Notes under the pieces: generated by a model
Database searches by the model: none
Seen by the model: the letters and a program-made list of their open reading frames with translations, nothing else
What the model was told of the DNA's origin: nothing
Program-made: the position numbers and the translations under genes
NCBI GenBank assembly: GCA_018645325.1
Contig: JABGOU010000011.1
Span: 1-64,000 of the forward strand
DNA: 64,000 bases
DNA from: Desulfobacula sp.
GTDB lineage: Bacteria > Desulfobacterota > Desulfobacteria > Desulfobacterales > Desulfobacteraceae
Direction: 5' to 3'
Part shown: positions 1 through 64,000 of the stretch, in pieces
Layout: the number at the start of each line of letters is the position of its first letter
Numbering within the stretch: position 1 is the stretch's first letter

Positions 1-35
1 CAGGGCGGGTTCAAGCGCAAGAACTGAATAATTAC
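1..35 (-). mobile_element. Partial copy of palindromic MITE-like repeat (copy 0)
   Basis: The window opens inside a copy of the repeat found complete at 47563-47698 and, in the other orientation, at 12123, 42258 and 57831. Only the last 35 bases are present, ending in the terminal inverted repeat (here ACTGAATAATTAC). Its left half and left target duplication lie outside the window, so the insertion cannot be verified here. Confidence 0.8.
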
Positions 36-145
36 ACTGACCTTTGTATTAATATTGTAAAATCCCGGGCTATATCATTTACCTGCACAGCCATTTATTT
101 GTACTTATCTAATTTTATTTTTGTATCGGCGATAAAAGGAATGCT

Positions 146-397
146 TTGAGTCCGACTTTAATGAATAATTTCATACTGCGATGGATTTTTTATTGGTTTG
201 CAAGCTTTTGCCTTTTTATCATGGGATGGAAGGCAAAGGTTCCAATAATTCTGGGTTTTATTGATTACAAAAAAAAAATTGCAGGAATCGGTCTGGTATT
301 CAATCCTTGTTATGATATTAATGCAGACATGAAATTAATAAAAGCTTTTTACTCTGATTTTTTAGGTAGATATCCAGATCAACCATCAACAAATTAA
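146..397 (+). pseudogene. Truncated remnant of a lysophospholipid acyltransferase-like gene
   Basis: The 83-codon frame opens with TTG at 146, six bases after AAAAGGA; an in-frame ATG lies at 161. The middle and end (AKVPIILGFIDYKKK, then FYSDFLGRYPDQ) resemble the C-terminal part of 1-acylglycerol-3-phosphate acyltransferases, which end in a Pro-rich strand, a short charged loop and a 'FY..GkyP' helix. The HX4D catalytic motif and the whole N-terminal half are missing, and no longer frame precedes it. I infer a decayed gene end stranded near the repeat at 1-35. It could instead be a small expressed protein because the ribosome binding site is good. The family assignment is by eye. Confidence 0.45.
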
Positions 398-408
398 TAG
401 TATTGATA

Positions 409-1989
409 TTATCCTTTATCAGGAATATTGGACATAATATGCTCTGAAAGAGCCGTTATGGTAAGGCTTGGATTTACACCCAGATTGGCTGAGACAACAG
501 ATCCGTCCGCCACATATAAACCGGGATAATTGAACAATTCTCCTTTACTGGAAACAACGCCATTCTCTGGCGAGGCACCCATGCAGCATCCCCCTAAAAT
601 ATGGGCTGTCGTTGAAGTATTTAAAACAACCTCTGGAAACGAGCTTAAGGGAATACCGTCCATTTTTTTTGCCAGACGTCTGGCGGTTTCATTAGCCACG
701 GGGATATAACTTGGAGACCGTTCAAATCCTTTTGGTATTTCAGAATTAATAGATTTGCCGCCAAAACGCCACCATCTTGGTTTATATTCCAGCTTAAGGT
801 GATTTTTATCCGTCTGCATTACAAGCAGGATGGATATGGACGTAGCCTTTCCAAGGGGCCACAACAGCTTAACAAATCTGAAAGGATGTTTTACAATATT
901 TCCCAGAAACCTTATAACTCTCGGAATCTTTCCGCCGCCGCCGGACATGATTGTTAGAAGATTTAAAAGAAAATCAGACCCTTTATTAAATCTCACAATT
1001 TCAATATGAGTGTTATCATCCGGGTAGATCCCGGATGTTATAGCAATCTGATCATTCCAATTTGTTATTTTATCATTGGATTTAACGCCGATAAGGACCT
1101 CTGAGTTGGTTCTTACAAAATTGCCCAGCTCGCGGGAAATATTTGGCAGCATACCCTTATCCCGGCATTCACCTAATAGCTTTACAGTGCCTAAAACCCC
1201 ACCTGAAAAAACAACTCCTTTGGCCTTATATATTTTTTCTTTTTTTAAAAACCCCACAGTATTTCTGGTTATAACCTCATAGCCTCCATAAACCTGCTTC
1301 ACACCTGTCACATAAGTTTCCGGGATAATCTTTGCACCCAGGTCTTTTGCCAAATAAAGATAATTTTTATCCAATGTATTTTTTGCCCCTACAGGGCATC
1401 CGATCATACAGGCTCCGCAAAAAGTACACCCGGTTCTATCAGGGCCTTTGCCACCAAAATAAGGATCTGGAATAGTCTTATCAGGCTCACCGAAAAATAT
1501 TCCAACATCATTCTTATGAAAAGTATCTTTCCCTGTCATTTCCATACCCACTTCTTTTAACAGCAAATCAGCCTTTCCCACCTGGGGGCTTAAATTGGCC
1601 CCCAGCATTTTTTTTGCTGTTTTATAATGGGGCATCAATTTTTCTTTAGCATTTTTAATACACCAGTCCGGGCTTTCAAACACCTCATCAGGAGGAACAA
1701 GAAGCTGGTTGGCATAAACAAGGCTTCCTCCACCCACACCACCGCCATGGACGATACAGACATGCTTAAACATTGTGAGCATCTGATATCCATAACACCC
1801 TAAAACCGGTAACCAGAAATATTTTCTAAGATTCCAGCTTGTTTCTGGAAAATCTTTAGTCTTCCATTCCTTTCCCTTTTCAAGGACCCCCACACGATAC
1901 CCTTTTTGTGAAAGCCTTAATGCAGAAACACTTCCGCCGAATCCGGAACCGATAACAATATAGTCAAAATCCTGTTGTATTGATCCCAT
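409..1989 (-). CDS. GMC-family FAD-dependent oxidoreductase with a four-cysteine cluster
   Basis: 526-residue flavoprotein of the glucose-methanol-choline oxidoreductase family, closest in layout to bacterial cholesterol-oxidase-like members. The N-terminal Rossmann motif GSGFGG (residues 14-19) binds FAD. The C-terminal part has the family's THILGG-type histidine segment and the FAD-closing GLYVADGSVV motif. Residues 188-198 hold CX2CX2CX3C, a ferredoxin-like arrangement that could bind an Fe-S cluster and is seen in this bacterial subgroup. The ATG at 1989 is preceded by AAGGAAG. Substrate unknown. It lies 45 bp downstream of the hydrolase gene on the same strand, so the two may be co-transcribed. 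Confidence 0.85.
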   Translation of the reverse strand: MGSIQQDFDYIVIGSGFGGSVSALRLSQKGYRVGVLEKGKEWKTKDFPETSWNLRKYFWLPVLGCYGYQMLTMFKHVCIVHGGGVGGGSLVYANQLLVPPDEVFESPDWCIKNAKEKLMPHYKTAKKMLGANLSPQVGKADLLLKEVGMEMTGKDTFHKNDVGIFFGEPDKTIPDPYFGGKGPDRTGCTFCGACMIGCPVGAKNTLDKNYLYLAKDLGAKIIPETYVTGVKQVYGGYEVITRNTVGFLKKEKIYKAKGVVFSGGVLGTVKLLGECRDKGMLPNISRELGNFVRTNSEVLIGVKSNDKITNWNDQIAITSGIYPDDNTHIEIVRFNKGSDFLLNLLTIMSGGGGKIPRVIRFLGNIVKHPFRFVKLLWPLGKATSISILLVMQTDKNHLKLEYKPRWWRFGGKSINSEIPKGFERSPSYIPVANETARRLAKKMDGIPLSSFPEVVLNTSTTAHILGGCCMGASPENGVVSSKGELFNYPGLYVADGSVVSANLGVNPSLTITALSEHIMSNIPDKG

Positions 1990-2034
1990 TATACTTCCTT
2001 AAATTATATTGTATATATTCTAAGTACCTGTTAT

Positions 2035-2640
2035 TTATGATAAATAATCTATCAATACAGCCTTAAGCTTGGGAAGGCTTTTGGAATAAAAATGGTCGCA
2101 ATCTTCAATGATTTCAAACCGGGGATCAATTTTCCATCGATTGATATGCCCTTTAACCTTTCCCGGCGGAGCTATTTCGTCATTGGCCCCGGTTATAATC
2201 AGACCCGTGGAAGTCATTTTTTCAATGTCATCAAAATTCATAAATCCAACAGGGGGAGATACCATGATGTGATCCTTTATTTCACACCCCTTTGAAACAA
2301 GGGAAGCATTCATTCTTGCACCAAAAGAATATCCGGCAAGCCAAATTTGCTTATACCCTTTTTCAGTTAGAAGGGACAGGGCTGCCCTGATATCCTCCTG
2401 CTCCCCTGTTCCATTGTCAAACATTCCAGTGCTGTTACAGGTTCCCCTAAAATTAAATCTCATGGTTGTAAATCCTTTTTCAAAAAAAGAATCTGCAATG
2501 GTCATTACCACGGGATTATCCATATTCCCGCCATAAAGCGGATGGGGATGACAGATAACCACAGCCTTTTTAGATGTATTTTTCCTTAAACGGCCTTCAA
2601 GCTTAATATTTCCACACTCAATTGTAATGCTTAACTCCAT
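2035..2640 (-). CDS. Alpha/beta hydrolase (dienelactone hydrolase-like)
   Basis: 201-residue alpha/beta hydrolase. Visible features are the HPHPLYGGNMDN oxyanion segment (31-42), the nucleophile elbow GYSFG with Ser105, an acid candidate Asp154 in GANDE, and His183 in CDHFYS, so the triad is complete. There is no signal peptide, so it is probably cytoplasmic. This compact 'HPHP' group is usually annotated as a serine hydrolase of unknown substrate. It is followed on the same strand by the GMC oxidoreductase. Confidence 0.8.
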   Translation of the reverse strand: MELSITIECGNIKLEGRLRKNTSKKAVVICHPHPLYGGNMDNPVVMTIADSFFEKGFTTMRFNFRGTCNSTGMFDNGTGEQEDIRAALSLLTEKGYKQIWLAGYSFGARMNASLVSKGCEIKDHIMVSPPVGFMNFDDIEKMTSTGLIITGANDEIAPPGKVKGHINRWKIDPRFEIIEDCDHFYSKSLPKLKAVLIDYLS

Positions 2641-2832
2641 ATGGCTATCCTTAGTTTTATGAAACTATGGGTTTTTATTTCAATCTATTTTCTTGTCACC
2701 TGTGCTTATTTTTTGTAGATTCTATTTTATAAAATTCTTTCTTATTTATAAAGGGTATCATTGTGAATATCAATTCAATAAGCGTTTTTGATGAAAAAAC
2801 ATAGTATTAATAATTTATAGCCGGAGTAAATC

Positions 2833-3000
2833 ATGGGAATAAATATCTGCCCTAGTTGTTCTGAAAGACTGACCAGGTTAACGCAAAAATGCCCAAAATG
2901 CGGTATCATTATAGAAAAATCAATATCTCCTGTAATGATCGTGGTTGGTATTGTGGTTTTCCTGCTATTGGTTGTGATTGCAGGATTAATTTTATTTTAG
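2833..3000 (+). CDS. Small zinc-ribbon, single-pass membrane protein
   Basis: A 55-codon gene. The ATG at 2833 follows GGAG at 2823-2826. The protein begins with two CxxC pairs (CPSC at 6-9, CPKC at 20-23), a zinc-ribbon knuckle, and ends with a single hydrophobic helix of about 20 residues (roughly 34-55). This is the common 'zinc-ribbon plus TM' layout of small bacterial membrane proteins with unknown function. It is isolated, divergent from the hydrolase gene and directly followed by a MITE-like repeat at 3020. The intact frame, ribosome site and motif support it being real. Confidence 0.6.
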   Translation: MGINICPSCSERLTRLTQKCPKCGIIIEKSISPVMIVVGIVVFLLLVVIAGLILF

Positions 3001-3019
3001 AACTTTATTGAAGAAATTG

Positions 3020-3226
3020 GTAATCATTCAGCTCTTACGCTTGAAACCGCCCTGTCTGATGAATATTTGTCAGGTATATGCCGTGTTTTTACAACGCAGC
3101 CGGACAGGATGAATCGACTTACAAAATGTAAAGTTATTTTTGAGTGGTCCCTAAACGCTTAACCTCCTGCAAATATCCATAAGACAGGGCTTTGGTGATA
3201 TTTTTTTTAACGGGCTGAACAATTAC
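3020..3226 (+). mobile_element. MITE-like palindromic repeat, enlarged variant (copy 1)
   Basis: 207-bp copy. The ends match the family (GTAATCATTCAGC at 3020, GCTGAACAATTAC ending at 3226). The 8 bp on each side are AGAAATTG (3012-3019) and TAAAATTG (3227-3234), a 6/8 match read as a worn target duplication. The left arm, CCCTGTCTGATG, breaks off and about 95 bp of unrelated sequence replaces the usual 20-25 bp centre before the right arm resumes with CTTAACCTCCTGCAAATATCC. It sits about 20 bp after the zinc-ribbon gene. Confidence 0.8.
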
Positions 3227-3287
3227 TAAAATTGTTGAACAACATAATAAATAAGAGCTGTGTGTGTTTGATCAGGTGAATAAATTA

Positions 3288-3327
3288 GAATGGGTCAGGC
3301 TTTTAACAAGAAAAGCCTGACCCATTC
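3288..3327. terminator. 17-bp perfect hairpin after pyrG
   Basis: A perfect 17-bp stem (3288-3304 with 3311-3327) around a six-base loop, with arm core GGGTCAGGCTTTT. It lies 13 bp past the pyrG stop on the minus strand and is the likely transcription end for the eno-pyrG operon. The T-run is better on the plus strand (TTTTAT from 3327), so it may stop transcription in both directions. The GTCAGGCTTT core recurs in the hairpin at 21407-21464. Confidence 0.6.
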
Positions 3328-3339
3328 TTTTATCGTCTT

Positions 3340-4983
3340 TTATTTTTTAGCGTTCTTTAATGAGGCTTTGATAAAATCTCTGAACAATGGATGTGGATTC
3401 TGGGGTTTGGATTTGAATTCCGGGTGGAATTGGCATCCAAGATACCATGGATGATCTTTAAGCTCTACGATTTCAACAAGTTCATGGTCCGGGGAAGTGC
3501 CACTGATAACAAGTCCGGCTTCCTTAATCAGTCTGTCCTTATATTCATTGTTAAATTCAAAACGATGCCTGTGACGCTCTGAAATTTCTTCCTGTTTATA
3601 GGCTTTCATTGCAAAGGTATCAGGAACAAGCTTACACGGATACGCTCCAAGACGCATGGTACCGCCTTTATCAGAGTCCTCATCCCGTTTTTCAACCTTT
3701 TTAGTCTGTTCATCATACCATTCTTTCATCAAATAAATGACTGGATATGGCGTATATGGATCAAATTCCTGTCCATTTGCATCGTCAAGTTTAAGAAGAT
3801 TCCTTGCAATTTCGATGACAGCCATGTGCATTCCAAGACAGATCCCGAAATAAGGCACCTTATGCTCTCTTGCATATTTTGCCGCAATAATCTTTCCCTC
3901 GATCCCCCTTGAACCAAATCCACCCGGGACAAGAACGCCATCACTTTTGGAGAGTATTTCTACAACATTGTCTTCTGTCAGGGTTGTTGAATCAATATAT
4001 TGAAGGTTTACTCTGGCATCATTGGATATGCCCCCATGGGAAAGCGCCTCATTCAGGCTTTTATAACTTTCCGTCAGGTCAACATATTTGCCTACGATGG
4101 CAATATTCACTGAAAATCTTGGATTTTTCAGCCGGTCAACCACTTCTATCCATTCATCCAGCCTTGGCGCCCTGGCCCAGATGTTCAACTTTTTTAATAT
4201 CTTGTCGCCCAGCCCTTCTTTATTGTAAACCAGGGGAACTTCATAAATACAGTCCACATCTTTTGCAGTAAAGACATCATCTGCGCCCACATTACAAAAA
4301 AGTGCAATTTTTGCCTTAATTTCCTGGGACAGGTAGCTTTCAGTTCTGCAAAGAAGAATATCCGGCTGGATACCAATACTTCTGAGTTCTTTAACACTAT
4401 GCTGCGTGGGTTTTGTTTTTACTTCACAGGCGGTTTTAATATAAGGTACAAGGGTTAGGTGGATATAGATAACATTAGATGGCCCGACATCTGTTTTAAA
4501 CTGCCGGATGGCTTCCAGAAAAGGCAAAGATTCAATATCACCTATGGTACCGCCTATTTCAACAATAATGACATCCGCGTCATCAGATACCAGGCAAATG
4601 CTTTTCTTTATTTCATCGGTGATATGCGGGATCACCTGCACTGTTCCACCCAGATATTCACCTTTGCGTTCTTTGGTAATTACCTGGTCATAAATTTTAC
4701 CAGTGGTAAAATTATTATTCTTACCCAGTTTGGCATGGGTGAATCTTTCATAATGGCCCAAATCCAGATCTGTTTCCGCCCCATCATCTGTTACAAACAC
4801 TTCTCCATGCTGAAAAGGATTCATTGTCCCGGGATCAACATTTATATAGGGATCCAGCTTTTGTATGGTAACAGTCAAACCACGGCTTTCCAGAAGCATT
4901 CCAATGGCAGCAGATGCAAGCCCTTTGCCTAAAGATGACAATACACCTCCGGTAACAAAAATATACTTGGTATTTTTAGCCAT
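3340..4983 (-). CDS. pyrG: CTP synthase
   Basis: 547 residues, full length for the family. It aminates UTP to CTP with glutamine and ATP in the cytoplasm. The N-terminal synthetase domain starts with the nucleotide-binding [10 protein letters not shown] segment (12-21). The C-terminal class I amidotransferase domain carries the nucleophile in FGICLGMHM and the HPEF histidine/glutamate pair near the end. The ATG is preceded by AGAGGAAG. It is last in a minus-strand set after eno and a LolA-like gene, 20 bp downstream of the latter. Confidence 0.97.
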
Positions 4984-5003
4984 TCTTCCTCTCTTGTTTT
5001 AAA

Positions 5004-5834
5004 TTATTCATATAGTTTTTTAAAATTCTCCATGCCTTTGTCAAGCTCATCAATCTGTTTGGAATTCTCATCCAAAGCATCAGTATTATTCATCGGGTAC
5101 AACCGCTCATTATATTCGATGTCAAATAATGAGGCGGAAAACCCTGATTTTAAATCAAAACTTTTCACAGCAATCGTGGCAAACAATTGATTGTCCAAAA
5201 AAATACTTACCTGCATGGGATACCAGGTTCTGCTGAACCGCTGCCAGTTATGATAAACAAATTCAGCCAGAAGGCCGTTTTTTATGACTACATATCTTAA
5301 GGGTAAAATCGTATCCTTTTCTATCCACAGCCCTGAAAAGGGTTTTCCTTTTGCAAGAGGGCGACCGATCACATAGCAGATCGTATCATTATATCTTTGA
5401 AATGATACCTTGTCAGTATCAACCTGTGCCAGACTGATCTGATTTAATAAACTTTCATAATCCCGATAAAAAAGGATATCCGTATACAGATCGACCAATG
5501 GTTTATCATGGGAAACTATAACCCCATTAATCACCTTTACAAATCTGGAATCAGATTCAACACTGAAACTTATAATCTTATCTGAAATAATTTCAGTTCT
5601 GAGCTGGTTGGGTTTTTTGTAGATAAGTTTTTCCTCTAATTCTATATACTCTTTTTCCCCGTCCTTGTGATTTAAGATCTTTTTGGTCTGAAAAGCTTCA
5701 ATACCGACAGGCTGTTTGATTTTTTCAGCGACAAGGTGAAGAAGGTGAGGCGCCTTAGGAACAAAAGCCTCTCCAATGCCTTGCATCAGGGTAAACGACA
5801 GAACTAAAAAAAATAAACAAAAAAAAATTCTCAT
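5004..5834 (-). CDS. Secreted LolA-like (outer-membrane lipoprotein-sorting fold) protein
   Basis: 276 residues starting with a Sec signal peptide (MRIFFCLFFLVLSFTLMQG, then a small-residue cleavage region before residue 25). The mature part alternates short beta strands (LIYKKPNQLRTEI, GLWIEKDTILPLRYVV), resembling the LolA/LolB half-barrel used for lipoprotein transfer, but with low similarity. It lies between eno and pyrG with 34-bp and 20-bp gaps, so it is probably co-transcribed with them. The exact role is unknown. A periplasmic lipid- or lipoprotein-handling role is an inference from the fold. Confidence 0.6.
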   Translation of the reverse strand: MRIFFCLFFLVLSFTLMQGIGEAFVPKAPHLLHLVAEKIKQPVGIEAFQTKKILNHKDGEKEYIELEEKLIYKKPNQLRTEIISDKIISFSVESDSRFVKVINGVIVSHDKPLVDLYTDILFYRDYESLLNQISLAQVDTDKVSFQRYNDTICYVIGRPLAKGKPFSGLWIEKDTILPLRYVVIKNGLLAEFVYHNWQRFSRTWYPMQVSIFLDNQLFATIAVKSFDLKSGFSASLFDIEYNERLYPMNNTDALDENSKQIDELDKGMENFKKLYE

Positions 5835-5868
5835 AAACTAAAGGTAACTTGTCAATTAAACAAAAAGA

Positions 5869-7140
5869 TTAAACAAAAAGATTTTCAGGAAATGATGCGC
5901 TATCTCCCAGCATTTCTTCAATCCTCATGAGTTGATTATATTTAGCAACCCTGTCACTCCTGGACATGGATCCTGTTTTTATCTGTCCTGAGTTTATACC
6001 CACGGCAAGATCGGCAATAAAAGAATCCTCTGTTTCTCCGGATCGATGGGAAACAATAGTTGTATAGCCTGATTCCTTGGCCATTTGAATTGTATCCAGA
6101 GTTTCTGTAACCGTTCCAATCTGGTTCAATTTAATCAAGATGGAATTAGCTATCCCCAGTTCAATCCCTTTTTTAAAAATATCAGGATTTGTTACAAAAA
6201 TATCATCACCAACGATCTGGATGGAATTTCCAAGCCGTTCGGTCATAATTCCCCATGAGTCCCAATCTCCTTCAGCAAGACCGTCTTCTATGGAATACAA
6301 TGGATATTTATCAATCAATTTTTCATAATAATCAATCAAATCAATAGCAGAAAGTTCCTTACCTTCTGACTGAAATATATATTTGCCATCTTTATAAAAT
6401 TCTGAAGCAGCTGCATCAAGGGCAATGCCTATATCCTTACCCGGCCTATACCCTGCAGCTTCAATGGCATTGATAATATATTCCAGTGCTTCTTCATTGG
6501 ATTTAAGGTTTGGTGCAAACCCGCCTTCATCCCCCACTGCAGTACTTAATCCTTCACCCTTTAGTATTTTTGCAAGATGATGAAAGGTCTCAGCGCCCAT
6601 ACGAACAGCTTCGGTTAGAGAAATTGCACCAAAGGGGAGAATCATAAATTCCTGAATATCCAGATTGTTTGCCGCATGAGCCCCGCCATTGATAATATTC
6701 ATCATTGGAACAGGCAGCAATCTTGCATTAATCCCTCCTAAATGCTGAAATAATGGGATTTCACACGCTTTTGCCGCCGCCCTTGCAGCTGCCATGGACA
6801 CGCCTAAAATAGCATTTGCACCCAGTCTTGATTTATTTTCCGTGCCATCAATATCCAGCATGGTTCTGTCAAGGCCTGCCTGATCCATGGCATCATATCC
6901 AATAATTTCAGGTGCAATTACCTCATTGACATTGGCAACTGCATTTAAAACACCCTTGCCTAAAAAACGATTTTCAGCATTATCCCTAAGTTCCAGGGCT
7001 TCTCTTGTACCGGTTGAGGCACCGGATGGAACCGCTGCCCTGCCCTCTGCTCCACAGGCTAAGACAACATCCACCTCAACCGTTGGATTACCTCTGGAAT
7101 CAAGTATTTCCCTTGCTCTGACATCAATTAATTCCGTCAT
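5869..7140 (-). CDS. eno: Enolase (phosphopyruvate hydratase)
   Basis: 423 residues. It interconverts 2-phosphoglycerate and phosphoenolpyruvate in glycolysis and gluconeogenesis. Family landmarks are intact: the [15 protein letters not shown]-terminus, the GDEGGFAPN loop, the metal ligands around [11 protein letters not shown] and VGDDIFVTN, the catalytic lysine in [10 protein letters not shown], and the C-terminal signature [11 protein letters not shown]. The ATG is preceded by GGGAG. It is first in the minus-strand group with the LolA-like gene and pyrG. Its upstream region carries repeat A (7285-7492). Confidence 0.97.
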
Positions 7141-7284
7141 GGCGTCTCCCTTGTCCTAAATATTTGTTAAGCATATTATTTATAAATTGATCATGATTTT
7201 TTCTGCCACCCATTCATAACAAGATCCATTCTGACATTCAAGGGCTATTCTTAAAATATTTGCTTTGAAATATTTGTCTTGCTC

Positions 7285-7492
7285 CAAATCCACCATCAAA
7301 TTTTCGTTTGCCTGCTGGGCCATGGGTTGTGCATCATCCCTGGCCATCAGCAAGGTGCCAGATGCAAGGCGACAAGGAGTGACGAAAGAGGCGTATAAGT
7401 CATACTCCGCAGGGAGAAACGACCGACATACTCCGCAGGGAGAAACGACCGAAGTCAACGTAGCAGGTGGTACCTTGAAGAAGGATCAGGGT
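7285..7492 (+). repeat. Dispersed ~200-bp repeat, copy A
   Basis: Begins CAAATCCACCATCAAATTTT and runs almost unchanged as in copy B (14935-15107), ending at GGATCAGGGT. It contains a perfect tandem duplication of a 26-bp unit (7401-7426 and 7427-7452), present once in copy B. Frames read through it on both strands, but the same frames recur in copy B without genes, so I treat the frames at 7180-7458 (minus) and 7265-7534 (plus) as by-products. It separates divergent eno and adk. Nature unknown. Confidence 0.75.
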
Positions 7493-7504
7493 TGCTTCTT
7501 AACC

Positions 7505-7533
7505 TTGACAAATAAAAACGACTCTTATATTTA
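7505..7533 (+). promoter_or_regulatory. Sigma70-like promoter for adk
   Basis: TTGACA (7505-7510), 17-bp spacer, then TATTTA (7528-7533), about 50 bp before the adk ATG. The perfect -35 box lies immediately beyond repeat A. Confidence 0.6.
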
Positions 7534-7580
7534 GAAAAGTTGTTCAGACCTTACACATACTAATTATAAAGGAATACTAA

Positions 7581-8255
7581 ATGAACATTCTATTTTTTGG
7601 ACCAAACGGAAGCGGCAAGGGAACCCAGGGATCTATCCTGAAAGATAAATATAATTTTGCACACATTGAATCAGGAGCTATTTTCCGTGAAAATATCAAA
7701 GGCGGAACCGAACTGGGTAAAAAAGCAAAGGCATATATTGATAAAGGAGATCTTGTTCCAGATGAAATTACCATCCCAATGGTTCTTGACAGAATAAAAC
7801 AAGATGACTGCAAGAACGGATGGCTTCTTGACGGATTCCCCAGAAATAAAGTTCAGGCCCAAAAGCTCCATGCATCTTTGGAAGAAGCAGGAATCAAACT
7901 CAATTATGTCATTGAAATGCTTCTTGATAGAGAAATTGCAAAAAACAGAATCATGGGTCGCCGCCTTTGCGTAAAAGACAACAATCATCCAAACAATATT
8001 TTTATCGATGCCATCAAACCGGATGGAGATAAATGCAGAGTCTGCGGTGGAGCTCTTACCAAACGTGATGATGACCAGGATGAAACAGCAATTGATAAAC
8101 GTCATTCAATCTATTATGACACGGATACCGGTACGCTTGCATCTTCATATTATTTCAAAGATGTGGCTGCCAAAGATGACTCTGTCAAATACTTCACACT
8201 GGCCGGTGAAAAAGCACTTCCTGAAGTAACAGCAGAGTTGATTTCCAAACTATAG
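7581..8255 (+). CDS. adk: Adenylate kinase
   Basis: 224 residues. It catalyses ATP + AMP to 2 ADP. The P-loop GPNGSGKGTQ (7-16) and the AMP-binding segment LDGFPRN are intact. The LID region is long and carries a cysteine pair (CRVCGGAL) after an earlier RRLC, suggesting a metal-binding LID, though the spacing is wider than in textbook zinc-type adenylate kinases. The ATG follows AAAGGAATACTAA. It is a stand-alone gene between a promoter at 7505 and a hairpin at 8281. Confidence 0.93.
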   Translation: MNILFFGPNGSGKGTQGSILKDKYNFAHIESGAIFRENIKGGTELGKKAKAYIDKGDLVPDEITIPMVLDRIKQDDCKNGWLLDGFPRNKVQAQKLHASLEEAGIKLNYVIEMLLDREIAKNRIMGRRLCVKDNNHPNNIFIDAIKPDGDKCRVCGGALTKRDDDQDETAIDKRHSIYYDTDTGTLASSYYFKDVAAKDDSVKYFTLAGEKALPEVTAELISKL

Positions 8256-8280
8256 ATCACTTTGATTAAAATTCAATTTT

Positions 8281-8318
8281 AAAGCCTTTCTGCCTTTAAT
8301 TTTAGGTGGAAAGGCTTT
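8281..8318 (+). terminator. Hairpin after adk
   Basis: 10-bp perfect stem AAAGCCTTTC/GAAAGGCTTT (8281-8290 with 8309-8318) and an 18-base loop, followed by ATTTTCC. It starts 25 bp after the adk stop. The T-run is weak, so termination efficiency is uncertain. Confidence 0.55.
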
Positions 8319-8410
8319 ATTTTCCACTTGCTTTTAAACTCTTAGTTTGTTACAAAGTCTGGTTATAAATATTAAGGTATTTAAATACACTATGAAAGGG
8401 GCGATGTTTT

Positions 8411-8620
8411 TTGAAGGAAATTACAGTAACGGTTATAGATAACGATGTTGAAAGAGCATTAAGAATATTGAAGAAAAAAATCCAGAATGATGGCCTCTTC
8501 AAACGTCTTAAAGTGAAAAAACATTTTGAGAAACCATGTCAGTTAAGACGACGCAAAATGAGAGAAGCAATGAGAAGACAAAGGATTGCTGCCTCAAGAT
8601 CACGTAGAAGAAACAGCTAA
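8411..8620 (+). CDS. rpsU: Small ribosomal subunit protein bS21
   Basis: 69 residues, basic, typical of bS21: an N-terminal strand, a middle EKPCQLRRRKMREAMRRQR segment, and a highly basic tail ending SRSRRRNS. The start is TTG at 8411, nine bases after AAAGGGG; the ATG at 8404 is in another frame. It is monocistronic, with a strong terminator 15 bp downstream. Confidence 0.93.
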   Translation: MKEITVTVIDNDVERALRILKKKIQNDGLFKRLKVKKHFEKPCQLRRRKMREAMRRQRIAASRSRRRNS

Positions 8621-8634
8621 TCCATTAAAATTCG

Positions 8635-8678
8635 CCCGGAATAAATGTTTTACTAAATAATTTATTCCGGGTTTTTTT
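8635..8678 (+). terminator. Rho-independent terminator of rpsU
   Basis: 12-bp stem CCCGGAATAAAT/ATTTATTCCGGG (8635-8646 with 8660-8671) followed by seven Ts. It ends ten bases before the folC ATG, so folC needs read-through or its own promoter within the hairpin region. Confidence 0.85.
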
Positions 8679-8687
8679 ATTTTACAC

Positions 8688-9995
8688 ATGAAAAAAACTG
8701 CCTTTCAAAATTGTCTTGATAAAATTTACAAGCTTGGTCGTTTCGGTATCAAACTTGAGCTTGATACTATTTTAAATATTTTAAAGTCTTTAAACAACCC
8801 CCAAAAAAATTATAATCTGGTTCATGTGGCCGGCACAAACGGCAAAGGGTCTACTGCTACATATATAGCATCAATCTTACAAAAAGCCGGATTTAAAACA
8901 GGTCTATACACCTCACCTCATCTTGTTCGATTCAATGAACGAATCTCAATAAACGGTAAACAAATTTCAAATGATAAGGTTGTGGAGGCCTATGAAGCAG
9001 TTCATGCAGTCGATACCGGAGAAAGAAAGGCCACCTTTTTTGAAATCGCAACAGCCATGGGATTTTATCATTTTTCAAAAGAAAACGTAGATTGGGCTAT
9101 TATTGAAACAGGCATGGGCGGCAGGTTTGATGCAACAAATGTCATCAACCCCCAAGTGAGTGTTATTACCAACCTGTCCATTGAACATACAGATTATCTG
9201 GGCAGTACCATCCAAGCCCTTGCTTTGGAAAAAGGCGGCATCATCAAAAAAAACACACCCGTTGTCACAGGGGTGTCCCAGCCTTCAGGGCTTGGGGTTA
9301 TAAAAAAACTTGCTAAAGAAAAATCTGCTGACCTGTTGATATATAAAAAAGATTTTTCTGCCAGAAAAAATCCAAGACAAAACACATATACATATAAGGG
9401 GTTGAACAAAAACTTTAACAAACTTATAAAACCCCTGCCCGGAGATCATCAAAAAGACAATTTAAGTCTCGCACTTGCCGCCTGTGAACTGATCTTTGAA
9501 AAATTACAATTGATAGACAAAAAATACAATTTTAATGAAACTCTTGTTAAAGAGGGACTCTCCATTGCCAAATGGCCGGGGAGACTTGAGCATATCCAAC
9601 AAAATCCTCTGGTCATAATTGATGGGGCACACAACCTTAAGGCTGCAAGCGTGCTTAGCAAATACTTATTATCAACAATGGAAAAAACAAGACTTACTCT
9701 GGTTATTGGCATCCTTGATGACAAACCCTATAAAAAAATGCTTAAAAGCCTTGTTCCCTGTGCTCAAAATATCATTATCACAAAAGCAAAAATAGACAGA
9801 AGCCTTGACCCTTCAATATTGAAAGAAGCTGCCCAAAAATTTACCACCTGCCCTGTCACTATTATTGAAGATGTAAAAGAAGCTGTTATCCATGCCATTA
9901 ACACTTCAAATACAGAAGATGCGATTTGTATTGCCGGCTCACTTTATGTAGCCGGTGAAGCCAAAGAGAAATTTGATAATGACCTTGCATATTAG
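8688..9995 (+). CDS. folC: Bifunctional folylpolyglutamate synthase / dihydrofolate synthase
   Basis: 435 residues, Mur-ligase family. It adds glutamate to dihydropteroate and folates using ATP. Motifs: ATP loop GTNGKGST (49-56), the ETGMGGRFDATN segment with the second glycine-rich loop, and the C-terminal ligase domain with IDGAHN. No clear ribosome site precedes the ATG at 8688, which sits just after the rpsU terminator. It is followed by tRNA-Arg after 43 bp. Confidence 0.92.
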   Translation: MKKTAFQNCLDKIYKLGRFGIKLELDTILNILKSLNNPQKNYNLVHVAGTNGKGSTATYIASILQKAGFKTGLYTSPHLVRFNERISINGKQISNDKVVEAYEAVHAVDTGERKATFFEIATAMGFYHFSKENVDWAIIETGMGGRFDATNVINPQVSVITNLSIEHTDYLGSTIQALALEKGGIIKKNTPVVTGVSQPSGLGVIKKLAKEKSADLLIYKKDFSARKNPRQNTYTYKGLNKNFNKLIKPLPGDHQKDNLSLALAACELIFEKLQLIDKKYNFNETLVKEGLSIAKWPGRLEHIQQNPLVIIDGAHNLKAASVLSKYLLSTMEKTRLTLVIGILDDKPYKKMLKSLVPCAQNIIITKAKIDRSLDPSILKEAAQKFTTCPVTIIEDVKEAVIHAINTSNTEDAICIAGSLYVAGEAKEKFDNDLAY

Positions 9996-10038
9996 CCATG
10001 GTTTAAGTATTATTCAAAGGTTTCATTTTATGATTTTA

Positions 10039-10114
10039 GCGCTCGTAGCCCAGGGGATAAGGCGTCAGCCTCCGAAGCTGAAGATCGCTGGTTCGATTCC
10101 AGCCGGGCGCACCA
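10039..10114 (+). tRNA. tRNA-Arg (anticodon CCG)
   Basis: A 76-base cloverleaf with 7-bp acceptor GCGCTCG/CGGGCGC (one G-U pair), anticodon stem CAGC/GCTG with loop CTCCGAA (anticodon CCG, reads CGG), T-arm CTGG-TTCGATT-CCAG, discriminator A and encoded CCA. It lies between folC and a glycosyltransferase, on the same strand. Confidence 0.93.
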
Positions 10115-10123
10115 GACATACCT

Positions 10124-11383
10124 ATGAATTCATCACTTAAAATAGGCCTGATCAGCTATCGCAGTAACCCGCATTGTGGAGGCCAGGGAGTCTATATCAG
10201 ACACTTAAGCCATGCCCTTGCCGACCTTGGCCATAAGGTAGAAATCATTGCAGGGCCACCTGACCCATTATTAAATAACCAGGTAAATAATAAATTTAAT
10301 AATCATGTAAAACTGACCATGCTTAAAACTCTGGATCTTTATAACCCAGAAGACCTTTTCAGAACACCAAGCCTAAGTGAACTTGCAGATTCCATCAACC
10401 TGATTGAATGGCTGGACGTCTCCTTAATGGGTTACCCGGAACCCATGACCTTTGGAATGAGGATGAAAAAACACCTCAAAGAAACAAAAAAGACATATGA
10501 TATCATCCACGATAATCAGAGTCTTTCTTACGGCCTTTTGTCCCTGGCGAAAAGGATGCCAGTTACTGCAACCATTCATCATCCCATGACAGTGGACAGA
10601 AGGCTTGCCGTTCAAAGTACAAAATCTTTTCTAAAAAAGCTCAAGGCCCTTCGATGGTATTCATTTATCAATATGCAAAAAAGAGTGGCAAAAAAGCTAT
10701 CCAGTATAATAACTGTTTCCAATAGTTCGAAAATTGATATTGCCAGGGAATTCAACATTCCTGAGTCAAAATTCAAAACCATTCCCATTGGTATTGATAC
10801 AAGTAATTTTTATCCTGTGGAAACTATCAGAAAACAGCCTAACCGCATAATCGTCACCAATAGTGCCGATACCCCTTTAAAAGGGCTCTATCATCTTCTT
10901 TTTGCCATAAAAGGCGTTTTAAAAACAAGGCCGGTCAAGCTTGTGGTCATTGGAAGTCCCAAAAAAAATGGCGGAATTGAAAATCTGATTAAAAAGCTAG
11001 CGATCGGACAATACATTAAATTTACCGGCCGAATTAATCATAAACTTTTTGTTAAAGAGTATGCCAAAGCAAGCCTTGCTGTTGTGCCTTCGTTATATGA
11101 AGGTTTTGGCCTGCCCGTTGGAGAGGCTATGGCCTGCCGGATACCCGTGATCTGTACAACAGGAGGCGCCTTGCCTGAGGTTGCAGGAGATGCGGCAAAA
11201 CTTGTACCGCCTGGTGATGCAAAGGCCTTGGAATCTGCCATTTTGGAATTACTGGATGATCCTTCCCAGTGCGAAAAACTTGCCCAAAAAGGATATCAGA
11301 GGGTATTAAAAGAATTTACCTGGGAAAAAACCGCCATCCGGACTGTTGAGGCCTATAGAGAGATTATCAATGATTACCATTGA
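10124..11383 (+). CDS. Family 4 glycosyltransferase (GT-B fold)
   Basis: 419 residues. The N-terminal half has the GGQGVYIRHLSHALADLGH acceptor-side motif of GT4 enzymes. The C-terminal half has the Rossmann segment with PSLYEGFGLPVGEAMA (the EX7E-type nucleotide-sugar site, with the glutamates flanking GFGLP) followed by GGALPEVAGDAA. It probably acts on the cytoplasmic face and transfers a sugar from a nucleotide donor. It overlaps or abuts the methyltransferase gene downstream, so the two may modify one glycan or lipid. Acceptor unknown. Confidence 0.85.
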   Translation: MNSSLKIGLISYRSNPHCGGQGVYIRHLSHALADLGHKVEIIAGPPDPLLNNQVNNKFNNHVKLTMLKTLDLYNPEDLFRTPSLSELADSINLIEWLDVSLMGYPEPMTFGMRMKKHLKETKKTYDIIHDNQSLSYGLLSLAKRMPVTATIHHPMTVDRRLAVQSTKSFLKKLKALRWYSFINMQKRVAKKLSSIITVSNSSKIDIAREFNIPESKFKTIPIGIDTSNFYPVETIRKQPNRIIVTNSADTPLKGLYHLLFAIKGVLKTRPVKLVVIGSPKKNGGIENLIKKLAIGQYIKFTGRINHKLFVKEYAKASLAVVPSLYEGFGLPVGEAMACRIPVICTTGGALPEVAGDAAKLVPPGDAKALESAILELLDDPSQCEKLAQKGYQRVLKEFTWEKTAIRTVEAYREIINDYH

Positions 11384-12080
11384 TTTTAAAAAGCTTGACA
11401 TTCGCCCGGATGACAGGATCCTGGACATTGGATGTGGTGAAGGTCGACATACCATAAAGGCCTGTCAACAAAAAGACACTATTTGCGTTGGGGGTGATTT
11501 TGGTTTTAAAAGCCTTGTTGAAACCAAAAACAAACTGGCTTTTCATAAAAACTTCAATGATCTTAATTGCAAAAGCGTTGACCTTTCCTGTATGGATGTA
11601 ACAAGGCTGCCGTTTAAAAACAGCAGTTTTGATTCTGTTATCTGTTCTGAAGTTTTAGAACATATACGGGATGATGCAAGGGCCATATCTGAACTTGTCA
11701 GAATTTTAAAGCCCAAAAAAATTCTTGCTGTCAGTGTTCCCAGATTCTGGCCGGAAAAAATCTGCTGGCTTTTATCAGATGAATATTTTAATGCCAACAT
11801 GGGGCATGTAAAAATCTATAAAAAAAAATCTCTGATACAAACAATTGAATCTTTCGGGGTAAAGCATTATGCCTCCCATTATGCCCACAGTATCCATGCA
11901 CCGTTCTGGTGGCTCAAGTGCTTTGCAGGACCAAACAGAACAGATTCAAAACCTGTAAATCTTTATCACAGGCTACTGGTATGGGATTTAATGAAAAAAC
12001 CAAAATTAACATATACCATCGATAAACTGCTAAACCCTGTCCTGGGAAAAAGTCTGGTTCTCTATTTTAAAAAATTGTAA
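11370..12080 (+). CDS. Class I SAM-dependent methyltransferase
   Basis: 236 residues from ATG 11370, chosen over the upstream TTG at 11346 because AGAGAG precedes it and the overlap with the glycosyltransferase gene is then only 14 bases. Motif I is ILDIGCGEGRH. The post-motif SFDSVICSEVLEHIRDDARAI and the LKPKKILAVSVPRF strand are typical of Methyltransf_11 small-molecule methyltransferases. The substrate may be the product of the overlapping glycosyltransferase (inference from coupling). Confidence 0.85.
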   Translation: MITIDFKKLDIRPDDRILDIGCGEGRHTIKACQQKDTICVGGDFGFKSLVETKNKLAFHKNFNDLNCKSVDLSCMDVTRLPFKNSSFDSVICSEVLEHIRDDARAISELVRILKPKKILAVSVPRFWPEKICWLLSDEYFNANMGHVKIYKKKSLIQTIESFGVKHYASHYAHSIHAPFWWLKCFAGPNRTDSKPVNLYHRLLVWDLMKKPKLTYTIDKLLNPVLGKSLVLYFKKL

Positions 12081-12122
12081 AATTTGATAGGCTGTACTCC
12101 TGTCCAGTTTATAAAATTTTTG

Positions 12123-12256
12123 GTAATTATTCAACTTTTGCGTTTGAACCCGCCCTGTCTGATGGATATTTGTTTCGAGGCTATTTGCTTAACCTCCTGC
12201 AAATATCCATCAGACAGGGCTTTGGGAATATTTTTTTTAACGGGCTGAACAAATAT
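12123..12256 (+). mobile_element. MITE-like palindromic repeat (copy 2)
   Basis: 134 bp between exact 8-bp direct repeats AATTTTTG (12115-12122 and 12257-12264). Ends GTAATTATTCAAC and GCTGAACAAATAT. Inside, a 20-bp arm CCCTGTCTGATGGATATTTG pairs with its complement about 30 bp later, so a transcript would fold into a long hairpin. The insertion lies 43 bp after the methyltransferase stop. Confidence 0.9.
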
Positions 12257-12283
12257 AATTTTTGATTTCAATGGGGGCCTTCA

Positions 12284-13309
12284 ATGAATCGACTGGTTTT
12301 TATCTTAATAGTTTTTTTTGCCATATTCCTGATACAATCCTGCGCCACAACCCAAAAATCAATCAAGAGAAAAGATTCTTTAATCGGAAAAATCATTAAC
12401 ACAGAATCAAGCCGGGAAATTGATTTTGAATCCCTTATCAAGGATATAAGCCTTTATGATGTGATCTATCTTTCTGAAAAACATGACAACCCGGAACAGC
12501 ACAAGATTCAGGAAAGAGTCATACACACATTAATTGAACAAGGTTTAATTCCTACGATCGGATTCGAATTTTTTTCCATGGAAGACACTTCTGATTTGCT
12601 CAATTTTGTCGATTCTGGAAAAGCTGCCCACTCAAAAAAGATAGAAAAAATTATTGAAGCTGATCTGAGAAAAAAACTGCGATGGGACACCCAATCCGAT
12701 CAGATGTGGAATTATTACTACTCTCTTTTAAGCATCGCAAAAAAAGAAAAGCTCCAGATTGCAGGGATTGATCTGCCCGCTACATTAAAAAAAAGAATTA
12801 CAAGAAACGGAATAACCGGCATAAGTCCCATTGAAAAAGAACAGGTTTTTACAACTCAATTGGCTGATGAGAATTATAAAGACTATATGTATTCCATTTT
12901 CAAAGCGGTTCACTGCGGCATGGGCAATAAAAAAATGCAGTCCCGGCTGTATGATACCTGGGTGGCAAGAAATGACCAGATGGCTTTATCCATAACAAGG
13001 CTTTATAAACATCGCAAAGGGCCAATTGTCATCATTATAGGCGGCGGCCATACCGAGTACGGCCTTGGGGTGATTGACAGGGTAGCTGCAATTGATAAGG
13101 CCATCAAACAGGTCAACATCGCTTTAAAGGAAATCAGTGTCGAACCATCTGACCTATCTGAATATGCTGCCCCGCTGGAACTTGAAGGATTTGAAAAAGC
13201 CCCTCAGGCAGATTATCTTTGGTTCACCCAGAGAGTTTCGTATACTGATCCTTGTGAAGAATTCAAAGAATCCTTAAAAAAAATGAAAAAAAAATCTGCC
13301 ATAGACTAA
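12284..13309 (+). CDS. ChaN-like lipoprotein (haem-binding uptake, Tiki superfamily)
   Basis: 341 residues with a lipoprotein signal peptide: hydrophobic stretch 4-18 and lipobox IQSC with Cys20, so the mature protein is lipidated. The body matches the ChaN/DUF399 family: IYLSEKHDNPEQHKIQ near the start of the domain, GFEFFSMED, and GGGHTEYGLGVIDRV toward the end. ChaN of Campylobacter binds haem and cooperates with an outer-membrane receptor. No receptor or TonB gene lies nearby, so the role here is open. The MITE ends 28 bp upstream. Confidence 0.75.
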   Translation: MNRLVFILIVFFAIFLIQSCATTQKSIKRKDSLIGKIINTESSREIDFESLIKDISLYDVIYLSEKHDNPEQHKIQERVIHTLIEQGLIPTIGFEFFSMEDTSDLLNFVDSGKAAHSKKIEKIIEADLRKKLRWDTQSDQMWNYYYSLLSIAKKEKLQIAGIDLPATLKKRITRNGITGISPIEKEQVFTTQLADENYKDYMYSIFKAVHCGMGNKKMQSRLYDTWVARNDQMALSITRLYKHRKGPIVIIIGGGHTEYGLGVIDRVAAIDKAIKQVNIALKEISVEPSDLSEYAAPLELEGFEKAPQADYLWFTQRVSYTDPCEEFKESLKKMKKKSAID

Positions 13310-13654
13310 ACTCCAAGCATTTTAAGCCACCCTATAGTTTTTAGACACGCCCCCTATAAAATAAGTGCCATCAAGAATTTTGACGCAGGAATAACATGAA
13401 CATTGCTATTTTTCTGCGTGCCTCAACAAAGACATCATATGATGGATACCCTTGAGATAAACGCAAAACCAGGCGACAAGATGGAGCAGAAATAATGCCC
13501 CCTCACAACAAAAAAACACAATAGCTTTCTCAAATAGGTCATAATTTATCCATATCCCTTTTAAATCAATATTTTAAAATGGACAAAAATGAATAATTTA
13601 TGTTAGTTTGATTTACAATTATTTACTGAATTCAATTTAAGGAGAACAATTCAC
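13310..13654. other. 345-bp intergenic region without a recognised gene
   Basis: AT-rich. Short open stretches (for example from the ATG at 13441 to the stop at 13493) have no convincing ribosome site or family. No repeat copy was found here. The last 30 bases carry the AAGGAG ribosome site of the following oxidoreductase. Confidence 0.5.
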
Positions 13655-14770
13655 ATGCCTGCAAAACTTGATGTTGTTATTATCGGATCCGGCCCAGGAG
13701 GTCTTTCTGCTGCTATTATTGCCAAACAACAATCAAAATCATTTCTGATTTTAGAAAAAGGCAGCAACACCATGCAAGGCATTATTGATACGTATCCAAA
13801 AGGTAAAAAAGTATACCCGACTATTCCTAAACGGTATACAGATCCCTTCCCTGTTGACGAAATAAAACCCCCGGCTGAAAAAATCCCTGTGGAAGCCTAC
13901 ATCGAGCAAGCTCAAAATGTAGTGACTTCCAATAATCTCAATATCCATTATAATGAAGAGTTCAAAGAGATTGATGGTAGTTATCCAGACTATATCGTAA
14001 AAACTGACAAAGGTTCCTATTTGACTAAGAATATAATTTTGGGATTTGGAAGTAACATTCCAAATGATCTTGGGATATATGGCGAAGCCAAAACGGTTGC
14101 CCGAAATATTGAAAATGGTGAGGATTATATAGGAATAAATGTATTGGTTATTGGGGGTGGAAATGCTGCCGCCGATGTTGTTTCATCATTATCAAAAATC
14201 AAACGTGAGGCCAAGGATGACGATACCAGCGTCTATTGGGCAAACATTAAAGAGACCTTTGAAATCAATAAAGATACGGCAAGAGATCTTGGAGAAGAAG
14301 TGCTATTGGGTGGACATATTAAAATTCTTCAAAAGGCGATTCCCAAAATTGGGGAAGTCGACGCCGATGGAATTGACAGGCTTTATATCCATCAGACAAC
14401 ATCTTCCAAGCAGGGCAATGATTTATATCTATATCAAGGCATGAGTTTTCCAATGAAAAATGTCATTGCCTGTATTGGAACCCATGGTCCCTCTGCTATT
14501 TTCGATGCATTAAATCTCCAACAAATTACCTGTACTGGTGCCATCTGTAAAATTGCCAAGGAAGGAGAACGATTATTGATGCTCTCTGACTATCTTGAGA
14601 CAAACAGGAATGGTATTTTTGCTATTGGTGGTGCTATTAGTCCTTCTTATATGGAAATTGATTCAGATGGCATGATCAAGGAAAAGAAACACTCTAACCT
14701 TATATATACTGCAGTAGTAGATGCTCGAAAAGCTATGGACAAAATTCTTGAGCCTTTAAAATACCATTGA
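13655..14770 (+). CDS. FAD/NAD(P)-binding pyridine-nucleotide-disulfide-type oxidoreductase
   Basis: 371 residues with two dinucleotide folds: GSGPGG (10-15) for FAD and VIGGGNAAADV near residue 165 for NAD(P)H. The layout resembles the YpdA/thioredoxin-reductase-like group, but there is no CxxC redox pair, so electrons probably go to a separate partner. The ATG is 10 bases after AAGGAGAA. Substrate unknown. The gene is monocistronic and followed by repeat B. Confidence 0.75.
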   Translation: MPAKLDVVIIGSGPGGLSAAIIAKQQSKSFLILEKGSNTMQGIIDTYPKGKKVYPTIPKRYTDPFPVDEIKPPAEKIPVEAYIEQAQNVVTSNNLNIHYNEEFKEIDGSYPDYIVKTDKGSYLTKNIILGFGSNIPNDLGIYGEAKTVARNIENGEDYIGINVLVIGGGNAAADVVSSLSKIKREAKDDDTSVYWANIKETFEINKDTARDLGEEVLLGGHIKILQKAIPKIGEVDADGIDRLYIHQTTSSKQGNDLYLYQGMSFPMKNVIACIGTHGPSAIFDALNLQQITCTGAICKIAKEGERLLMLSDYLETNRNGIFAIGGAISPSYMEIDSDGMIKEKKHSNLIYTAVVDARKAMDKILEPLKYH

Positions 14771-14934
14771 ACGCCGCTGGATTCCAGCCGAAACTCCATA
14801 TAGATTGACAAAACACACGTTTTTTAAAAAAATTGAAAAATTACTTAAACCCCTCGTTCTTAACTTTGATCTCAAGACCAGTTGATTCGATCTCATTCAA
14901 CAGAAACTTTAAAAAGTTTCAACCCAAATCCACC
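14771..14934. other. Intergenic segment with a possible gene-end relic
   Basis: No complete gene. On the minus strand around 14845-14925 a 25-codon stretch ends with TAA and reads LLNEIESTGLEIKVKNEGFK, protein-like in composition but without a start. A vaguely similar stretch (SEIEVRARVFS, then stop) occurs at about 62385-62440, also beside a copy of the same repeat. Significance uncertain. Confidence 0.3.
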
Positions 14935-15107
14935 ATCAAATTTTCGTTTGCCTGCTGGGCCATGGGTTGTGCACCATCCCTGGCCATCAGCAAGGTGCCA
15001 GATGCAAGACGACAAGGAGTGACGACTGAGGCCTAAGTCATACTCCGCAGGGAGGAACGACCGCAGTCAACGCAGCAGATGGTGCCTTGATGGTGGATCA
15101 GGGTCAA
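14935..15107 (+). repeat. Dispersed ~200-bp repeat, copy B
   Basis: Nearly identical to copy A at 7285-7492 over its first 100 bases (CAAATCCACCATCAAATTTT onward) and at the end (GGATCAGGGTCAA), but it has the 26-bp unit only once and a slightly different middle. Its last bases include TCA at 15104-15106, which is the stop codon (TGA, minus strand) of the thioesterase gene. Confidence 0.75.
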
Positions 15108-15562
15108 GCAATCAGATAGGTAGCAGTACCTGTGGCAATCCTTGTTTCTTTTTCATTATACAAATCTATTTTGGCAACAACAATTCTCGAACCTGCCCGG
15201 ATGATCCTGCTTTTACATTTAAATGACAGGCCTTTACCCGGTCTTAAATAATCCACACGCATGTCTATTGTGGCAGAGGATGTCAGCTTTTCGTCAATGA
15301 CATCAAGGTGTTTGCCTTCATGGGATTTTGCACAGGAAATAAGGGCGGAAAGTCCACCGGTTAGATCAATGACAGATGCTGTTACCCCTCCATGCAGTAT
15401 GCCGGCTTTTGGATTTCCTATAAGATCTTTTGTCATATTAAAACTTGTGACGGCCTGGCCCGTCTCATAATCCAAAAGATCAATATCAATACCAAGAACC
15501 TTGTTGAACGGGAGTAATTCCAGATAATATTTTCTTATTTTTTCAAGAACAGGTTCTATCAT
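15104..15562 (-). CDS. PaaI-type hotdog-fold thioesterase
   Basis: 152 residues. The family motif LHGGVTASVIDLTGG (central helix with the HGG turn and an acidic residue) is clear, and MRVDYLRPGK matches the following strand. Such enzymes hydrolyse acyl-CoA thioesters; the acyl group is unknown. It lies 13 bp downstream of the methyltransferase gene on the minus strand. Its stop codon lies in the final bases of repeat B, so the last residues may have been altered by the insertion. Confidence 0.82.
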   Translation of the reverse strand: MIEPVLEKIRKYYLELLPFNKVLGIDIDLLDYETGQAVTSFNMTKDLIGNPKAGILHGGVTASVIDLTGGLSALISCAKSHEGKHLDVIDEKLTSSATIDMRVDYLRPGKGLSFKCKSRIIRAGSRIVVAKIDLYNEKETRIATGTATYLIA

Positions 15563-15575
15563 AACAATATATTCC

Positions 15576-16193
15576 TTATTTTCTTTTCAGGACTCCCAGG
15601 GTTTTTGTCATTTCAAGTTCTATATACTCTCCTGATTCCATTGCGTTTTTGTATACCTTCCAAGGGGCCTGCCCTCCTTTTTCAGGGCTTTTAAAAATAT
15701 CATGAATCACTAAAAAACCACCTGGTTTAATATGACATGCCCAGTTAAGATAATCTTTGCTGCATGCATCAAATGAATGTCCTCCATCTATGAACAGCAT
15801 TGAAATGGGTGTTTTCCACATTTTTGCTGCAATGTCTGACGATGCAACAATTGGCACTATTGTATTTTCAAGGGCTGCACCTATGATCATTTCCTGAAAA
15901 AATGGAAAGGTATTCACGCTTAAAGATCTGGTATCAAGCAAATCTGGGTCAAAATACTCTTCACCGGGCTGCTGTTCCTCAGATCCCCTGTGGTGATCAA
16001 TGGAAAAGAGAATAGAATCATTCCCTTTACATGCAGATCCTATTATATAGGCAGATTTTCCGCAATAACTTCCTATTTCAAGGGCAGGGCCGTTTTTTGA
16101 AGCTTGACAAGCTATATGGTAGAGCCTTTTGGCTTCATCTGAATCCATAAAGCCCTTGATTTTATCCCATACATCAAAATCAATCTTCATCAT
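15576..16193 (-). CDS. Class I SAM-dependent methyltransferase (Methyltransf_24 type)
   Basis: 205 residues from the ATG at 16193 (another at 16190), which overlaps the ftsK stop by 14 bases. An upstream ATG at 16253 would overlap ftsK by 74 bases and adds a tail with no domain character, so I prefer the shorter form. Motif I is ALEIGSYCGKSAY, then FSIDHHRG, LFIDGGHSFDACSKD and KPGGFLVIHDIF, which are characteristic of Methyltransf_24. These act on small molecules or sugars. Substrate unknown. Translationally coupled to ftsK. Confidence 0.78.
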   Translation of the reverse strand: MMKIDFDVWDKIKGFMDSDEAKRLYHIACQASKNGPALEIGSYCGKSAYIIGSACKGNDSILFSIDHHRGSEEQQPGEEYFDPDLLDTRSLSVNTFPFFQEMIIGAALENTIVPIVASSDIAAKMWKTPISMLFIDGGHSFDACSKDYLNWACHIKPGGFLVIHDIFKSPEKGGQAPWKVYKNAMESGEYIELEMTKTLGVLKRK

Positions 16194-18435
16194 AAGATCT
16201 GACAAGAATTTCTCTGGGCTTTGAACCGATCTGGGGGCCGACAATCTGTTCATGTTCCATCATTTCAACCAGTCTGGCTGCTCTGTTATAACCTATTCTA
16301 AGACGGCGTTGAACAAAAGAAATAGATGCCTGTCTGGTTTTGGTCACCAGGGCTACAGCCTCATCATATTTTTCATCATAGTCTGATTCATCAAACTCTT
16401 TTTTCCCTTCATCATTGTCACTTATTGTAATATCTTCAATATAATCCGGAGATCTCTGGTCTTTTAAGAATTTAGTTACCCTGGCAATCTCTTTTTCAGA
16501 AATATAGGCGCACTGAATCCTGACAAGTTTCCCCGTTCCAGGAGGGCAGAACAGCATATCCCCGTTTCCAAGGAGACTCTCAGGTCCCCCGCCGTCAAAA
16601 ATAGTTCGAGCATCAACCTTGGAAGATACCTGAAATGAAATCCGGGTTGGGAAATTGGCTTTAATACTTCCTGTTAGAACATCAACAGAAGGTCTCTGTG
16701 TGGCAATAATAAGATGAATTCCTGCTGCCCTTGCCATTTGGGCAAGTCTGGTCAATGCAAATTCCACGTCTTTTGAAGCCACCATCATGAGATCTGCAAG
16801 TTCATCCACAATGACAACGATATAAGGAAGTTTTTTAAACTGGTCTTTACCTTCTTCTTCAGGATCTTCAACCTTTTTATTACTCTTTGATCTTACCATA
16901 TTGTTGTACTGAACAATATTTCTAAACCCTGTCTGTTCAAGCAGCTCATACCGCCGTTCCATTTCTCTCACTGCCCAGAAAAGGGCATTGGTTGCCTTTT
17001 TCATATCAGTAACAACAGGTGAAATCAAATGGGGAATGTCATTATACACTGAAAGCTCAATTCGTTTGGGATCAATCATGATCATTTTAATATCATCTGG
17101 TGTGGCTTTGTACAAAAGGCTGATAATCATGGCATTCAACCCTACGCTCTTACCTGTACCTGTTGCACCTGCAATAAGAAGATGGGGCATGGAATCCATT
17201 TTCGTCACCATGGGTCTTCCAAGAAGATCTTTTCCAAGTCCTAGGGTCAGCATTGATTTAGACCTGGAAAAATCTTTTGATGCCATCAATTCTCTTAAAT
17301 TAACAATCTCCCTTTCTTCATTAGGAATTTCAATCCCAACGACATCCCGGCCTGGTATGGGGGCTACAATCCGAATGCTTATTGCACTTAAAGCCAGGGC
17401 CAGATCATCAGACAAACCTGCAATCTTAGATATTTTAATTCCAGATGCCGGCCTATATTCAAAAGTCGTTATAACAGGTCCCGGCAGTATTTCAACCACC
17501 TCGCCCAACACGTTAAAGTCATTTAGTTTACTTTCCAGGATTCTGCTTTTTTCTTTCAACATATCTGTATCAATATTTTTTTCAACTTTCTTTTTCTCAT
17601 CTAAAAATGAAATCAATGGAAGGTTAAATACAACTTTCTCCCGAATATCGTTAAATTCAATATCCGGTACAAAATCTGAATCTTCTTCCATTTCTACTAT
17701 AATCGGCTCAAAAATGTCTTTTGTATCTGGTAAAACTTCTCTTTCTATAGTCTTTTCAGGAATTTTAATAAGGATCTCTTCTTTAATATAGGGGGGTGTA
17801 ATGTCAATTGGTTTTTCAGCCTGCTCTCTTTTTTCCTTCCAAATTTTATATTTTTCTATAAAAAAATCAAGAAACTCCTTGAAATCATGTGTTATAATTT
17901 TTAAACCTTCAAAGATTTTTTCCCTTAAAAACAGAGCAATAGAAATAACAGATATCCCTGTGGCAAGGATAAAACCTGTGATCAGAAAAAACAACAGGAC
18001 AATAATACTGCCTGTGATATTTGCGTATTTTAATAAAAATGAGGTAAAAGCAATACCAATAATACCACCGGAAGATATGGTTGTACCCAAAACCGGATAA
18101 TCGTCTTTAAAAAGAAACAATATGCCGCCCGTACAAATCATTAATAAAAGGCCACCCAGAAGTGTCAGCAGGAGTATTTTTACAGATCTTTCCTTTAATA
18201 ACCATACGCTGCCAAGACCTAAGACAAACGGGATCCAAAACGCACCCAGACCGAACAAAAAAATAAAAAATCCGGCAAAATGTGCTCCCAGCAACCCGAA
18301 AGCATTGTGAATATTATCTGGAACACTGAAAAAATTATTTGACACACAGGGATCTGCGGCATGATAGGAAAAAAGACTGACCGCAGTTAATACAATGGAA
18401 AAAAAAAGGAGTATACCATAGAGTTCTTTTTTCAT
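16180..18435 (-). CDS. ftsK: DNA translocase FtsK/SpoIIIE family
   Basis: 751 residues. Four N-terminal membrane helices in the first 180 residues anchor it. A charged linker follows, then the motor domain with Walker A AGATGTGKS, Walker B VVIVDELADLMM and the RISFQVSSKVDARTI region. The C-terminal gamma winged helix (SISFVQRRLRIGYNRAARLVEMME) reads the polar chromosome sequences (KOPS). It moves DNA at the division septum and assists dimer resolution. The ATG overlaps the stop of the RNase J gene by four bases. Confidence 0.95.
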   Translation of the reverse strand: MKKELYGILLFFSIVLTAVSLFSYHAADPCVSNNFFSVPDNIHNAFGLLGAHFAGFFIFLFGLGAFWIPFVLGLGSVWLLKERSVKILLLTLLGGLLLMICTGGILFLFKDDYPVLGTTISSGGIIGIAFTSFLLKYANITGSIIVLLFFLITGFILATGISVISIALFLREKIFEGLKIITHDFKEFLDFFIEKYKIWKEKREQAEKPIDITPPYIKEEILIKIPEKTIEREVLPDTKDIFEPIIVEMEEDSDFVPDIEFNDIREKVVFNLPLISFLDEKKKVEKNIDTDMLKEKSRILESKLNDFNVLGEVVEILPGPVITTFEYRPASGIKISKIAGLSDDLALALSAISIRIVAPIPGRDVVGIEIPNEEREIVNLRELMASKDFSRSKSMLTLGLGKDLLGRPMVTKMDSMPHLLIAGATGTGKSVGLNAMIISLLYKATPDDIKMIMIDPKRIELSVYNDIPHLISPVVTDMKKATNALFWAVREMERRYELLEQTGFRNIVQYNNMVRSKSNKKVEDPEEEGKDQFKKLPYIVVIVDELADLMMVASKDVEFALTRLAQMARAAGIHLIIATQRPSVDVLTGSIKANFPTRISFQVSSKVDARTIFDGGGPESLLGNGDMLFCPPGTGKLVRIQCAYISEKEIARVTKFLKDQRSPDYIEDITISDNDEGKKEFDESDYDEKYDEAVALVTKTRQASISFVQRRLRIGYNRAARLVEMMEHEQIVGPQIGSKPREILVRSYDED

Positions 18436-20081
18436 ACTTCAACAATCACCGGTACAATTAAGGGTCTGCGGTTTATGGTAAAAGCAAAGTATTGTTTCAG
18501 GGCTTTTTGCATTTTCTTTTTAATCTGTTCAATCCGTGTTGTACTTCCCGGATCTATGTCTTCTAAAATTTCAAGGATAACACACTGGGCATCATCAACC
18601 AGATATCCTGTAGCAGCATCAAAAACAAATCCTTTTGAAATCAATTCCGGTCCATACAGGACAACACCTGTCTCCTCATCAAGGATCATGGTAACAACAA
18701 CAAGCCCGCCCTCAGAAAGTTCCCGCCTCTCCTTTAAAACACTTCTTCCTACATCGCCGATACCTTTACCATCGACAAGGATTCTACCAGTTTGAACTCG
18801 GCCCTCTAACCTTCCCCCATCTTCATCAAAGGTAATCACCTTGCCGTCTTCAGCTACAATGACATTCTCCCTTGGCATACCAAGTTTTTCAACGAGCCTT
18901 GCATGAACCACCAAATGCCGGTATTCTCCGTGAATCGGAATAAAATATTCGGGTTTGGTCAAATTCAGCATCAATTTAAGTTCTTCCTGATGAGCATGTC
19001 CTGATGTATGGACCTGTGCAATTTTTGAATACACCACATCAGCACCCCTGCGGTATAGCCTGTTTATAACACTGGCAATTGCTTTTTCATTTCCCGGGAT
19101 ATCTTTGGATGACAGGATCACGCTGTCACCTTTTTTAATCTTAACATGTTTGTGCATGCCGGAAGCCATCCTTACCAATGCTGACATCGGCTCTCCCTGG
19201 CTGCCCGTTGTAATAACTACGATCTGGTCATCTCTGTATTTACTTATCTGTTTTATATCCAATATAGTTTGTGGGGGATAGTTGATGTGGCCGAGTTCCG
19301 TTGCAACGGTAACAATCTGTTCCATGCTCCGACCATGAAAAATAACCTTACGATGGGTTAGGACGGCAATATCAATCACCGTTTGTATCCTGAACACATT
19401 TGATGCAAACAGGGCGACAATTACCCTGCCACTGGCTGCAACAATCAGTCTTTCAAGATTTTTACCCACTTCCTGCTCAGAGGCTGTATATCCTTTTACT
19501 TCAACATTGGTGGAATCCGACATAAGGGCCAGAACACCTTTTTCACCAAGTCTTGCAAAGCTTGAGATATCCGTGTTCTTCATCTTGTCTGCGTTATGAC
19601 TGATTCTAAAGTCACCTGTATGAACAACTACACCTTCAGGCGTTTTTATGGCCAGGCCGACACCATCAATCGTACTGTGGCTGACACGAATAAATTCTAT
19701 TTCAAAGGGATCTATTGATATCGTTTCCCCGGGATTCACAAGGTTTAAATCAACATATTTATTGAGATCAAACTCAATGAGTTTTTTTCTTACAATCTTC
19801 AGTGTAAAAGCAGTACCATACACAGGGATTCTGAATTCTTTTAACAGGTAAGGCAGAGCCCCGATATGATCCTCATGGGCATGGGTAATTATAATGCCAT
19901 GAAGCCTGTCCCGGTTTTCCCTGATATAATCCATGGCCGGAATCACTATATCTACACCCAGCATGTGTTCTTCAGGAAACATAAGTCCGGCATCAATGAT
20001 AAATACGACCTGGCCATATTCAACCACCATCATATTCAGACCTATTTCGCCAAGACCACCCAGTGGAATAATTTTAAGCAT
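18432..20081 (-). CDS. rnj: Ribonuclease J
   Basis: 549 residues from the ATG at 20081, preceded by GGAA; a TTG four codons upstream lacks a ribosome site. Metallo-beta-lactamase/beta-CASP nuclease: HAHEDHIGALPYL supplies the zinc ligands, HTGDFRIS and the SDSTNVE segment follow, and HTSGHAHQEEL plus IPIHGEYRHL belong to the beta-CASP and C-terminal parts. It processes and decays RNA, acting as 5'-3' exo- and endonuclease. Overlaps ftsK. Confidence 0.93.
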   Translation of the reverse strand: MLKIIPLGGLGEIGLNMMVVEYGQVVFIIDAGLMFPEEHMLGVDIVIPAMDYIRENRDRLHGIIITHAHEDHIGALPYLLKEFRIPVYGTAFTLKIVRKKLIEFDLNKYVDLNLVNPGETISIDPFEIEFIRVSHSTIDGVGLAIKTPEGVVVHTGDFRISHNADKMKNTDISSFARLGEKGVLALMSDSTNVEVKGYTASEQEVGKNLERLIVAASGRVIVALFASNVFRIQTVIDIAVLTHRKVIFHGRSMEQIVTVATELGHINYPPQTILDIKQISKYRDDQIVVITTGSQGEPMSALVRMASGMHKHVKIKKGDSVILSSKDIPGNEKAIASVINRLYRRGADVVYSKIAQVHTSGHAHQEELKLMLNLTKPEYFIPIHGEYRHLVVHARLVEKLGMPRENVIVAEDGKVITFDEDGGRLEGRVQTGRILVDGKGIGDVGRSVLKERRELSEGGLVVVTMILDEETGVVLYGPELISKGFVFDAATGYLVDDAQCVILEILEDIDPGSTTRIEQIKKKMQKALKQYFAFTINRRPLIVPVIVEV

Positions 20082-20102
20082 TTGGAGTTCCAATAATTTA
20101 TG

Positions 20103-20435
20103 TTAAATTCTAATACCAAGTTTTTCAAAAATCGCATCAGCCTGATCAATAATCCAGTTCCGCTGTTCCTTTGTTGCATAATCCATGCAATCGCATTTTA
20201 TATTTTTTTTAATTCTTACCAGGAATTCACAGGACAGGTAAGCTTCTTCAAGCATCAAGGCAAAAACATGGGGGTGACACCCTTGATGCTCTTTTTGAAT
20301 GGGCGTTAACAATTCTTTTTCCAGTTCAAGCCAGTAAATTCCACCAAGGGGGGAGGCTTTCAAATATTTATCCAGATAAGCCTTTAATTTTTGATAATCC
20401 GTCAGCCGTAATCCATCTATTAAATACTGTTTCAT
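20103..20435 (-). CDS. Conserved hypothetical protein, about 110 residues
   Basis: 110 residues from the ATG at 20435 (a GTG six codons earlier is also possible). Soluble and probably alpha-helical, with cysteines in CDCMDYATKEQRNW and a late IIDQADAIFEKLGI helix. I do not know a characterised family; similar small proteins seem to occur in related sulfate reducers, but I cannot confirm that here. It lies 21 bp upstream of the RNase J start and may be its operon partner. Confidence 0.6.
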   Translation of the reverse strand: MKQYLIDGLRLTDYQKLKAYLDKYLKASPLGGIYWLELEKELLTPIQKEHQGCHPHVFALMLEEAYLSCEFLVRIKKNIKCDCMDYATKEQRNWIIDQADAIFEKLGIRI

Positions 20436-20498
20436 ACCCAAAGTAATTAGCACACATTAATTGCGATATGCAACCTGTAATGACAATAAATTGCGGAC

Positions 20499-21383
20499 TT
20501 AGACAGAAGACATTTTTTTTTTATTCAAAGCCAGAAAATTTCCTCCAACCACCAGGGACAAGCCTATAACTGCTGAAATATTCCAGGAATAACCTTCAAA
20601 AAATGAAGAAAGAATCAATGCCACCACAGGAACCACCATAATAGCATATGAAGCTTTGTCCGCTCCTATTGAACCAATAAGTGTCAAATAGCTTCCAAAG
20701 GCAATGATTGATCCAAAAAAAGACAAATAAAATAGAGAACTTATATAAGGAATGGAGACTACAAAAGAGAACTCTTTGCCTGAAGAAACAGCTATCAATG
20801 CCAGCAGGACGGCTCCATATCCCATTCCAAATGCATTAGCCTGAATTACCGGAATATTATTTTTTGTATTTCTGGCCGAGGTAATATTACCGAATGAGGC
20901 CAGAAGAACGCTTATAAATCCAATGATAATCCCAAAGACTCCTTTATCAGTTAAATCAAAAGCCTCTATTTCGGGCATAAAAATAATAATAATACCAATA
21001 ATACCTATGGCTGCTCCGGCAAGCATGTTCTTTTCAACTGCAGTGCCCAGAAAAATAGATCCATTGGCAATATTCATAAATACAATCGAGGAAAACAAAA
21101 CTGCTACAAGACCGCTTGTGAGATATAACTCTGCCATATATACAAGCCAGTAGTTAACAGAGAACAGAAAAATTCCCAAAAGAGCCATAAACAAATGATC
21201 TTTTAAAGAAAATTTAAGATTCATCCCCCTTACATAGCAAAAAAACATGAGCAGAGCTGCTGCAAGTCCAAACCGGTAAATAACTGAGACCATCGGGTCT
21301 ACTGAACCCAATTGATATTTAATAGCAAGCCAGGTTGATCCCCAGACAATAACTGTAATAATATAGAGTGATATATTTTTCAT
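20499..21383 (-). CDS. EamA/DMT-family transporter
   Basis: 294 residues, almost wholly hydrophobic, ten predicted membrane helices in two EamA halves, with the typical first-helix VWGSTWLAIKY. Drug/metabolite exporters of this superfamily move amino acids, nucleotides or drugs; the substrate cannot be told from sequence. Preceded on the minus strand by the DUF554 gene and the long hairpin at 21407-21464. Confidence 0.85.
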   Translation of the reverse strand: MKNISLYIITVIVWGSTWLAIKYQLGSVDPMVSVIYRFGLAAALLMFFCYVRGMNLKFSLKDHLFMALLGIFLFSVNYWLVYMAELYLTSGLVAVLFSSIVFMNIANGSIFLGTAVEKNMLAGAAIGIIGIIIIFMPEIEAFDLTDKGVFGIIIGFISVLLASFGNITSARNTKNNIPVIQANAFGMGYGAVLLALIAVSSGKEFSFVVSIPYISSLFYLSFFGSIIAFGSYLTLIGSIGADKASYAIMVVPVVALILSSFFEGYSWNISAVIGLSLVVGGNFLALNKKKMSSV

Positions 21384-21406
21384 TCCATTTTCTCTTTTTA
21401 TATGGA

Positions 21407-21464
21407 GTCAGGCTTTACTTATTGTCGTTATTGAACTCAATAACGACAATAAGCAAAGCCTGAC
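21407..21464. other. 27-bp-stem hairpin between the DUF554 and EamA genes
   Basis: Arms 21407-21433 and 21438-21464 pair with one A-C mismatch around the 4-base loop AACT. It starts with GTCAGGCTTT and ends with its complement, the same core as the pyrG terminator hairpin at 3288-3327. There is no T-run on either strand, so it is not a standard Rho-independent terminator. It could be an mRNA processing or stability element, or a small palindromic repeat. Confidence 0.7.
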
Positions 21465-21489
21465 CCCGTTTATGACCAAGTCTGACCGT

Positions 21490-22185
21490 CTAATTTTGAA
21501 TGATAAAATAAATCAGGGGAATAAAAACAGCCGGGAGCATATTCCCTACTTTAAGCTTTTTTTCCCGAATCATATTTAAGCCCAATGCCACAATCAAAAG
21601 GCCTCCCACCGCAGACATCTGGCTGATGACAGCAGGAACCAGCAATGGTTTTAAAAGCCCTGCCATAAGGGTTATGGATCCTTGATATAATAACACAGGC
21701 ACAGATGCAAACAAAACTCCGATCCCCATGGATGAACTTAAAATTATACCCACAATCCCGTCAAGGGTGGCCTTGGCAAACAAGGTGTCATGGTTACCGG
21801 TAAGACCGCTTTCAAGTGATCCCACAATGGCCATGGACCCAATGCAATACATGAGTGAGGCCGTGACAAATCCAGCTGAAAAACCAGAGGATTTTTTTGA
21901 AAATTTGGCTTCAAGAAAATTTCCCAGCCTTTCAAGATAATTTTCAATACCAATTAATTCTCCCAAAAGAGATCCCATGGCAAGGCTGACAATAATGATC
22001 ACAAGATCATTAGATCCAAGGGCATTTTTCATCCCGATCAGAATAACACTAAGTCCTATGGCCTGCATCACCGTCTGGTTATATTTTTCAGGGATTCCGT
22101 TTCTAAATAAGATTCCAACAAGGCTGCCCGCAATAATAGTCAGGCAATTTACAATAGTTCCCAGCACAAGTTCTCCTGCGTTCAA
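21490..22185 (-). CDS. DUF554 family membrane protein (YqgA-like)
   Basis: 231 residues with six or seven hydrophobic helices. N-terminal GTIVNCLTIIAGSLVGILF and central GMKNALGSND are the landmarks of the DUF554/YqgA family of putative transporters. Function is not established in any organism I can name. It is followed by the 27-bp-stem hairpin, then the EamA gene. Confidence 0.82.
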   Translation of the reverse strand: MNAGELVLGTIVNCLTIIAGSLVGILFRNGIPEKYNQTVMQAIGLSVILIGMKNALGSNDLVIIIVSLAMGSLLGELIGIENYLERLGNFLEAKFSKKSSGFSAGFVTASLMYCIGSMAIVGSLESGLTGNHDTLFAKATLDGIVGIILSSSMGIGVLFASVPVLLYQGSITLMAGLLKPLLVPAVISQMSAVGGLLIVALGLNMIREKKLKVGNMLPAVFIPLIYFIIQN

Positions 22186-22214
22186 TCTAATTGTTAATTT
22201 TAAGGCGCTGGATA

Positions 22215-23039
22215 TTAAAAAAAAGAGTTTTTAATATAATCAACTCCATTTTTAAACAGCTTGATACCAATGGTCATGTCCTGATCAAGGGGCTTACCTT
22301 CTCTTTTAAGAAGCTGGGTATTACGCGTCCAATCCGGATGATTTGTAAAATGGTTGTAGGCTTCAGGATGGGGCATCAAACCGAAAACTCTTCCTGTGGG
22401 ATCGCAAATACCTGCGATATCTGAAAGAGATCCGTTTGGGTTTAAAGGAAACGAGCCATTTGCTTGAACACCTTTCGCATCAGCATATTGAAACACCACT
22501 TGATCATTTGCCAAAAGTGTTTCAACCACTTCTTTTTGGGCAATAAATTTTCCTTCTCCATGACGAACCGGATAATCCGCCAGCTTAATATCCTTTGTGA
22601 ACACACAGGGGCTGTTGCGATTGGCAGCCAGATGCACCCATTGATCCCTGAAATTTCCACAGTCATTGAAAGTCACCGATACGCTTCTTTTGGTGTAGTC
22701 CTTGTCCAGTCCAGGCAATAGCCCTATATTAACCAGGGCCTGAAATCCATTGCATATTCCAATGATTAGTTTTCCTTTGTCCACAAAGGACAGAAGATCG
22801 TGTCCAATATGGTTCTTAAGCTTTAATGCCTGGATAACACCGGCCCCATGGTCATCCCCCCAGGAAAACCCTCCGCCAAAGGCGATGATATGAAAATCTT
22901 CCAGCTTTGTTTTTCCTGAAACCAGTCTGTTTATATGTATTTTTTGGGCGCAGGCTCCTGCAAGTTCAAATGCATGTGCGGTTTCACTGTCACAATTTAA
23001 GCCAAACCCGGTTAATACAAGTGCTTTAACCTTTTTCAT
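22215..23039 (-). CDS. purQ: Phosphoribosylformylglycinamidine synthase, glutaminase subunit
   Basis: 274 residues, class I amidotransferase. It supplies ammonia for the fourth step of purine synthesis. The nucleophile is Cys96 in GICNGFQ; GGGFSWGDDHGAG forms the oxyanion region, and the HPEA pair completes the triad. It is longer than the classic ~230-residue PurQ and looks like the C-terminal glutaminase domain of large PurL. The ATG overlaps the purL stop by four bases, so the two are translationally coupled. Confidence 0.88.
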   Translation of the reverse strand: MKKVKALVLTGFGLNCDSETAHAFELAGACAQKIHINRLVSGKTKLEDFHIIAFGGGFSWGDDHGAGVIQALKLKNHIGHDLLSFVDKGKLIIGICNGFQALVNIGLLPGLDKDYTKRSVSVTFNDCGNFRDQWVHLAANRNSPCVFTKDIKLADYPVRHGEGKFIAQKEVVETLLANDQVVFQYADAKGVQANGSFPLNPNGSLSDIAGICDPTGRVFGLMPHPEAYNHFTNHPDWTRNTQLLKREGKPLDQDMTIGIKLFKNGVDYIKNSFF

Positions 23040-26000
23040 ATCATGTCTCCAAAGGTTTTATTAAATGCGTGATAAAGTTGTGTTGCTGAAAGGTCTGCCA
23101 CAGATTCCCGGTCCGGGCCAAAAATCTTTAAATGATCATGAACATCGGTTACGATCCCTACACATCCTGCAGCCATGCCTTTAAACAATTTTTCAAAGAC
23201 AGATCTGTTTTCCTTGGGAATGGTAACAATAAATCTGCCGGCTGATTCAGAAAACAAAAGGGTTTCACTTAAAAGACTGCCGCGGCTTTCATTCATTGGA
23301 AGACCTTTTAAATGGACTTCAAGACCCAGGCCGCCGGCCATGGTCATGTAAGACAGATGAACCCCGAGGCCTCCTCTTCCAACCGCATGACAGGATGCCA
23401 CAAGTCCTTTTTCAATGGCTATTTGTACTGCTTTATAAACGACTTTAAATTTATCACAGTCAACATGGGGGACGTTCAGTCCTGTTCGATGAAAAATCTC
23501 GTAGAATTCAGAAGCCCCAAGTTCATTGGCTGTTTCTCCCAGAACATAGACAAGGTCTCCTGCGACCTTTGGGTCCATGGACACACACTTTGAAACATCT
23601 TCTATGACAGAGGTTGCTGAAAATTGAATAGTTTCAAGTGCTGAGACTTTAATTCGTTCGCCAAACGCGCCTTCAAGATGACCATCCACGTACATGCTGT
23701 CTTTTCCGGACAAAAGTGGGATTTCATATTTTTCGCAGGTCTCTTTCAATGCCCGGCATGCCCTTACGAGCTGGGCTGCCTTAAACTTTCCATCTGGATT
23801 TTTTATGAAATCAAACTGGATATTGGGCCAGCAAAAATTATCAAGCCCGCCAATATGATCGAAATTGCCCCCCACGGCCATCAGACGTCTGACTGCTTCG
23901 TCAATGGTGCAGGCCATCATATGAAAAGCATCGATTTTTGAATACCAGGGCAAAAGGCTTTGTGAAAAAGCAAGACCTTTTTCAGATGTGAGAACCGGCC
24001 GTGTCACACTGGCATCCGATGGAATATTATGGTTGACACCTACCAGAGGTTTTATAACGGAACCACCCTGAACCTCATGATCATATTGACGGATAATCCA
24101 TTCTTTTGAGCTGATATTCGGCCGCTCAAGCATTTTAAGTATCAATGTATTAAAATCAGAAGGGGAATTTATAACCGGTTCTGTAAGGCCCCTTGTTTCA
24201 GGCGGCAGCCATATGGCATCAAATTCCCAGGAAGGGAACCCCTTGTCAAGCAAATCCATATCTACATAGGCACAGGTTTCATCCTTATATTTGATGTGCA
24301 GCTTACCTGTATCCGTATATTCCCCTATCACTGTGCTTTCAACTTCATGTTCTGCAGAAAGCTCCATATACCTGTCCAGATTTTCAGGCTTAACTGCAAT
24401 GGTCATTCGTTCCTGGGATTCTGAAATCCAGATTTCCCACATATCAAGCCCTTCATATTTTAAGGGCACTTTATCCAGCCAAACCACGCACCCATTGGAG
24501 ATCATGGCAGATTCACCAATGGATGAGGACAAACCACCACCGCCATTATCCGTAATAAATGGAATCAAACCTTCGTCACGGCAAATCAAAAGGAAATCAT
24601 GCATTTTCTTCTGGGTGTAAGGATCACCTATCTGAACATGGCCTGCCGGTGTATTTTCCGAATAACTTTCAGATGAGGCGGTAACGCCATGTATTCCATC
24701 TTTCCCGACCCTGCCGCCACTCATGATTATCAATTCGCCCGGGGATGTTTTCTTTTCATGGCTTGGCTTTCCTTTGACCTTACTTGGCATAATTCCAAGC
24801 GCTGTAACAAATACAAGGCTTTTGCCCATGTATCCCGGATTGAACAATGTCTGGCCAAAGGTGGTGGGAACACCACTTTTATTACCGCCATCCTTTACAC
24901 CCTCTATTACACCGTCAAGAAGACGTCTTGGGTGAAGCGGCGGTTTTAAAGGGCCGTTATAATTCACATCTCCCACACAATACCCGAAACTTCCCATGAA
25001 CAATTTGGATCCAAGGCCTGTTCCCATGGGATCACGATAAACGCCTACGATACCGGTTATTGCTCCGCCATAAGCTTCCATATTGGAGGGAGAGTTATGG
25101 GTTTCACCTGTAACTACATAATTATTTTTATGATCAAACCTGCCAACCCCTGCATTATCCCACAATACAGAAACCACCCAGTCTTTTTTGTCTTTGAGTT
25201 TTAAGGTTGGTTCCTGAATATAGGTTTTAAAAAGGCTTGTTTCAATGCACACCTCTTTGGTTGAGGCATCCATATACCTGAAAATTCCCTGGAAGGTGTT
25301 ATGGTTACAATGGTCGCTTCGGGCCTGGGAAATATATTCCAGCTCCACATCAGTGGGCTCTGAAAGACCAACTTCTTTTCTGGTTTCCATTACTTTTGGG
25401 TCCAGAAAATACTCACGAATCACAGGGATATCCCTTGGATTCAGTGCCAGGTTTCTCTCATCTGAAATTTTTGCAAGTTTTTCATCAGATTCAATGCCGA
25501 CAACTTCGAAACAGGGAATATGATCAAGGATAACCTTGGCAGGTTTAACGTCAGCTCCAATATCCTTATCCCATTCTTTAATGGAAAAAATTTTGAATTG
25601 CTGAATGATGGTGTTTGATAAAAGCTCGGAGGCAAGCTTTTCCACATCTTCAAAAATAAGTGTATCGCCTTTCAGACAATATCGTTTTGAGGTATATATG
25701 CCCTCATCAGATCGAAAAATTTTCCCCAGATGATCTTGGATGGCTTCCATTGCAGTTGCACCTTGATTATCTTTTACCCCTGGCCTGAATCCTACCCAGA
25801 TACACCAGTTAAATCCTATATCCAGTGGTTTTAAGCTTGAAAACTGGGTCACAGGATTGGTGAAAATTTCATCTTTTACAAGCTCAAGTTGATGTAGATC
25901 CAGATCTGACTCAATGGTCACGATATTAATACATCGTGCCTCCTGAATGTTAATTCCAAAATAAGAATCCGCCTTTTTAATCAGAGAAGATGCTTCAGCA

Positions 26001-26044
26001 TCCCTCAACTCTTTTTTAAGAGCAATCTCAATACAGGAAATCAT
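23036..26044 (-). CDS. purL: Phosphoribosylformylglycinamidine synthase, large synthetase subunit
   Basis: 1002 residues from the ATG at 26044, which has GGTGGA before it; four codons more are possible. The N-terminal ~170 residues replace PurS, then come two AIR-synthase-type halves with GGAITGIVGVYRDPMGTG, GGGGLSSSIGESAM and LSGKDSM. It makes FGAM from FGAR and ATP. Size and domain order are those of a large PurL lacking the glutaminase domain, which is encoded by the next gene. It starts just after rseP. Confidence 0.92.
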   Translation of the reverse strand: MISCIEIALKKELRDAEASSLIKKADSYFGINIQEARCINIVTIESDLDLHQLELVKDEIFTNPVTQFSSLKPLDIGFNWCIWVGFRPGVKDNQGATAMEAIQDHLGKIFRSDEGIYTSKRYCLKGDTLIFEDVEKLASELLSNTIIQQFKIFSIKEWDKDIGADVKPAKVILDHIPCFEVVGIESDEKLAKISDERNLALNPRDIPVIREYFLDPKVMETRKEVGLSEPTDVELEYISQARSDHCNHNTFQGIFRYMDASTKEVCIETSLFKTYIQEPTLKLKDKKDWVVSVLWDNAGVGRFDHKNNYVVTGETHNSPSNMEAYGGAITGIVGVYRDPMGTGLGSKLFMGSFGYCVGDVNYNGPLKPPLHPRRLLDGVIEGVKDGGNKSGVPTTFGQTLFNPGYMGKSLVFVTALGIMPSKVKGKPSHEKKTSPGELIIMSGGRVGKDGIHGVTASSESYSENTPAGHVQIGDPYTQKKMHDFLLICRDEGLIPFITDNGGGGLSSSIGESAMISNGCVVWLDKVPLKYEGLDMWEIWISESQERMTIAVKPENLDRYMELSAEHEVESTVIGEYTDTGKLHIKYKDETCAYVDMDLLDKGFPSWEFDAIWLPPETRGLTEPVINSPSDFNTLILKMLERPNISSKEWIIRQYDHEVQGGSVIKPLVGVNHNIPSDASVTRPVLTSEKGLAFSQSLLPWYSKIDAFHMMACTIDEAVRRLMAVGGNFDHIGGLDNFCWPNIQFDFIKNPDGKFKAAQLVRACRALKETCEKYEIPLLSGKDSMYVDGHLEGAFGERIKVSALETIQFSATSVIEDVSKCVSMDPKVAGDLVYVLGETANELGASEFYEIFHRTGLNVPHVDCDKFKVVYKAVQIAIEKGLVASCHAVGRGGLGVHLSYMTMAGGLGLEVHLKGLPMNESRGSLLSETLLFSESAGRFIVTIPKENRSVFEKLFKGMAAGCVGIVTDVHDHLKIFGPDRESVADLSATQLYHAFNKTFGDMI

Positions 26045-26045
26045 A

Positions 26046-27116
26046 TTATCCACCATTGAACATTCTTACAATGTCATTATAAAAAACAAAAACCATTAAA
26101 GCTACAAGAACAGCTGCACCAAATTGAACCAATTTCTCACGCAATTTGTTACTGACCTCTTTTCCTGTAGCCGCTTCAATCCCAAAAAACAGCAGATGAC
26201 CGCCATCCAGCACTGGAATCGGAAAAAGATTTATGATACCAAGATTTACTGAAAGCAATGCAATAAACCAGGCAAAATTCATAATACCTGCTTTTGCCTG
26301 TTCACCCGCCATTTGGGCAATCATCAACGGGCCTCCCAGGTTGTCTGCAGACACACTCCCGCTGATCATTTTTCCAACGGAAAGAAGCGTTAGCTTTATC
26401 AGACCATAAGTATCCTTAAAGGACCGCAAAAGAGCTGCAAAAGGGCTAAGGCTTTTATGAAAAGACTCACCGGCTCCAGCGATACCTATAACATATTTTT
26501 CAATTTCTTCACCAAACACATTTTTGTCAGGTTTTAGAACCGGGGAAAGAATAAGAGTTTTAAATCGTCCATCACGATCTACAATAATGTTCAATTGTTC
26601 CCCCTTGCCTGCACTAATAATCCGGGAAATATCTTCAAAGGATTCAATTTTGGTCTTATTTATCTCTTTGATCACATCCCCTGGCATGATTCCGGCCGAC
26701 AGGGCTGGAGAATCTTCAATGACTTTACCCACAATCGGTTTAGCAAGGTAAATTCCTGAAAACTGGTAAAGAACATAAAAAATGAAAATCGCCAGGAGAA
26801 AATTAAAAAAAGGACCAGCAGCAACTATGATAGTTTTTTGCCATAATGACTTATGGGTAAAAGAAGCATTTTCATCATCAGGGTCAATGGATGCTCCAGG
26901 TTCTTCTCCCACCATTTTCACATATCCGCCAAGGGGTATGGCTGCCAGACAATACTGGGTTCGCCCGATTCTTTTTTTTAAAATTTTCGGTCCAAAACCA
27001 AGGGAGAACACTTCAACTCCGACTCCACAAAGTCTTGCCGCAATAAAATGTCCAAATTCATGGATAAAAACTAGAATGCCGATAACAATAATAAATGCTA
27101 TAGCAGAATGCCCCAT
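26046..27116 (-). CDS. rseP: Site-2 membrane protease RseP
   Basis: 356 residues. HEFGH (19-23) in the first membrane helix is the zinc site, and VLDGGHLLF near residue 300 provides the third ligand. One PDZ domain lies between (SPALSAGIMPGDVIKEIN); Escherichia coli RseP has two. It cleaves anti-sigma factors and remnant signal peptides within the membrane. It follows dxr by 12 bp, a pairing common in proteobacteria. Confidence 0.93.
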   Translation of the reverse strand: MGHSAIAFIIVIGILVFIHEFGHFIAARLCGVGVEVFSLGFGPKILKKRIGRTQYCLAAIPLGGYVKMVGEEPGASIDPDDENASFTHKSLWQKTIIVAAGPFFNFLLAIFIFYVLYQFSGIYLAKPIVGKVIEDSPALSAGIMPGDVIKEINKTKIESFEDISRIISAGKGEQLNIIVDRDGRFKTLILSPVLKPDKNVFGEEIEKYVIGIAGAGESFHKSLSPFAALLRSFKDTYGLIKLTLLSVGKMISGSVSADNLGGPLMIAQMAGEQAKAGIMNFAWFIALLSVNLGIINLFPIPVLDGGHLLFFGIEAATGKEVSNKLREKLVQFGAAVLVALMVFVFYNDIVRMFNGG

Positions 27117-27128
27117 AAGATCTCACCT

Positions 27129-28277
27129 TTATATCAGAGATTGTGCTTTTTCACGTGCCCAACAATCCGCTTCAATAATACCTGAAAGATCTGGATTGTC
27201 AATCCGTGTATGATGTTCCATTGTGCTTGAAATAAGTCTGAAAATATCTAAAAAACCTATACGCTTTTCAAGAAAGGCACAAACCGCCACCTCATTTGCT
27301 GCATTCATGACAGCTGGAAGAGTCCCTTTTTGTTTGCAGGCCTCAAATGCAAATAAGAGAGACGGAAACTTTTGGGTATCCGGTTTTTCAAATGCAAGCG
27401 AACCTATGGTTGTAAAATCTGGGAAATCCATCTGCAGGTCCAGCCGTTCAGGCTCTGACATGGCGTAGGCAATCGCTGCCTTCATATCAGGCTGTCCCAT
27501 TTGTGCCATGATGCTTCCATCTTTATACCCAACCATTGAATGAACAATACTCTGGGGATGGACAAGCACCTGAATTTTTTCAGGATTAACCTCAAACAGA
27601 TGAACTGCTTCAATAATCTCAAGACCTTTATTCATCAAGGTAGCTGAATCAATTGTAATTTTATTCCCCATTTTCCAGGTGGGGTGCCGAAGGGCATCTT
27701 TTAATGATATATCCTTAAATGAATCAAAGGGTAATTCTCTAAAAGGTCCCCCTGAGGCTGTCAGAAATATTATTTCCAACTCTTTTTTCCGATTTCCCTT
27801 GAGGCATTGAAAAATAGCACTGTGCTCACTGTCCACAGGCAGAATTGAAATATTATTTTCCAGAGCTTTGGCCATAACTATCTCACCGGCCATGACCAGG
27901 GTTTCCTTGTTGGCAAGGGCTATCTGTTTTTTTGATTCAATGGCACAAAGGGCCGGTTTAAGCCCCACTGCACCAACCATGGCCAAAAGAACCAAATCTG
28001 ACGACCCGTAAGAGGCGGCCTCACAATATCCAGCCTCCCCAAAAAGGATTTGGGGCCTGCAAGACCCCTTTAAAACCTTTAAAAGTTTCAAAGCCTTTGT
28101 CTCATCCAGCACTGCAACCAGTTCAGGTTTAAATTCGTCAATCTGCCCGACTAAACAATCTATATTATTAGCGGCGGTTAAAGCCTTTACCTTGAAGCGG
28201 TCAGGATACATCCTCACAATTTCCAAAGCACTGGTACCGATGGAGCCGGTTGACCCTAATATTGACAAATGTTTCAT
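27129..28277 (-). CDS. dxr: 1-deoxy-D-xylulose 5-phosphate reductoisomerase
   Basis: 382 residues. NADPH-dependent second step of the MEP isoprenoid pathway. GSTGSIGTSAL (7-17) binds the cofactor, LPVDSEHSAIFQCL carries the metal site, and ASGGPFR the substrate loop. The ATG overlaps the cdsA stop (ATGA). With uppS it links isoprenoid supply to cell envelope synthesis in one operon. Confidence 0.95.
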   Translation of the reverse strand: MKHLSILGSTGSIGTSALEIVRMYPDRFKVKALTAANNIDCLVGQIDEFKPELVAVLDETKALKLLKVLKGSCRPQILFGEAGYCEAASYGSSDLVLLAMVGAVGLKPALCAIESKKQIALANKETLVMAGEIVMAKALENNISILPVDSEHSAIFQCLKGNRKKELEIIFLTASGGPFRELPFDSFKDISLKDALRHPTWKMGNKITIDSATLMNKGLEIIEAVHLFEVNPEKIQVLVHPQSIVHSMVGYKDGSIMAQMGQPDMKAAIAYAMSEPERLDLQMDFPDFTTIGSLAFEKPDTQKFPSLLFAFEACKQKGTLPAVMNAANEVAVCAFLEKRIGFLDIFRLISSTMEHHTRIDNPDLSGIIEADCWAREKAQSLI

Positions 28278-29089
28278 AAAACAAACACCAGATAGACATA
28301 CAAAACAGGAATTGCAAAAAGCAACCCGTCTATTCTATCGAGTATTCCGCCATGCCCTGGAAGAATCCGGCCTGAATCTTTAATTTTTGATGCCCGTTTC
28401 ATTGCAGATTCAAACAAATCACCAATTTGTCCTGCAATGGATAACAAAAAAGAGGCTGGAATGGTAAGAAAGGATAAGGACAGATCATTGAAAAAACACT
28501 GACAAAAAATGAATCCGGTAATTATTGAGGCTGCCATGCCCCCTAAAGATCCTTCAATGGTTTTGTTGGGGCTGATATTGGGGGCAAGCGCATTTTTCCC
28601 CAAAAAAGTTCCACTGTAAAATGCGCCAGTATCATTGGCAAAGGTGACAATTAACAGCCAGATAATCCAAAAAGTTCCCCCGTCAAATTCTTTAATAAAA
28701 ATTAAAAGGGATAGCGAAACCGGAATATAAACAACACCTAAAACCTGCTTGGAAATAATATCAAATATACCATGATTATCAGCAAACCTGGAGAGCACAA
28801 AAATGGACAAGGCCATAAGGTTCATTGCAAAAATCAAAAACAAAATTTCCAATGATCCCAGGCAGGCACTTATGATAAGCGTCATTGAAACCGTGTAGGA
28901 GATAATCTTTATTGTATTGGAAATGGATTTTCCATCATTTTCAAAAATAATTCTCAAGTATTCTCGAATGGCAAATAGAGCAACGAGGGAAACCAATACG
29001 GCAAATAATAATAGATTACCCTTAATGAGGACCCATAAAAGCATGGGTATAAGTATGAGTGCGGTTATCCATCTTTTGATATGCTGCAT
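28274..29089 (-). CDS. cdsA: Phosphatidate cytidylyltransferase
   Basis: 271 residues, polytopic, with about eight helices. It makes CDP-diacylglycerol for phospholipids. The family signature is near the C-terminus: SAMKRASKIKDSGRILPGHGGILDRIDG. The start at 29089 overlaps the uppS end by 25 bases. Sits between uppS and dxr. Confidence 0.94.
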   Translation of the reverse strand: MQHIKRWITALILIPMLLWVLIKGNLLLFAVLVSLVALFAIREYLRIIFENDGKSISNTIKIISYTVSMTLIISACLGSLEILFLIFAMNLMALSIFVLSRFADNHGIFDIISKQVLGVVYIPVSLSLLIFIKEFDGGTFWIIWLLIVTFANDTGAFYSGTFLGKNALAPNISPNKTIEGSLGGMAASIITGFIFCQCFFNDLSLSFLTIPASFLLSIAGQIGDLFESAMKRASKIKDSGRILPGHGGILDRIDGLLFAIPVLYVYLVFVL

Positions 29090-29826
29090 GATACTTTACC
29101 GAACCTTCGGTCCCTATTCTGAAAATTGTTTAAAATTTCAATGAATTCATCTTTAGAAAAATCCGGCCACAAGGTATCAGTAATATAAATTTCAGAATAT
29201 GCAGCCTGCCACAATAAAAAGTTACTTAACCTGTACTCCCCGCTTGTGCGGATAATCAAGTCCGGATCAGGTATGGCTTTTGTGTAAAGGTGATTTGAAA
29301 TAAGATCCTGGGAAATATCCTCTGGATTCAAATCTTTTGATTCTATTTTTTGGACAATCTGTTTAACCGCATTCGTGATCTCTTCTCTTGAACCATAACT
29401 CAATGCCAGATTTAAAACCATTTTATCGTTGTTTTTTGTCAACGCCATTGTTATGTCAATTTCTTTTTGAACATCTGGGGGGAGCCTGTGCTTTTGACCT
29501 ATGATATTGAGACGAATATGATTTTTTGATAATTTTTCTCTTTCAGATATAATGAATTTTTTCAAAAGCATCATTAACGCTTTTACTTCGAGTTTAGGTC
29601 TTGCCCAGTTTTCAGTTGAAAATGCGTATAAGGTGAGTACACCTATCCCAAGCTCTCTTGCAGCTGTTACTATGGATCGAACTGTTTGTGAGCCCTGTTC
29701 ATGCCCCTTTACGCGATTCATTAATCTTTTTTTAGCCCATCTGCCGTTGCCATCCATGATAATGGCCAGATGGAATGGAAGTTTTTCAGGATTAAGAGTC
29801 ACATCTTGTGTTGAGTTAGACTTCAA
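29065..29826 (-). CDS. uppS: Isoprenyl (undecaprenyl) diphosphate synthase
   Basis: 253 residues from the TTG at 29826, chosen because AAAGGAAATTC precedes it; a TTG eight codons earlier has no such site. cis-Prenyltransferase: IIMDGNGRWA, then LTLYAFSTENW and the late RTSGEYRLSNFLLWQ motif. It makes the C55 carrier lipid for peptidoglycan and LPS. It overlaps the frr stop by 11 bases. Confidence 0.94.
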   Translation of the reverse strand: MKSNSTQDVTLNPEKLPFHLAIIMDGNGRWAKKRLMNRVKGHEQGSQTVRSIVTAARELGIGVLTLYAFSTENWARPKLEVKALMMLLKKFIISEREKLSKNHIRLNIIGQKHRLPPDVQKEIDITMALTKNNDKMVLNLALSYGSREEITNAVKQIVQKIESKDLNPEDISQDLISNHLYTKAIPDPDLIIRTSGEYRLSNFLLWQAAYSEIYITDTLWPDFSKDEFIEILNNFQNRDRRFGKVSCSISKDG

Positions 29827-30373
29827 GAATTTCCTTTTCTTTTTTTGCAAAGATTTCGTCTAACGATTTAATATGAGCATCAGTGGCTTCCTGAACATTT
29901 TTTTGAGCCTTAAAGCTGTCATCCTCTGAAATATCCCCTTCCTTTTGAAGATCTTTTAACATTTCATTGGAATCTCTCCGAATATTTCTGATGGCAACTT
30001 TATAATCTTCACAGATTTTAGAAGCACTTTTTGCTATCTCTTTTCTTCTTTCTTCCGTTAAAGGCGGTATCGATATTCTGATCAATTTTCCATCATTGGA
30101 AGGTGTCAAACCAAGATTGGCTTTTAATATCGCCTTTTCGACCTGGTTAATTACACTGACATCCCATGGTTTCACCGTAATAAGCCTGCTTTCCGGAATG
30201 GATATGGTTGCCATTTGAGGCAAAGGCGTCTGTGTTCCATAATAATCGACATTAACCCCGTCAAGAATCGCCTGGGATGCTCTGCCGGTTCTTACTTTTG
30301 ATAGTTCTTTTTCAAAAGCTTTTTCAGATTTACCCATTCTCTCTCTGGTTTCTTGGAGCACTTCATTTATCAT
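29816..30373 (-). CDS. frr: Ribosome recycling factor
   Basis: 185 residues, the usual length. The three-helix bundle contains EKELSKVRTGRAS near residue 20-35 and the PLTEERRKEIAK segment. It splits the post-termination ribosome with EF-G. It lies 26 bp after pyrH on the minus strand. Confidence 0.95.
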   Translation of the reverse strand: MINEVLQETRERMGKSEKAFEKELSKVRTGRASQAILDGVNVDYYGTQTPLPQMATISIPESRLITVKPWDVSVINQVEKAILKANLGLTPSNDGKLIRISIPPLTEERRKEIAKSASKICEDYKVAIRNIRRDSNEMLKDLQKEGDISEDDSFKAQKNVQEATDAHIKSLDEIFAKKEKEILEV

Positions 30374-30399
30374 AGCAACCCATCCTCAATAATGATCAA

Positions 30400-31122
30400 C
30401 TATTTGTTATAGATTCGAGTACCTATATCCTTGCCCAATACAGCCTTATAAATATTATCCTCCTTGTGAAGATCAAAAACCTGCAATGGTAAATCATGCT
30501 CCATTGCAAGTGAAATAGCTGTCATATCCATTACGTGGAGCTGTTTTTCAATGACCCTCATATAAGATAATTCATCAAACATAACAGCATCTTCATGAAC
30601 TATTGGATCTTTGTCATAAACCCCATCAACCTGTGTGGCTTTAAGAAGAATCTGGGCTCTTGTTTCATGGGCTCTTAAGACAGCAGCCGTATCTGTCGTA
30701 AAATAAGGATTTCCAGTACCTGCTGCAAAAATAACCACACGACCCTTTTCAAGATGTCGAATGGCTTTTCTCCGGATAAACGGTTCTGCAATCTTATCCA
30801 TACGAATGGCAGACTGCACCCGTGTTGGAACATCACACTTTTCAAGAGCGTCACAAATAGCCAGGCTGTTTATAACAGTGGCCAGCATTCCCATATTATC
30901 GGCAGAAGTTCTGTCCATACCAGCTGAACTTCCGGCAATACCCCTGAAAATATTTCCACCGCCTACAACAATAGATACCTGTACTTTGAGGCGATAAACC
31001 TTTTCAACTTCTGCTGCGACATATTGAATCATTTCAGGTGTAATGCCAAAGCCCTGATTTCCCATCAGGGCTTCTCCGCTCAGTTTAATTAAAACACGTT
31101 CAAACTCAGGCATTTTGCTCAA
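30400..31122 (-). CDS. pyrH: UMP kinase
   Basis: 240 residues, amino-acid-kinase fold. It phosphorylates UMP to [12 protein letters not shown] at the start, [10 protein letters not shown] for phosphate binding, [17 protein letters not shown], and [14 protein letters not shown] are all present. An ATG three codons inside (31113) is also possible. It lies 4 bp after tsf. Confidence 0.95.
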
Positions 31123-31126
31123 GATT

Positions 31127-31723
31127 CTATTCTCCTATCTGGAAACGTACAAATCTCTTTATCTGGATATTTTCACCAATATGACTAATGGTTTCTTTTA
31201 ATAATTCTGTAATGGTTTGCTGGGGATCTTTCACATACTGCTGACTCATAAGGCAGACTTCTTTGTAAAATTTCTCCACTTTACCTTCAACAATTTTGTC
31301 AATAATATTCTCTGGTTTTCCTTCTTCAAGCATTTGTGCCCGAAAAATCTCTTTTTCCTTTTCAATAACTGCAGAGTCAACATCTTCAGGATTCAGGCCC
31401 ATGGGATTTGATGCGGCAATATGCATGGCAATATTTTTTGCAAACTGCTGAAAATTTTCTGTTTTGGCAACAAAATCAGATTCACAGTTAATTTCAACAA
31501 GCACACCCAGTCTGGCTCCGGTATGAATATAAGAATAAATCACACCTTCAGAAGTTGAACGACCCGCTCTTTTAGCTGCTTTTGCCAAGCCTTTTTTTCT
31601 CAATAAATCAATTGCCGTGTCCATATCGCCTTTAGTTTCAGCAAGGACCCTTTTACAGTCCATAATTCCTGAGCCCGTTGCTCCACGAAGCTCCTTTACC
31701 ATTGCTGCGGAAATTTCCACCAT
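31127..31723 (-). CDS. tsf: Elongation factor Ts
   Basis: 198 residues, the short form without the second subdomain of Escherichia coli EF-Ts. The N-terminal UBA-like helix ([19 protein letters not shown]) and TDFV-type core ([14 protein letters not shown]) are intact. It exchanges nucleotide on EF-Tu. It follows rpsB by 5 bp. Confidence 0.95.
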
Positions 31724-31728
31724 TTTCT

Positions 31729-32595
31729 TTACTCCTTACCTTTCTCAGTCGTTTCTTCTGTATCTGCAACTGGAGTTGTTCTTCTTTTTATTTTTTCAAC
31801 GACAGGGCCATCCGTTCCATCGGAAACAACCTCGATCGACACTTTATCATCGGAAAGTTCTTTTGCCACTTCAGTATCACTTTTATCAGATTCAGCACTC
31901 TGTTTTTCTTGATGAAGCGCTTTTCCTTCAATACAGGCATCTGCCATACGGGAAGCGAACAAACGAATGGCTCTTATGGCATCATCATTACCGGGAATAA
32001 CATAATCAATATCATCAGGATCACAATTTGTATCAACAACGGCAATAATTGGTATTCCTAATCTTTTACCCTCTTTTACCGCAATGGATTCATTTTTGGG
32101 ATCAATAACAAAAATTGCACCGGGCAGTCTTTTCATATGACTGATACCGCCAATGGCAAACTCCAGCTTGGCCTTTTCTTTGAGCATCTTTGCCTGCTCT
32201 TTTTTGGGATAATTTTCAAGGGTTCCGTCATTTTCAATTGAATTCAAAAAATGAAACCGGGTAATATTATTCTTAATGGTCTGGAAATTTGTCAGCATGC
32301 CGCCAAGCCAACGATTTTGAACATAAAATTCTTCTGCTCGGTTTGCCTCTTCATAGATTGACTCAGATGCCTGTTTTTTTGTCCCGACAAAAAGGACGTC
32401 CTGGCCATTGGCTGCCACGGTTTTTATAAAATCATGGGCCGTTTTGAACAATTTAACCGTCTGTTGCAGGTCAATGATATAAATTCCGTTTCTTGCACCA
32501 AAGATATACTTTTTCATCTTTGGGTTCCAGCGTTTGGTCTGATGTCCGAAATGGACACCTGCTTCCAAAAGTTCTCTGATTGTAATGTAAGCCAT
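31729..32595 (-). CDS. rpsB: Small ribosomal subunit protein uS2
   Basis: 288 residues. [20 protein letters not shown] at the start and [19 protein letters not shown] near residue 190 are uS2 signatures. The final ~55 residues form a polar tail beyond the usual uS2 end. The ATG has GGAG before it. A sigma70-like promoter precedes it by about 130 bp. Confidence 0.96.
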
Positions 32596-32720
32596 TTGTT
32601 CTCCAAATTAATTAATGGTTTTTCCACCATTCAGATCATCCTTAAAATTCGACTTTTCAACAAAGCACCTGATCTTCAAGTCCCTGAATGTGAGTTTTTT
32701 ATCCAACAAAAATCCTAATT

Positions 32721-32749
32721 TATATATCAAAAATATTTCTTTAAATCAA
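32721..32749 (-). promoter_or_regulatory. Sigma70-like promoter for rpsB-tsf
   Basis: Read on the minus strand: TTGATT (32749-32744), 17-bp spacer, TATATA (32726-32721). It overlaps the prmC end and leaves a ~120-base leader before rpsB, in which uS2 autoregulation would be possible. Confidence 0.5.
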
Positions 32750-33618
32750 TCGATTTTTTTTATTAAAGCCACCCTGCTATGCCCTGCCAGATCCTTTATA
32801 AAATCAACACTTCTATATTCTGTGTACTGTTCTGAAATACTTTGCACCATTTCGCTCTGATCAAACCCTATCTCAAGTAAAATACTTCCACCAGGGACAA
32901 GATAATTATAGGCGTTTTTTAAAATTGATCTAAAACTATCACTTCCTTCTTTACCCCCGTCAAGGGCAAGTATAGGCTCAAATTTTTTTATTTCAGGCTG
33001 CAGGTCTTGAATATCCGTCGTGGGGATATAGGGTGGATTTGAAACGATCAAATCAAATTTTGAATTTTCTCTTAACGATGAAAACCAGGAGCCGGCAAAA
33101 AATCTTATTTGATTTTTGGCTATTTTTTCAGCATTTTTTTTTGCAATTGCAAGTGCTGCAACAGATATATCCACTGCAAAATACAGATAGTTGGGAATCG
33201 CCTTTGCCAGAGAAACAATAATTGCTCCGGAACCGGTTCCCAATTCAAGAACCATCCTGGGTCCAGGATTGCCCTTTCCAATATTTAATATTTTTAATGC
33301 CTGTTCAACAAGGGTTTCCGTATCAGGCCGGGGGATTAAAACCCCTTTAGCCACATCAAAGTCAGATTCAAAAAATCCCTTCTTCCCTATGATATAGGCC
33401 ACGGGCTCATTTTGTATTCTTCTTTTAATTAAGGCCTTAAAATCGGATAATTCATTTTTCTGTAGCGGACGATCGTGCTGAAGATAAAGATCAAGCCGCT
33501 TTGCGCCCAGGCAATAGGCAAGCAGCGTTTCAGCAGTCAACCTGGGACTGTCAATGGAATGTTTTTTTAAATAGGATTCTGTCCATGAAAGAATCTTAAT
33601 GATTGTCCAGTCATTCAA
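32746..33618 (-). CDS. prmC: Release factor glutamine methyltransferase
   Basis: 290 residues. It methylates the GGQ glutamine of release factors. The catalytic SNPPYIP motif is near residue 186, and motif I is VLELGTGSGAIIVSL. The N-terminal helical domain is present. It directly follows its substrate gene prfA by 5 bp. Confidence 0.94.
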   Translation of the reverse strand: MNDWTIIKILSWTESYLKKHSIDSPRLTAETLLAYCLGAKRLDLYLQHDRPLQKNELSDFKALIKRRIQNEPVAYIIGKKGFFESDFDVAKGVLIPRPDTETLVEQALKILNIGKGNPGPRMVLELGTGSGAIIVSLAKAIPNYLYFAVDISVAALAIAKKNAEKIAKNQIRFFAGSWFSSLRENSKFDLIVSNPPYIPTTDIQDLQPEIKKFEPILALDGGKEGSDSFRSILKNAYNYLVPGGSILLEIGFDQSEMVQSISEQYTEYRSVDFIKDLAGHSRVALIKKID

Positions 33619-33623
33619 TTTTT

Positions 33624-34688
33624 TTAGGCAATTTCTTTTAATGCCTGAGCCTGATTGTAGGTTTTAAGCTCGTCAATTATTTCCTGGATATGGCCTTCCA
33701 TGATATTATCCAGCCGATAAAGGGTGAGGCCGATTCGATGATCCGTCATTCGCCCCTGGGGAAAATTATATGTCCTGATTCTTCCGCTTCTATCCCCTGT
33801 ACCAACTTGGCCCTTTCTATCTGCAGCTCTTTTTGCATCCTCTTCTCTTACCATGGCATCAAGGATACGGGACTTAAGAACCCCCATGGCTTTGGCTTTG
33901 TTTTTATGCTGGGATTTCTCATCCTGGCAGGTAGCTGTAACACCGGTTGGAATATGGGTAATCCTGACGGCAGAATCGGTTGTATTAACTGATTGTCCTC
34001 CCGGCCCTGAAGACCTGAACACATCAATTTTCAAATCAGCAGGATTGATATCAATATCAACATCTTCCGCTTCTGGAAGAACAGCCACAGTGACAGCAGA
34101 GGTATGGACCCGCCCCTGGGTTTCTGTTTCAGGTACCCGCTGAACGCGATGGGTCCCGCTTTCATATTTAAAACTACTGAATGCGCCCTTCCCTTTCACC
34201 AGGGTAACGATTTCTTTGAACCCGCCTGAACTGGAAACATTTTTCTCAATAATCTCCATGGTCCAGTTTTTGGATTCAGTATACCTTGAATACATTCTGA
34301 ACAAGTCTCCGGCAAAGATTCCTGCTTCTTCTCCACCCGTTCCCGCCCGGATTTCAATGAGGACATTTTTATCATCCCGGGGGTCTTTGGGCATCAAAAG
34401 AACATTGAGTTTAGACTTATACTCTTCTGCTTTTGCCTCAAGATCAGGTATCTCTTCCTTGGCCATTGCCCGTATTTCAGGATCATCATCTTTTAAAAGC
34501 TCTTTTGCCTCTTTTAACTCCTCCAGAATTCCTTCATATTCCCTGAATTTTGGAACAATTTTATTGAGCTCCCCATGTTCAATCAAATACGCCTGGTATT
34601 TTTTTTGATCGGATAGAACGGCAGGATCACTCAATAGCTGCTCAAGCTTAATATATCTTTCTTCTATGCCTTTTAATTTTTCTATCAT
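33624..34688 (-). CDS. prfA: Peptide chain release factor 1
   Basis: 354 residues. [11 protein letters not shown] carries the GGQ that triggers peptide release; the PEAE-type and [14 protein letters not shown] segments are intact. It reads UAA and UAG. UGA is normally read by RF2, a point relevant to the UGA-containing gene at 47173. Confidence 0.96.
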
Positions 34689-34701
34689 AATTTAAAAACT
34701 C

Positions 34702-34731
34702 AAAAGGGGTTCTTTAGTTAAGACCCCTTTT
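34702..34731 (-). terminator. Hairpin between rpmE and prfA
   Basis: 9-bp stem AAAAGGGGT/ACCCCTTTT (34702-34710 with 34723-34731), 12-base loop. It may reduce transcription from rpmE into prfA, though the stem-adjacent T-run on the minus strand is only four bases. Confidence 0.5.
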
Positions 34732-34799
34732 ATATTACAAATTATAGAAAGTGTTAAATAGTGCTCGATAAATCCACGCTTATTTTTTTTGTCCGGACA

Positions 34800-35018
34800 C
34801 TAAACAAGTTTGGATACGTCAAACCCTGCATATTTCTTTTTAAAACGGTCAATTCTACCGGCAGAGTCAACAAGCTTTTGTTTCCCGGTAAAAAAGGGAT
34901 GGCACTTGGAACAAATTTCCACCTTGATATTTTCTCTTGTGGATCCGACTTCAAATGTTGCACCGCAGGCACAGGAAGCTGTAGATTCTGTGTATTTTGG
35001 ATGTATATCTTTTCTCAT
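34800..35018 (-). CDS. rpmE: Large ribosomal subunit protein bL31
   Basis: 72 residues, the zinc-binding form with Cys16, Cys18, Cys36 and Cys39 (CAC and CSKC). Begins [10 protein letters not shown] and includes [10 protein letters not shown], as is standard. The zinc-binding form is usually the zinc-replete version; a zinc-free paralogue is not seen here. It lies 56 bp after rho. Confidence 0.95.
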
Positions 35019-35074
35019 TTGTCTTAAAACTCCTTACCAAGCCTTGTTTCAGGCTATCATTTAATTTTATAATT

Positions 35075-36322
35075 TTATGAATTCATCAATTCAAGAAACT
35101 CTTTATTATCCTTTGTTCCTTGCATTTTTTCAAGTAAAAACTGCATACTGTCCACAGGATTTAAGCTTGACAGCAGTTTTCTTAAGATCCACACACGGTT
35201 CAAAACCATTGGATCAAGCAGCAGTTCCTCTTTCCTAGTCCCGGATCTGTTCATGTCAATGGCAGGAAAAATTCTTTTATCTGCCAGTTTTCGATCCAGC
35301 ACCAATTCCATATTTCCAGTACCCTTAAATTCTTCAAATATAACTTCATCCATTCGGCTCCCAGTATCAACTAAAGCCGTAGCAATAATAGTAAGGCTTC
35401 CTCCTTCCTCAATATTTCTTGCTGCGCCGAAAAATCTCTTGGGTCTGTCAAGAGCGTTTGAATCAACACCACCGGACAAAATCTTACCGGAAGGCGGCAT
35501 AACAGAATTATATGCTCTTGCAAGCCTTGTAATGCTGTCAAGCAAAATCACTACATCGTGACCCTGCTCTACAATTCTTTTGGCTTTTTCAATGACCATC
35601 TCTGCCACCTGAACATGTCTTTCAGCCGGTTCATCAAAGGTTGAGCTGACCACTTCAGCGTCTACTGATCTTGCCATATCAGTCACTTCTTCGGGCCGTT
35701 CATCAATCAGGACAATCATTGGAATGATATCCTTATGCGCCTTAACCATGCTATTGGCTATATTCTGAAGAAGCATGGTTTTACCTGCTTTTGGCGGGGA
35801 CACGATCAAACCGCGCTGACCAAAACCTATGGGTGACATCAAATCTATTACACGCATGGCATAGTTGTCTGATTCAGCCTCAAGATTCATTTTCCTTTCA
35901 GGATAAAGGGGCAAAAGATTATCAAAAAGAATTGTTTCAGCAGCAAGTTCAGGGTTCTGAAAATTAACTGCTTCAACTTTAAGCAATGCAAAATATCGTT
36001 CAGAATCTTTGGGCTGTCGAACCTGGCCTGAGATTGTATCTCCTGTCCTCAAATTAAACCTTCTGATTTGTGAGGGAGAAACATAAATATCATCAGGACC
36101 GGGAAGATAATTATACCCGGGAGCTCTTAAAAAACCAAAACCATCCGGGAGGATTTCCAATGTGCCTTCACCATAAATCTGGCCACTGTCTTCAATGTTT
36201 GTCTGCAGCAAAGCAAAGATTAAATCCTGCTTTTTAAGCCCGCTGATTCCTTTAATTTTATATTCCTTAGCAAGCTTGGTCAACTCACTAATCTTCATCT
36301 GATTCAATTCTACAAGGTTCAT
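35075..36322 (-). CDS. rho: Transcription termination factor Rho
   Basis: 415 residues. The RNA-binding N-terminal domain ([15 protein letters not shown]) is followed by the ATPase with Walker [13 protein letters not shown], Walker [17 protein letters not shown] and the Q/R-loop residues. Hexameric RNA helicase. It follows coaE by 153 bp that contain no recognised gene. Confidence 0.96.
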
Positions 36323-36475
36323 TCATTCTCCCAAATTTTTGTTTATTTTCTTTTACAGGCTAAGGTTTATTTTTGAAGTGCATCCTTCTGGAGTCTGAAA
36401 GCCAATAATCATATGAAAAACAGACGTACTGGCTGAGGTTTATTTTCTAACAGTCAAATTAATAAGGCAAAACAC

Positions 36476-37090
36476 TTAATTTGTCAAGAATTCTTTTTTA
36501 ATTTTTCCAAAGAGATTATCAACAGATTCAAAGAGTTCCGCCATAGTTCCTGTGTTTATGACAACATGGTCTGCCATGGCTATTTTGTCTTTCTGGGCCA
36601 TTTGCAGGTCCAGCACTTTTTGAGCATTTTCTTTTGACACCTTATCCCGCTTTGAAATTCTTTTGACAAGATCCATATCCTGAGCTGCAACAACAATTGT
36701 TACATCAAATTGTTTTTCCATACCAAGTTCAAAAAGCAGCGGCACTTCAACCGCCACAGCCTTTTCCTTCTTATAAACTGCGTTTTCTATCTGGGAAACC
36801 ATCTCCACTGCAATTTGAGGGTGTAAAATATCCTCCATTTTTTTTCGCAGTATGGCATCTTCCACAATTACATTTCGCAACCCGGCCCTGTCCAGGGTTC
36901 CATCTTTTTGGACCATTTTTTGTCCAAACACTTCTACAATTTTTTTAAACCCGGGCATTCCCGGTTCAACAACCTGCCTTGCAATGATATCACAATCCAG
37001 TGTAACAAGGCCAATTGCTTTAAACCGCTCACATACAATGCTCTTTCCAGAGCCTGCTGATCCTGTAACTGCAATCCTTAAAATTTTCAT
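36476..37090 (-). CDS. coaE: Dephospho-CoA kinase
   Basis: 204 residues, P-loop kinase with GSAGSGKS (10-17), then DCDIIARQVVEPG for substrate and the LID-like region. It catalyses the last step of coenzyme A synthesis. It begins the long minus-strand series running down to purQ. Confidence 0.93.
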   Translation of the reverse strand: MKILRIAVTGSAGSGKSIVCERFKAIGLVTLDCDIIARQVVEPGMPGFKKIVEVFGQKMVQKDGTLDRAGLRNVIVEDAILRKKMEDILHPQIAVEMVSQIENAVYKKEKAVAVEVPLLFELGMEKQFDVTIVVAAQDMDLVKRISKRDKVSKENAQKVLDLQMAQKDKIAMADHVVINTGTMAELFESVDNLFGKIKKEFLTN

Positions 37091-37229
37091 TATATTTGAA
37101 ATATTGCGATATAGGTAGTGGGTTTGTTTAAATCAACCTGAATAAATCCATTAGTATAATTATTGACTATAATACGTCTTTATGGTAGTTTCAAGACAAT
37201 TTTTAATTATATTTTGAAAGGACTATATT

Positions 37230-37649
37230 GTGGAAAGAACATTATCAATAATCAAACCTGACGGAGTTGCAAAAAACGTGATTGGTGAAGTAATCAAACG
37301 CTTTGAAACCGATGGTATTAAAATAGCTGCAATGAAAATGATCCACCTGACAAAAATCCAGGCACAGGGCTTTTATGCTGTTCATAAAGAACGCCCGTTT
37401 TTTAACAGTCTTACAGATTTTATGACTTCAGGCCCTATTGTTGTTATGGCTCTTGAAGGAGAAGATGTGATTGCAAAAAACAGAAAACTCATGGGTGCCA
37501 CTAACTTTGAAGAGGCAGAACAAGGAACCATTAGAAAAGATTATGCAACAAACATAGAACAAAATGTTGTTCATGGCTCTGATGCGCCTGAAACTGCTGC
37601 CTTTGAAATAGGATATTTTTTCAATGATCTTGAAATTCAGAAAAGATAA
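37230..37649 (+). CDS. ndk: Nucleoside diphosphate kinase
   Basis: 139 residues. The active-site His115 lies in [25 protein letters not shown] at the start and [13 protein letters not shown] are typical. The start is GTG at 37230, seven bases after GAAAGGA. It is monocistronic with a strong terminator and is divergent from coaE. Confidence 0.95.
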
Positions 37650-37669
37650 TCCACACTATATTTAAAACC

Positions 37670-37710
37670 AAACCCGCATTCTAAAAATTTACTTTTTAGA
37701 ATGCGGGTTT
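37670..37710 (+). terminator. 18-bp hairpin terminator of ndk
   Basis: A perfect 18-bp stem (37670-37687 with 37693-37710), five-base loop, arm core AAACCCGCATTCTAAAAA. Because the stem ends in A/T runs it can terminate both ndk and the converging larE gene. Confidence 0.85.
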
Positions 37711-37723
37711 GTTATTTCCATGT

Positions 37724-38512
37724 TTAATTATTCATCTTCCCTGTTTTATAACCATCTATATCAATGCTGGTATGCTCAAATCCAAATTTTACAAAAGCTG
37801 TTGAAATTTTTTGTCGGATATCTTTGTTAATGGTTTCAACTAAATCCGGTTCAAATTCAATCCGGGCAGTTTTCCCATGACATCTGACCCTTACCTGATC
37901 AAATCCCAGGTTCTGTAAAAAAGCTTCTGCCCTGTCAACCATAACAAGAGTACCAGCCTTGATTTTTTCATTATATGGAATCCTGGTTGCAAGACAGGAT
38001 TGAGAAGGTTTATCCCAGTTTTCAAGTCCCAATTGCTTTGAAAGCCGTCTGATATCTGATTTGGTAAAACCTGCATCTGCCAAAGGAGAAAGGACACCAA
38101 GTTCTTCTGATGCCTTTAAGCCAGGTCGAAAATCACTTAAATCATCCAGATTCACTCCATGAACCAGAGTTTTAATTCCTGAACTTTCAGCAGCCTTTTT
38201 TATCAATGAAAATATTTGCTTTTTACAAAAATAACACCGCTCTTTAGTATTGAGAACCACATCTTTTTTTTCAAGAATATCCATATCAAGACAAATATGC
38301 TCAACCCCTATTGACCGGGCGATTTTCTTAGCAAAATCGATTTCCCTTTCCGGCACAAACTGTGATGACACAGTTATTGCAAGCAATTTTTCAGGATTAA
38401 CTTTTTTTGCCACGGCCAGGAGAAACGAACTGTCAACACCACCTGAAAACGCAACTGCAAAACAAGAGAGCCTGGTTAATTGTTTTTCAATATCCTTAAG
38501 ATTTTTTTTCAA
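37724..38512 (-). CDS. larE: ATP-dependent sacrificial sulfur transferase LarE family
   Basis: 262 residues from a TTG at 38512, ten bases after GGAGG; upstream in-frame starts lack a ribosome site and encode an unlikely hydrophobic tail. The PP-loop AFSGGVDSSFLL is at the start, then KERCYFCKK, and SCLATRIPYNEKI late. LarE turns P2CMN into the thiolated nickel-pincer cofactor precursor by giving up a cysteine sulfur. larB/larC are not nearby. The KERCYFC cysteine may be the sulfur donor or part of a cluster. Confidence 0.82.
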   Translation of the reverse strand: MKKNLKDIEKQLTRLSCFAVAFSGGVDSSFLLAVAKKVNPEKLLAITVSSQFVPEREIDFAKKIARSIGVEHICLDMDILEKKDVVLNTKERCYFCKKQIFSLIKKAAESSGIKTLVHGVNLDDLSDFRPGLKASEELGVLSPLADAGFTKSDIRRLSKQLGLENWDKPSQSCLATRIPYNEKIKAGTLVMVDRAEAFLQNLGFDQVRVRCHGKTARIEFEPDLVETINKDIRQKISTAFVKFGFEHTSIDIDGYKTGKMNN

Positions 38513-38664
38513 TCCATTCTTTCCTCCCATATATAATATTATGGAAAACACGGAACAACTGATAATTAATCTAACATATTTCACCGGGTTTTAACAAACT
38601 TTGAACCAAGATATTTCTTGACTAAGAAACTGGCTTGGGGTATAAAACTCACTCATTATTTTGC

Positions 38665-38738
38665 TGGGTGATCGTCCAACGGCAGGACTACGGACTCTGA
38701 CTCCGTCAATTAAGGTTCGAATCCTTATCACCCAGCCA
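38665..38738 (+). tRNA. tRNA-Gln (anticodon CTG)
   Basis: 74-base cloverleaf: acceptor TGGGTGA/TCACCCA, anticodon stem ACGGA/TCCGT with loop CTCTGAC (anticodon CTG, reads CAG), T-loop GTTCGAA, discriminator G and encoded CCA. Followed by a terminator-like hairpin. Confidence 0.93.
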
Positions 38739-38747
38739 CTTAATGAC

Positions 38748-38783
38748 AAGGGTTTTTAAGCTTTTAGCTTGAAAACCTTTTTT
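38748..38783 (+). terminator. Hairpin terminator of tRNA-Gln
   Basis: AAGGGTTTTTAAGC pairs with GCTTGAAAACCTT (one bulged G, one wobble), loop of five bases, then a run of Ts to 38783. It begins ten bases after the encoded CCA. Confidence 0.7.
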
Positions 38784-38916
38784 GCTTTCTAATGAAGAAA
38801 TTTTGCATATCAATGCCATATGTGATAAATCTGTTTAATAAAAACGTAATAAAAATTGTTTTGCTGTAGATTTTGTTGTATTTTTTAAAAAGAAGAAATT
38901 TTATACAGGGACAATC

Positions 38917-39180
38917 ATGGGGACATATGACAAACTATTAACCCAAATTATTAGTGCACTTTCGGATTCAAATATTCCATTTAACGGATTGTGCAATTTG
39001 TTGACAACATTCGGATTCAAAGAACGAATACGGGGAGATCATCATATTTTTTCAAAAGATGGTATTGATGAAATTTTAAACATACAGCCCTTGGGTTCAA
39101 AATCTAAAGCATACCAAGTAAAACAAGTTCGAAATATAATATTGAAATATAAATTAAATATGGGGGTAAATGATGAATAA
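38917..39180 (+). CDS. hicA: HicA-like mRNA interferase toxin
   Basis: 87 residues with the HicA double-stranded-RNA-binding fold pattern: FGFKERIRGDHHIF with His42/His43 where family members carry the catalytic histidine, followed by a short strand and a helix. The gene overlaps hicB by eleven bases in the toxin-then-antitoxin order typical of hicAB. It lies about 135 bp after tRNA-Gln. Activity has not been shown here. The N-terminus is about 20 residues longer than in short HicA. Confidence 0.72.
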   Translation: MGTYDKLLTQIISALSDSNIPFNGLCNLLTTFGFKERIRGDHHIFSKDGIDEILNIQPLGSKSKAYQVKQVRNIILKYKLNMGVNDE

Positions 39181-39382
39181 ATATGAAATGATCATTCATT
39201 GGAGCGAGGAGGATCAATTATTTATTGCCGAAGTTCCCGAGCTCCCTGGATGCATGGCAGATGGCCATAGTTATCAAGAAGCTGTATCAAACGCAGAAAC
39301 TATTATAAACGAATGGATCGAAACTGCTAAAAATTTAGGTCGTACAATCCCGAAACCAAAAGGGAAATTAATGTATGCATAA
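39170..39382 (+). CDS. hicB: HicB-like antitoxin
   Basis: 70 residues with the HicB partial RNase-H-like core: IHWSEEDQLFIAEVPELPGCMADG, then QEAVSNAETIINEWIETAKNLG. No clear C-terminal DNA-binding helix follows, so this is the short form; autoregulation may need another domain or protein. It overlaps the toxin gene by 11 bases. Confidence 0.75.
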   Translation: MMNKYEMIIHWSEEDQLFIAEVPELPGCMADGHSYQEAVSNAETIINEWIETAKNLGRTIPKPKGKLMYA

Positions 39383-39450
39383 CTACTTCACCAACCTATG
39401 ATTCTTTATTATGATACACCTCAATGAAAACAAAAAACATTGAGGAAAAA

Positions 39451-39735
39451 ATGGAAAAAGACCCCTGGTATTTGACGGTAGGTAAAACACCCATTGAAAG
39501 GATGGAAAAATTGCTGTCAAAGCTTGATTCCATAGGGCGAAGCAGGGAACAGGGGTCCATGGTTTCCAAGGCGGATAGGGACCTGTCCTATAAATATATA
39601 GGACAGATAAAGTCAATATTCAAAAATCTTTCGAAACCCTTGAAGTGGAAGCCTTTCCTGATGAGTGACCTGATTTTATTAACCGACAGTCCCTTCAAGG
39701 TTAAGAAAAAATGTGTCAATGAGACCGGTCTATAA
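39451..39735 (+). CDS. Hypothetical protein, about 94 residues
   Basis: From ATG 39451 with GAGG at 39442-39445. Begins MEKDPWYLTVGKTPIERM and is basic toward the end. No recognised family, no membrane segment. It lies 68 bp after hicB and might be a third gene of that unit or unrelated. Reading-frame length and the ribosome site are the only support. Confidence 0.4.
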   Translation: MEKDPWYLTVGKTPIERMEKLLSKLDSIGRSREQGSMVSKADRDLSYKYIGQIKSIFKNLSKPLKWKPFLMSDLILLTDSPFKVKKKCVNETGL

Positions 39736-39953
39736 AGCGCAAATTATGTGAGTTATGGCGTTCCCAGTGAACATATCTATGGATGTTGTTGAGATCCTGG
39801 ATGGCTTCATCGGGTAGTGATTATTACCCAATAACCTTTTTTGCATATCGCTTTTTCTCTCTCACCTTTTTTATTTATCACCGACCCAAAGAAACAACCA
39901 TGACCGTTATAATCAATTGCCTGAAATAATTTTTGAACATCTACTATAAGTTT

Positions 39954-41252
39954 CTAAAAATCAAGCTCAATTTGATTACGAATGAGATCATCAAAATTTT
40001 CACGCTTTCGTATAAGCCTTGGTTTGCCATTAATAATTAACACTTCGGCAGGCTTTGGTCTTGTATTATAATTTGATGACATACTAAATCCATAGGCTCC
40101 TGCATTTTTAATCATGATTATGTCATCTTGTCTGACTTTGTTTAATGTACGATGTACCCCAATATTGTCAATTTCGCATAAATTTCCAACAATATTATAT
40201 TTTTCTAATTCTCCATCAGGATTTGTAATGTTTATTATCTGATGATAAGCATCATACATCATGGGGCGCAGAAGATGATTAAATCCTGTATTTGTGCCGA
40301 CAAAATTAATGAAACCATTTGTTTTTAAAACCACTGCTTTGGCAAGCAAAATTCCTGATTCACTCAAAAGGTATCTTCCAGGCTCAAACCATATTTTTAT
40401 TTTTTTCCCAATTGAAACACAGAACTTATCATATTCTTTTTTTAATATTTTCCCAATTTTATCAAGCTCAACCACTTTATCATCTGGATGATGCTTAACC
40501 ATAATTCCGCCGCCAAAATCAACATATTCAAGGTGATTAAACAGTTTAGCAATCTTAAAAACCGTCTTAACCCCTTTTTTAAATACCTCTTCATTTAAAA
40601 TAACGTGGCTTGAATGTACATGGACACCATTAATTTTTATATTATATTTTTCTACAAGCTTTAAAACTTTGTCAAACTGAGTCAGAGAAATGCCGAATTT
40701 TGATTGATTATGCCATGCTTCAACTTGTTCCTTACTAACATCATCATAATGTTCCTTATTGACTGATGCAAAGTTAAGAGAACTTAAATCAGTTGTTCTA
40801 GTTTCTATTTCTGAAATCATATTTGGGTTCAGCCGGATACAGACAGGATATGTGTTTTGAAATTTTCTTCCAAATGCCTCAAGGTTCTGAAGGTTTTCAA
40901 TATTAATTGCCACACCAAATCCAACTGCATCCCTGATCTCACAAAATTCCACAACATTGGGTGTGAAAACGATTTTTTCCGGTTTGAATCCTAGTTTCAA
41001 GCCCATTTTAATCTCAGGGATGGATACTGTATCAATTCCAGCACCCAGGGTCAGCATATATTTCATGATACTCATGTTGGTACACGATTTTACCGCAAAC
41101 ATAATTTCATGATCAATTCCAGAAAAAGCCTTAGTGAAATTTTTAAACTGCTGTTTGATCACACCGGCATCATAAACATAAAGCGGGGTCCCGAATTGTG
41201 CACACACATCATGTAAATCTAATCCCTGTACATTGTATGGATAGTTTTTCAT
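39954..41252 (-). CDS. lysA: Diaminopimelate decarboxylase-like PLP enzyme
   Basis: 432 residues, fold III PLP decarboxylase. Lys55 in MFAVKSC binds PLP; EPGRYLLSESG and the glycine-rich DFGGGIM segment bind phosphate; GNLCEIDNIG gives the interface cysteine; AGAYGFSMSSNYNTRPKP is diagnostic of LysA. The usual HxGS after the strand is HVHSSHV here, so substrate specificity could differ. It overlaps the kinase gene by four bases. Confidence 0.75.
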   Translation of the reverse strand: MKNYPYNVQGLDLHDVCAQFGTPLYVYDAGVIKQQFKNFTKAFSGIDHEIMFAVKSCTNMSIMKYMLTLGAGIDTVSIPEIKMGLKLGFKPEKIVFTPNVVEFCEIRDAVGFGVAINIENLQNLEAFGRKFQNTYPVCIRLNPNMISEIETRTTDLSSLNFASVNKEHYDDVSKEQVEAWHNQSKFGISLTQFDKVLKLVEKYNIKINGVHVHSSHVILNEEVFKKGVKTVFKIAKLFNHLEYVDFGGGIMVKHHPDDKVVELDKIGKILKKEYDKFCVSIGKKIKIWFEPGRYLLSESGILLAKAVVLKTNGFINFVGTNTGFNHLLRPMMYDAYHQIINITNPDGELEKYNIVGNLCEIDNIGVHRTLNKVRQDDIIMIKNAGAYGFSMSSNYNTRPKPAEVLIINGKPRLIRKRENFDDLIRNQIELDF

Positions 41253-42190
41253 TTGCCTGGCCTATTAATTTTCGGCAATGAATTCTGCCGTAATTTTTTA
41301 ACTCTTTCCATTAATTCATTCACCCTGGAAAGTTGTTTGGGATTTTGTTTATAAATCAAAAAATGACGCAAATGCCATGATAACATTCCATGGGCCGCCC
41401 ATTGAATATAATCATAAAGAAGCTCCCATTCTTTTTTGGTAATTTGCCTGATCTGATTATATTTATAAAGAAAAGTCTCCATCAATGAAAGATCAAGCGT
41501 ATTATTTATGAAACAAAACCCGTTAATACACATTCCAATTTCCATTAAAAGGTTATCCACACAGGCCTCTTCAAAATCAATGAGAGCAGATAAGATACCA
41601 TTTTGAAAAATAGTATTATCTGGGAAAACATCACCATGGATTAAACCTCTGGGAAGGATTTTGGAAACAGGCTTTAGTAAATATTGAGTCTGCTCTTCAA
41701 AATATTCATAAATTTCAGGATATTGGAAAGGTGCGATTTTAAACAGCTCAATTAATTCAAAACAATAATCAATATGAATAATATTTTTACGCGGATATTT
41801 CACAAAACCTTTAAAACTGTTAAGTTCAGCTAAGTATTTTGCGATTTCCCCTGTGGTTTGATGATTAAGTTCAGGGTTTGAGCCTTCTTTAAATTCATAT
41901 ATTAAAACCTTACCTTCTTTTGAATTAGAAATAAATCCACCTTCTTTTTTAGGAATAAGGTAAGCTGTGGGGAAATTGATCTTTTGCAGCTCTAAAAGAA
42001 TATTGGTTTCATAAATAATGTTTTTTACATCTTTTTGCTGGGTACAGACACGATAAAAAAAATTACCTTCTTCTGTTGTTATTTTATAATTTCTATTTGC
42101 AAACCCCGTGGTTAATAATTTAGCATTTACTATATTTTGAATTCCGTAAAGCTCACAAATTTTACTTATTTCACCAATATCTTTAATCAA
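41249..42190 (-). CDS. Aminoglycoside/choline-kinase-like phosphotransferase, possible homoserine kinase type II
   Basis: 313 residues. The APH fold shows the catalytic loop LIHGDVFPDNTIF and the DFEE metal site, which match ThrB2-type homoserine kinases of the APH family (GLIHADLFPDN and IDF). TTGFANRNYKI begins the N-lobe. Coupled to the LysA-like gene, which suggests aspartate-family amino acid metabolism, but the phosphoacceptor cannot be proven from sequence. Confidence 0.65.
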   Translation of the reverse strand: MIKDIGEISKICELYGIQNIVNAKLLTTGFANRNYKITTEEGNFFYRVCTQQKDVKNIIYETNILLELQKINFPTAYLIPKKEGGFISNSKEGKVLIYEFKEGSNPELNHQTTGEIAKYLAELNSFKGFVKYPRKNIIHIDYCFELIELFKIAPFQYPEIYEYFEEQTQYLLKPVSKILPRGLIHGDVFPDNTIFQNGILSALIDFEEACVDNLLMEIGMCINGFCFINNTLDLSLMETFLYKYNQIRQITKKEWELLYDYIQWAAHGMLSWHLRHFLIYKQNPKQLSRVNELMERVKKLRQNSLPKINRPGK

Positions 42191-42257
42191 TTTTCACTAC
42201 TCTCTAAATTTTTTATATATCAGATGTTTATATATCAATTAGAATCTTTAAAGTACT

Positions 42258-42391
42258 GTGATTATTCAGCTCTTACGCTTGAACCCGCCCTGTCTGATGG
42301 ATATTTGTTTCGAGACTATTCGCTTAACCTCCTGCAAATATCCATTAGACAGGGCTTTGGGGACATTTTTTTTAACGGGCTGAACAATTAC
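42258..42391 (+). mobile_element. MITE-like palindromic repeat (copy 3)
   Basis: 134 bp, ends GTGATTATTCAGC and GCTGAACAATTAC, with flanking 8-mers AAAGTACT (42250-42257) and AAAGTATT (42392-42399), 7 of 8 identical. The internal 20-bp arms are CCCTGTCTGATGGATATTTG and its complement with one change (ATCCATTAGACAGGG). Lies 67 bp upstream of the kinase gene start. Confidence 0.9.
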
Positions 42392-42399
42392 AAAGTATT

Positions 42400-42748
42400 T
42401 TTATAATCAAAAATATATAGTGTCAAGAACCTGACAATCAGAACATGATTTAAAAGATAAAGAAAAATATTTAAACCTGAATCATTATTTCAAATTTAAA
42501 ATATTATTTTTATATATTTTTTAAATTTAAGATATCGGCAAAATAAATAATATTGATGATTTAAGTGTTTACCCCACCTGATAGATTTGACTTGAATATG
42601 CAGGTCAAAACCGATAAGGGTTATACTGATAAGGGTTATAAGGTTGGGAAAATAAATATTCTGCTGAGGGCGCCTGTATCTATCTGCTGACCCTATAAAA
42701 ATAATTCTGATCACAGAAGACAAATATTTTAATTGGGAGATTTCTTTC
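42400..42748. other. 349-bp AT-rich intergenic region with a tandem motif
   Basis: No gene recognised. Around 42490-42526 is an A/T-only imperfect palindrome. The 13-mer GATAAGGGTTATA occurs twice in direct repeat with a 15-bp period (42613-42625, 42628-42640), about 110 bp before the MscS-like gene; it might be a regulator site. GGGAGA at 42735-42740 is the ribosome site of that gene. Confidence 0.4.
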
Positions 42749-44431
42749 ATGATGCATAGACTTAATTTTATTATTATTATTTTATTAATTCTTTTTTGTT
42801 TTACTTCCCTCCCGGCAGACAATACCACAAATGATACCCAGCCTTTAAATCAAGAACAAATAGAAGAACAGGTGGACAAAGCTGACGCATCTTTAAAAAT
42901 GCTCCAATCCATCATTGGATTGAAAAAAAACCTGAACCAGAGAATCACGGAAAAGAATCAACTCCTGAAAAAAAGCAGTTCTGATGCGGAAAAGGAATTA
43001 TTAAATTCCGAGCTTTCAAAGCTCGACAAACAGCTCAATGATTCTGCAGTAGACTTTGAGCGGATTGCAACTGGTATTGATATGGGCCTTTTTGATGAAA
43101 AAAAGGCTGAAGCATTTGACTGGAAAGATGAACTACTTGGATTGATTAAACCCGGGATCAAGGAGATAAAAAGACTTACAGTCAGGGCAAGATACAAAAC
43201 AAAGTTAAAGGATGAACTCTCATATTACCAGGACCTTTTACCTGTTGCCAACCAGGCAAGTCAAAATATTGTCCAATTGATTTCACAGACAAAAAACAAG
43301 GATTTGAAAAAAGATCTGAAAAAAATTTTACCTGAATGGAAAAGTGTTGAAAAACAGATTTTGAATAAGGTGGAAATCGCCGGCATGCGTCTGGCTGAAA
43401 TTGAAGGTGAGGAAAAATCCATAATTGAAACCTCCCAGATTTCCATAAAGAATTTTTTCCGGACAAGGGGTCTGTTTCTCTTTATAGCTCTGATCTCATG
43501 TTTGGGAGTCATCTTTCTTTTGCGGTTATCTGCAAGGATTATGACAAGGTTTATCCCTGGATATACATCAAAATACAGACCCTTTCATATCAGGATGTTA
43601 AGCCTTATTTCCAGGGTAACTGCTGTTGTAATGGTTTTCTTTGTTCTTATTTTTGTTTTTTATGTGGTGGAAGACTGGGTATTGCTCAGTTTAACAATTA
43701 TTTTCATAATGGGAATAGGCTGGGCTGCCAAACATACTCTGCCTCAGTTCTGGCACCAGAGCAGGCTTATGCTGAATATTGGTTCGGTCAGAGAAGGAGA
43801 GCGTATTATTTATCATGGTGTGCCCTGGCTTGTAAAAAATATCAATGTATTCAGTGAACTTGAAAATCCATCCCTGGAGGTTAAATTGCGATTACCCATT
43901 GAAGAGCTTCTTGGAAAAATATCCAGGCCTTTTAACAAAAAAGAACCCTGGTTCCCCTGCAAGCGAAATGACTGGGTCCTTCTTGCCGATGGCACAAGAG
44001 GTGTTGTTACAAGTCTTTCACATGAGATGGTTGAATTGGTTCAGCGCGGTGGCTCTCAAAAAATTTACCAGACTTCTGATTTTTTAGGCCAGACTCCTCT
44101 GAATATTTCATTAAATTTCAGACTCAAAATTACTTTTGGCATAAGTTATAATCTCCAGAAAGAATCCACAGGAAGTGTGTTGGAAATCTTAGAATCACAT
44201 ATCAGTGAACAAATCGAAAAAGAAGGATACAAAAAGAGCCTGCTTAATCTCAGGGTGGAATTCCAGGAGGCAGGTGCATCATCCCTTGATATAGTTGTGA
44301 TAGCGGATTTTAAAGGCGATTTGGCACCTTTGTATAGACGCTTGTACCGGGCGATACAAAGATGGTGCGTGGATGCCTGTACCTTAAACAACTGGGAGAT
44401 ACCGTTTCCCCAGCTTACCATTCATAAATAA
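42749..44431 (+). CDS. MscS-family mechanosensitive channel with periplasmic N-terminal domain
   Basis: 560 residues. A signal peptide (MMHRLNFIIIILLILFCFTSL) is followed by a charged, coiled-coil-prone segment (about 35-140). Three hydrophobic helices lie at about 235-255, 290-315 and 320-340. The MscS beta domain and C-terminal basket follow (GERIIYHGVPWLVKNIN, PNDWVLL-like RNDWVLLADGTRGVV). The layout is that of larger MscS homologues with a periplasmic extension. It would release osmolytes on hypo-osmotic shock. Monocistronic. Confidence 0.75.
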   Translation: MMHRLNFIIIILLILFCFTSLPADNTTNDTQPLNQEQIEEQVDKADASLKMLQSIIGLKKNLNQRITEKNQLLKKSSSDAEKELLNSELSKLDKQLNDSAVDFERIATGIDMGLFDEKKAEAFDWKDELLGLIKPGIKEIKRLTVRARYKTKLKDELSYYQDLLPVANQASQNIVQLISQTKNKDLKKDLKKILPEWKSVEKQILNKVEIAGMRLAEIEGEEKSIIETSQISIKNFFRTRGLFLFIALISCLGVIFLLRLSARIMTRFIPGYTSKYRPFHIRMLSLISRVTAVVMVFFVLIFVFYVVEDWVLLSLTIIFIMGIGWAAKHTLPQFWHQSRLMLNIGSVREGERIIYHGVPWLVKNINVFSELENPSLEVKLRLPIEELLGKISRPFNKKEPWFPCKRNDWVLLADGTRGVVTSLSHEMVELVQRGGSQKIYQTSDFLGQTPLNISLNFRLKITFGISYNLQKESTGSVLEILESHISEQIEKEGYKKSLLNLRVEFQEAGASSLDIVVIADFKGDLAPLYRRLYRAIQRWCVDACTLNNWEIPFPQLTIHK

Positions 44432-44442
44432 ACCCTTAGATT

Positions 44443-44479
44443 CCATAAATATTTTATCAAAAAGATAAAATATTTATGG
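44443..44479 (+). terminator. 16-bp hairpin after the MscS-like gene
   Basis: CCATAAATATTTTATC pairs perfectly with its complement (44443-44458 with 44464-44479) around a five-base loop. A/T-rich stem, followed by only TGTTT, so a moderate terminator. Confidence 0.6.
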
Positions 44480-44513
44480 TGTTTACAAAGTTAGGGTAAA
44501 GGTTTGACTTAAA

Positions 44514-45059
44514 ATGGCGGTTAAATTGATAAAAAGAAAAATATTGCCCAATTCAAGGCAGTTTAAAGAATACTGGAAAGAAAAAGGTCCTTTTAAATAT
44601 GCTTTGACCAGCAGCCAGTTCCCACCTGTGTTGCTGGAATCTGAAGAATGGATTTTTTCAGATGATATTGAGGCGACCCTGAAAGAATTGATGCAGTTTG
44701 ATAAACAAAAAATGAAGATTATTAAAGCCCCTTTCAATCCTAAAAATAAAAGTGTTTTACGGCCTGAAGCGCTAAGCCCCTGGAAGATTAACAATTTCCC
44801 TGAAGAATGGGATGCATGCATTTGTGATATCTTTGTTCCACAAGGTCATTTGACCCGGGCTGTGGTTGGTATAATCAAGGTACCAGAAGAAGAAATAGAA
44901 CCCGAACTGGTTGAAACAGCTTTTTTTCAATGCCTGGAAAAAAGGATTGATCAACTTGGATATTTGCTTTTAAAACCCAAAGAAGAATCAAAATATGCAG
45001 CAATAAAAGCATATCTTTCTGAATGGGAAGAAGATGAAAAGGATGCAGGCCTTTTGTAA
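44514..45059 (+). CDS. Hypothetical protein of unknown family, 181 residues
   Basis: Soluble, no signal peptide or motif I recognise. The N-terminal half reads LIKRKILPNSRQFKEYWKEK and the C-terminal third is acidic (PEEEIEPELVE, SEWEEDEKDAG). It converges with the ATP-grasp gene (3-bp gap). Composition and length suggest a real protein. Confidence 0.6.
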   Translation: MAVKLIKRKILPNSRQFKEYWKEKGPFKYALTSSQFPPVLLESEEWIFSDDIEATLKELMQFDKQKMKIIKAPFNPKNKSVLRPEALSPWKINNFPEEWDACICDIFVPQGHLTRAVVGIIKVPEEEIEPELVETAFFQCLEKRIDQLGYLLLKPKEESKYAAIKAYLSEWEEDEKDAGLL

Positions 45060-45062
45060 TAC

Positions 45063-45842
45063 TTAAATTCTGCCTTCAACGATGAGATCTGCCAGCATTT
45101 TTTTATAGTTGACCCCGGCTTTTTGGAACCCCTTTGTTCCATATTTCATATTGCCTTCCAGAACATAAAACTGGTTCTGGTGTTCAATAATATCAATTCC
45201 TACATCATTCCATCCGCATTTAAAAGCTGTCATTCGTGCAAGATCAAGGGCTTTTTGAGGCAAAGGATCAAAGCTTATGGTTCCTCCCTGGGAAATATTG
45301 GTTTTAAAATTGTCTTTGACAGCAGTTCGCCAATAGGCAAGCCTGATTTTTTTGCCGATAATAACAACCCGCATATCCCTTTTAATGGGGAAATACTCCT
45401 GGATATAGGCCGGGCCTTTGTTCTTTAAATACAGGCTAAGATCCTCATTGTTTTGAATCAGGTATACATCATTGCCTTTGGCTGATCCTCTGCCTTTTTT
45501 TGCAATAAAAGGGAAGGCAAAGCTCAAAAGGATAGTCTGCTTTTGTTTTTTTCCATAAAAAATTTTTGTTTCAGGATGGGGAATACCGAGCATATTAAAG
45601 GCAGCAGTCTGTTTTATCTTGTTCAGGGCAAATTTGTAAGTATGAAAACTGGGAAAAGTTTCTTTTCCCATAGCATTAAACAGGTCAGCATAAAATGCAG
45701 TAGGATAATAGATTTTTTTTGCATTCAGGATCAGATTTTGTTCCCAGGTAGAATAATCCTGGAAATTGGGTTTAAAGCCCAGAGTTTGAATTGATGGGTA
45801 TTTTATTAACCTTGCTCCCAGAGCAACAGGCCGGCTGGTCAA
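45063..45842 (-). CDS. ATP-grasp (RimK-like) ligase
   Basis: 259 residues from a TTG at 45842, seven bases after AAGGA. The ATP-grasp core is recognisable: FPFIAKKGRGSAKGNDVYLI (lysine and glycine-rich loop), YIQEYFPIKRDMRVVIIG, and CGWNDVGIDIIEHQNQFYVLEGNMKYG for the metal site. RimK-type enzymes join amino acids to proteins or metabolites; the acceptor is unknown. The first ~90 residues are the pre-ATP-grasp domain. Confidence 0.75.
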   Translation of the reverse strand: MTSRPVALGARLIKYPSIQTLGFKPNFQDYSTWEQNLILNAKKIYYPTAFYADLFNAMGKETFPSFHTYKFALNKIKQTAAFNMLGIPHPETKIFYGKKQKQTILLSFAFPFIAKKGRGSAKGNDVYLIQNNEDLSLYLKNKGPAYIQEYFPIKRDMRVVIIGKKIRLAYWRTAVKDNFKTNISQGGTISFDPLPQKALDLARMTAFKCGWNDVGIDIIEHQNQFYVLEGNMKYGTKGFQKAGVNYKKMLADLIVEGRI

Positions 45843-45912
45843 GTTTATATCCTTATCTTAATTTTATGGACTGAATAGATACATCCAGTACAATTTATTT
45901 TTTCCATAAAGT

Positions 45913-46923
45913 TTATTGGTAACCGTCTGGATTTTTTTTTTGCCAGTTCCATGTATCCCTGCACATGTCAGTCAAGGTTTTTTTTGCTTCCCAGCCAAGC
46001 TCTTTTTTAGCTTTGGATGGATCTGCCCAGCAGGAAGCAACATCACCTGGTCTTCTGCCAAAAATTTTATAAGGAATTTTTCTACGGCTTACCTCTTCAA
46101 ATTCTTTGATCATTTCAAGTACTGAATAGCCAAAGCCTGTTCCAAGATTATAGATCACCAGACCGGGATTGGAAAAAAGTTTCGGCAGGGTTTTAATGTG
46201 ACCCAATGCCAGGTCTACAACATGAATAAAATCTCTGACTCCGGTTCCGTCCGGGGTATCATAATCATTTCCAAATACACTTAGCCGGGGCAAACATCCT
46301 ACAGCCACTTTGGATATATAAGGTACAAGATTGTTTGGGATGCCGGAAGGGTCTTCTCCGATTTCACCTGTTTTGTGAGCACCCACGGGGTTGAAATATC
46401 TTAATAAGGCAATGTTCCAGTTTTTGTCAGAATGGTAAAGATCCTTCATAATCTCTTCTATCATCAGCTTTGTCCGGCCATAGGGATTGGTTACTGAAAG
46501 CGGGAAATCTTCTTTTATGGGCAAGGATGCAGGATCTCCATAAACCGTTGCAGAAGAAGAAAAAACAATATTTTTTACATTAAAATCATTCATGACGGCA
46601 AGCAGATTCAAGGTTCCTGTAATATTATTCTGAAAATACCTTAATGGTATTGACACAGACTCTCCCACTGCTTTAAGGCCTGCAAAATGAATGACCGCAT
46701 CAATTTTATTTTCAGAAAATACAGCCGCAATCTGTTTCTTACTTAAAAGATCTGCTTTGCAGAATTCAAGAGATTTTCCTGTTATGTTTTTTACTCTGAC
46801 TAAAGATTCTTCAGAACTATTGGAAAGATTATCCAGGACAACCACATCATAATTATCATTTAAAAGCTCAACACAGGTATGACTTCCGATATATCCGGCA
46901 CCACCCGTAACAAGAATTTTCAT
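45913..46923 (-). CDS. galE: UDP-glucose 4-epimerase
   Basis: 336 residues. Extended SDR: GGAGYIGSH (7-15) for NAD, SSSATVYGDP with the catalytic serine, YGRTKLMIEE with the YxxxK pair, and TGVRDFIHVVDLA. It interconverts UDP-glucose and UDP-galactose, precursors for LPS or exopolysaccharide sugars. It lies upstream of the LPS block. Confidence 0.93.
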   Translation of the reverse strand: MKILVTGGAGYIGSHTCVELLNDNYDVVVLDNLSNSSEESLVRVKNITGKSLEFCKADLLSKKQIAAVFSENKIDAVIHFAGLKAVGESVSIPLRYFQNNITGTLNLLAVMNDFNVKNIVFSSSATVYGDPASLPIKEDFPLSVTNPYGRTKLMIEEIMKDLYHSDKNWNIALLRYFNPVGAHKTGEIGEDPSGIPNNLVPYISKVAVGCLPRLSVFGNDYDTPDGTGVRDFIHVVDLALGHIKTLPKLFSNPGLVIYNLGTGFGYSVLEMIKEFEEVSRRKIPYKIFGRRPGDVASCWADPSKAKKELGWEAKKTLTDMCRDTWNWQKKNPDGYQ

Positions 46924-47057
46924 AGATAGCCCTTATATTTTTTTATCATTACTGTTTTTTTTATAACGGTTTTTAAAAATAATTCATCGCAGACATTACA
47001 ATTTTTGCAGTCTTTTGTACAGGGCGCTGCATGATTAAAAAAAAATAAAACCAACAA
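46920..47057 (-). other. Possible cysteine-rich small frame or relic upstream of galE
   Basis: On the minus strand a frame of up to 45 codons from a TTG at 47057 ends at TGA 46920-46922, overlapping the galE ATG as ATGA. It contains CTKDCKNCNVC (CX3CX2CX2C), unexpected in an A/T-rich spacer. There is no ribosome site or ATG, so it may be a decayed gene end rather than a gene. Very uncertain. Confidence 0.2.
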
Positions 47058-47084
47058 AAATACAGGAAAATAATTATCATAACA

Positions 47085-47113
47085 TTGACATGCTTAAAGT
47101 GTATGATTAGAAT
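47085..47113 (+). promoter_or_regulatory. Sigma70-like promoter for the IscA/HesB-like gene
   Basis: TTGACA (47085-47090), 17-bp spacer, TAGAAT (47108-47113), 59 bp before the ATG of the UGA-containing gene. This indicates the gene is transcribed on its own. Confidence 0.65.
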
Positions 47114-47172
47114 CAAAGACATAGGTAAGAAGAACCTTGAAAAATAAACAACCGAATAAGGAGAGTTTTACA

Positions 47173-47490
47173 ATGATTGATTTGACAGATCCTGCAAAAG
47201 TGCAGATAAATGAATATTTCCAGGGCAAAGAGCCCACCCCTATTAGGATTTTCCTCAATTCAGGCGGCTGAGGCGGCCCTTCCCTTGCCATGGCTCTGGA
47301 TGAGCCAAAAGACTCAGATGACACCTTTGATGTTAAAGGACTGAAATTTGTTGTTGATAAAGAATTTATGCAAAAAGCTGAAAATATTAAAGTAGATTTC
47401 ACTGGAATGGGATTTCATCTTGATTCTAATATTGACCTGGGAGAATCCGGATGCGGAAGTTGTGGTTCCGGAGGCTCCTGTGGTGATTAA
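47173..47490 (+). CDS. IscA/HesB-family selenoprotein (Sec at codon 33)
   Basis: 105-residue A-type iron-sulfur carrier-like protein interrupted by an in-frame TGA at 47269-47271 (codon 33). On both sides the same frame codes for the family: IRIFLNSGG before, GGPSLAMALDEPK and FTGMGFHLD after; the TGA takes the place of the conserved cysteine of this motif. The C-terminus is GCGSCGSGGSC, cysteine-rich as in A-type carriers. The ATG has AAGGAG nine bases before it, a promoter (47085) and a terminator (47512). I read the UGA as selenocysteine, as known for HesB-like selenoproteins. A nonsense mutation is the alternative, but the intact downstream frame argues against it. Confidence 0.85.
47291..47307 (+). 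promoter_or_regulatory. Candidate bacterial SECIS hairpin
   Basis: Stem TGGCTC/GAGCCA (6 bp, 47291-47296 with 47302-47307), loop TGGAT with G in its second position. The loop starts 25 bases after the UGA, within the distance known for bacterial SECIS elements, and lies inside the coding frame as is required in bacteria. Confidence 0.65.
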
Positions 47491-47511
47491 GAGATTAGGT
47501 TTTTTATAAAG

Positions 47512-47545
47512 AAAAAGATGGTCATTTATTTTGACCATCTTTTTT
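47512..47545 (+). terminator. Rho-independent terminator of the selenoprotein gene
   Basis: AAGATGGTCA pairs with TGACCATCTT (47515-47524 with 47532-47541), extended by A/T pairs, 7-base loop and nine Ts. Begins 22 bp after the stop. Confidence 0.9.
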
Positions 47546-47562
47546 TTTATCCTGATATGGTT

Positions 47563-47698
47563 GTAATTATTCAGCCCGTTAAAAAATAGTTATCCCCAAA
47601 GCCCTGTCTGATGGATATTTGCAGGAGGTTAAGCGAATAGCCTCGAAACAAATATCCACCAGACAGGGCGGTTTCAAGCGTAAGAGCTGAATAATTAC
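47563..47698 (-). mobile_element. MITE-like palindromic repeat (copy 4)
   Basis: 136 bp with perfect 13-bp terminal inverted repeats GTAATTATTCAGC/GCTGAATAATTAC, flanked by exact 8-bp repeats ATATGGTT (47555-47562 and 47699-47706). The right duplication abuts the last base of the thiamine pyrophosphokinase stop codon. Orientation is reversed relative to copies 2, 3 and 5. The best-preserved copy. Confidence 0.92.
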
Positions 47699-47706
47699 AT
47701 ATGGTT

Positions 47707-48342
47707 TTAATCTTTTGATTTTATTACAATCAGTTCACCTTTTTTTATGGAAACCGATGCAAAAGTCTCCTTAAAAAAATTACTGACCCCAAGACAAGAC
47801 CCCATTTCCAAGGTTCCATCCTCCATTGAATATTCAAGCCCTTTAAGAGTAATTCCTGTGACTTTTTGGGTAATGGGGATAAGAGATAGAAAATCTTTGG
47901 GCCCGCCTTTAATCTTTATAAAATCTTTTACAATATGAATTTCGTTGTTCTTATTTATGATCCTGGCAGGGATATTTTTTTGGGCAAGTTTTTTTAACAG
48001 GAAAATATTGGCCAGAGTATGATCCAGCCTATTACCTGTAACACCCAGCAAGGTGATATCTGTTGCATTTTTTTCCAGGGCCCAGGATATGCAGAGTTCG
48101 GTATCAGTCTGGTCTTTTCGTGAAGAAAATGTGATGGTCTTTATCTGTTTTTTTTTAAAATATTGCCGGTCATCCGGATGGATTGAGTCAAAGTCACCTA
48201 TCATCACATGGGGTAAAATACTTAATGCTCTTAAATGCCTGGCACCGCCGTCAGCGCTTATAATTATCTGGGCACTTCTGACCATGTCCTGGTTTTTTTT
48301 TGTGTAATCAAGGTCGCCATTGGCTATTATTACGCATTTCAT
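47707..48342 (-). CDS. thiN: Thiamine pyrophosphokinase
   Basis: 211 residues from the ATG at 48342; a TTG ten codons upstream is possible. SADGGARHLRAL, IGDFDSI and QTDTELCISWAL, then LLGVTGNRLDHTLANIFLL are the TPK landmarks. It makes thiamine diphosphate from thiamine and ATP. It is divergent from lptF; the MITE lies at its 3' end. Confidence 0.9.
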   Translation of the reverse strand: MKCVIIANGDLDYTKKNQDMVRSAQIIISADGGARHLRALSILPHVMIGDFDSIHPDDRQYFKKKQIKTITFSSRKDQTDTELCISWALEKNATDITLLGVTGNRLDHTLANIFLLKKLAQKNIPARIINKNNEIHIVKDFIKIKGGPKDFLSLIPITQKVTGITLKGLEYSMEDGTLEMGSCLGVSNFFKETFASVSIKKGELIVIKSKD

Positions 48343-48435
48343 AGGCAATTTATTATCATGAAAATTACGCAATGAAAACCTAATCTTTTTATCATATCTT
48401 GACTATTTGTCCGCTAACTTATATTTTTCCTGGAA

Positions 48436-49611
48436 ATGAAGAGTTTTAATATTATAAACAGATATATTCTCAGGGAACTTGTATATCCTTTTTCCATCAG
48501 CCTGTTTTTCCTGACCTTTGTCTTTTTGATGACACGGATACCGGAAATCACAAATATAGTGGTGAACTACAATGCAGATATTTTATCTATTGCATTGATG
48601 ATAGTTTATACCCTTCCAAGATTTTTAGAATTTACCATTCCCATGTCTGTTATGATATCCATCCTTTTGACATTTATGCGCATGTCACAGGAAAATGAAA
48701 TCGTTGCATTAAAAGGTGCTGGAGTTTCCCTGTATAAATTATTGCCACCAGTTCTGATTTTTTGTTTTTTAGGAGTTTTTTTGACAATGGTAATTACCGT
48801 TTTTGGAGTGTCATGGGGAAAATTGTCAATTAAAAAGAAAAGTATTGAGATTGCAAGATCAAGTATTGATGCAGCCTTGCAGGAAAGGCAATTCAATTCA
48901 AAATTGGAAGATGTCATGATTTATGTCTCCCAGGTGGATATGAAAACAAAAGAATTAAAAGATATCTTTATTGAAAACAGAAGAACAAAAGGGATCATAA
49001 GTGTCTCCATTGCTCCATCAGGGAGATTAATACGCCTTAATGATGAGCAGGTGTATACCATAAGGCTTTATAATGGAATAATTAACCAGGTGGATATTGA
49101 GGAAGGATCCGTGACCAGTATTCAATTTGAAAATTATGATATTAATATTGATTTGAATCGCATGAATAAAAATACCGGGGAAATATCAAAAGATTTTGAT
49201 GAAAGAAGTCTGGCTGATCTGGTACGGGTTATAAGGTCAGGAATTAAGGATAAAGCCAGATTGAATGAAGCTCTTATGGAATTTCATGAAAAATTTGCAA
49301 TTCCTTTTGCCTGCTTGTCTTTAGGCCTTCTTGCATTTCCTTTGGGGATTCAATCGGCTTCTTTTAGACATTCTTCCGGGTTTGGATTCGGGATCTGCTT
49401 TTTTCTCCTTTATTATTTTCTTCTGACCATAGGATGGTCAGCAGGAGAGACAGGTGATTATCCTGCTTTTTTAGGCATGTGGTTACCTGATGTAATCATG
49501 GGAGGGGTAGGAATTTATTTTCTTGTCAGAAATGCCAGGGAAAGACCAGTCAGGTTTCCTGGTTTTGCAAAAAGGGTTTTAAAGGAAGCAAAAAAAAGGA
49601 TTAAAAGATAA
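48436..49611 (+). CDS. lptF: LPS export ABC transporter permease LptF
   Basis: 391 residues with the LptF/LptG layout: two membrane helices at the start (about 15-35, 55-80), one near 100-125, a large periplasmic jellyroll domain (about 130-270), then three helices. IINRYILRELVYPF is the family's N-terminus. With LptG and the ATPase LptB (not here) it pulls LPS out of the inner membrane. First gene of the LPS block. Confidence 0.9.
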   Translation: MKSFNIINRYILRELVYPFSISLFFLTFVFLMTRIPEITNIVVNYNADILSIALMIVYTLPRFLEFTIPMSVMISILLTFMRMSQENEIVALKGAGVSLYKLLPPVLIFCFLGVFLTMVITVFGVSWGKLSIKKKSIEIARSSIDAALQERQFNSKLEDVMIYVSQVDMKTKELKDIFIENRRTKGIISVSIAPSGRLIRLNDEQVYTIRLYNGIINQVDIEEGSVTSIQFENYDINIDLNRMNKNTGEISKDFDERSLADLVRVIRSGIKDKARLNEALMEFHEKFAIPFACLSLGLLAFPLGIQSASFRHSSGFGFGICFFLLYYFLLTIGWSAGETGDYPAFLGMWLPDVIMGGVGIYFLVRNARERPVRFPGFAKRVLKEAKKRIKR

Positions 49612-49620
49612 ATATAAAAT

Positions 49621-50697
49621 ATGTCTTGTCTGCATAAATACTGGTTAAAGGAATTTTTTAAATTTTTTTCCATCATCCAGTTGATGATTCTGGTCCTGTT
49701 CGTAATTATTGATTATCTTTCCAGAATGGATAAATTTTTAAATTCAGATATTTCTCTTTTGGGCGCTTTTGGATATGTCCTGTTGAAAGTTCCCTTCATG
49801 TTTGTACAACTGACCCCGGCAGGTATTCTGCTCTCAATAATTATTGTTTTTGGATTAATGAACAGGAATAATGAGCTTTTAGCTATCAGATCCAGCGGTA
49901 TCAGTATTTATTTTCTAATAAAGCCAGCCATACTGGTGAGTGCTGTTCTTGCAGTTCTCATGTTTTTTTTAGGGGAAACCATTATCCCGATCTCCATGGC
50001 AAAGGCAAATTTTATTAAATACAATGTAATCAAAAAAAATAAAAATTATTTGTCTGCAAGAAAAGATATCTGGGTAAAGTCTGAAAATAGACTTATCCAC
50101 ATCAATTTTTTTGATCCTGCCAAACAATCTATCGCAGGTATCACCATTACTTCCTTAAGAAAAAATTTCAGCCTTGAGTCAAGAATTGATGCTGAAAAAG
50201 GATATTTTGAAAAGGGAAAATGGGTGTTTGAAAATATTATCGAGCAGATCCATGTGGAAGACTCCATGGATTATGATGTAAATTTGTATGATAAAAAACA
50301 TATTCCTCTTGAATTTAAGCCGGAAGATTTTGGAGAGGTTCTAAAAAAATCCGACGAAATGAGTTTTTTTGAATTGAAAAAATACGTTAATAAAGTTGAA
50401 GATGAAGGATATGACTCAACAACATATAGGGTGGATTTGAATGGAAAGATTGCATTCCCCTTTATTTGTATCATTATGGCTTTGACCGGGGCTGCAACGG
50501 GTATGCGATCCTTTGTAAAGGAAAATATCCCTGCAGCCATAGCCATAGGTGTTATGATCGCATTTATGTACTGGGTGATGTATGGCTTATGTCTCTCTAT
50601 GGGGTATGGAACTTTTCTGCCGCCGGTTATCAGCGCCTGGACAGCTAATATGTTTTTTTTGTGTTTTGGCACCCTTTATTTGATCAATACGGAATAA
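49621..50697 (+). CDS. lptG: LPS export ABC transporter permease LptG
   Basis: 358 residues, same fold as LptF, 9 bp downstream of it. Begins LHKYWLKEFFKFFSIIQ, contains RSSGISIYFLIKPA (cytoplasmic coupling region) and a periplasmic jellyroll. Forms the heterodimeric permease with LptF. Confidence 0.9.
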   Translation: MSCLHKYWLKEFFKFFSIIQLMILVLFVIIDYLSRMDKFLNSDISLLGAFGYVLLKVPFMFVQLTPAGILLSIIIVFGLMNRNNELLAIRSSGISIYFLIKPAILVSAVLAVLMFFLGETIIPISMAKANFIKYNVIKKNKNYLSARKDIWVKSENRLIHINFFDPAKQSIAGITITSLRKNFSLESRIDAEKGYFEKGKWVFENIIEQIHVEDSMDYDVNLYDKKHIPLEFKPEDFGEVLKKSDEMSFFELKKYVNKVEDEGYDSTTYRVDLNGKIAFPFICIIMALTGAATGMRSFVKENIPAAIAIGVMIAFMYWVMYGLCLSMGYGTFLPPVISAWTANMFFLCFGTLYLINTE

Positions 50698-50718
50698 TGG
50701 CAAAGAAAAGCAAACCAA

Positions 50719-52017
50719 ATGATCTTTTTGTATAAAACGATAATTAATATTTTATTTATCACCGGCCTTCCTTTTTTAGTACTTATATATTTTTTCTCGG
50801 AAAAAAGAAGGGCAAATATGCTTTTAAGACTTGGATTTAGAACAGGCCTGAAACCTAAACAAGTAGGGGAAAAAAGAATCTGGATCCATGCCCTTTCCGT
50901 TGGTGAAGTCATATCATCTCTGCCATTTGTCAAAGCGTTAAAAGAACAATACAAAGATCTGGATATTGTTTTTACTGCCTCAACAAAAACGGGTTTTGAT
51001 ATGGCAATGCAATTATTCTTAAAAACAGATAACCCCCTGGTGGATCAAATGGGATATTTCCCCTATGATCTGGGTTGGTCTGTTAAAAAAATAAGCAGAA
51101 CTTTAAACCCTGATGCTGTGGTTATAGTTGAGACAGACCTGTGGCCCAATTTTTTATATGAAATGAAAAAAAAAAAGACCCCCGTCATATTAATCAATGC
51201 AAGGCTTTCAAAACAATCGCTAAAGGGATATTTATTTTTCAAAAAATTTTCTTCCATGTTTTTTTCTTCCTTAGAACTTATTATGGTGCAAACCGCTCTT
51301 GATAAAAAACGATTTCAACGCATAGGAATTAATTTGGACAAAATATTAGTTACTGGAAATATCAAGTTTGACCAACCCGTTGAAGATATGGATAAAAAAA
51401 TGATTGAAAGCCTGAAAGATCGGTTTGGCATGCAAAAAAAAAACCAGGTGATTGTAGCCGGTTCAACCCATGAAGGAGAAGAAAAACTTATTGGCAAAGT
51501 ATATAAAAAACTAAAGAAAAATTTTCCAGGGCTTAAGTTGATCCTTGCTCCAAGAAACCCTAAAAGATGTTCTCAAATTTTATCTTATTTTTTGTCCAAT
51601 GATATTGATACAGTTTTAATGTCGGCAATTGATGATCTCAAAGATTGTCCAGATCTTATCCTGGTGGATCAAATGGGAGAACTTTGCAGTATGTATGCCA
51701 TTTGCAATGTGGCATTTATCGGAGGATCAATGGTGAGACAGGGGGGCCATAATCCTCTGGAACCGGCCTCTTTTTCCAAACCCATTATTTTTGGAGAGGA
51801 TATGTCTGATTTTTTGTTGATTTCAACCTGGCTTTTGGATCACGGGGGTGCCAAAAGGGTTAAATCTGAAAAAGACCTGACAAAAGTTCTTGGAACCCTG
51901 TTGGGAGACAGGCAGTTACAAAAGAATATGGGGGCTAAAAACTTTGAAATTTTTTCAAGAAATTCCGGAGCAGTAAAAAAAATTATAAGAAATATGGAGC
52001 TTTTTCATATTGTTTGA
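50719..52017 (+). CDS. waaA: 3-deoxy-D-manno-octulosonic-acid (Kdo) transferase
   Basis: 432 residues, GT30. An N-terminal membrane anchor is followed by HALSVGEVISSLPFVKAL, VETDLWPNFL, AGSTHEGEE and GHNPLEPA; the last two are hallmark motifs of WaaA. It adds Kdo (or, given kdnAB nearby, Kdo8N) to lipid A precursor. It overlaps lpxK by eight bases. Confidence 0.93.
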   Translation: MIFLYKTIINILFITGLPFLVLIYFFSEKRRANMLLRLGFRTGLKPKQVGEKRIWIHALSVGEVISSLPFVKALKEQYKDLDIVFTASTKTGFDMAMQLFLKTDNPLVDQMGYFPYDLGWSVKKISRTLNPDAVVIVETDLWPNFLYEMKKKKTPVILINARLSKQSLKGYLFFKKFSSMFFSSLELIMVQTALDKKRFQRIGINLDKILVTGNIKFDQPVEDMDKKMIESLKDRFGMQKKNQVIVAGSTHEGEEKLIGKVYKKLKKNFPGLKLILAPRNPKRCSQILSYFLSNDIDTVLMSAIDDLKDCPDLILVDQMGELCSMYAICNVAFIGGSMVRQGGHNPLEPASFSKPIIFGEDMSDFLLISTWLLDHGGAKRVKSEKDLTKVLGTLLGDRQLQKNMGAKNFEIFSRNSGAVKKIIRNMELFHIV

Positions 52018-53143
52018 AAAACACTTAAATAAATTAGAAAAAAGGATTACTCAAATTTCAGAAAGCCATTATAAGCCTGGGATATTTTCCTTTGAATGGT
52101 TTGCCATTGCAATTTCAAATGTCTATGGTCTGGGTGTAAGGTTTCGGCTCTGGCTGTATAATAAAGGTATTTTAAAACAGAGAGCCCTGCCTTGTTTTGT
52201 TATTTCCGTTGGGAATATTGTTGTTGGGGGAACAGGAAAAACACCCATGGCTATTTATCTGGCCCAGGTTTTAAAAAAAATGGGGAAACAGCCAGTTGTA
52301 GTAAGCCGAGGGTATAAGGGATGCTATAAAGGCGATGCAGGGATTGTTTCCGATGGAGACAAGATTTTTTTGAGTGCAAAAGATTCAGGAGATGAGCCGT
52401 ATATGATGGCAAAAAGAAGAGCATTTCCCATTGTAATCGGTAAAGACAGATTTAAGGCAGGAATGAGGGCAATTAATGCATTCAAACCTGATGTGATAGT
52501 ACTTGATGATGGATTTCAGCATTTAAAACTTAAGAGAGATCTTGATTTCTTACTTCTGGATTATTTATCCCCTTTAGGGAATAAAAGATTTCTTCCAGCC
52601 GGTCGATTGAGGGAGTCTCCTCTGACTTGCGCCCAAAGAACAGATGCTCTCATTTTTACAAGATGTCTGGATATTGATGAAAATACTGAAAGTATTGACG
52701 AGGTTCTGAAATATTATACTGATCGCCCCGAATTTAAAACCTTTCACAGGCCCTTTATTTTAAAGCACATTGTCAAAGGCACAAATTTGAAAACAAGCCA
52801 AAACGATGTTGGAGGGTTAAAGGGGAAAAAGGCTGTCCTTTTTTCAGGAATTGCAAAAAATTTTTCTTTTTATAATACAATGAAAGAATTGGGCATTAAT
52901 ATCCTGGATCATCTTGAATTCAAAGACCATTACAGGTATAAAGACTCTGACATTTTAATGATTAACAAGTTGGCTAAAAAGGTTTGCGCTGATCTTGTTT
53001 TAACAACTGAAAAGGACTGGGCAAAGCTTGATAAGGATTCAAAATGGGGTCTGGATTTAATTGTAATGGGCATTCAAATAGAGTTTGAACACCCTCAGAA
53101 ATTTGAATCTTTTTTAAGTTCAAGGTTACAAAAAAATGAATGA
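52010..53143 (+). CDS. lpxK: Tetraacyldisaccharide 4'-kinase
   Basis: 377 residues from a TTG at 52010; GGAG at 51996-51999 is the ribosome site and no nearer ATG exists. Walker A GGTGKTP (73-79), then VSRGYKG, DDGFQHLKLKRD and the late TTEKDWAKL motif. It phosphorylates the lipid A disaccharide at the inner membrane. Confidence 0.93.
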   Translation: MFEKHLNKLEKRITQISESHYKPGIFSFEWFAIAISNVYGLGVRFRLWLYNKGILKQRALPCFVISVGNIVVGGTGKTPMAIYLAQVLKKMGKQPVVVSRGYKGCYKGDAGIVSDGDKIFLSAKDSGDEPYMMAKRRAFPIVIGKDRFKAGMRAINAFKPDVIVLDDGFQHLKLKRDLDFLLLDYLSPLGNKRFLPAGRLRESPLTCAQRTDALIFTRCLDIDENTESIDEVLKYYTDRPEFKTFHRPFILKHIVKGTNLKTSQNDVGGLKGKKAVLFSGIAKNFSFYNTMKELGINILDHLEFKDHYRYKDSDILMINKLAKKVCADLVLTTEKDWAKLDKDSKWGLDLIVMGIQIEFEHPQKFESFLSSRLQKNE

Positions 53144-54029
53144 TGAAAGAATATACAAGTTGTTAAAGCTTATGGTTGATTTACTGGCAATGATTCCAAG
53201 GAGAATTTTAAATTTCTTTTCAGATCTTCTTGGACTTGTCTGGTATATGCTGGATAAAAGGCATCGTAATGTTGTTCTGGAAAATATAAATCTTGCATAT
53301 CCAAAAAAATTTTCCAAATCAGATGCCAAAAAATTTACAAGAAAAAACTTGAAATTTATTGCAGGATTCATTTTTGAGATTATCTGGTCATACTCGAAAA
53401 AACAGGATGAATTATATAAATATTTTTCTATTAAGGGACTGGCAAACATTGAAAATGCGATAAAAAAAAGAAAGGGCGTTATTTTGCTGACCGGCCATAT
53501 GGGTAATTTTGAACTTTTTATTCCAGCATTTGCCAAGGCGGGAATCGAACCCTATGTGCTTTATCGAAAATTTGATTTTAAGCCTCTGGAAAGACTAATG
53601 TGCAAAATGCGGCAGCGTTTTGGAGTTACTTTGATGCCTTTGAGGGGTGCATCTAAAAAAATTGATGAAATTTTAAAAAATGGGGGTATCGTGGGAACGA
53701 TGCTTGACCAGAATGTGGATTGGTATAAGGGGGTATTTGTCAATTTTTTTGGCAAACCTGCGTGTACCAATAATGGTTTGGCAAAGATAGTATTAAGATC
53801 AAAACCCGCAGTAGTTCCATTGTGCATCATAAAAAAGAACAATAATTATATTGTTGAATTTTTCCCTGAAATTCCCTTGAAAATTTCAGGAGATCCAATC
53901 AAGGATATAGAAAATAATACCCAGAACTATGCGTCTGCCATAGAGGCTATGGTTAGACTATCCCCGGAACAATACTTCTGGGTACACAACCGATGGAAAA
54001 CCAAACCTTATTGTATCCTTAAAGATTAG
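53136..54029 (+). CDS. lpxL: Lipid A lauroyl acyltransferase-like (LpxL/HtrB family)
   Basis: 297 residues. The catalytic HX4E (His121-Glu126 in TGHMGNFE) and the downstream GIVGTMLDQNVDW segment are diagnostic. An N-terminal helix anchors it. It adds a secondary acyl chain to Kdo-lipid A. It overlaps lpxK by eight bases; chain length cannot be told. Confidence 0.88.
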   Translation: MNDERIYKLLKLMVDLLAMIPRRILNFFSDLLGLVWYMLDKRHRNVVLENINLAYPKKFSKSDAKKFTRKNLKFIAGFIFEIIWSYSKKQDELYKYFSIKGLANIENAIKKRKGVILLTGHMGNFELFIPAFAKAGIEPYVLYRKFDFKPLERLMCKMRQRFGVTLMPLRGASKKIDEILKNGGIVGTMLDQNVDWYKGVFVNFFGKPACTNNGLAKIVLRSKPAVVPLCIIKKNNNYIVEFFPEIPLKISGDPIKDIENNTQNYASAIEAMVRLSPEQYFWVHNRWKTKPYCILKD

Positions 54030-54043
54030 GTTAAACTCAATAT

Positions 54044-55099
54044 ATGGGATTTATAGATCTTATAGACTCTGGCAGGGCTAAAATCATGATAAGGGCGGCC
54101 AACTGGGTTGGAGATGCCATCATGACTACCCCTGTTATCCGGGCTGTCAGAAAAAACTATCCTGCGGCGGTTATAATAGTACTGGCAAAACCATGGGTGA
54201 TTCCTGTTTATGAAAACAATCCATATATTGACAAGATTTTGCTCTATGATAACAGCGGCCGCCACAAAAAAGGATTTGGAACTCTGGCACTTGCAAAAGA
54301 CTTAAGAACTTATCGGTTTGATCTGACCATTTTGATGCAAAATGCGTTTGAGGCAGGACTGATCGCTTTTTTAGGCGGCATAAAAGAAAGGATAGGATAT
54401 AATACAGATGGTAGAGGATTCCTTTTAAACAGAGGTATTAAATTGAATCCTGACCTAAAAAAAGGGCATTTAATTGATTATTATATCGGTATCTTAAAAG
54501 GGGCACATTTAGAAGATGACGGCCGAAACCTTGATTTATTTCTTTGCAAATCCGACAGAAAATTTGCGAACCGATTTCTTGAACTAAAAAAATTTGATTC
54601 TTCTCAACCTGTTATTGGTATTAATCCAGGGGCAACTGGAGGAACAGCAAAGAGATGGTTCCCGGAAAGGTATGCAGAAGTCTGTAAAAATTTGGCGCAA
54701 AAATTTAAGGTTAAAATATTTATTTTTGGTGGGCCTGCAGATATTGAGCTTGGAGAATATATTGCCGGGCTGTCCAGGGGGTGCTGTATCAATATTGCCG
54801 GTAAAACCAGCCTTGGCCAGGCATTTGCGCTTATAGAAAAATGTTCTTTGTTTATTACCAATGATTCCGGACTTATGCATGCAGCAGCAGCTTTAAATAT
54901 TAACCAGCTAGCAGTGATAGGCTCCACAGATTATATTGCCACAGCACCATCAAATAAAAACAGCATCATGGTCAGAGCAAAGGTTCCCTGCAGTCCGTGC
55001 TTGAAAGATATCTGCCCGACGAATCATAAATGTATGGATAAAATCAGTGTTGACATGGTCATGGAAACCTGTAAGTCTCTTTTGAAAGATAGCTGGTAA
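54044..55099 (+). CDS. waaF: ADP-heptose:LPS heptosyltransferase II
   Basis: 351 residues, GT9. NWVGDAIMTTPVIRAV at the N-terminus, GINPGATGGTAKRWFPERY, FITNDSGLMHAAAAL and VPCSPCLKDICPTNHKCM are WaaF hallmarks. It adds the second heptose of the inner core. Its TAA overlaps the waaC start as TAATG. Confidence 0.9.
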   Translation: MGFIDLIDSGRAKIMIRAANWVGDAIMTTPVIRAVRKNYPAAVIIVLAKPWVIPVYENNPYIDKILLYDNSGRHKKGFGTLALAKDLRTYRFDLTILMQNAFEAGLIAFLGGIKERIGYNTDGRGFLLNRGIKLNPDLKKGHLIDYYIGILKGAHLEDDGRNLDLFLCKSDRKFANRFLELKKFDSSQPVIGINPGATGGTAKRWFPERYAEVCKNLAQKFKVKIFIFGGPADIELGEYIAGLSRGCCINIAGKTSLGQAFALIEKCSLFITNDSGLMHAAAALNINQLAVIGSTDYIATAPSNKNSIMVRAKVPCSPCLKDICPTNHKCMDKISVDMVMETCKSLLKDSW

Positions 55100-56130
55100 T
55101 GCCTTTAAGGGGAATTTTTTTGTTTGACAGCGTAAAAAATATATTGATCATAAAACCCAGTGCCCTGGGGGATATTGTCCATTCTCTTCCTTTTCTGGCT
55201 GTGATAAAAAAAAAATTCCCCAATGCAAAAATAGACTGGGTTGTAGCTTTTGGCCTTCATAAATTCCTTGAAGGCCACCCAATGATTAACCGATTATGGA
55301 TAATTAAAAAAGACCAGTGGAAAAAACCAGGTAACCTCAATCATACACTCAAAGAGATCAATGAACTTAAAAAAGGCCTGAAAGCTTCTGAATATGATGT
55401 TTCCATAGATCTTTCCGGGCTTTTAAGGTCTGGAATTATAACCTGGTTTTCAAAGGCCGGGATTAAGCTGGGATTTAAAGAGTCTGATGAAGGAAGCTCT
55501 TTATTCTATACTCATAAAATTCATGGTTCCATGAATATTCATGCCATAGACAGATACCTTGAAATTGCAAAATTTATGGGGTGTTCCATAGATAAAATAG
55601 ATTATCCCTTTGCACCTTATGATCCCTGCCCGTCAATATTAAAAGAACTGCCAGAAGATTTTGTAGTTATGAGCCCTTCGGCAGGCAAACCTGCCAATCG
55701 CTGGCAGGCTAAAAAGTTTGGGAGGCTTGCTGCAAAACTTTTGCTTCCCACTGTCGTAATTGCAAGTTTGGGAGAAGCAAAAATTGCCCGGGAAGTTGTA
55801 GCCCATTCCAATGGGAAAGCCATATCTGTTGCAGGCATGACCGGTTTAAAAGAACTTGTTGCCCTGATTGGCAGAGCTAGTTTTTTTGTCTGTAATGATA
55901 CAGGACCCATGCATATCGCAGCCGCATTAAATGTCCCCGCGTTTGCTATTTTTGGTCCGGCTAACCCGTTAAGAACAGGCCCTTATGGAACAATCCACAC
56001 GGTTATTCAAAGAAAGATGGATTGTGCACCCTGCTATGCAAAGCAACCTTGTTCACATTTCAGGTGTATGAATGAGTTAAGTGTTGAAGATGTTTTTAAA
56101 ATAATAGACCAAAAGATCAGGCAAACATGA
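55099..56130 (+). CDS. waaC: LPS heptosyltransferase I-like
   Basis: 343 residues, GT9. ILIIKPSALGDIVHSLPFL, LSGLLRSG, CNDTGPMHIAAALNVPAFAIFGPANP are present. It adds the first heptose. ATG 55099 couples to waaF; the TTG at 55120, seven bases after AGGGG, is an alternative start that drops seven residues. Cysteines CAPCYAKQPCSHFRCM near the end resemble those in WaaF. Confidence 0.87.
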   Translation: MPLRGIFLFDSVKNILIIKPSALGDIVHSLPFLAVIKKKFPNAKIDWVVAFGLHKFLEGHPMINRLWIIKKDQWKKPGNLNHTLKEINELKKGLKASEYDVSIDLSGLLRSGIITWFSKAGIKLGFKESDEGSSLFYTHKIHGSMNIHAIDRYLEIAKFMGCSIDKIDYPFAPYDPCPSILKELPEDFVVMSPSAGKPANRWQAKKFGRLAAKLLLPTVVIASLGEAKIAREVVAHSNGKAISVAGMTGLKELVALIGRASFFVCNDTGPMHIAAALNVPAFAIFGPANPLRTGPYGTIHTVIQRKMDCAPCYAKQPCSHFRCMNELSVEDVFKIIDQKIRQT

Positions 56131-56918
56131 AAATATCTTTGATCATTACAACTTATAATCGTCCGGGTGCGCTTAAAAGGGTTTTGGACGGTCTTATATC
56201 CCAGACCATTCTTCCAGAAGAAATTATAATAGCAGATGATGGGTCAGATAATAATACAAAAACCATGCTTCAACCCTTTCTGGATCAAACTCAAATTAAT
56301 ATTAAACATGTATGGCATGAAGATATTGGTTTCAGGGCGGCACGGATCAGAAACATGGCCATTGCCGAATCTAATGGCGACTACATAATCCTGCTTGACG
56401 GGGATTGTATCCCGGAAAAACACTTTATTCAAGATCATAAGGATCTGGCACAAAAAGGTTTTTTCTTCCAGGGAAAAAGGGTGATTGTGAACCAATCCTT
56501 TGCAAAAATATTTAACCATAAGGACTGTAATTCAAAAACAATATTGATGATTCAATCATTAAAAAAAGAAATATCCAACAGCCACCATATTTTTCGAATC
56601 CCTTTTTTCCCTTCATATACCATAAAAAAACTGTCAGGAGTAAGAAGCTGTAATATGGGCCTGTTCAGGGATGATATTACAGCGGTTAATGGGTTTAATC
56701 ATGATTTTGAGGGATGGGGCCGTGAAGATTCGGAGCTGGTAGTGCGTTTATTCAAATATGGTTTAAAAAGAAAAGAAAATCCGTTTAAGGCCATTTGTTT
56801 TCATCTATGGCATCATGATAATAAAAGAAATTGTCTTGAGAAGAATGATAGAATTCTTAAAAAAGTAATGGAGTCGGAATCATTTTTTTGTAAATCAGGA
56901 CTTAATGAACTTGTTTGA
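56127..56918 (+). CDS. Family 2 glycosyltransferase with C-terminal Glyco_transf_7C-like motif
   Basis: 263 residues, overlapping waaC by four bases. The N-terminal GT-A domain has SLIITTYNRPGALKRVLDGL and the metal-binding LLDGDCIP (DXD-like); GFNHDFEGWGREDSELVVRL matches the galactosyltransferase-type C-terminal motif. It presumably adds a core hexose. Acceptor unknown. Confidence 0.82.
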   Translation: MKISLIITTYNRPGALKRVLDGLISQTILPEEIIIADDGSDNNTKTMLQPFLDQTQINIKHVWHEDIGFRAARIRNMAIAESNGDYIILLDGDCIPEKHFIQDHKDLAQKGFFFQGKRVIVNQSFAKIFNHKDCNSKTILMIQSLKKEISNSHHIFRIPFFPSYTIKKLSGVRSCNMGLFRDDITAVNGFNHDFEGWGREDSELVVRLFKYGLKRKENPFKAICFHLWHHDNKRNCLEKNDRILKKVMESESFFCKSGLNELV

Positions 56919-57047
56919 ATCAAAACAGGACATATTCATATTTGGCCTTTGATGCAACGCAGTAGATGGGCCAAAAGACAAGCAATTTCGTTTGCTTTAT
57001 AAAATTTGCGGTCCTTAATATCCAGACAGGAGATTAAAAACTAAAAT

Positions 57048-57827
57048 ATGTCAAAACTATCTGTTTATATTATTGCATTTAATGAAGAAAAAAAAATAAA
57101 ACAGGCCCTTCAAAGTGTTGAATGGGCAGATGAAATTATTGTTGCAGACTCGTTCAGCACGGATCGTACACAAGTGATTGCAAAAGAGTTTGGCGCAAAG
57201 GTCATTCAAATACCTTTTAACGGGTTTGGAGAGCTGAGGAATATTGCCATTAAAGCCTGCAGTCATGATTGGATATTCAGCCTGGATTCTGATGAGCGAT
57301 GTACAAGACTCGCCAAAGAAGAGATGCTAAAAATTATTGGTTCCAAAGATAGCCTTGATGCATATTATGTCCCGAGAAAAAATTATTTTATGGGAAAATG
57401 GATCCGCTATTCAGGATTTTATCCAGACTTTCGCCAACCCCAGTTATTCAGGAAAGGGGTGTTAAAGTTTAAAAACGATGCAGTCCACGAACGCTATGAA
57501 GTGATCTCTAATAAAAAATGCGGCTATTTAAAATCAAATATTTATCAGGTGCCATTTAAAGACCTTGAGGAAGTGATTCACAAAACCAATCGATATTCCA
57601 CCCTTGGGGCCCAGAAATTACAGGCTGCAAACAAAAAATCAAGTATGTCAAAAGCCCTGTTTCATGGTTTTTGGGCAGGGTTTACCCTGTATATATTAAA
57701 ATTTGGGTTTTTAGACGGGTGGCCAGGGTTTATAATTGCCCTTGGAAATTTTGAGGGAACCTTTTATAAGTATGCAAAGTTTTATTTCAAAAATAGAGGC
57801 CTTGACTCTCTTTTAAAGCCAAAATAA
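57048..57827 (+). CDS. Family 2 glycosyltransferase, WaaE/KdtX (LgtF)-like
   Basis: 259 residues. SVYIIAFNEEKKI, IIVADSFSTDRT, FSLDSDERC (DXD) and YFMGKWIRYSGFYPDFRQPQLF match the WaaE/KdtX core beta-glucosyltransferase group. It adds a hexose to inner-core heptose in related bacteria; the donor here is inferred. It lies about 130 bp after the preceding transferase. Confidence 0.82.
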   Translation: MSKLSVYIIAFNEEKKIKQALQSVEWADEIIVADSFSTDRTQVIAKEFGAKVIQIPFNGFGELRNIAIKACSHDWIFSLDSDERCTRLAKEEMLKIIGSKDSLDAYYVPRKNYFMGKWIRYSGFYPDFRQPQLFRKGVLKFKNDAVHERYEVISNKKCGYLKSNIYQVPFKDLEEVIHKTNRYSTLGAQKLQAANKKSSMSKALFHGFWAGFTLYILKFGFLDGWPGFIIALGNFEGTFYKYAKFYFKNRGLDSLLKPK

Positions 57828-57830
57828 ACT

Positions 57831-57964
57831 TTAATTATTCAGCTCTTGCGCTTGAAACCGTCCTGTCTGATGGATATTTGTTTCGAGGCTATTCGCTTAA
57901 CCTCCTGCAAATATCCATCAGACAGGGCTTTGGGGATATTTTTTTTAACTGGCTGAACAATTAC
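57831..57964 (+). mobile_element. MITE-like palindromic repeat (copy 5)
   Basis: 134 bp ending GCTGAACAATTAC, with exact flanking 8-mers AATAAACT (57823-57830 and 57965-57972). It lies between converging genes, 3 bp after one stop codon and 8 bp before the other. Confidence 0.92.
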
Positions 57965-57972
57965 AATAAACT

Positions 57973-59127
57973 TTAATAGGGAAGCCGGTCCATTTTCACC
58001 TGGTGAAGCCGGTAGAGCCTGATTATATTTTTACCCATTGTATTGATGGTATGATGTTTTTTTATATGAGCAAGGGCTGATTCAACACGTTTTCTGGTGG
58101 CATCTTTATACTGCAGTGTCAGGAGAATCTTTTCGGCAAGATCGGAAGAATCATCAGTATCAAACAACAGCCCCGTCTTTTCATTATCAATGATATCAAC
58201 AATACCTCCGCTTTTTGAACCTACTACCGGGCATTCACAAATCATGGCTTCCAAAAGTGACTGAGGTATGCCTTCAAAAGGGATACCGTTAATATCCCTT
58301 GATGGTAGAACTTTACAGTCAATTGCCCGGTAATACTGCCAGACATTTTTTTTTAAGCCTGTAAAATGGATATAATCCTCTATCTGAAGTTCCTTTGCCT
58401 GTTTTTTAAGAAGATTAATATAGTCATTAGTTCCTCCACCCACAATGGCAACATGATAGCCTGAAAGTTTGGGCCTGGCTTTTTTAAACGCCTCAAGAAG
58501 GCATGAAACTCCCTTGTCCTTAGAAACTCTTCCCACAAATCCTATAAACTTTGTTTTCGGATCAAGGCCGAGTTCTTTTGCAAGCACCTTTCTTGCTTCG
58601 ATTTTTTTCAAGAGAAAATTTGGTTCCATAATACCACTTGGCATGGAAAAGATCTGCATGTCTTTGAGCTTAAACACTTTTTGAAGATGTCTGGTGGTAT
58701 AGTCTGCTGTGGTAAAAATATAATGGCACCATTTTTTGTATACCAGCCTGTTATACCAGGAGTTTTTTACATGGGCACTGATATGTCGTGAAAGAATTCT
58801 TAAAGGGACATGGTTGTTTTTTGCTGCAAAAAGGGCTAACTTGGAGTCCTTGTTTCCATGGGTGTTGATTATGTCGGGTTTTTCATCCTTAAAGATACGT
58901 TTTAATATCTTGTAATCTTTTATGATTGAAAACCTGTTAAACTCAATCCCATAGACTTTAAATCCGGCGGCCACAGCTTTTAAGAATAAAGGAGTATTCT
59001 TTGGAGCAGCAATAACAATATTGTGTCCATTCTTCTTCATCCAGACAGATTCATTGAAAATCCTTTTTTCAAGGCCTCCCCATTGAGTATGACAAGTGGT
59101 ATGAAGTATTTTATAAAGGGATCTCAT
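57973..59127 (-). CDS. Family 4 glycosyltransferase
   Basis: 384 residues, GT-B. QWGGLEKRIFNESVWMKKNGH at the N-terminus; FIGFVGRVSKDKGVSCLLEAF and LPSRDINGIPFEGIPQSLLEAM (the EX7E-like donor site) in the second half. It probably extends the LPS core or outer core. Same strand as, and 6 bp from, kdsB. Confidence 0.82.
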   Translation of the reverse strand: MRSLYKILHTTCHTQWGGLEKRIFNESVWMKKNGHNIVIAAPKNTPLFLKAVAAGFKVYGIEFNRFSIIKDYKILKRIFKDEKPDIINTHGNKDSKLALFAAKNNHVPLRILSRHISAHVKNSWYNRLVYKKWCHYIFTTADYTTRHLQKVFKLKDMQIFSMPSGIMEPNFLLKKIEARKVLAKELGLDPKTKFIGFVGRVSKDKGVSCLLEAFKKARPKLSGYHVAIVGGGTNDYINLLKKQAKELQIEDYIHFTGLKKNVWQYYRAIDCKVLPSRDINGIPFEGIPQSLLEAMICECPVVGSKSGGIVDIIDNEKTGLLFDTDDSSDLAEKILLTLQYKDATRKRVESALAHIKKHHTINTMGKNIIRLYRLHQVKMDRLPY

Positions 59128-59133
59128 CTTAGA

Positions 59134-59868
59134 TTAAGAATGTAAAAGTTTTGCTTCAATTCTTTTGATATCGCAAGGCAGATCAATTTCAGGAGAATCG
59201 TATTGGGTTATAACCACCTTGATTCTATAACCAAATTCAAGCACTCTTAATTGTTCTAGTTTTTCAATATGCTCGCAGGTTCCTGTGGGAAGTGTAACAA
59301 GAGTATCCAGAAAGCTTTTTTTGTAGGCATAGAATCCAAGGTGTTTGTAAAAATCCGCCTTTGTTTCCAGATCTCTTGGATAGGGGATCTGGGCCCTTGA
59401 AAAATAAAGGGCAAATCCATTATTATCAAAGGTAACCTTTACATCCTTGGGATCAGTTATTTCCCTTTCATCTTTTATTTTAAAGGCAAGAGTGGACATT
59501 ACAAGTGCAGGATCATGGCTGAATGGTGAAATCATTTCATCAATAGTCAATGGATTAAATACGGGCTGATCACCCTGGATATTTACTATAATGTCATCGG
59601 CGCCGAGATTTAATATATCAGCCGCCTGGGCGACTCTGTCAGTTCCGGAGCGGCATTCATCAGATGTCATCACAGCTATTCCGCCAAAATGTTCTACCGT
59701 CTTGAATATACGTTCATCATCCGTTGCAACAATTGTTTTTGAGACAGCTTTTGATTTTTGAGTCTGTTCATACACTCTTTGTATCATTGGCTTTCCGTAA
59801 ACAAGAGCCAGAGGTTTTCCTTCAAACCGGCTTGATCCGTATCTGGATGGTATTACAGCAATGGTCAT
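59134..59868 (-). CDS. kdsB: CMP-3-deoxy-manno-octulosonate cytidylyltransferase
   Basis: 244 residues from the ATG at 59868 (GTGAG before it); a longer frame would overlap kdnB by about 80 bases. IAVIPSRYGSSRFEGKPL, then VATDDERI, SGTDRVAQA and VNIQGDQP are hallmarks. It activates Kdo with CTP. Its position directly after kdnB matches Shewanella, where KdsB activates Kdo8N. Confidence 0.93.
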   Translation of the reverse strand: MTIAVIPSRYGSSRFEGKPLALVYGKPMIQRVYEQTQKSKAVSKTIVATDDERIFKTVEHFGGIAVMTSDECRSGTDRVAQAADILNLGADDIIVNIQGDQPVFNPLTIDEMISPFSHDPALVMSTLAFKIKDEREITDPKDVKVTFDNNGFALYFSRAQIPYPRDLETKADFYKHLGFYAYKKSFLDTLVTLPTGTCEHIEKLEQLRVLEFGYRIKVVITQYDSPEIDLPCDIKRIEAKLLHS

Positions 59869-59879
59869 GTCAGTCTCAC

Positions 59880-62150
<2,271 letters not shown>

Positions 62151-62248
62151 TTATAATACGTTGACAGCTAAATATTTCAAGTCATGGATAAGTATCATAA
62201 TAAACAACCAGTTTTCAAGGTCTGGTCCAATAAATTGCAGGGCCAACT

Positions 62249-62307
62249 AGGGAGGAAGGACCGAAGTCAACGCAGCAGGTGGTACCTTGATGGTGGATCA
62301 GGGTCAA
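62249..62307 (+). repeat. Dispersed repeat, short copy C, in a 385-bp spacer
   Basis: Matches only the last ~55 bases of copies A and B (GGAGGAAGGACCGAAGTCAA to GGATCAGGGTCAA). The rest of the spacer 62139-62523 holds no gene: the kdnA ribosome site at one end, the ABM gene's AAAGGAGGG at the other, and a possible gene-end relic on the minus strand at about 62385-62440. Confidence 0.6.
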
Positions 62308-62523
62308 AAAGGTACATTGTCTTAATACTATACATGTGTTAAATTATGATGAGTGTTCGATGCAGAAGTCCCATAACCAATTCACTAGGAAAAAACTCTT
62401 GCTCTAACTTCAATCTCGCTCCATTCAGCAGATAACACCTTTTTAGATTAATAAATAACGATTCGATTTAGGTTAAGTTAAATCAATTTTTTAAAAAAGA
62501 CTGAGTCAATAAAGGAGGGTATC

Positions 62524-62868
62524 ATGATTGTAAAAGTTATCATTAAAAGGGATGTGGCTGATGGTATGGAAAAAGATTTTTTTTCACAACTTAAAAATCT
62601 TCGTTTCAATGCAATGGATCAAAAAGGTTATATCTCGGGAGAAACTCTTATTTGTGCTGAAAATACAAACAAAGTAGTGGTGATCAGCAAATGGGAAACA
62701 CTGAAAGATTGGAATAACTGGAAAAATAATGATCAGAGAATAGAAATTGATGCCAGGCTCAATGAACTCCAGGTCAACCCGACAATTTATGAGCCCTATG
62801 TTTTTAGCAAGTATAAAGTCGCTGCGGAACAGGGTTTTCCACTTCCGCTACAGAACCAGCAGTTGTAA
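62524..62868 (+). CDS. Antibiotic biosynthesis monooxygenase (ABM)-domain protein
   Basis: 114 residues, one ferredoxin-like ABM/LsrG domain: VKVIIKRDVADGMEKDFFSQL, GYISGETLIC, VVVISKWETLKDWNNW and a final YEPYVF. It could be a small monooxygenase, a haem-degrading enzyme or a stress protein; no neighbour decides. The ATG has AAAGGAGGG before it. Isolated gene. Confidence 0.78.
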   Translation: MIVKVIIKRDVADGMEKDFFSQLKNLRFNAMDQKGYISGETLICAENTNKVVVISKWETLKDWNNWKNNDQRIEIDARLNELQVNPTIYEPYVFSKYKVAAEQGFPLPLQNQQL

Positions 62869-62900
62869 AGTAAGGTTGCAAACCTCATGAAGGTTGCCCA

Positions 62901-63227
62901 TTAAAAATCAAAATCTTTGATCGTTTTAATCTTGTAAGCGCGAAAGGCCGGTGTTTCATAGGGGTGAACTTTCTCTAATTTACTCAACACCGAATTTATG
63001 TATTTATCCTGGCAGACCATTTCAACCTTAAATTCGCGCACTTGTTCTACCTTGTTATTATCACCAATAAAAGGGGTGCTGCCATGTAAGGGCCTGAACT
63101 GGCCTGTGCCACGCGTCTCCCATGAACATGAATCATAATTACCTAATTTGCCGGCGCCTTCCTCAAAAAGAGCCTTTTTAACTTCCACAAGATGTGATTC
63201 AGGCACATAAAAACATAATTGATACAT
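62901..63227 (-). CDS. NIF3/YqfO C-terminal-type (CutA/PII-like) protein
   Basis: 108 residues. LCFYVPESHLVEVKKALFEEGAGKLGNYDSCSW, RGTGQFRPL and HPYETPAFRAY match the middle domain inserted in YqfO/NIF3-like proteins; here it stands alone. Trimeric PII-like folds of this type may bind small ligands or metals. Function unknown. It converges with the ABM gene. Confidence 0.78.
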   Translation of the reverse strand: MYQLCFYVPESHLVEVKKALFEEGAGKLGNYDSCSWETRGTGQFRPLHGSTPFIGDNNKVEQVREFKVEMVCQDKYINSVLSKLEKVHPYETPAFRAYKIKTIKDFDF

Positions 63228-63462
63228 GTGATGTCCTTTTAAAATTTGATTAATAAATCAATACCAATCTTTTAGGGTATGTGTAAAGAGACAGCCAATT
63301 ATATTTATCTGACAGATTCCCTGCCCGGAATACCTGAAAAACTTTTATGCAAGGTTAGGGTTTATACTTTAATTGAATGAATATGTACTTGCCTTAGAAA
63401 CAAGGTCCTGATACACATCATTGTCGATTGTTTGTATTGTACAAAGAGGAAGATAGATACCA

Positions 63463-64000
63463 ATGGAAACAAATAAACTGACCGGACCTCCCATGACCTT
63501 GGCCTGGTTTATCTGGGGCCTGGGTGCCCTTTTCTATCTGGCTGGATTTTTCCAGCGGGTGGCTCCGGCCGTAATGACCCAGGAGCTGATGCAGGATTTT
63601 CATATCTCTGCCTCGGGTCTGGGACATCTGTCTGGGCTTTATTTTTATTCCTATGTGGCCATGCAGATTCCAACAGGAATTCTTGCCGATACCCTGGGCC
63701 CGAGAAAACTTTTGACAGCAGGCTGTATGGTTGCGGGTATGGGCACTCTGCTTTTTGCCCTGTCTACTCAATTTTTCTGGGCCGGACTGGGTCGGCTTCT
63801 CATAGGCGGATCAGTGGCAGTTGCATTTGTGGGGCTGCTCAAGCTTTCCTCTTCCTGGTTTCCAAAAAAAATCTATGCCTTTGTTGCAGGTAATGCTTTA
63901 TCCATAGGGCTCATTGGCGCTGTAACAGCAGGGCCTCCTTTAAGATTTCTCCTGGATACATTTGCCTGGCGTCAGGTAATCACCACTACGGGCTTGATGA
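63463..64000 (+). CDS. MFS transporter (N-terminal part; runs off the window)
   Basis: From ATG 63463, with GAGGAAG about 12 bases before. 179 codons are open to the end of the window, so the stop is not seen. Five or so membrane helices are visible. The MFS motif A is GILADTLGPRK between helices 2 and 3. Helix 1 begins TLAWFIWGLGALFYLAGFFQR, as in organic-acid/nitrate-porter-like members. Substrate unknown. The opposite-strand frame at 63418-63771 is its shadow. Confidence 0.85.
   Translation, partial: METNKLTGPPMTLAWFIWGLGALFYLAGFFQRVAPAVMTQELMQDFHISASGLGHLSGLYFYSYVAMQIPTGILADTLGPRKLLTAGCMVAGMGTLLFALSTQFFWAGLGRLLIGGSVAVAFVGLLKLSSSWFPKKIYAFVAGNALSIGLIGAVTAGPPLRFLLDTFAWRQVITTTGLM

Follow-up and report, generated by a model that had tools for sequence, protein, structure and literature searches.

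The locus raises a simple question: is the TGA that interrupts an IscA/HesB-like reading frame in this Desulfobacula contig read as selenocysteine (Sec), or is it the mark of a broken gene? The features discussed below are collected in Table 1, with positions given in the window, that is, the whole stretch of 64,000 nucleotides analysed here. Our answer is that the locus holds a functional selenoprotein gene, transcribed singly and of the NF038090 type. We put the probability at about 0.95, a figure that covers Sec decoding and family and excludes function.

Table 1. Features of the selenoprotein locus, with positions in the window
Feature	Position	Strand	Basis or remark
Predicted sigma-70-type promoter TTGACA-17-TAGAAT	47085..47113	+	11/12 consensus; recurs in close relatives
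Putative ribosome-binding site GGAGA (Shine-Dalgarno), 8 bases 5' of ATG	47160..47164	+	read from sequence
IscA/HesB-type selenoprotein gene	47173..47490	+	105 residues, Sec at 33 (U33), TAA stop
UGA read as selenocysteine (Sec33)	47269..47271	+	relatives' codon and E. coli IscA alignment
Bacterial SECIS hairpin TGGCTC-TGGAT-GAGCCA	47291..47307	+	codon constraint across Sec forms
Codons 94-103, tail cysteines C94, C97, C103 (CxxC, not CxC)	47452..47481	+	translation, alignment
Likely terminator: hairpin of 19 pairs with a T run, lying between convergent genes	47506..47550	+	folding, z -8.8

Reading frame, family and predicted fold

With the TGA translated as Sec, the description of the frame given by the first-pass annotation proves accurate. 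The 72 sense codons that it reported beyond the TGA are there, followed by the TAA, and the ordinary list of open reading frames (ORFs) holds, in the same frame, only the 66-residue tail (47290-47490) that gene callers were expected to report. In an alignment with E. coli IscA (PDB 1s98 and 1r94) the TGA falls on the first conserved cysteine, the place that had been assigned to it by the motif of A-type carriers. What is confirmed is a gene that ordinary ORF calling truncates.

Profile searches place the product in NF038090 (IscA_HesB_Se), with 114.4 bits against a cut-off of 85. With U typed as C it also exceeds the cut-off of PF01521 (Fe-S_biosyn; 32.1 versus 26.3 bits), and it scores 43.6 bits with TIGR00049, whose cut-off is 58.8. 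Matches to NF038090 were found in 260 of 291 genomes from the class (254 above the cut-off) and in 220 of 395 genomes from the phylum (168 above it); judged by the selenoprotein sequence, the nearest named relatives are Desulfobacula. All rows of a 58-row alignment that includes the window protein match this profile, at E-values up to 0.001. The AlphaFold model has a mean pLDDT of 79.7, with residues 90-105 below 50, and Foldseek matches it to IscA/SufA structures (best E 2.1e-7, for IscA). As modelled, the product would combine an IscA-like fold with a flexible, cysteine-rich tail.

Codon 33 and the hairpin that follows it

Among the 112 matches from the window and loci L017-L126, codon 33 is TGA in 109 and TGC in three. 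This set comprises top-scoring loci only, and is less biased than an enlarged set of 170 matches, in which TGA occurs 148 times, TGC 19 times and TGT three times; the Sec/Cys ratio of the latter is biased because 10 of its 22 Cys loci (L127-L136) were selected as Cys, being listed without a stop. Alignment with cysteine homologues, proposed at the outset as a check, finds TGC or TGT at exactly the TGA codon in 22 of the 170 matches. Sec and Cys forms stand side by side in nine loci of other Desulfobacterota (L025, L128, L149, L150, L151, L158, L169, L173 and L174), and in these tandem paralogues the Cys copies lack the five-pair hairpin described below. Resolved forks are scarce in the tree, with 29 of 158 starred, and its eight Sec/Cys changes may be gains or losses. 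Starred branches carry three Sec/Cys contrasts, a number insufficient for a sign test.

Stops or frame shifts further downstream in relatives had been named as the sign of a pseudogene, and they are nearly absent: the next stop lies 67-80 codons from the TGA in 147 of 148 Sec-form matches. The sole exception, L094, has an odd tail of 128 codons before its stop; it is probably frame-shifted, perhaps through an assembly error. Against 51 close relatives, changes at the three codon positions number 156/66/576 before the TGA and 255/136/1142 after it. The median dN/dS is 0.10 before (50 pairs) and 0.06 after (44 pairs), one upstream and seven downstream comparisons having been dropped for want of a usable dS. 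On these comparisons, the frame after the TGA is under purifying selection.

The hairpin was described by the first-pass annotation as a 6-bp stem with a G-bearing five-base loop, 25 bases downstream. Stem and loop (TGGAT) stand as described, but the distance needs correction: the stem lies 19 bases past the TGA and it is the loop that lies at 25. This segment encodes Met-Ala-Leu-Asp-Glu-Pro. Across 141 distinct Sec forms, Ala is written GCT in 141, Leu CTG in 140 and Glu GAG in 139, with all four codons occurring for Gly(+2) and Pro(+3) in the same forms; among 22 Cys forms, GCT is found in 5, CTG in 11 and GAG in 9. Of the 141 Sec forms, 137 have the five inner stem pairs and 78 the complete set of six; none of the 22 Cys forms has either (codon and pairing counts refer to 163 distinct sequences from the 170 matches). 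The contrast in pairing is not purely synonymous, because some Cys forms have other residues at these positions, Glu being retained in 13 and Ala in 20 of the 22. In a reduced set of 47 Sec forms below 75% DNA identity, the same codons occur in 47 (GCT), 46 (CTG) and 46 (GAG), where the expected shares are 0.16, 0.36 and 0.36, respectively. The inner pairs are nearly invariant: there is no covariation, synonymous constraint only. As a single sequence the hairpin folds no better than chance (z -0.46, equalled by 64 of 200 shuffles), and an Rfam search of window and locus matched no SECIS family. RF00031 is uninformative, as it matched neither the window's own genome nor any of 14 controls. The 15-base motif GGCTCTGGAYGAGCC has a single match in the window, at the hairpin, with a shuffle mean of 0.00. 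By comparison of relatives, and not by fold energy, the SECIS hairpin is under constraint in Sec forms. GCT-CTG-GAY-GAG, located 8-11 codons past the UGA, provides a clear synonymous-site signature that could serve to recognise HesB-type selenoprotein genes in Desulfobacterota.

The presence of selABCD had also been set as a test, and all four components are in the genome (assembly G000, 90.3% complete): tRNA-Sec (selC; 75.5 bits, ARAGORN concurring), selA (582.9 bits), selB (337.8 bits; G000:C13:68161-70059, reverse strand) and selD (342.4 bits; L014, G000:C125:34334-35260). selB shares its contig with the selenoprotein gene, 4 kb past the window end. The selD gene has one in-frame TGA and is likely to encode a selenoprotein too. 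If the established mode of bacterial Sec insertion operates here, SelB and Sec-tRNA(Sec) would bind the mRNA hairpin at its 19-base distance from UGA47269, and Sec would be inserted where A-type carriers have their first cysteine.

Were the TGA simply a Cys codon that mutation has turned into a stop (TGC/TGT to TGA), the locus would be a pseudogene. One base indeed separates TGA from the Cys codons, and the same-genus drafts G145 and G223 gave no match to NF038090, the gene being maybe dispensable or missing from these assemblies. However, the TGA is common to 109 of 112 matches, the hairpin codons are frozen, and the frame beyond the TGA appears to be under purifying selection; on these grounds we rejected decay, to which we grant practically no chance. 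Because the TGA is shared, the hairpin codons are frozen and the Sec machinery is present, this is almost certainly a selenoprotein gene. Decoding of the TGA without selenium, whether through simple read-through or by insertion of some other residue (e.g., Trp or Cys), is very unlikely: all 170 matches have either TGA or a Cys codon at this place, and the five-pair hairpin accompanies TGA but is absent from all 22 Cys forms. Such decoding was rejected on the presence of selABCD and the TGA/TGC/TGT exchange. The identity first proposed, a HesB-like selenoprotein, is upheld by the NF038090 score, the shared TGA and the Sec machinery.

Transcription unit and neighbourhood

The claim that the gene has its own promoter and terminator holds up. 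The 11/12 promoter and the 19-pair hairpin are there, but the terminator scan did not list the hairpin, probably because its T run sits inside the stem, and promoter-like sites at the locus are not above shuffles (4 seen versus a mean of 3.4). In close relatives, compared without a shuffle control, TTGACA with a spacer of 16-17 bases outranks every other site within 160 bases upstream in all 23 usable loci (L047-L070, excluding L061, whose gene lies at a contig edge so that the upstream slice is an artefact). The -10 box is TAGAAT in 15 of these, TAAAAT in 6 and TTAAAT in 2, and the sites fit the consensus at 11/12 in 21 cases and at 10/12 in two. For the putative ribosome-binding site, a AAGGAGAG-like block is present again in most close relatives; a count of 97/147 from the upstream comparison was left unused, as contig-edge slices are possibly included. 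Read from the sequence, the predicted promoter, the GGAGA and the 19-pair hairpin frame the selenoprotein gene as a single gene unit.

The flanks are occupied by what we take to be a galE-like gene on the opposite strand and a convergent thiamine-pyrophosphokinase-like gene. A galE homologue (66-87% identity) precedes the selenoprotein gene in 30 of 80 loci, besides two weak 25% matches elsewhere, and a homologue of the downstream gene lies beside it in 23 of these 80. In distant relatives the same strand carries, upstream, genes that are presumably FmdB-like zinc-ribbon (L097, L101, L119, L122, L123) and macro-domain-like (L109, L119, L123). Within flanks of at most 1.5 kb, the neighbourhood of the 80 loci gave no functional hint.

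A MITE-like element of about 130-140 bp lies nearby, at 47562-47699, and further full or partial copies are found at about 3021-3225 (this first copy measuring about 205 bp), 12124-12219, 42259-42390 and 57832-57963. The element ends in 14-bp terminal inverted repeats, TGTAATTATTCAGC, and has a 21-bp palindrome in its interior. Its inner pattern has 10 matches (up to 3 mismatches) where 0.03 are expected, and its repeat-end pattern 11 where 0.67 are expected.

Possible role and comparison with known systems

A-type Fe-S carriers have three cysteines, of which the second and third form a CxC, seen as CGC in the IscA chains of our alignment. The window protein departs from this three-Cys motif, its first member being Sec and its tail CxxC; among 139 distinct Sec forms, the tail is CxxC in 109 and CxC in 15, leaving 124 with no CxC. 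Of the cluster-carrier reading offered by the first-pass annotation, the IscA-like fold and the first Cys position hold, while the A-type CxC is replaced by CxxC. Since CxxC takes the place of the A-type CxC here and in most relatives examined, the protein is at most a candidate carrier.

We give even odds to a real selenoprotein that is a thiol/selenol redox enzyme or a binder of selenium, sulfur or heavy metal, and not an Fe-S carrier; selenol-thiol redox chemistry or metal binding is as likely as a carrier role. The 124 of 139 Sec forms are in its favour, and so is a Foldseek match to Allochromatium vinosum DsrR (E 4.8e-4), a sulfur oxidiser's protein that we take to be IscA-like. On the other side, the protein retains an IscA-like placement of selenol and thiols that would be able to bind a cluster, and C94 and C97 are invariant across the 58 aligned rows. 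Sec33 and C94/C97/C103 could form a metal or Fe-S site, or a selenenylsulfide redox pair, and might act beside a NifU/IscU-type assembly system. A 2026 review (PMC13188914), in its accessible text, regards a redox role as likely for most uncharacterised selenoproteins and describes the functions of the group that includes the HesB-like family as largely uncharacterised.

Searches of the assembly with NF038090 and TIGR00049 found the selenoprotein gene alone, with TIGR00049 below its cut-off. PF01521 found nothing in it, missing the selenoprotein gene itself, and across 59 genomes of the family it matched in two, at L175 and L176, which are Cys forms of the selenoprotein's own family; because even the window gene was missed, such genome searches test only weakly for divergent members. 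The SUF core profile PF01458 had no match in the window's own genome and matched all 14 controls, and NifU_N had three matches in that genome. Judging from these profiles, the selenoprotein may be the only A-type-like protein beside NifU/IscU-type scaffolds in this 90.3% complete assembly. PF01521 found no canonical A-type carriers in the genus and its family; that a step of Fe-S, other metal or sulfur trafficking would accordingly be selenium-dependent we consider unlikely. If the protein is truly the sole A-type-like one of these sulfate reducers, the function of its family could be tested where no canonical paralogue masks it.

HesB-like selenoproteins are a published family (NF038090; PMC1794560; PMC13188914), to which, on the accessible parts of these sources, the window gene adds one member. 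The portion of Zhang 2006 available (PMC1794560) lists 11 of them, with bearers including Desulfovibrio, Syntrophobacter and Geobacter. PMC11097638 cites mutagenesis and 75Se labelling that identified a HesB-like selenoprotein in Methanococcus, gives its function as unclear and mentions, from unpublished work, that N2 fixation is not impaired in a mutant with the gene disrupted, which speaks against an easy assignment of function. Our literature search found no paper naming IscA_HesB_Se and, going by titles and abstract openings, no further paper on this gene.

IscA, SufA and ErpA resemble the window protein in fold and in the position of the first cysteine. It differs from them in having Sec for that Cys and CxxC for CxC in the tail, and it scores far below their equivalog cut-offs. 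Within NF038090 the gene is a member above the curated cut-off, with no distinguishing feature found. Its UGGP fits the UxGP motif that the accessible text of PMC13188914 gives for the HesB-like family, represented by TIGR01911 (HesB_rel_seleno); the protein nevertheless stays below the cut-off of that model (32.2 versus 66.35 bits), and the NF038090-type protein probably represents a sister subfamily to TIGR01911.
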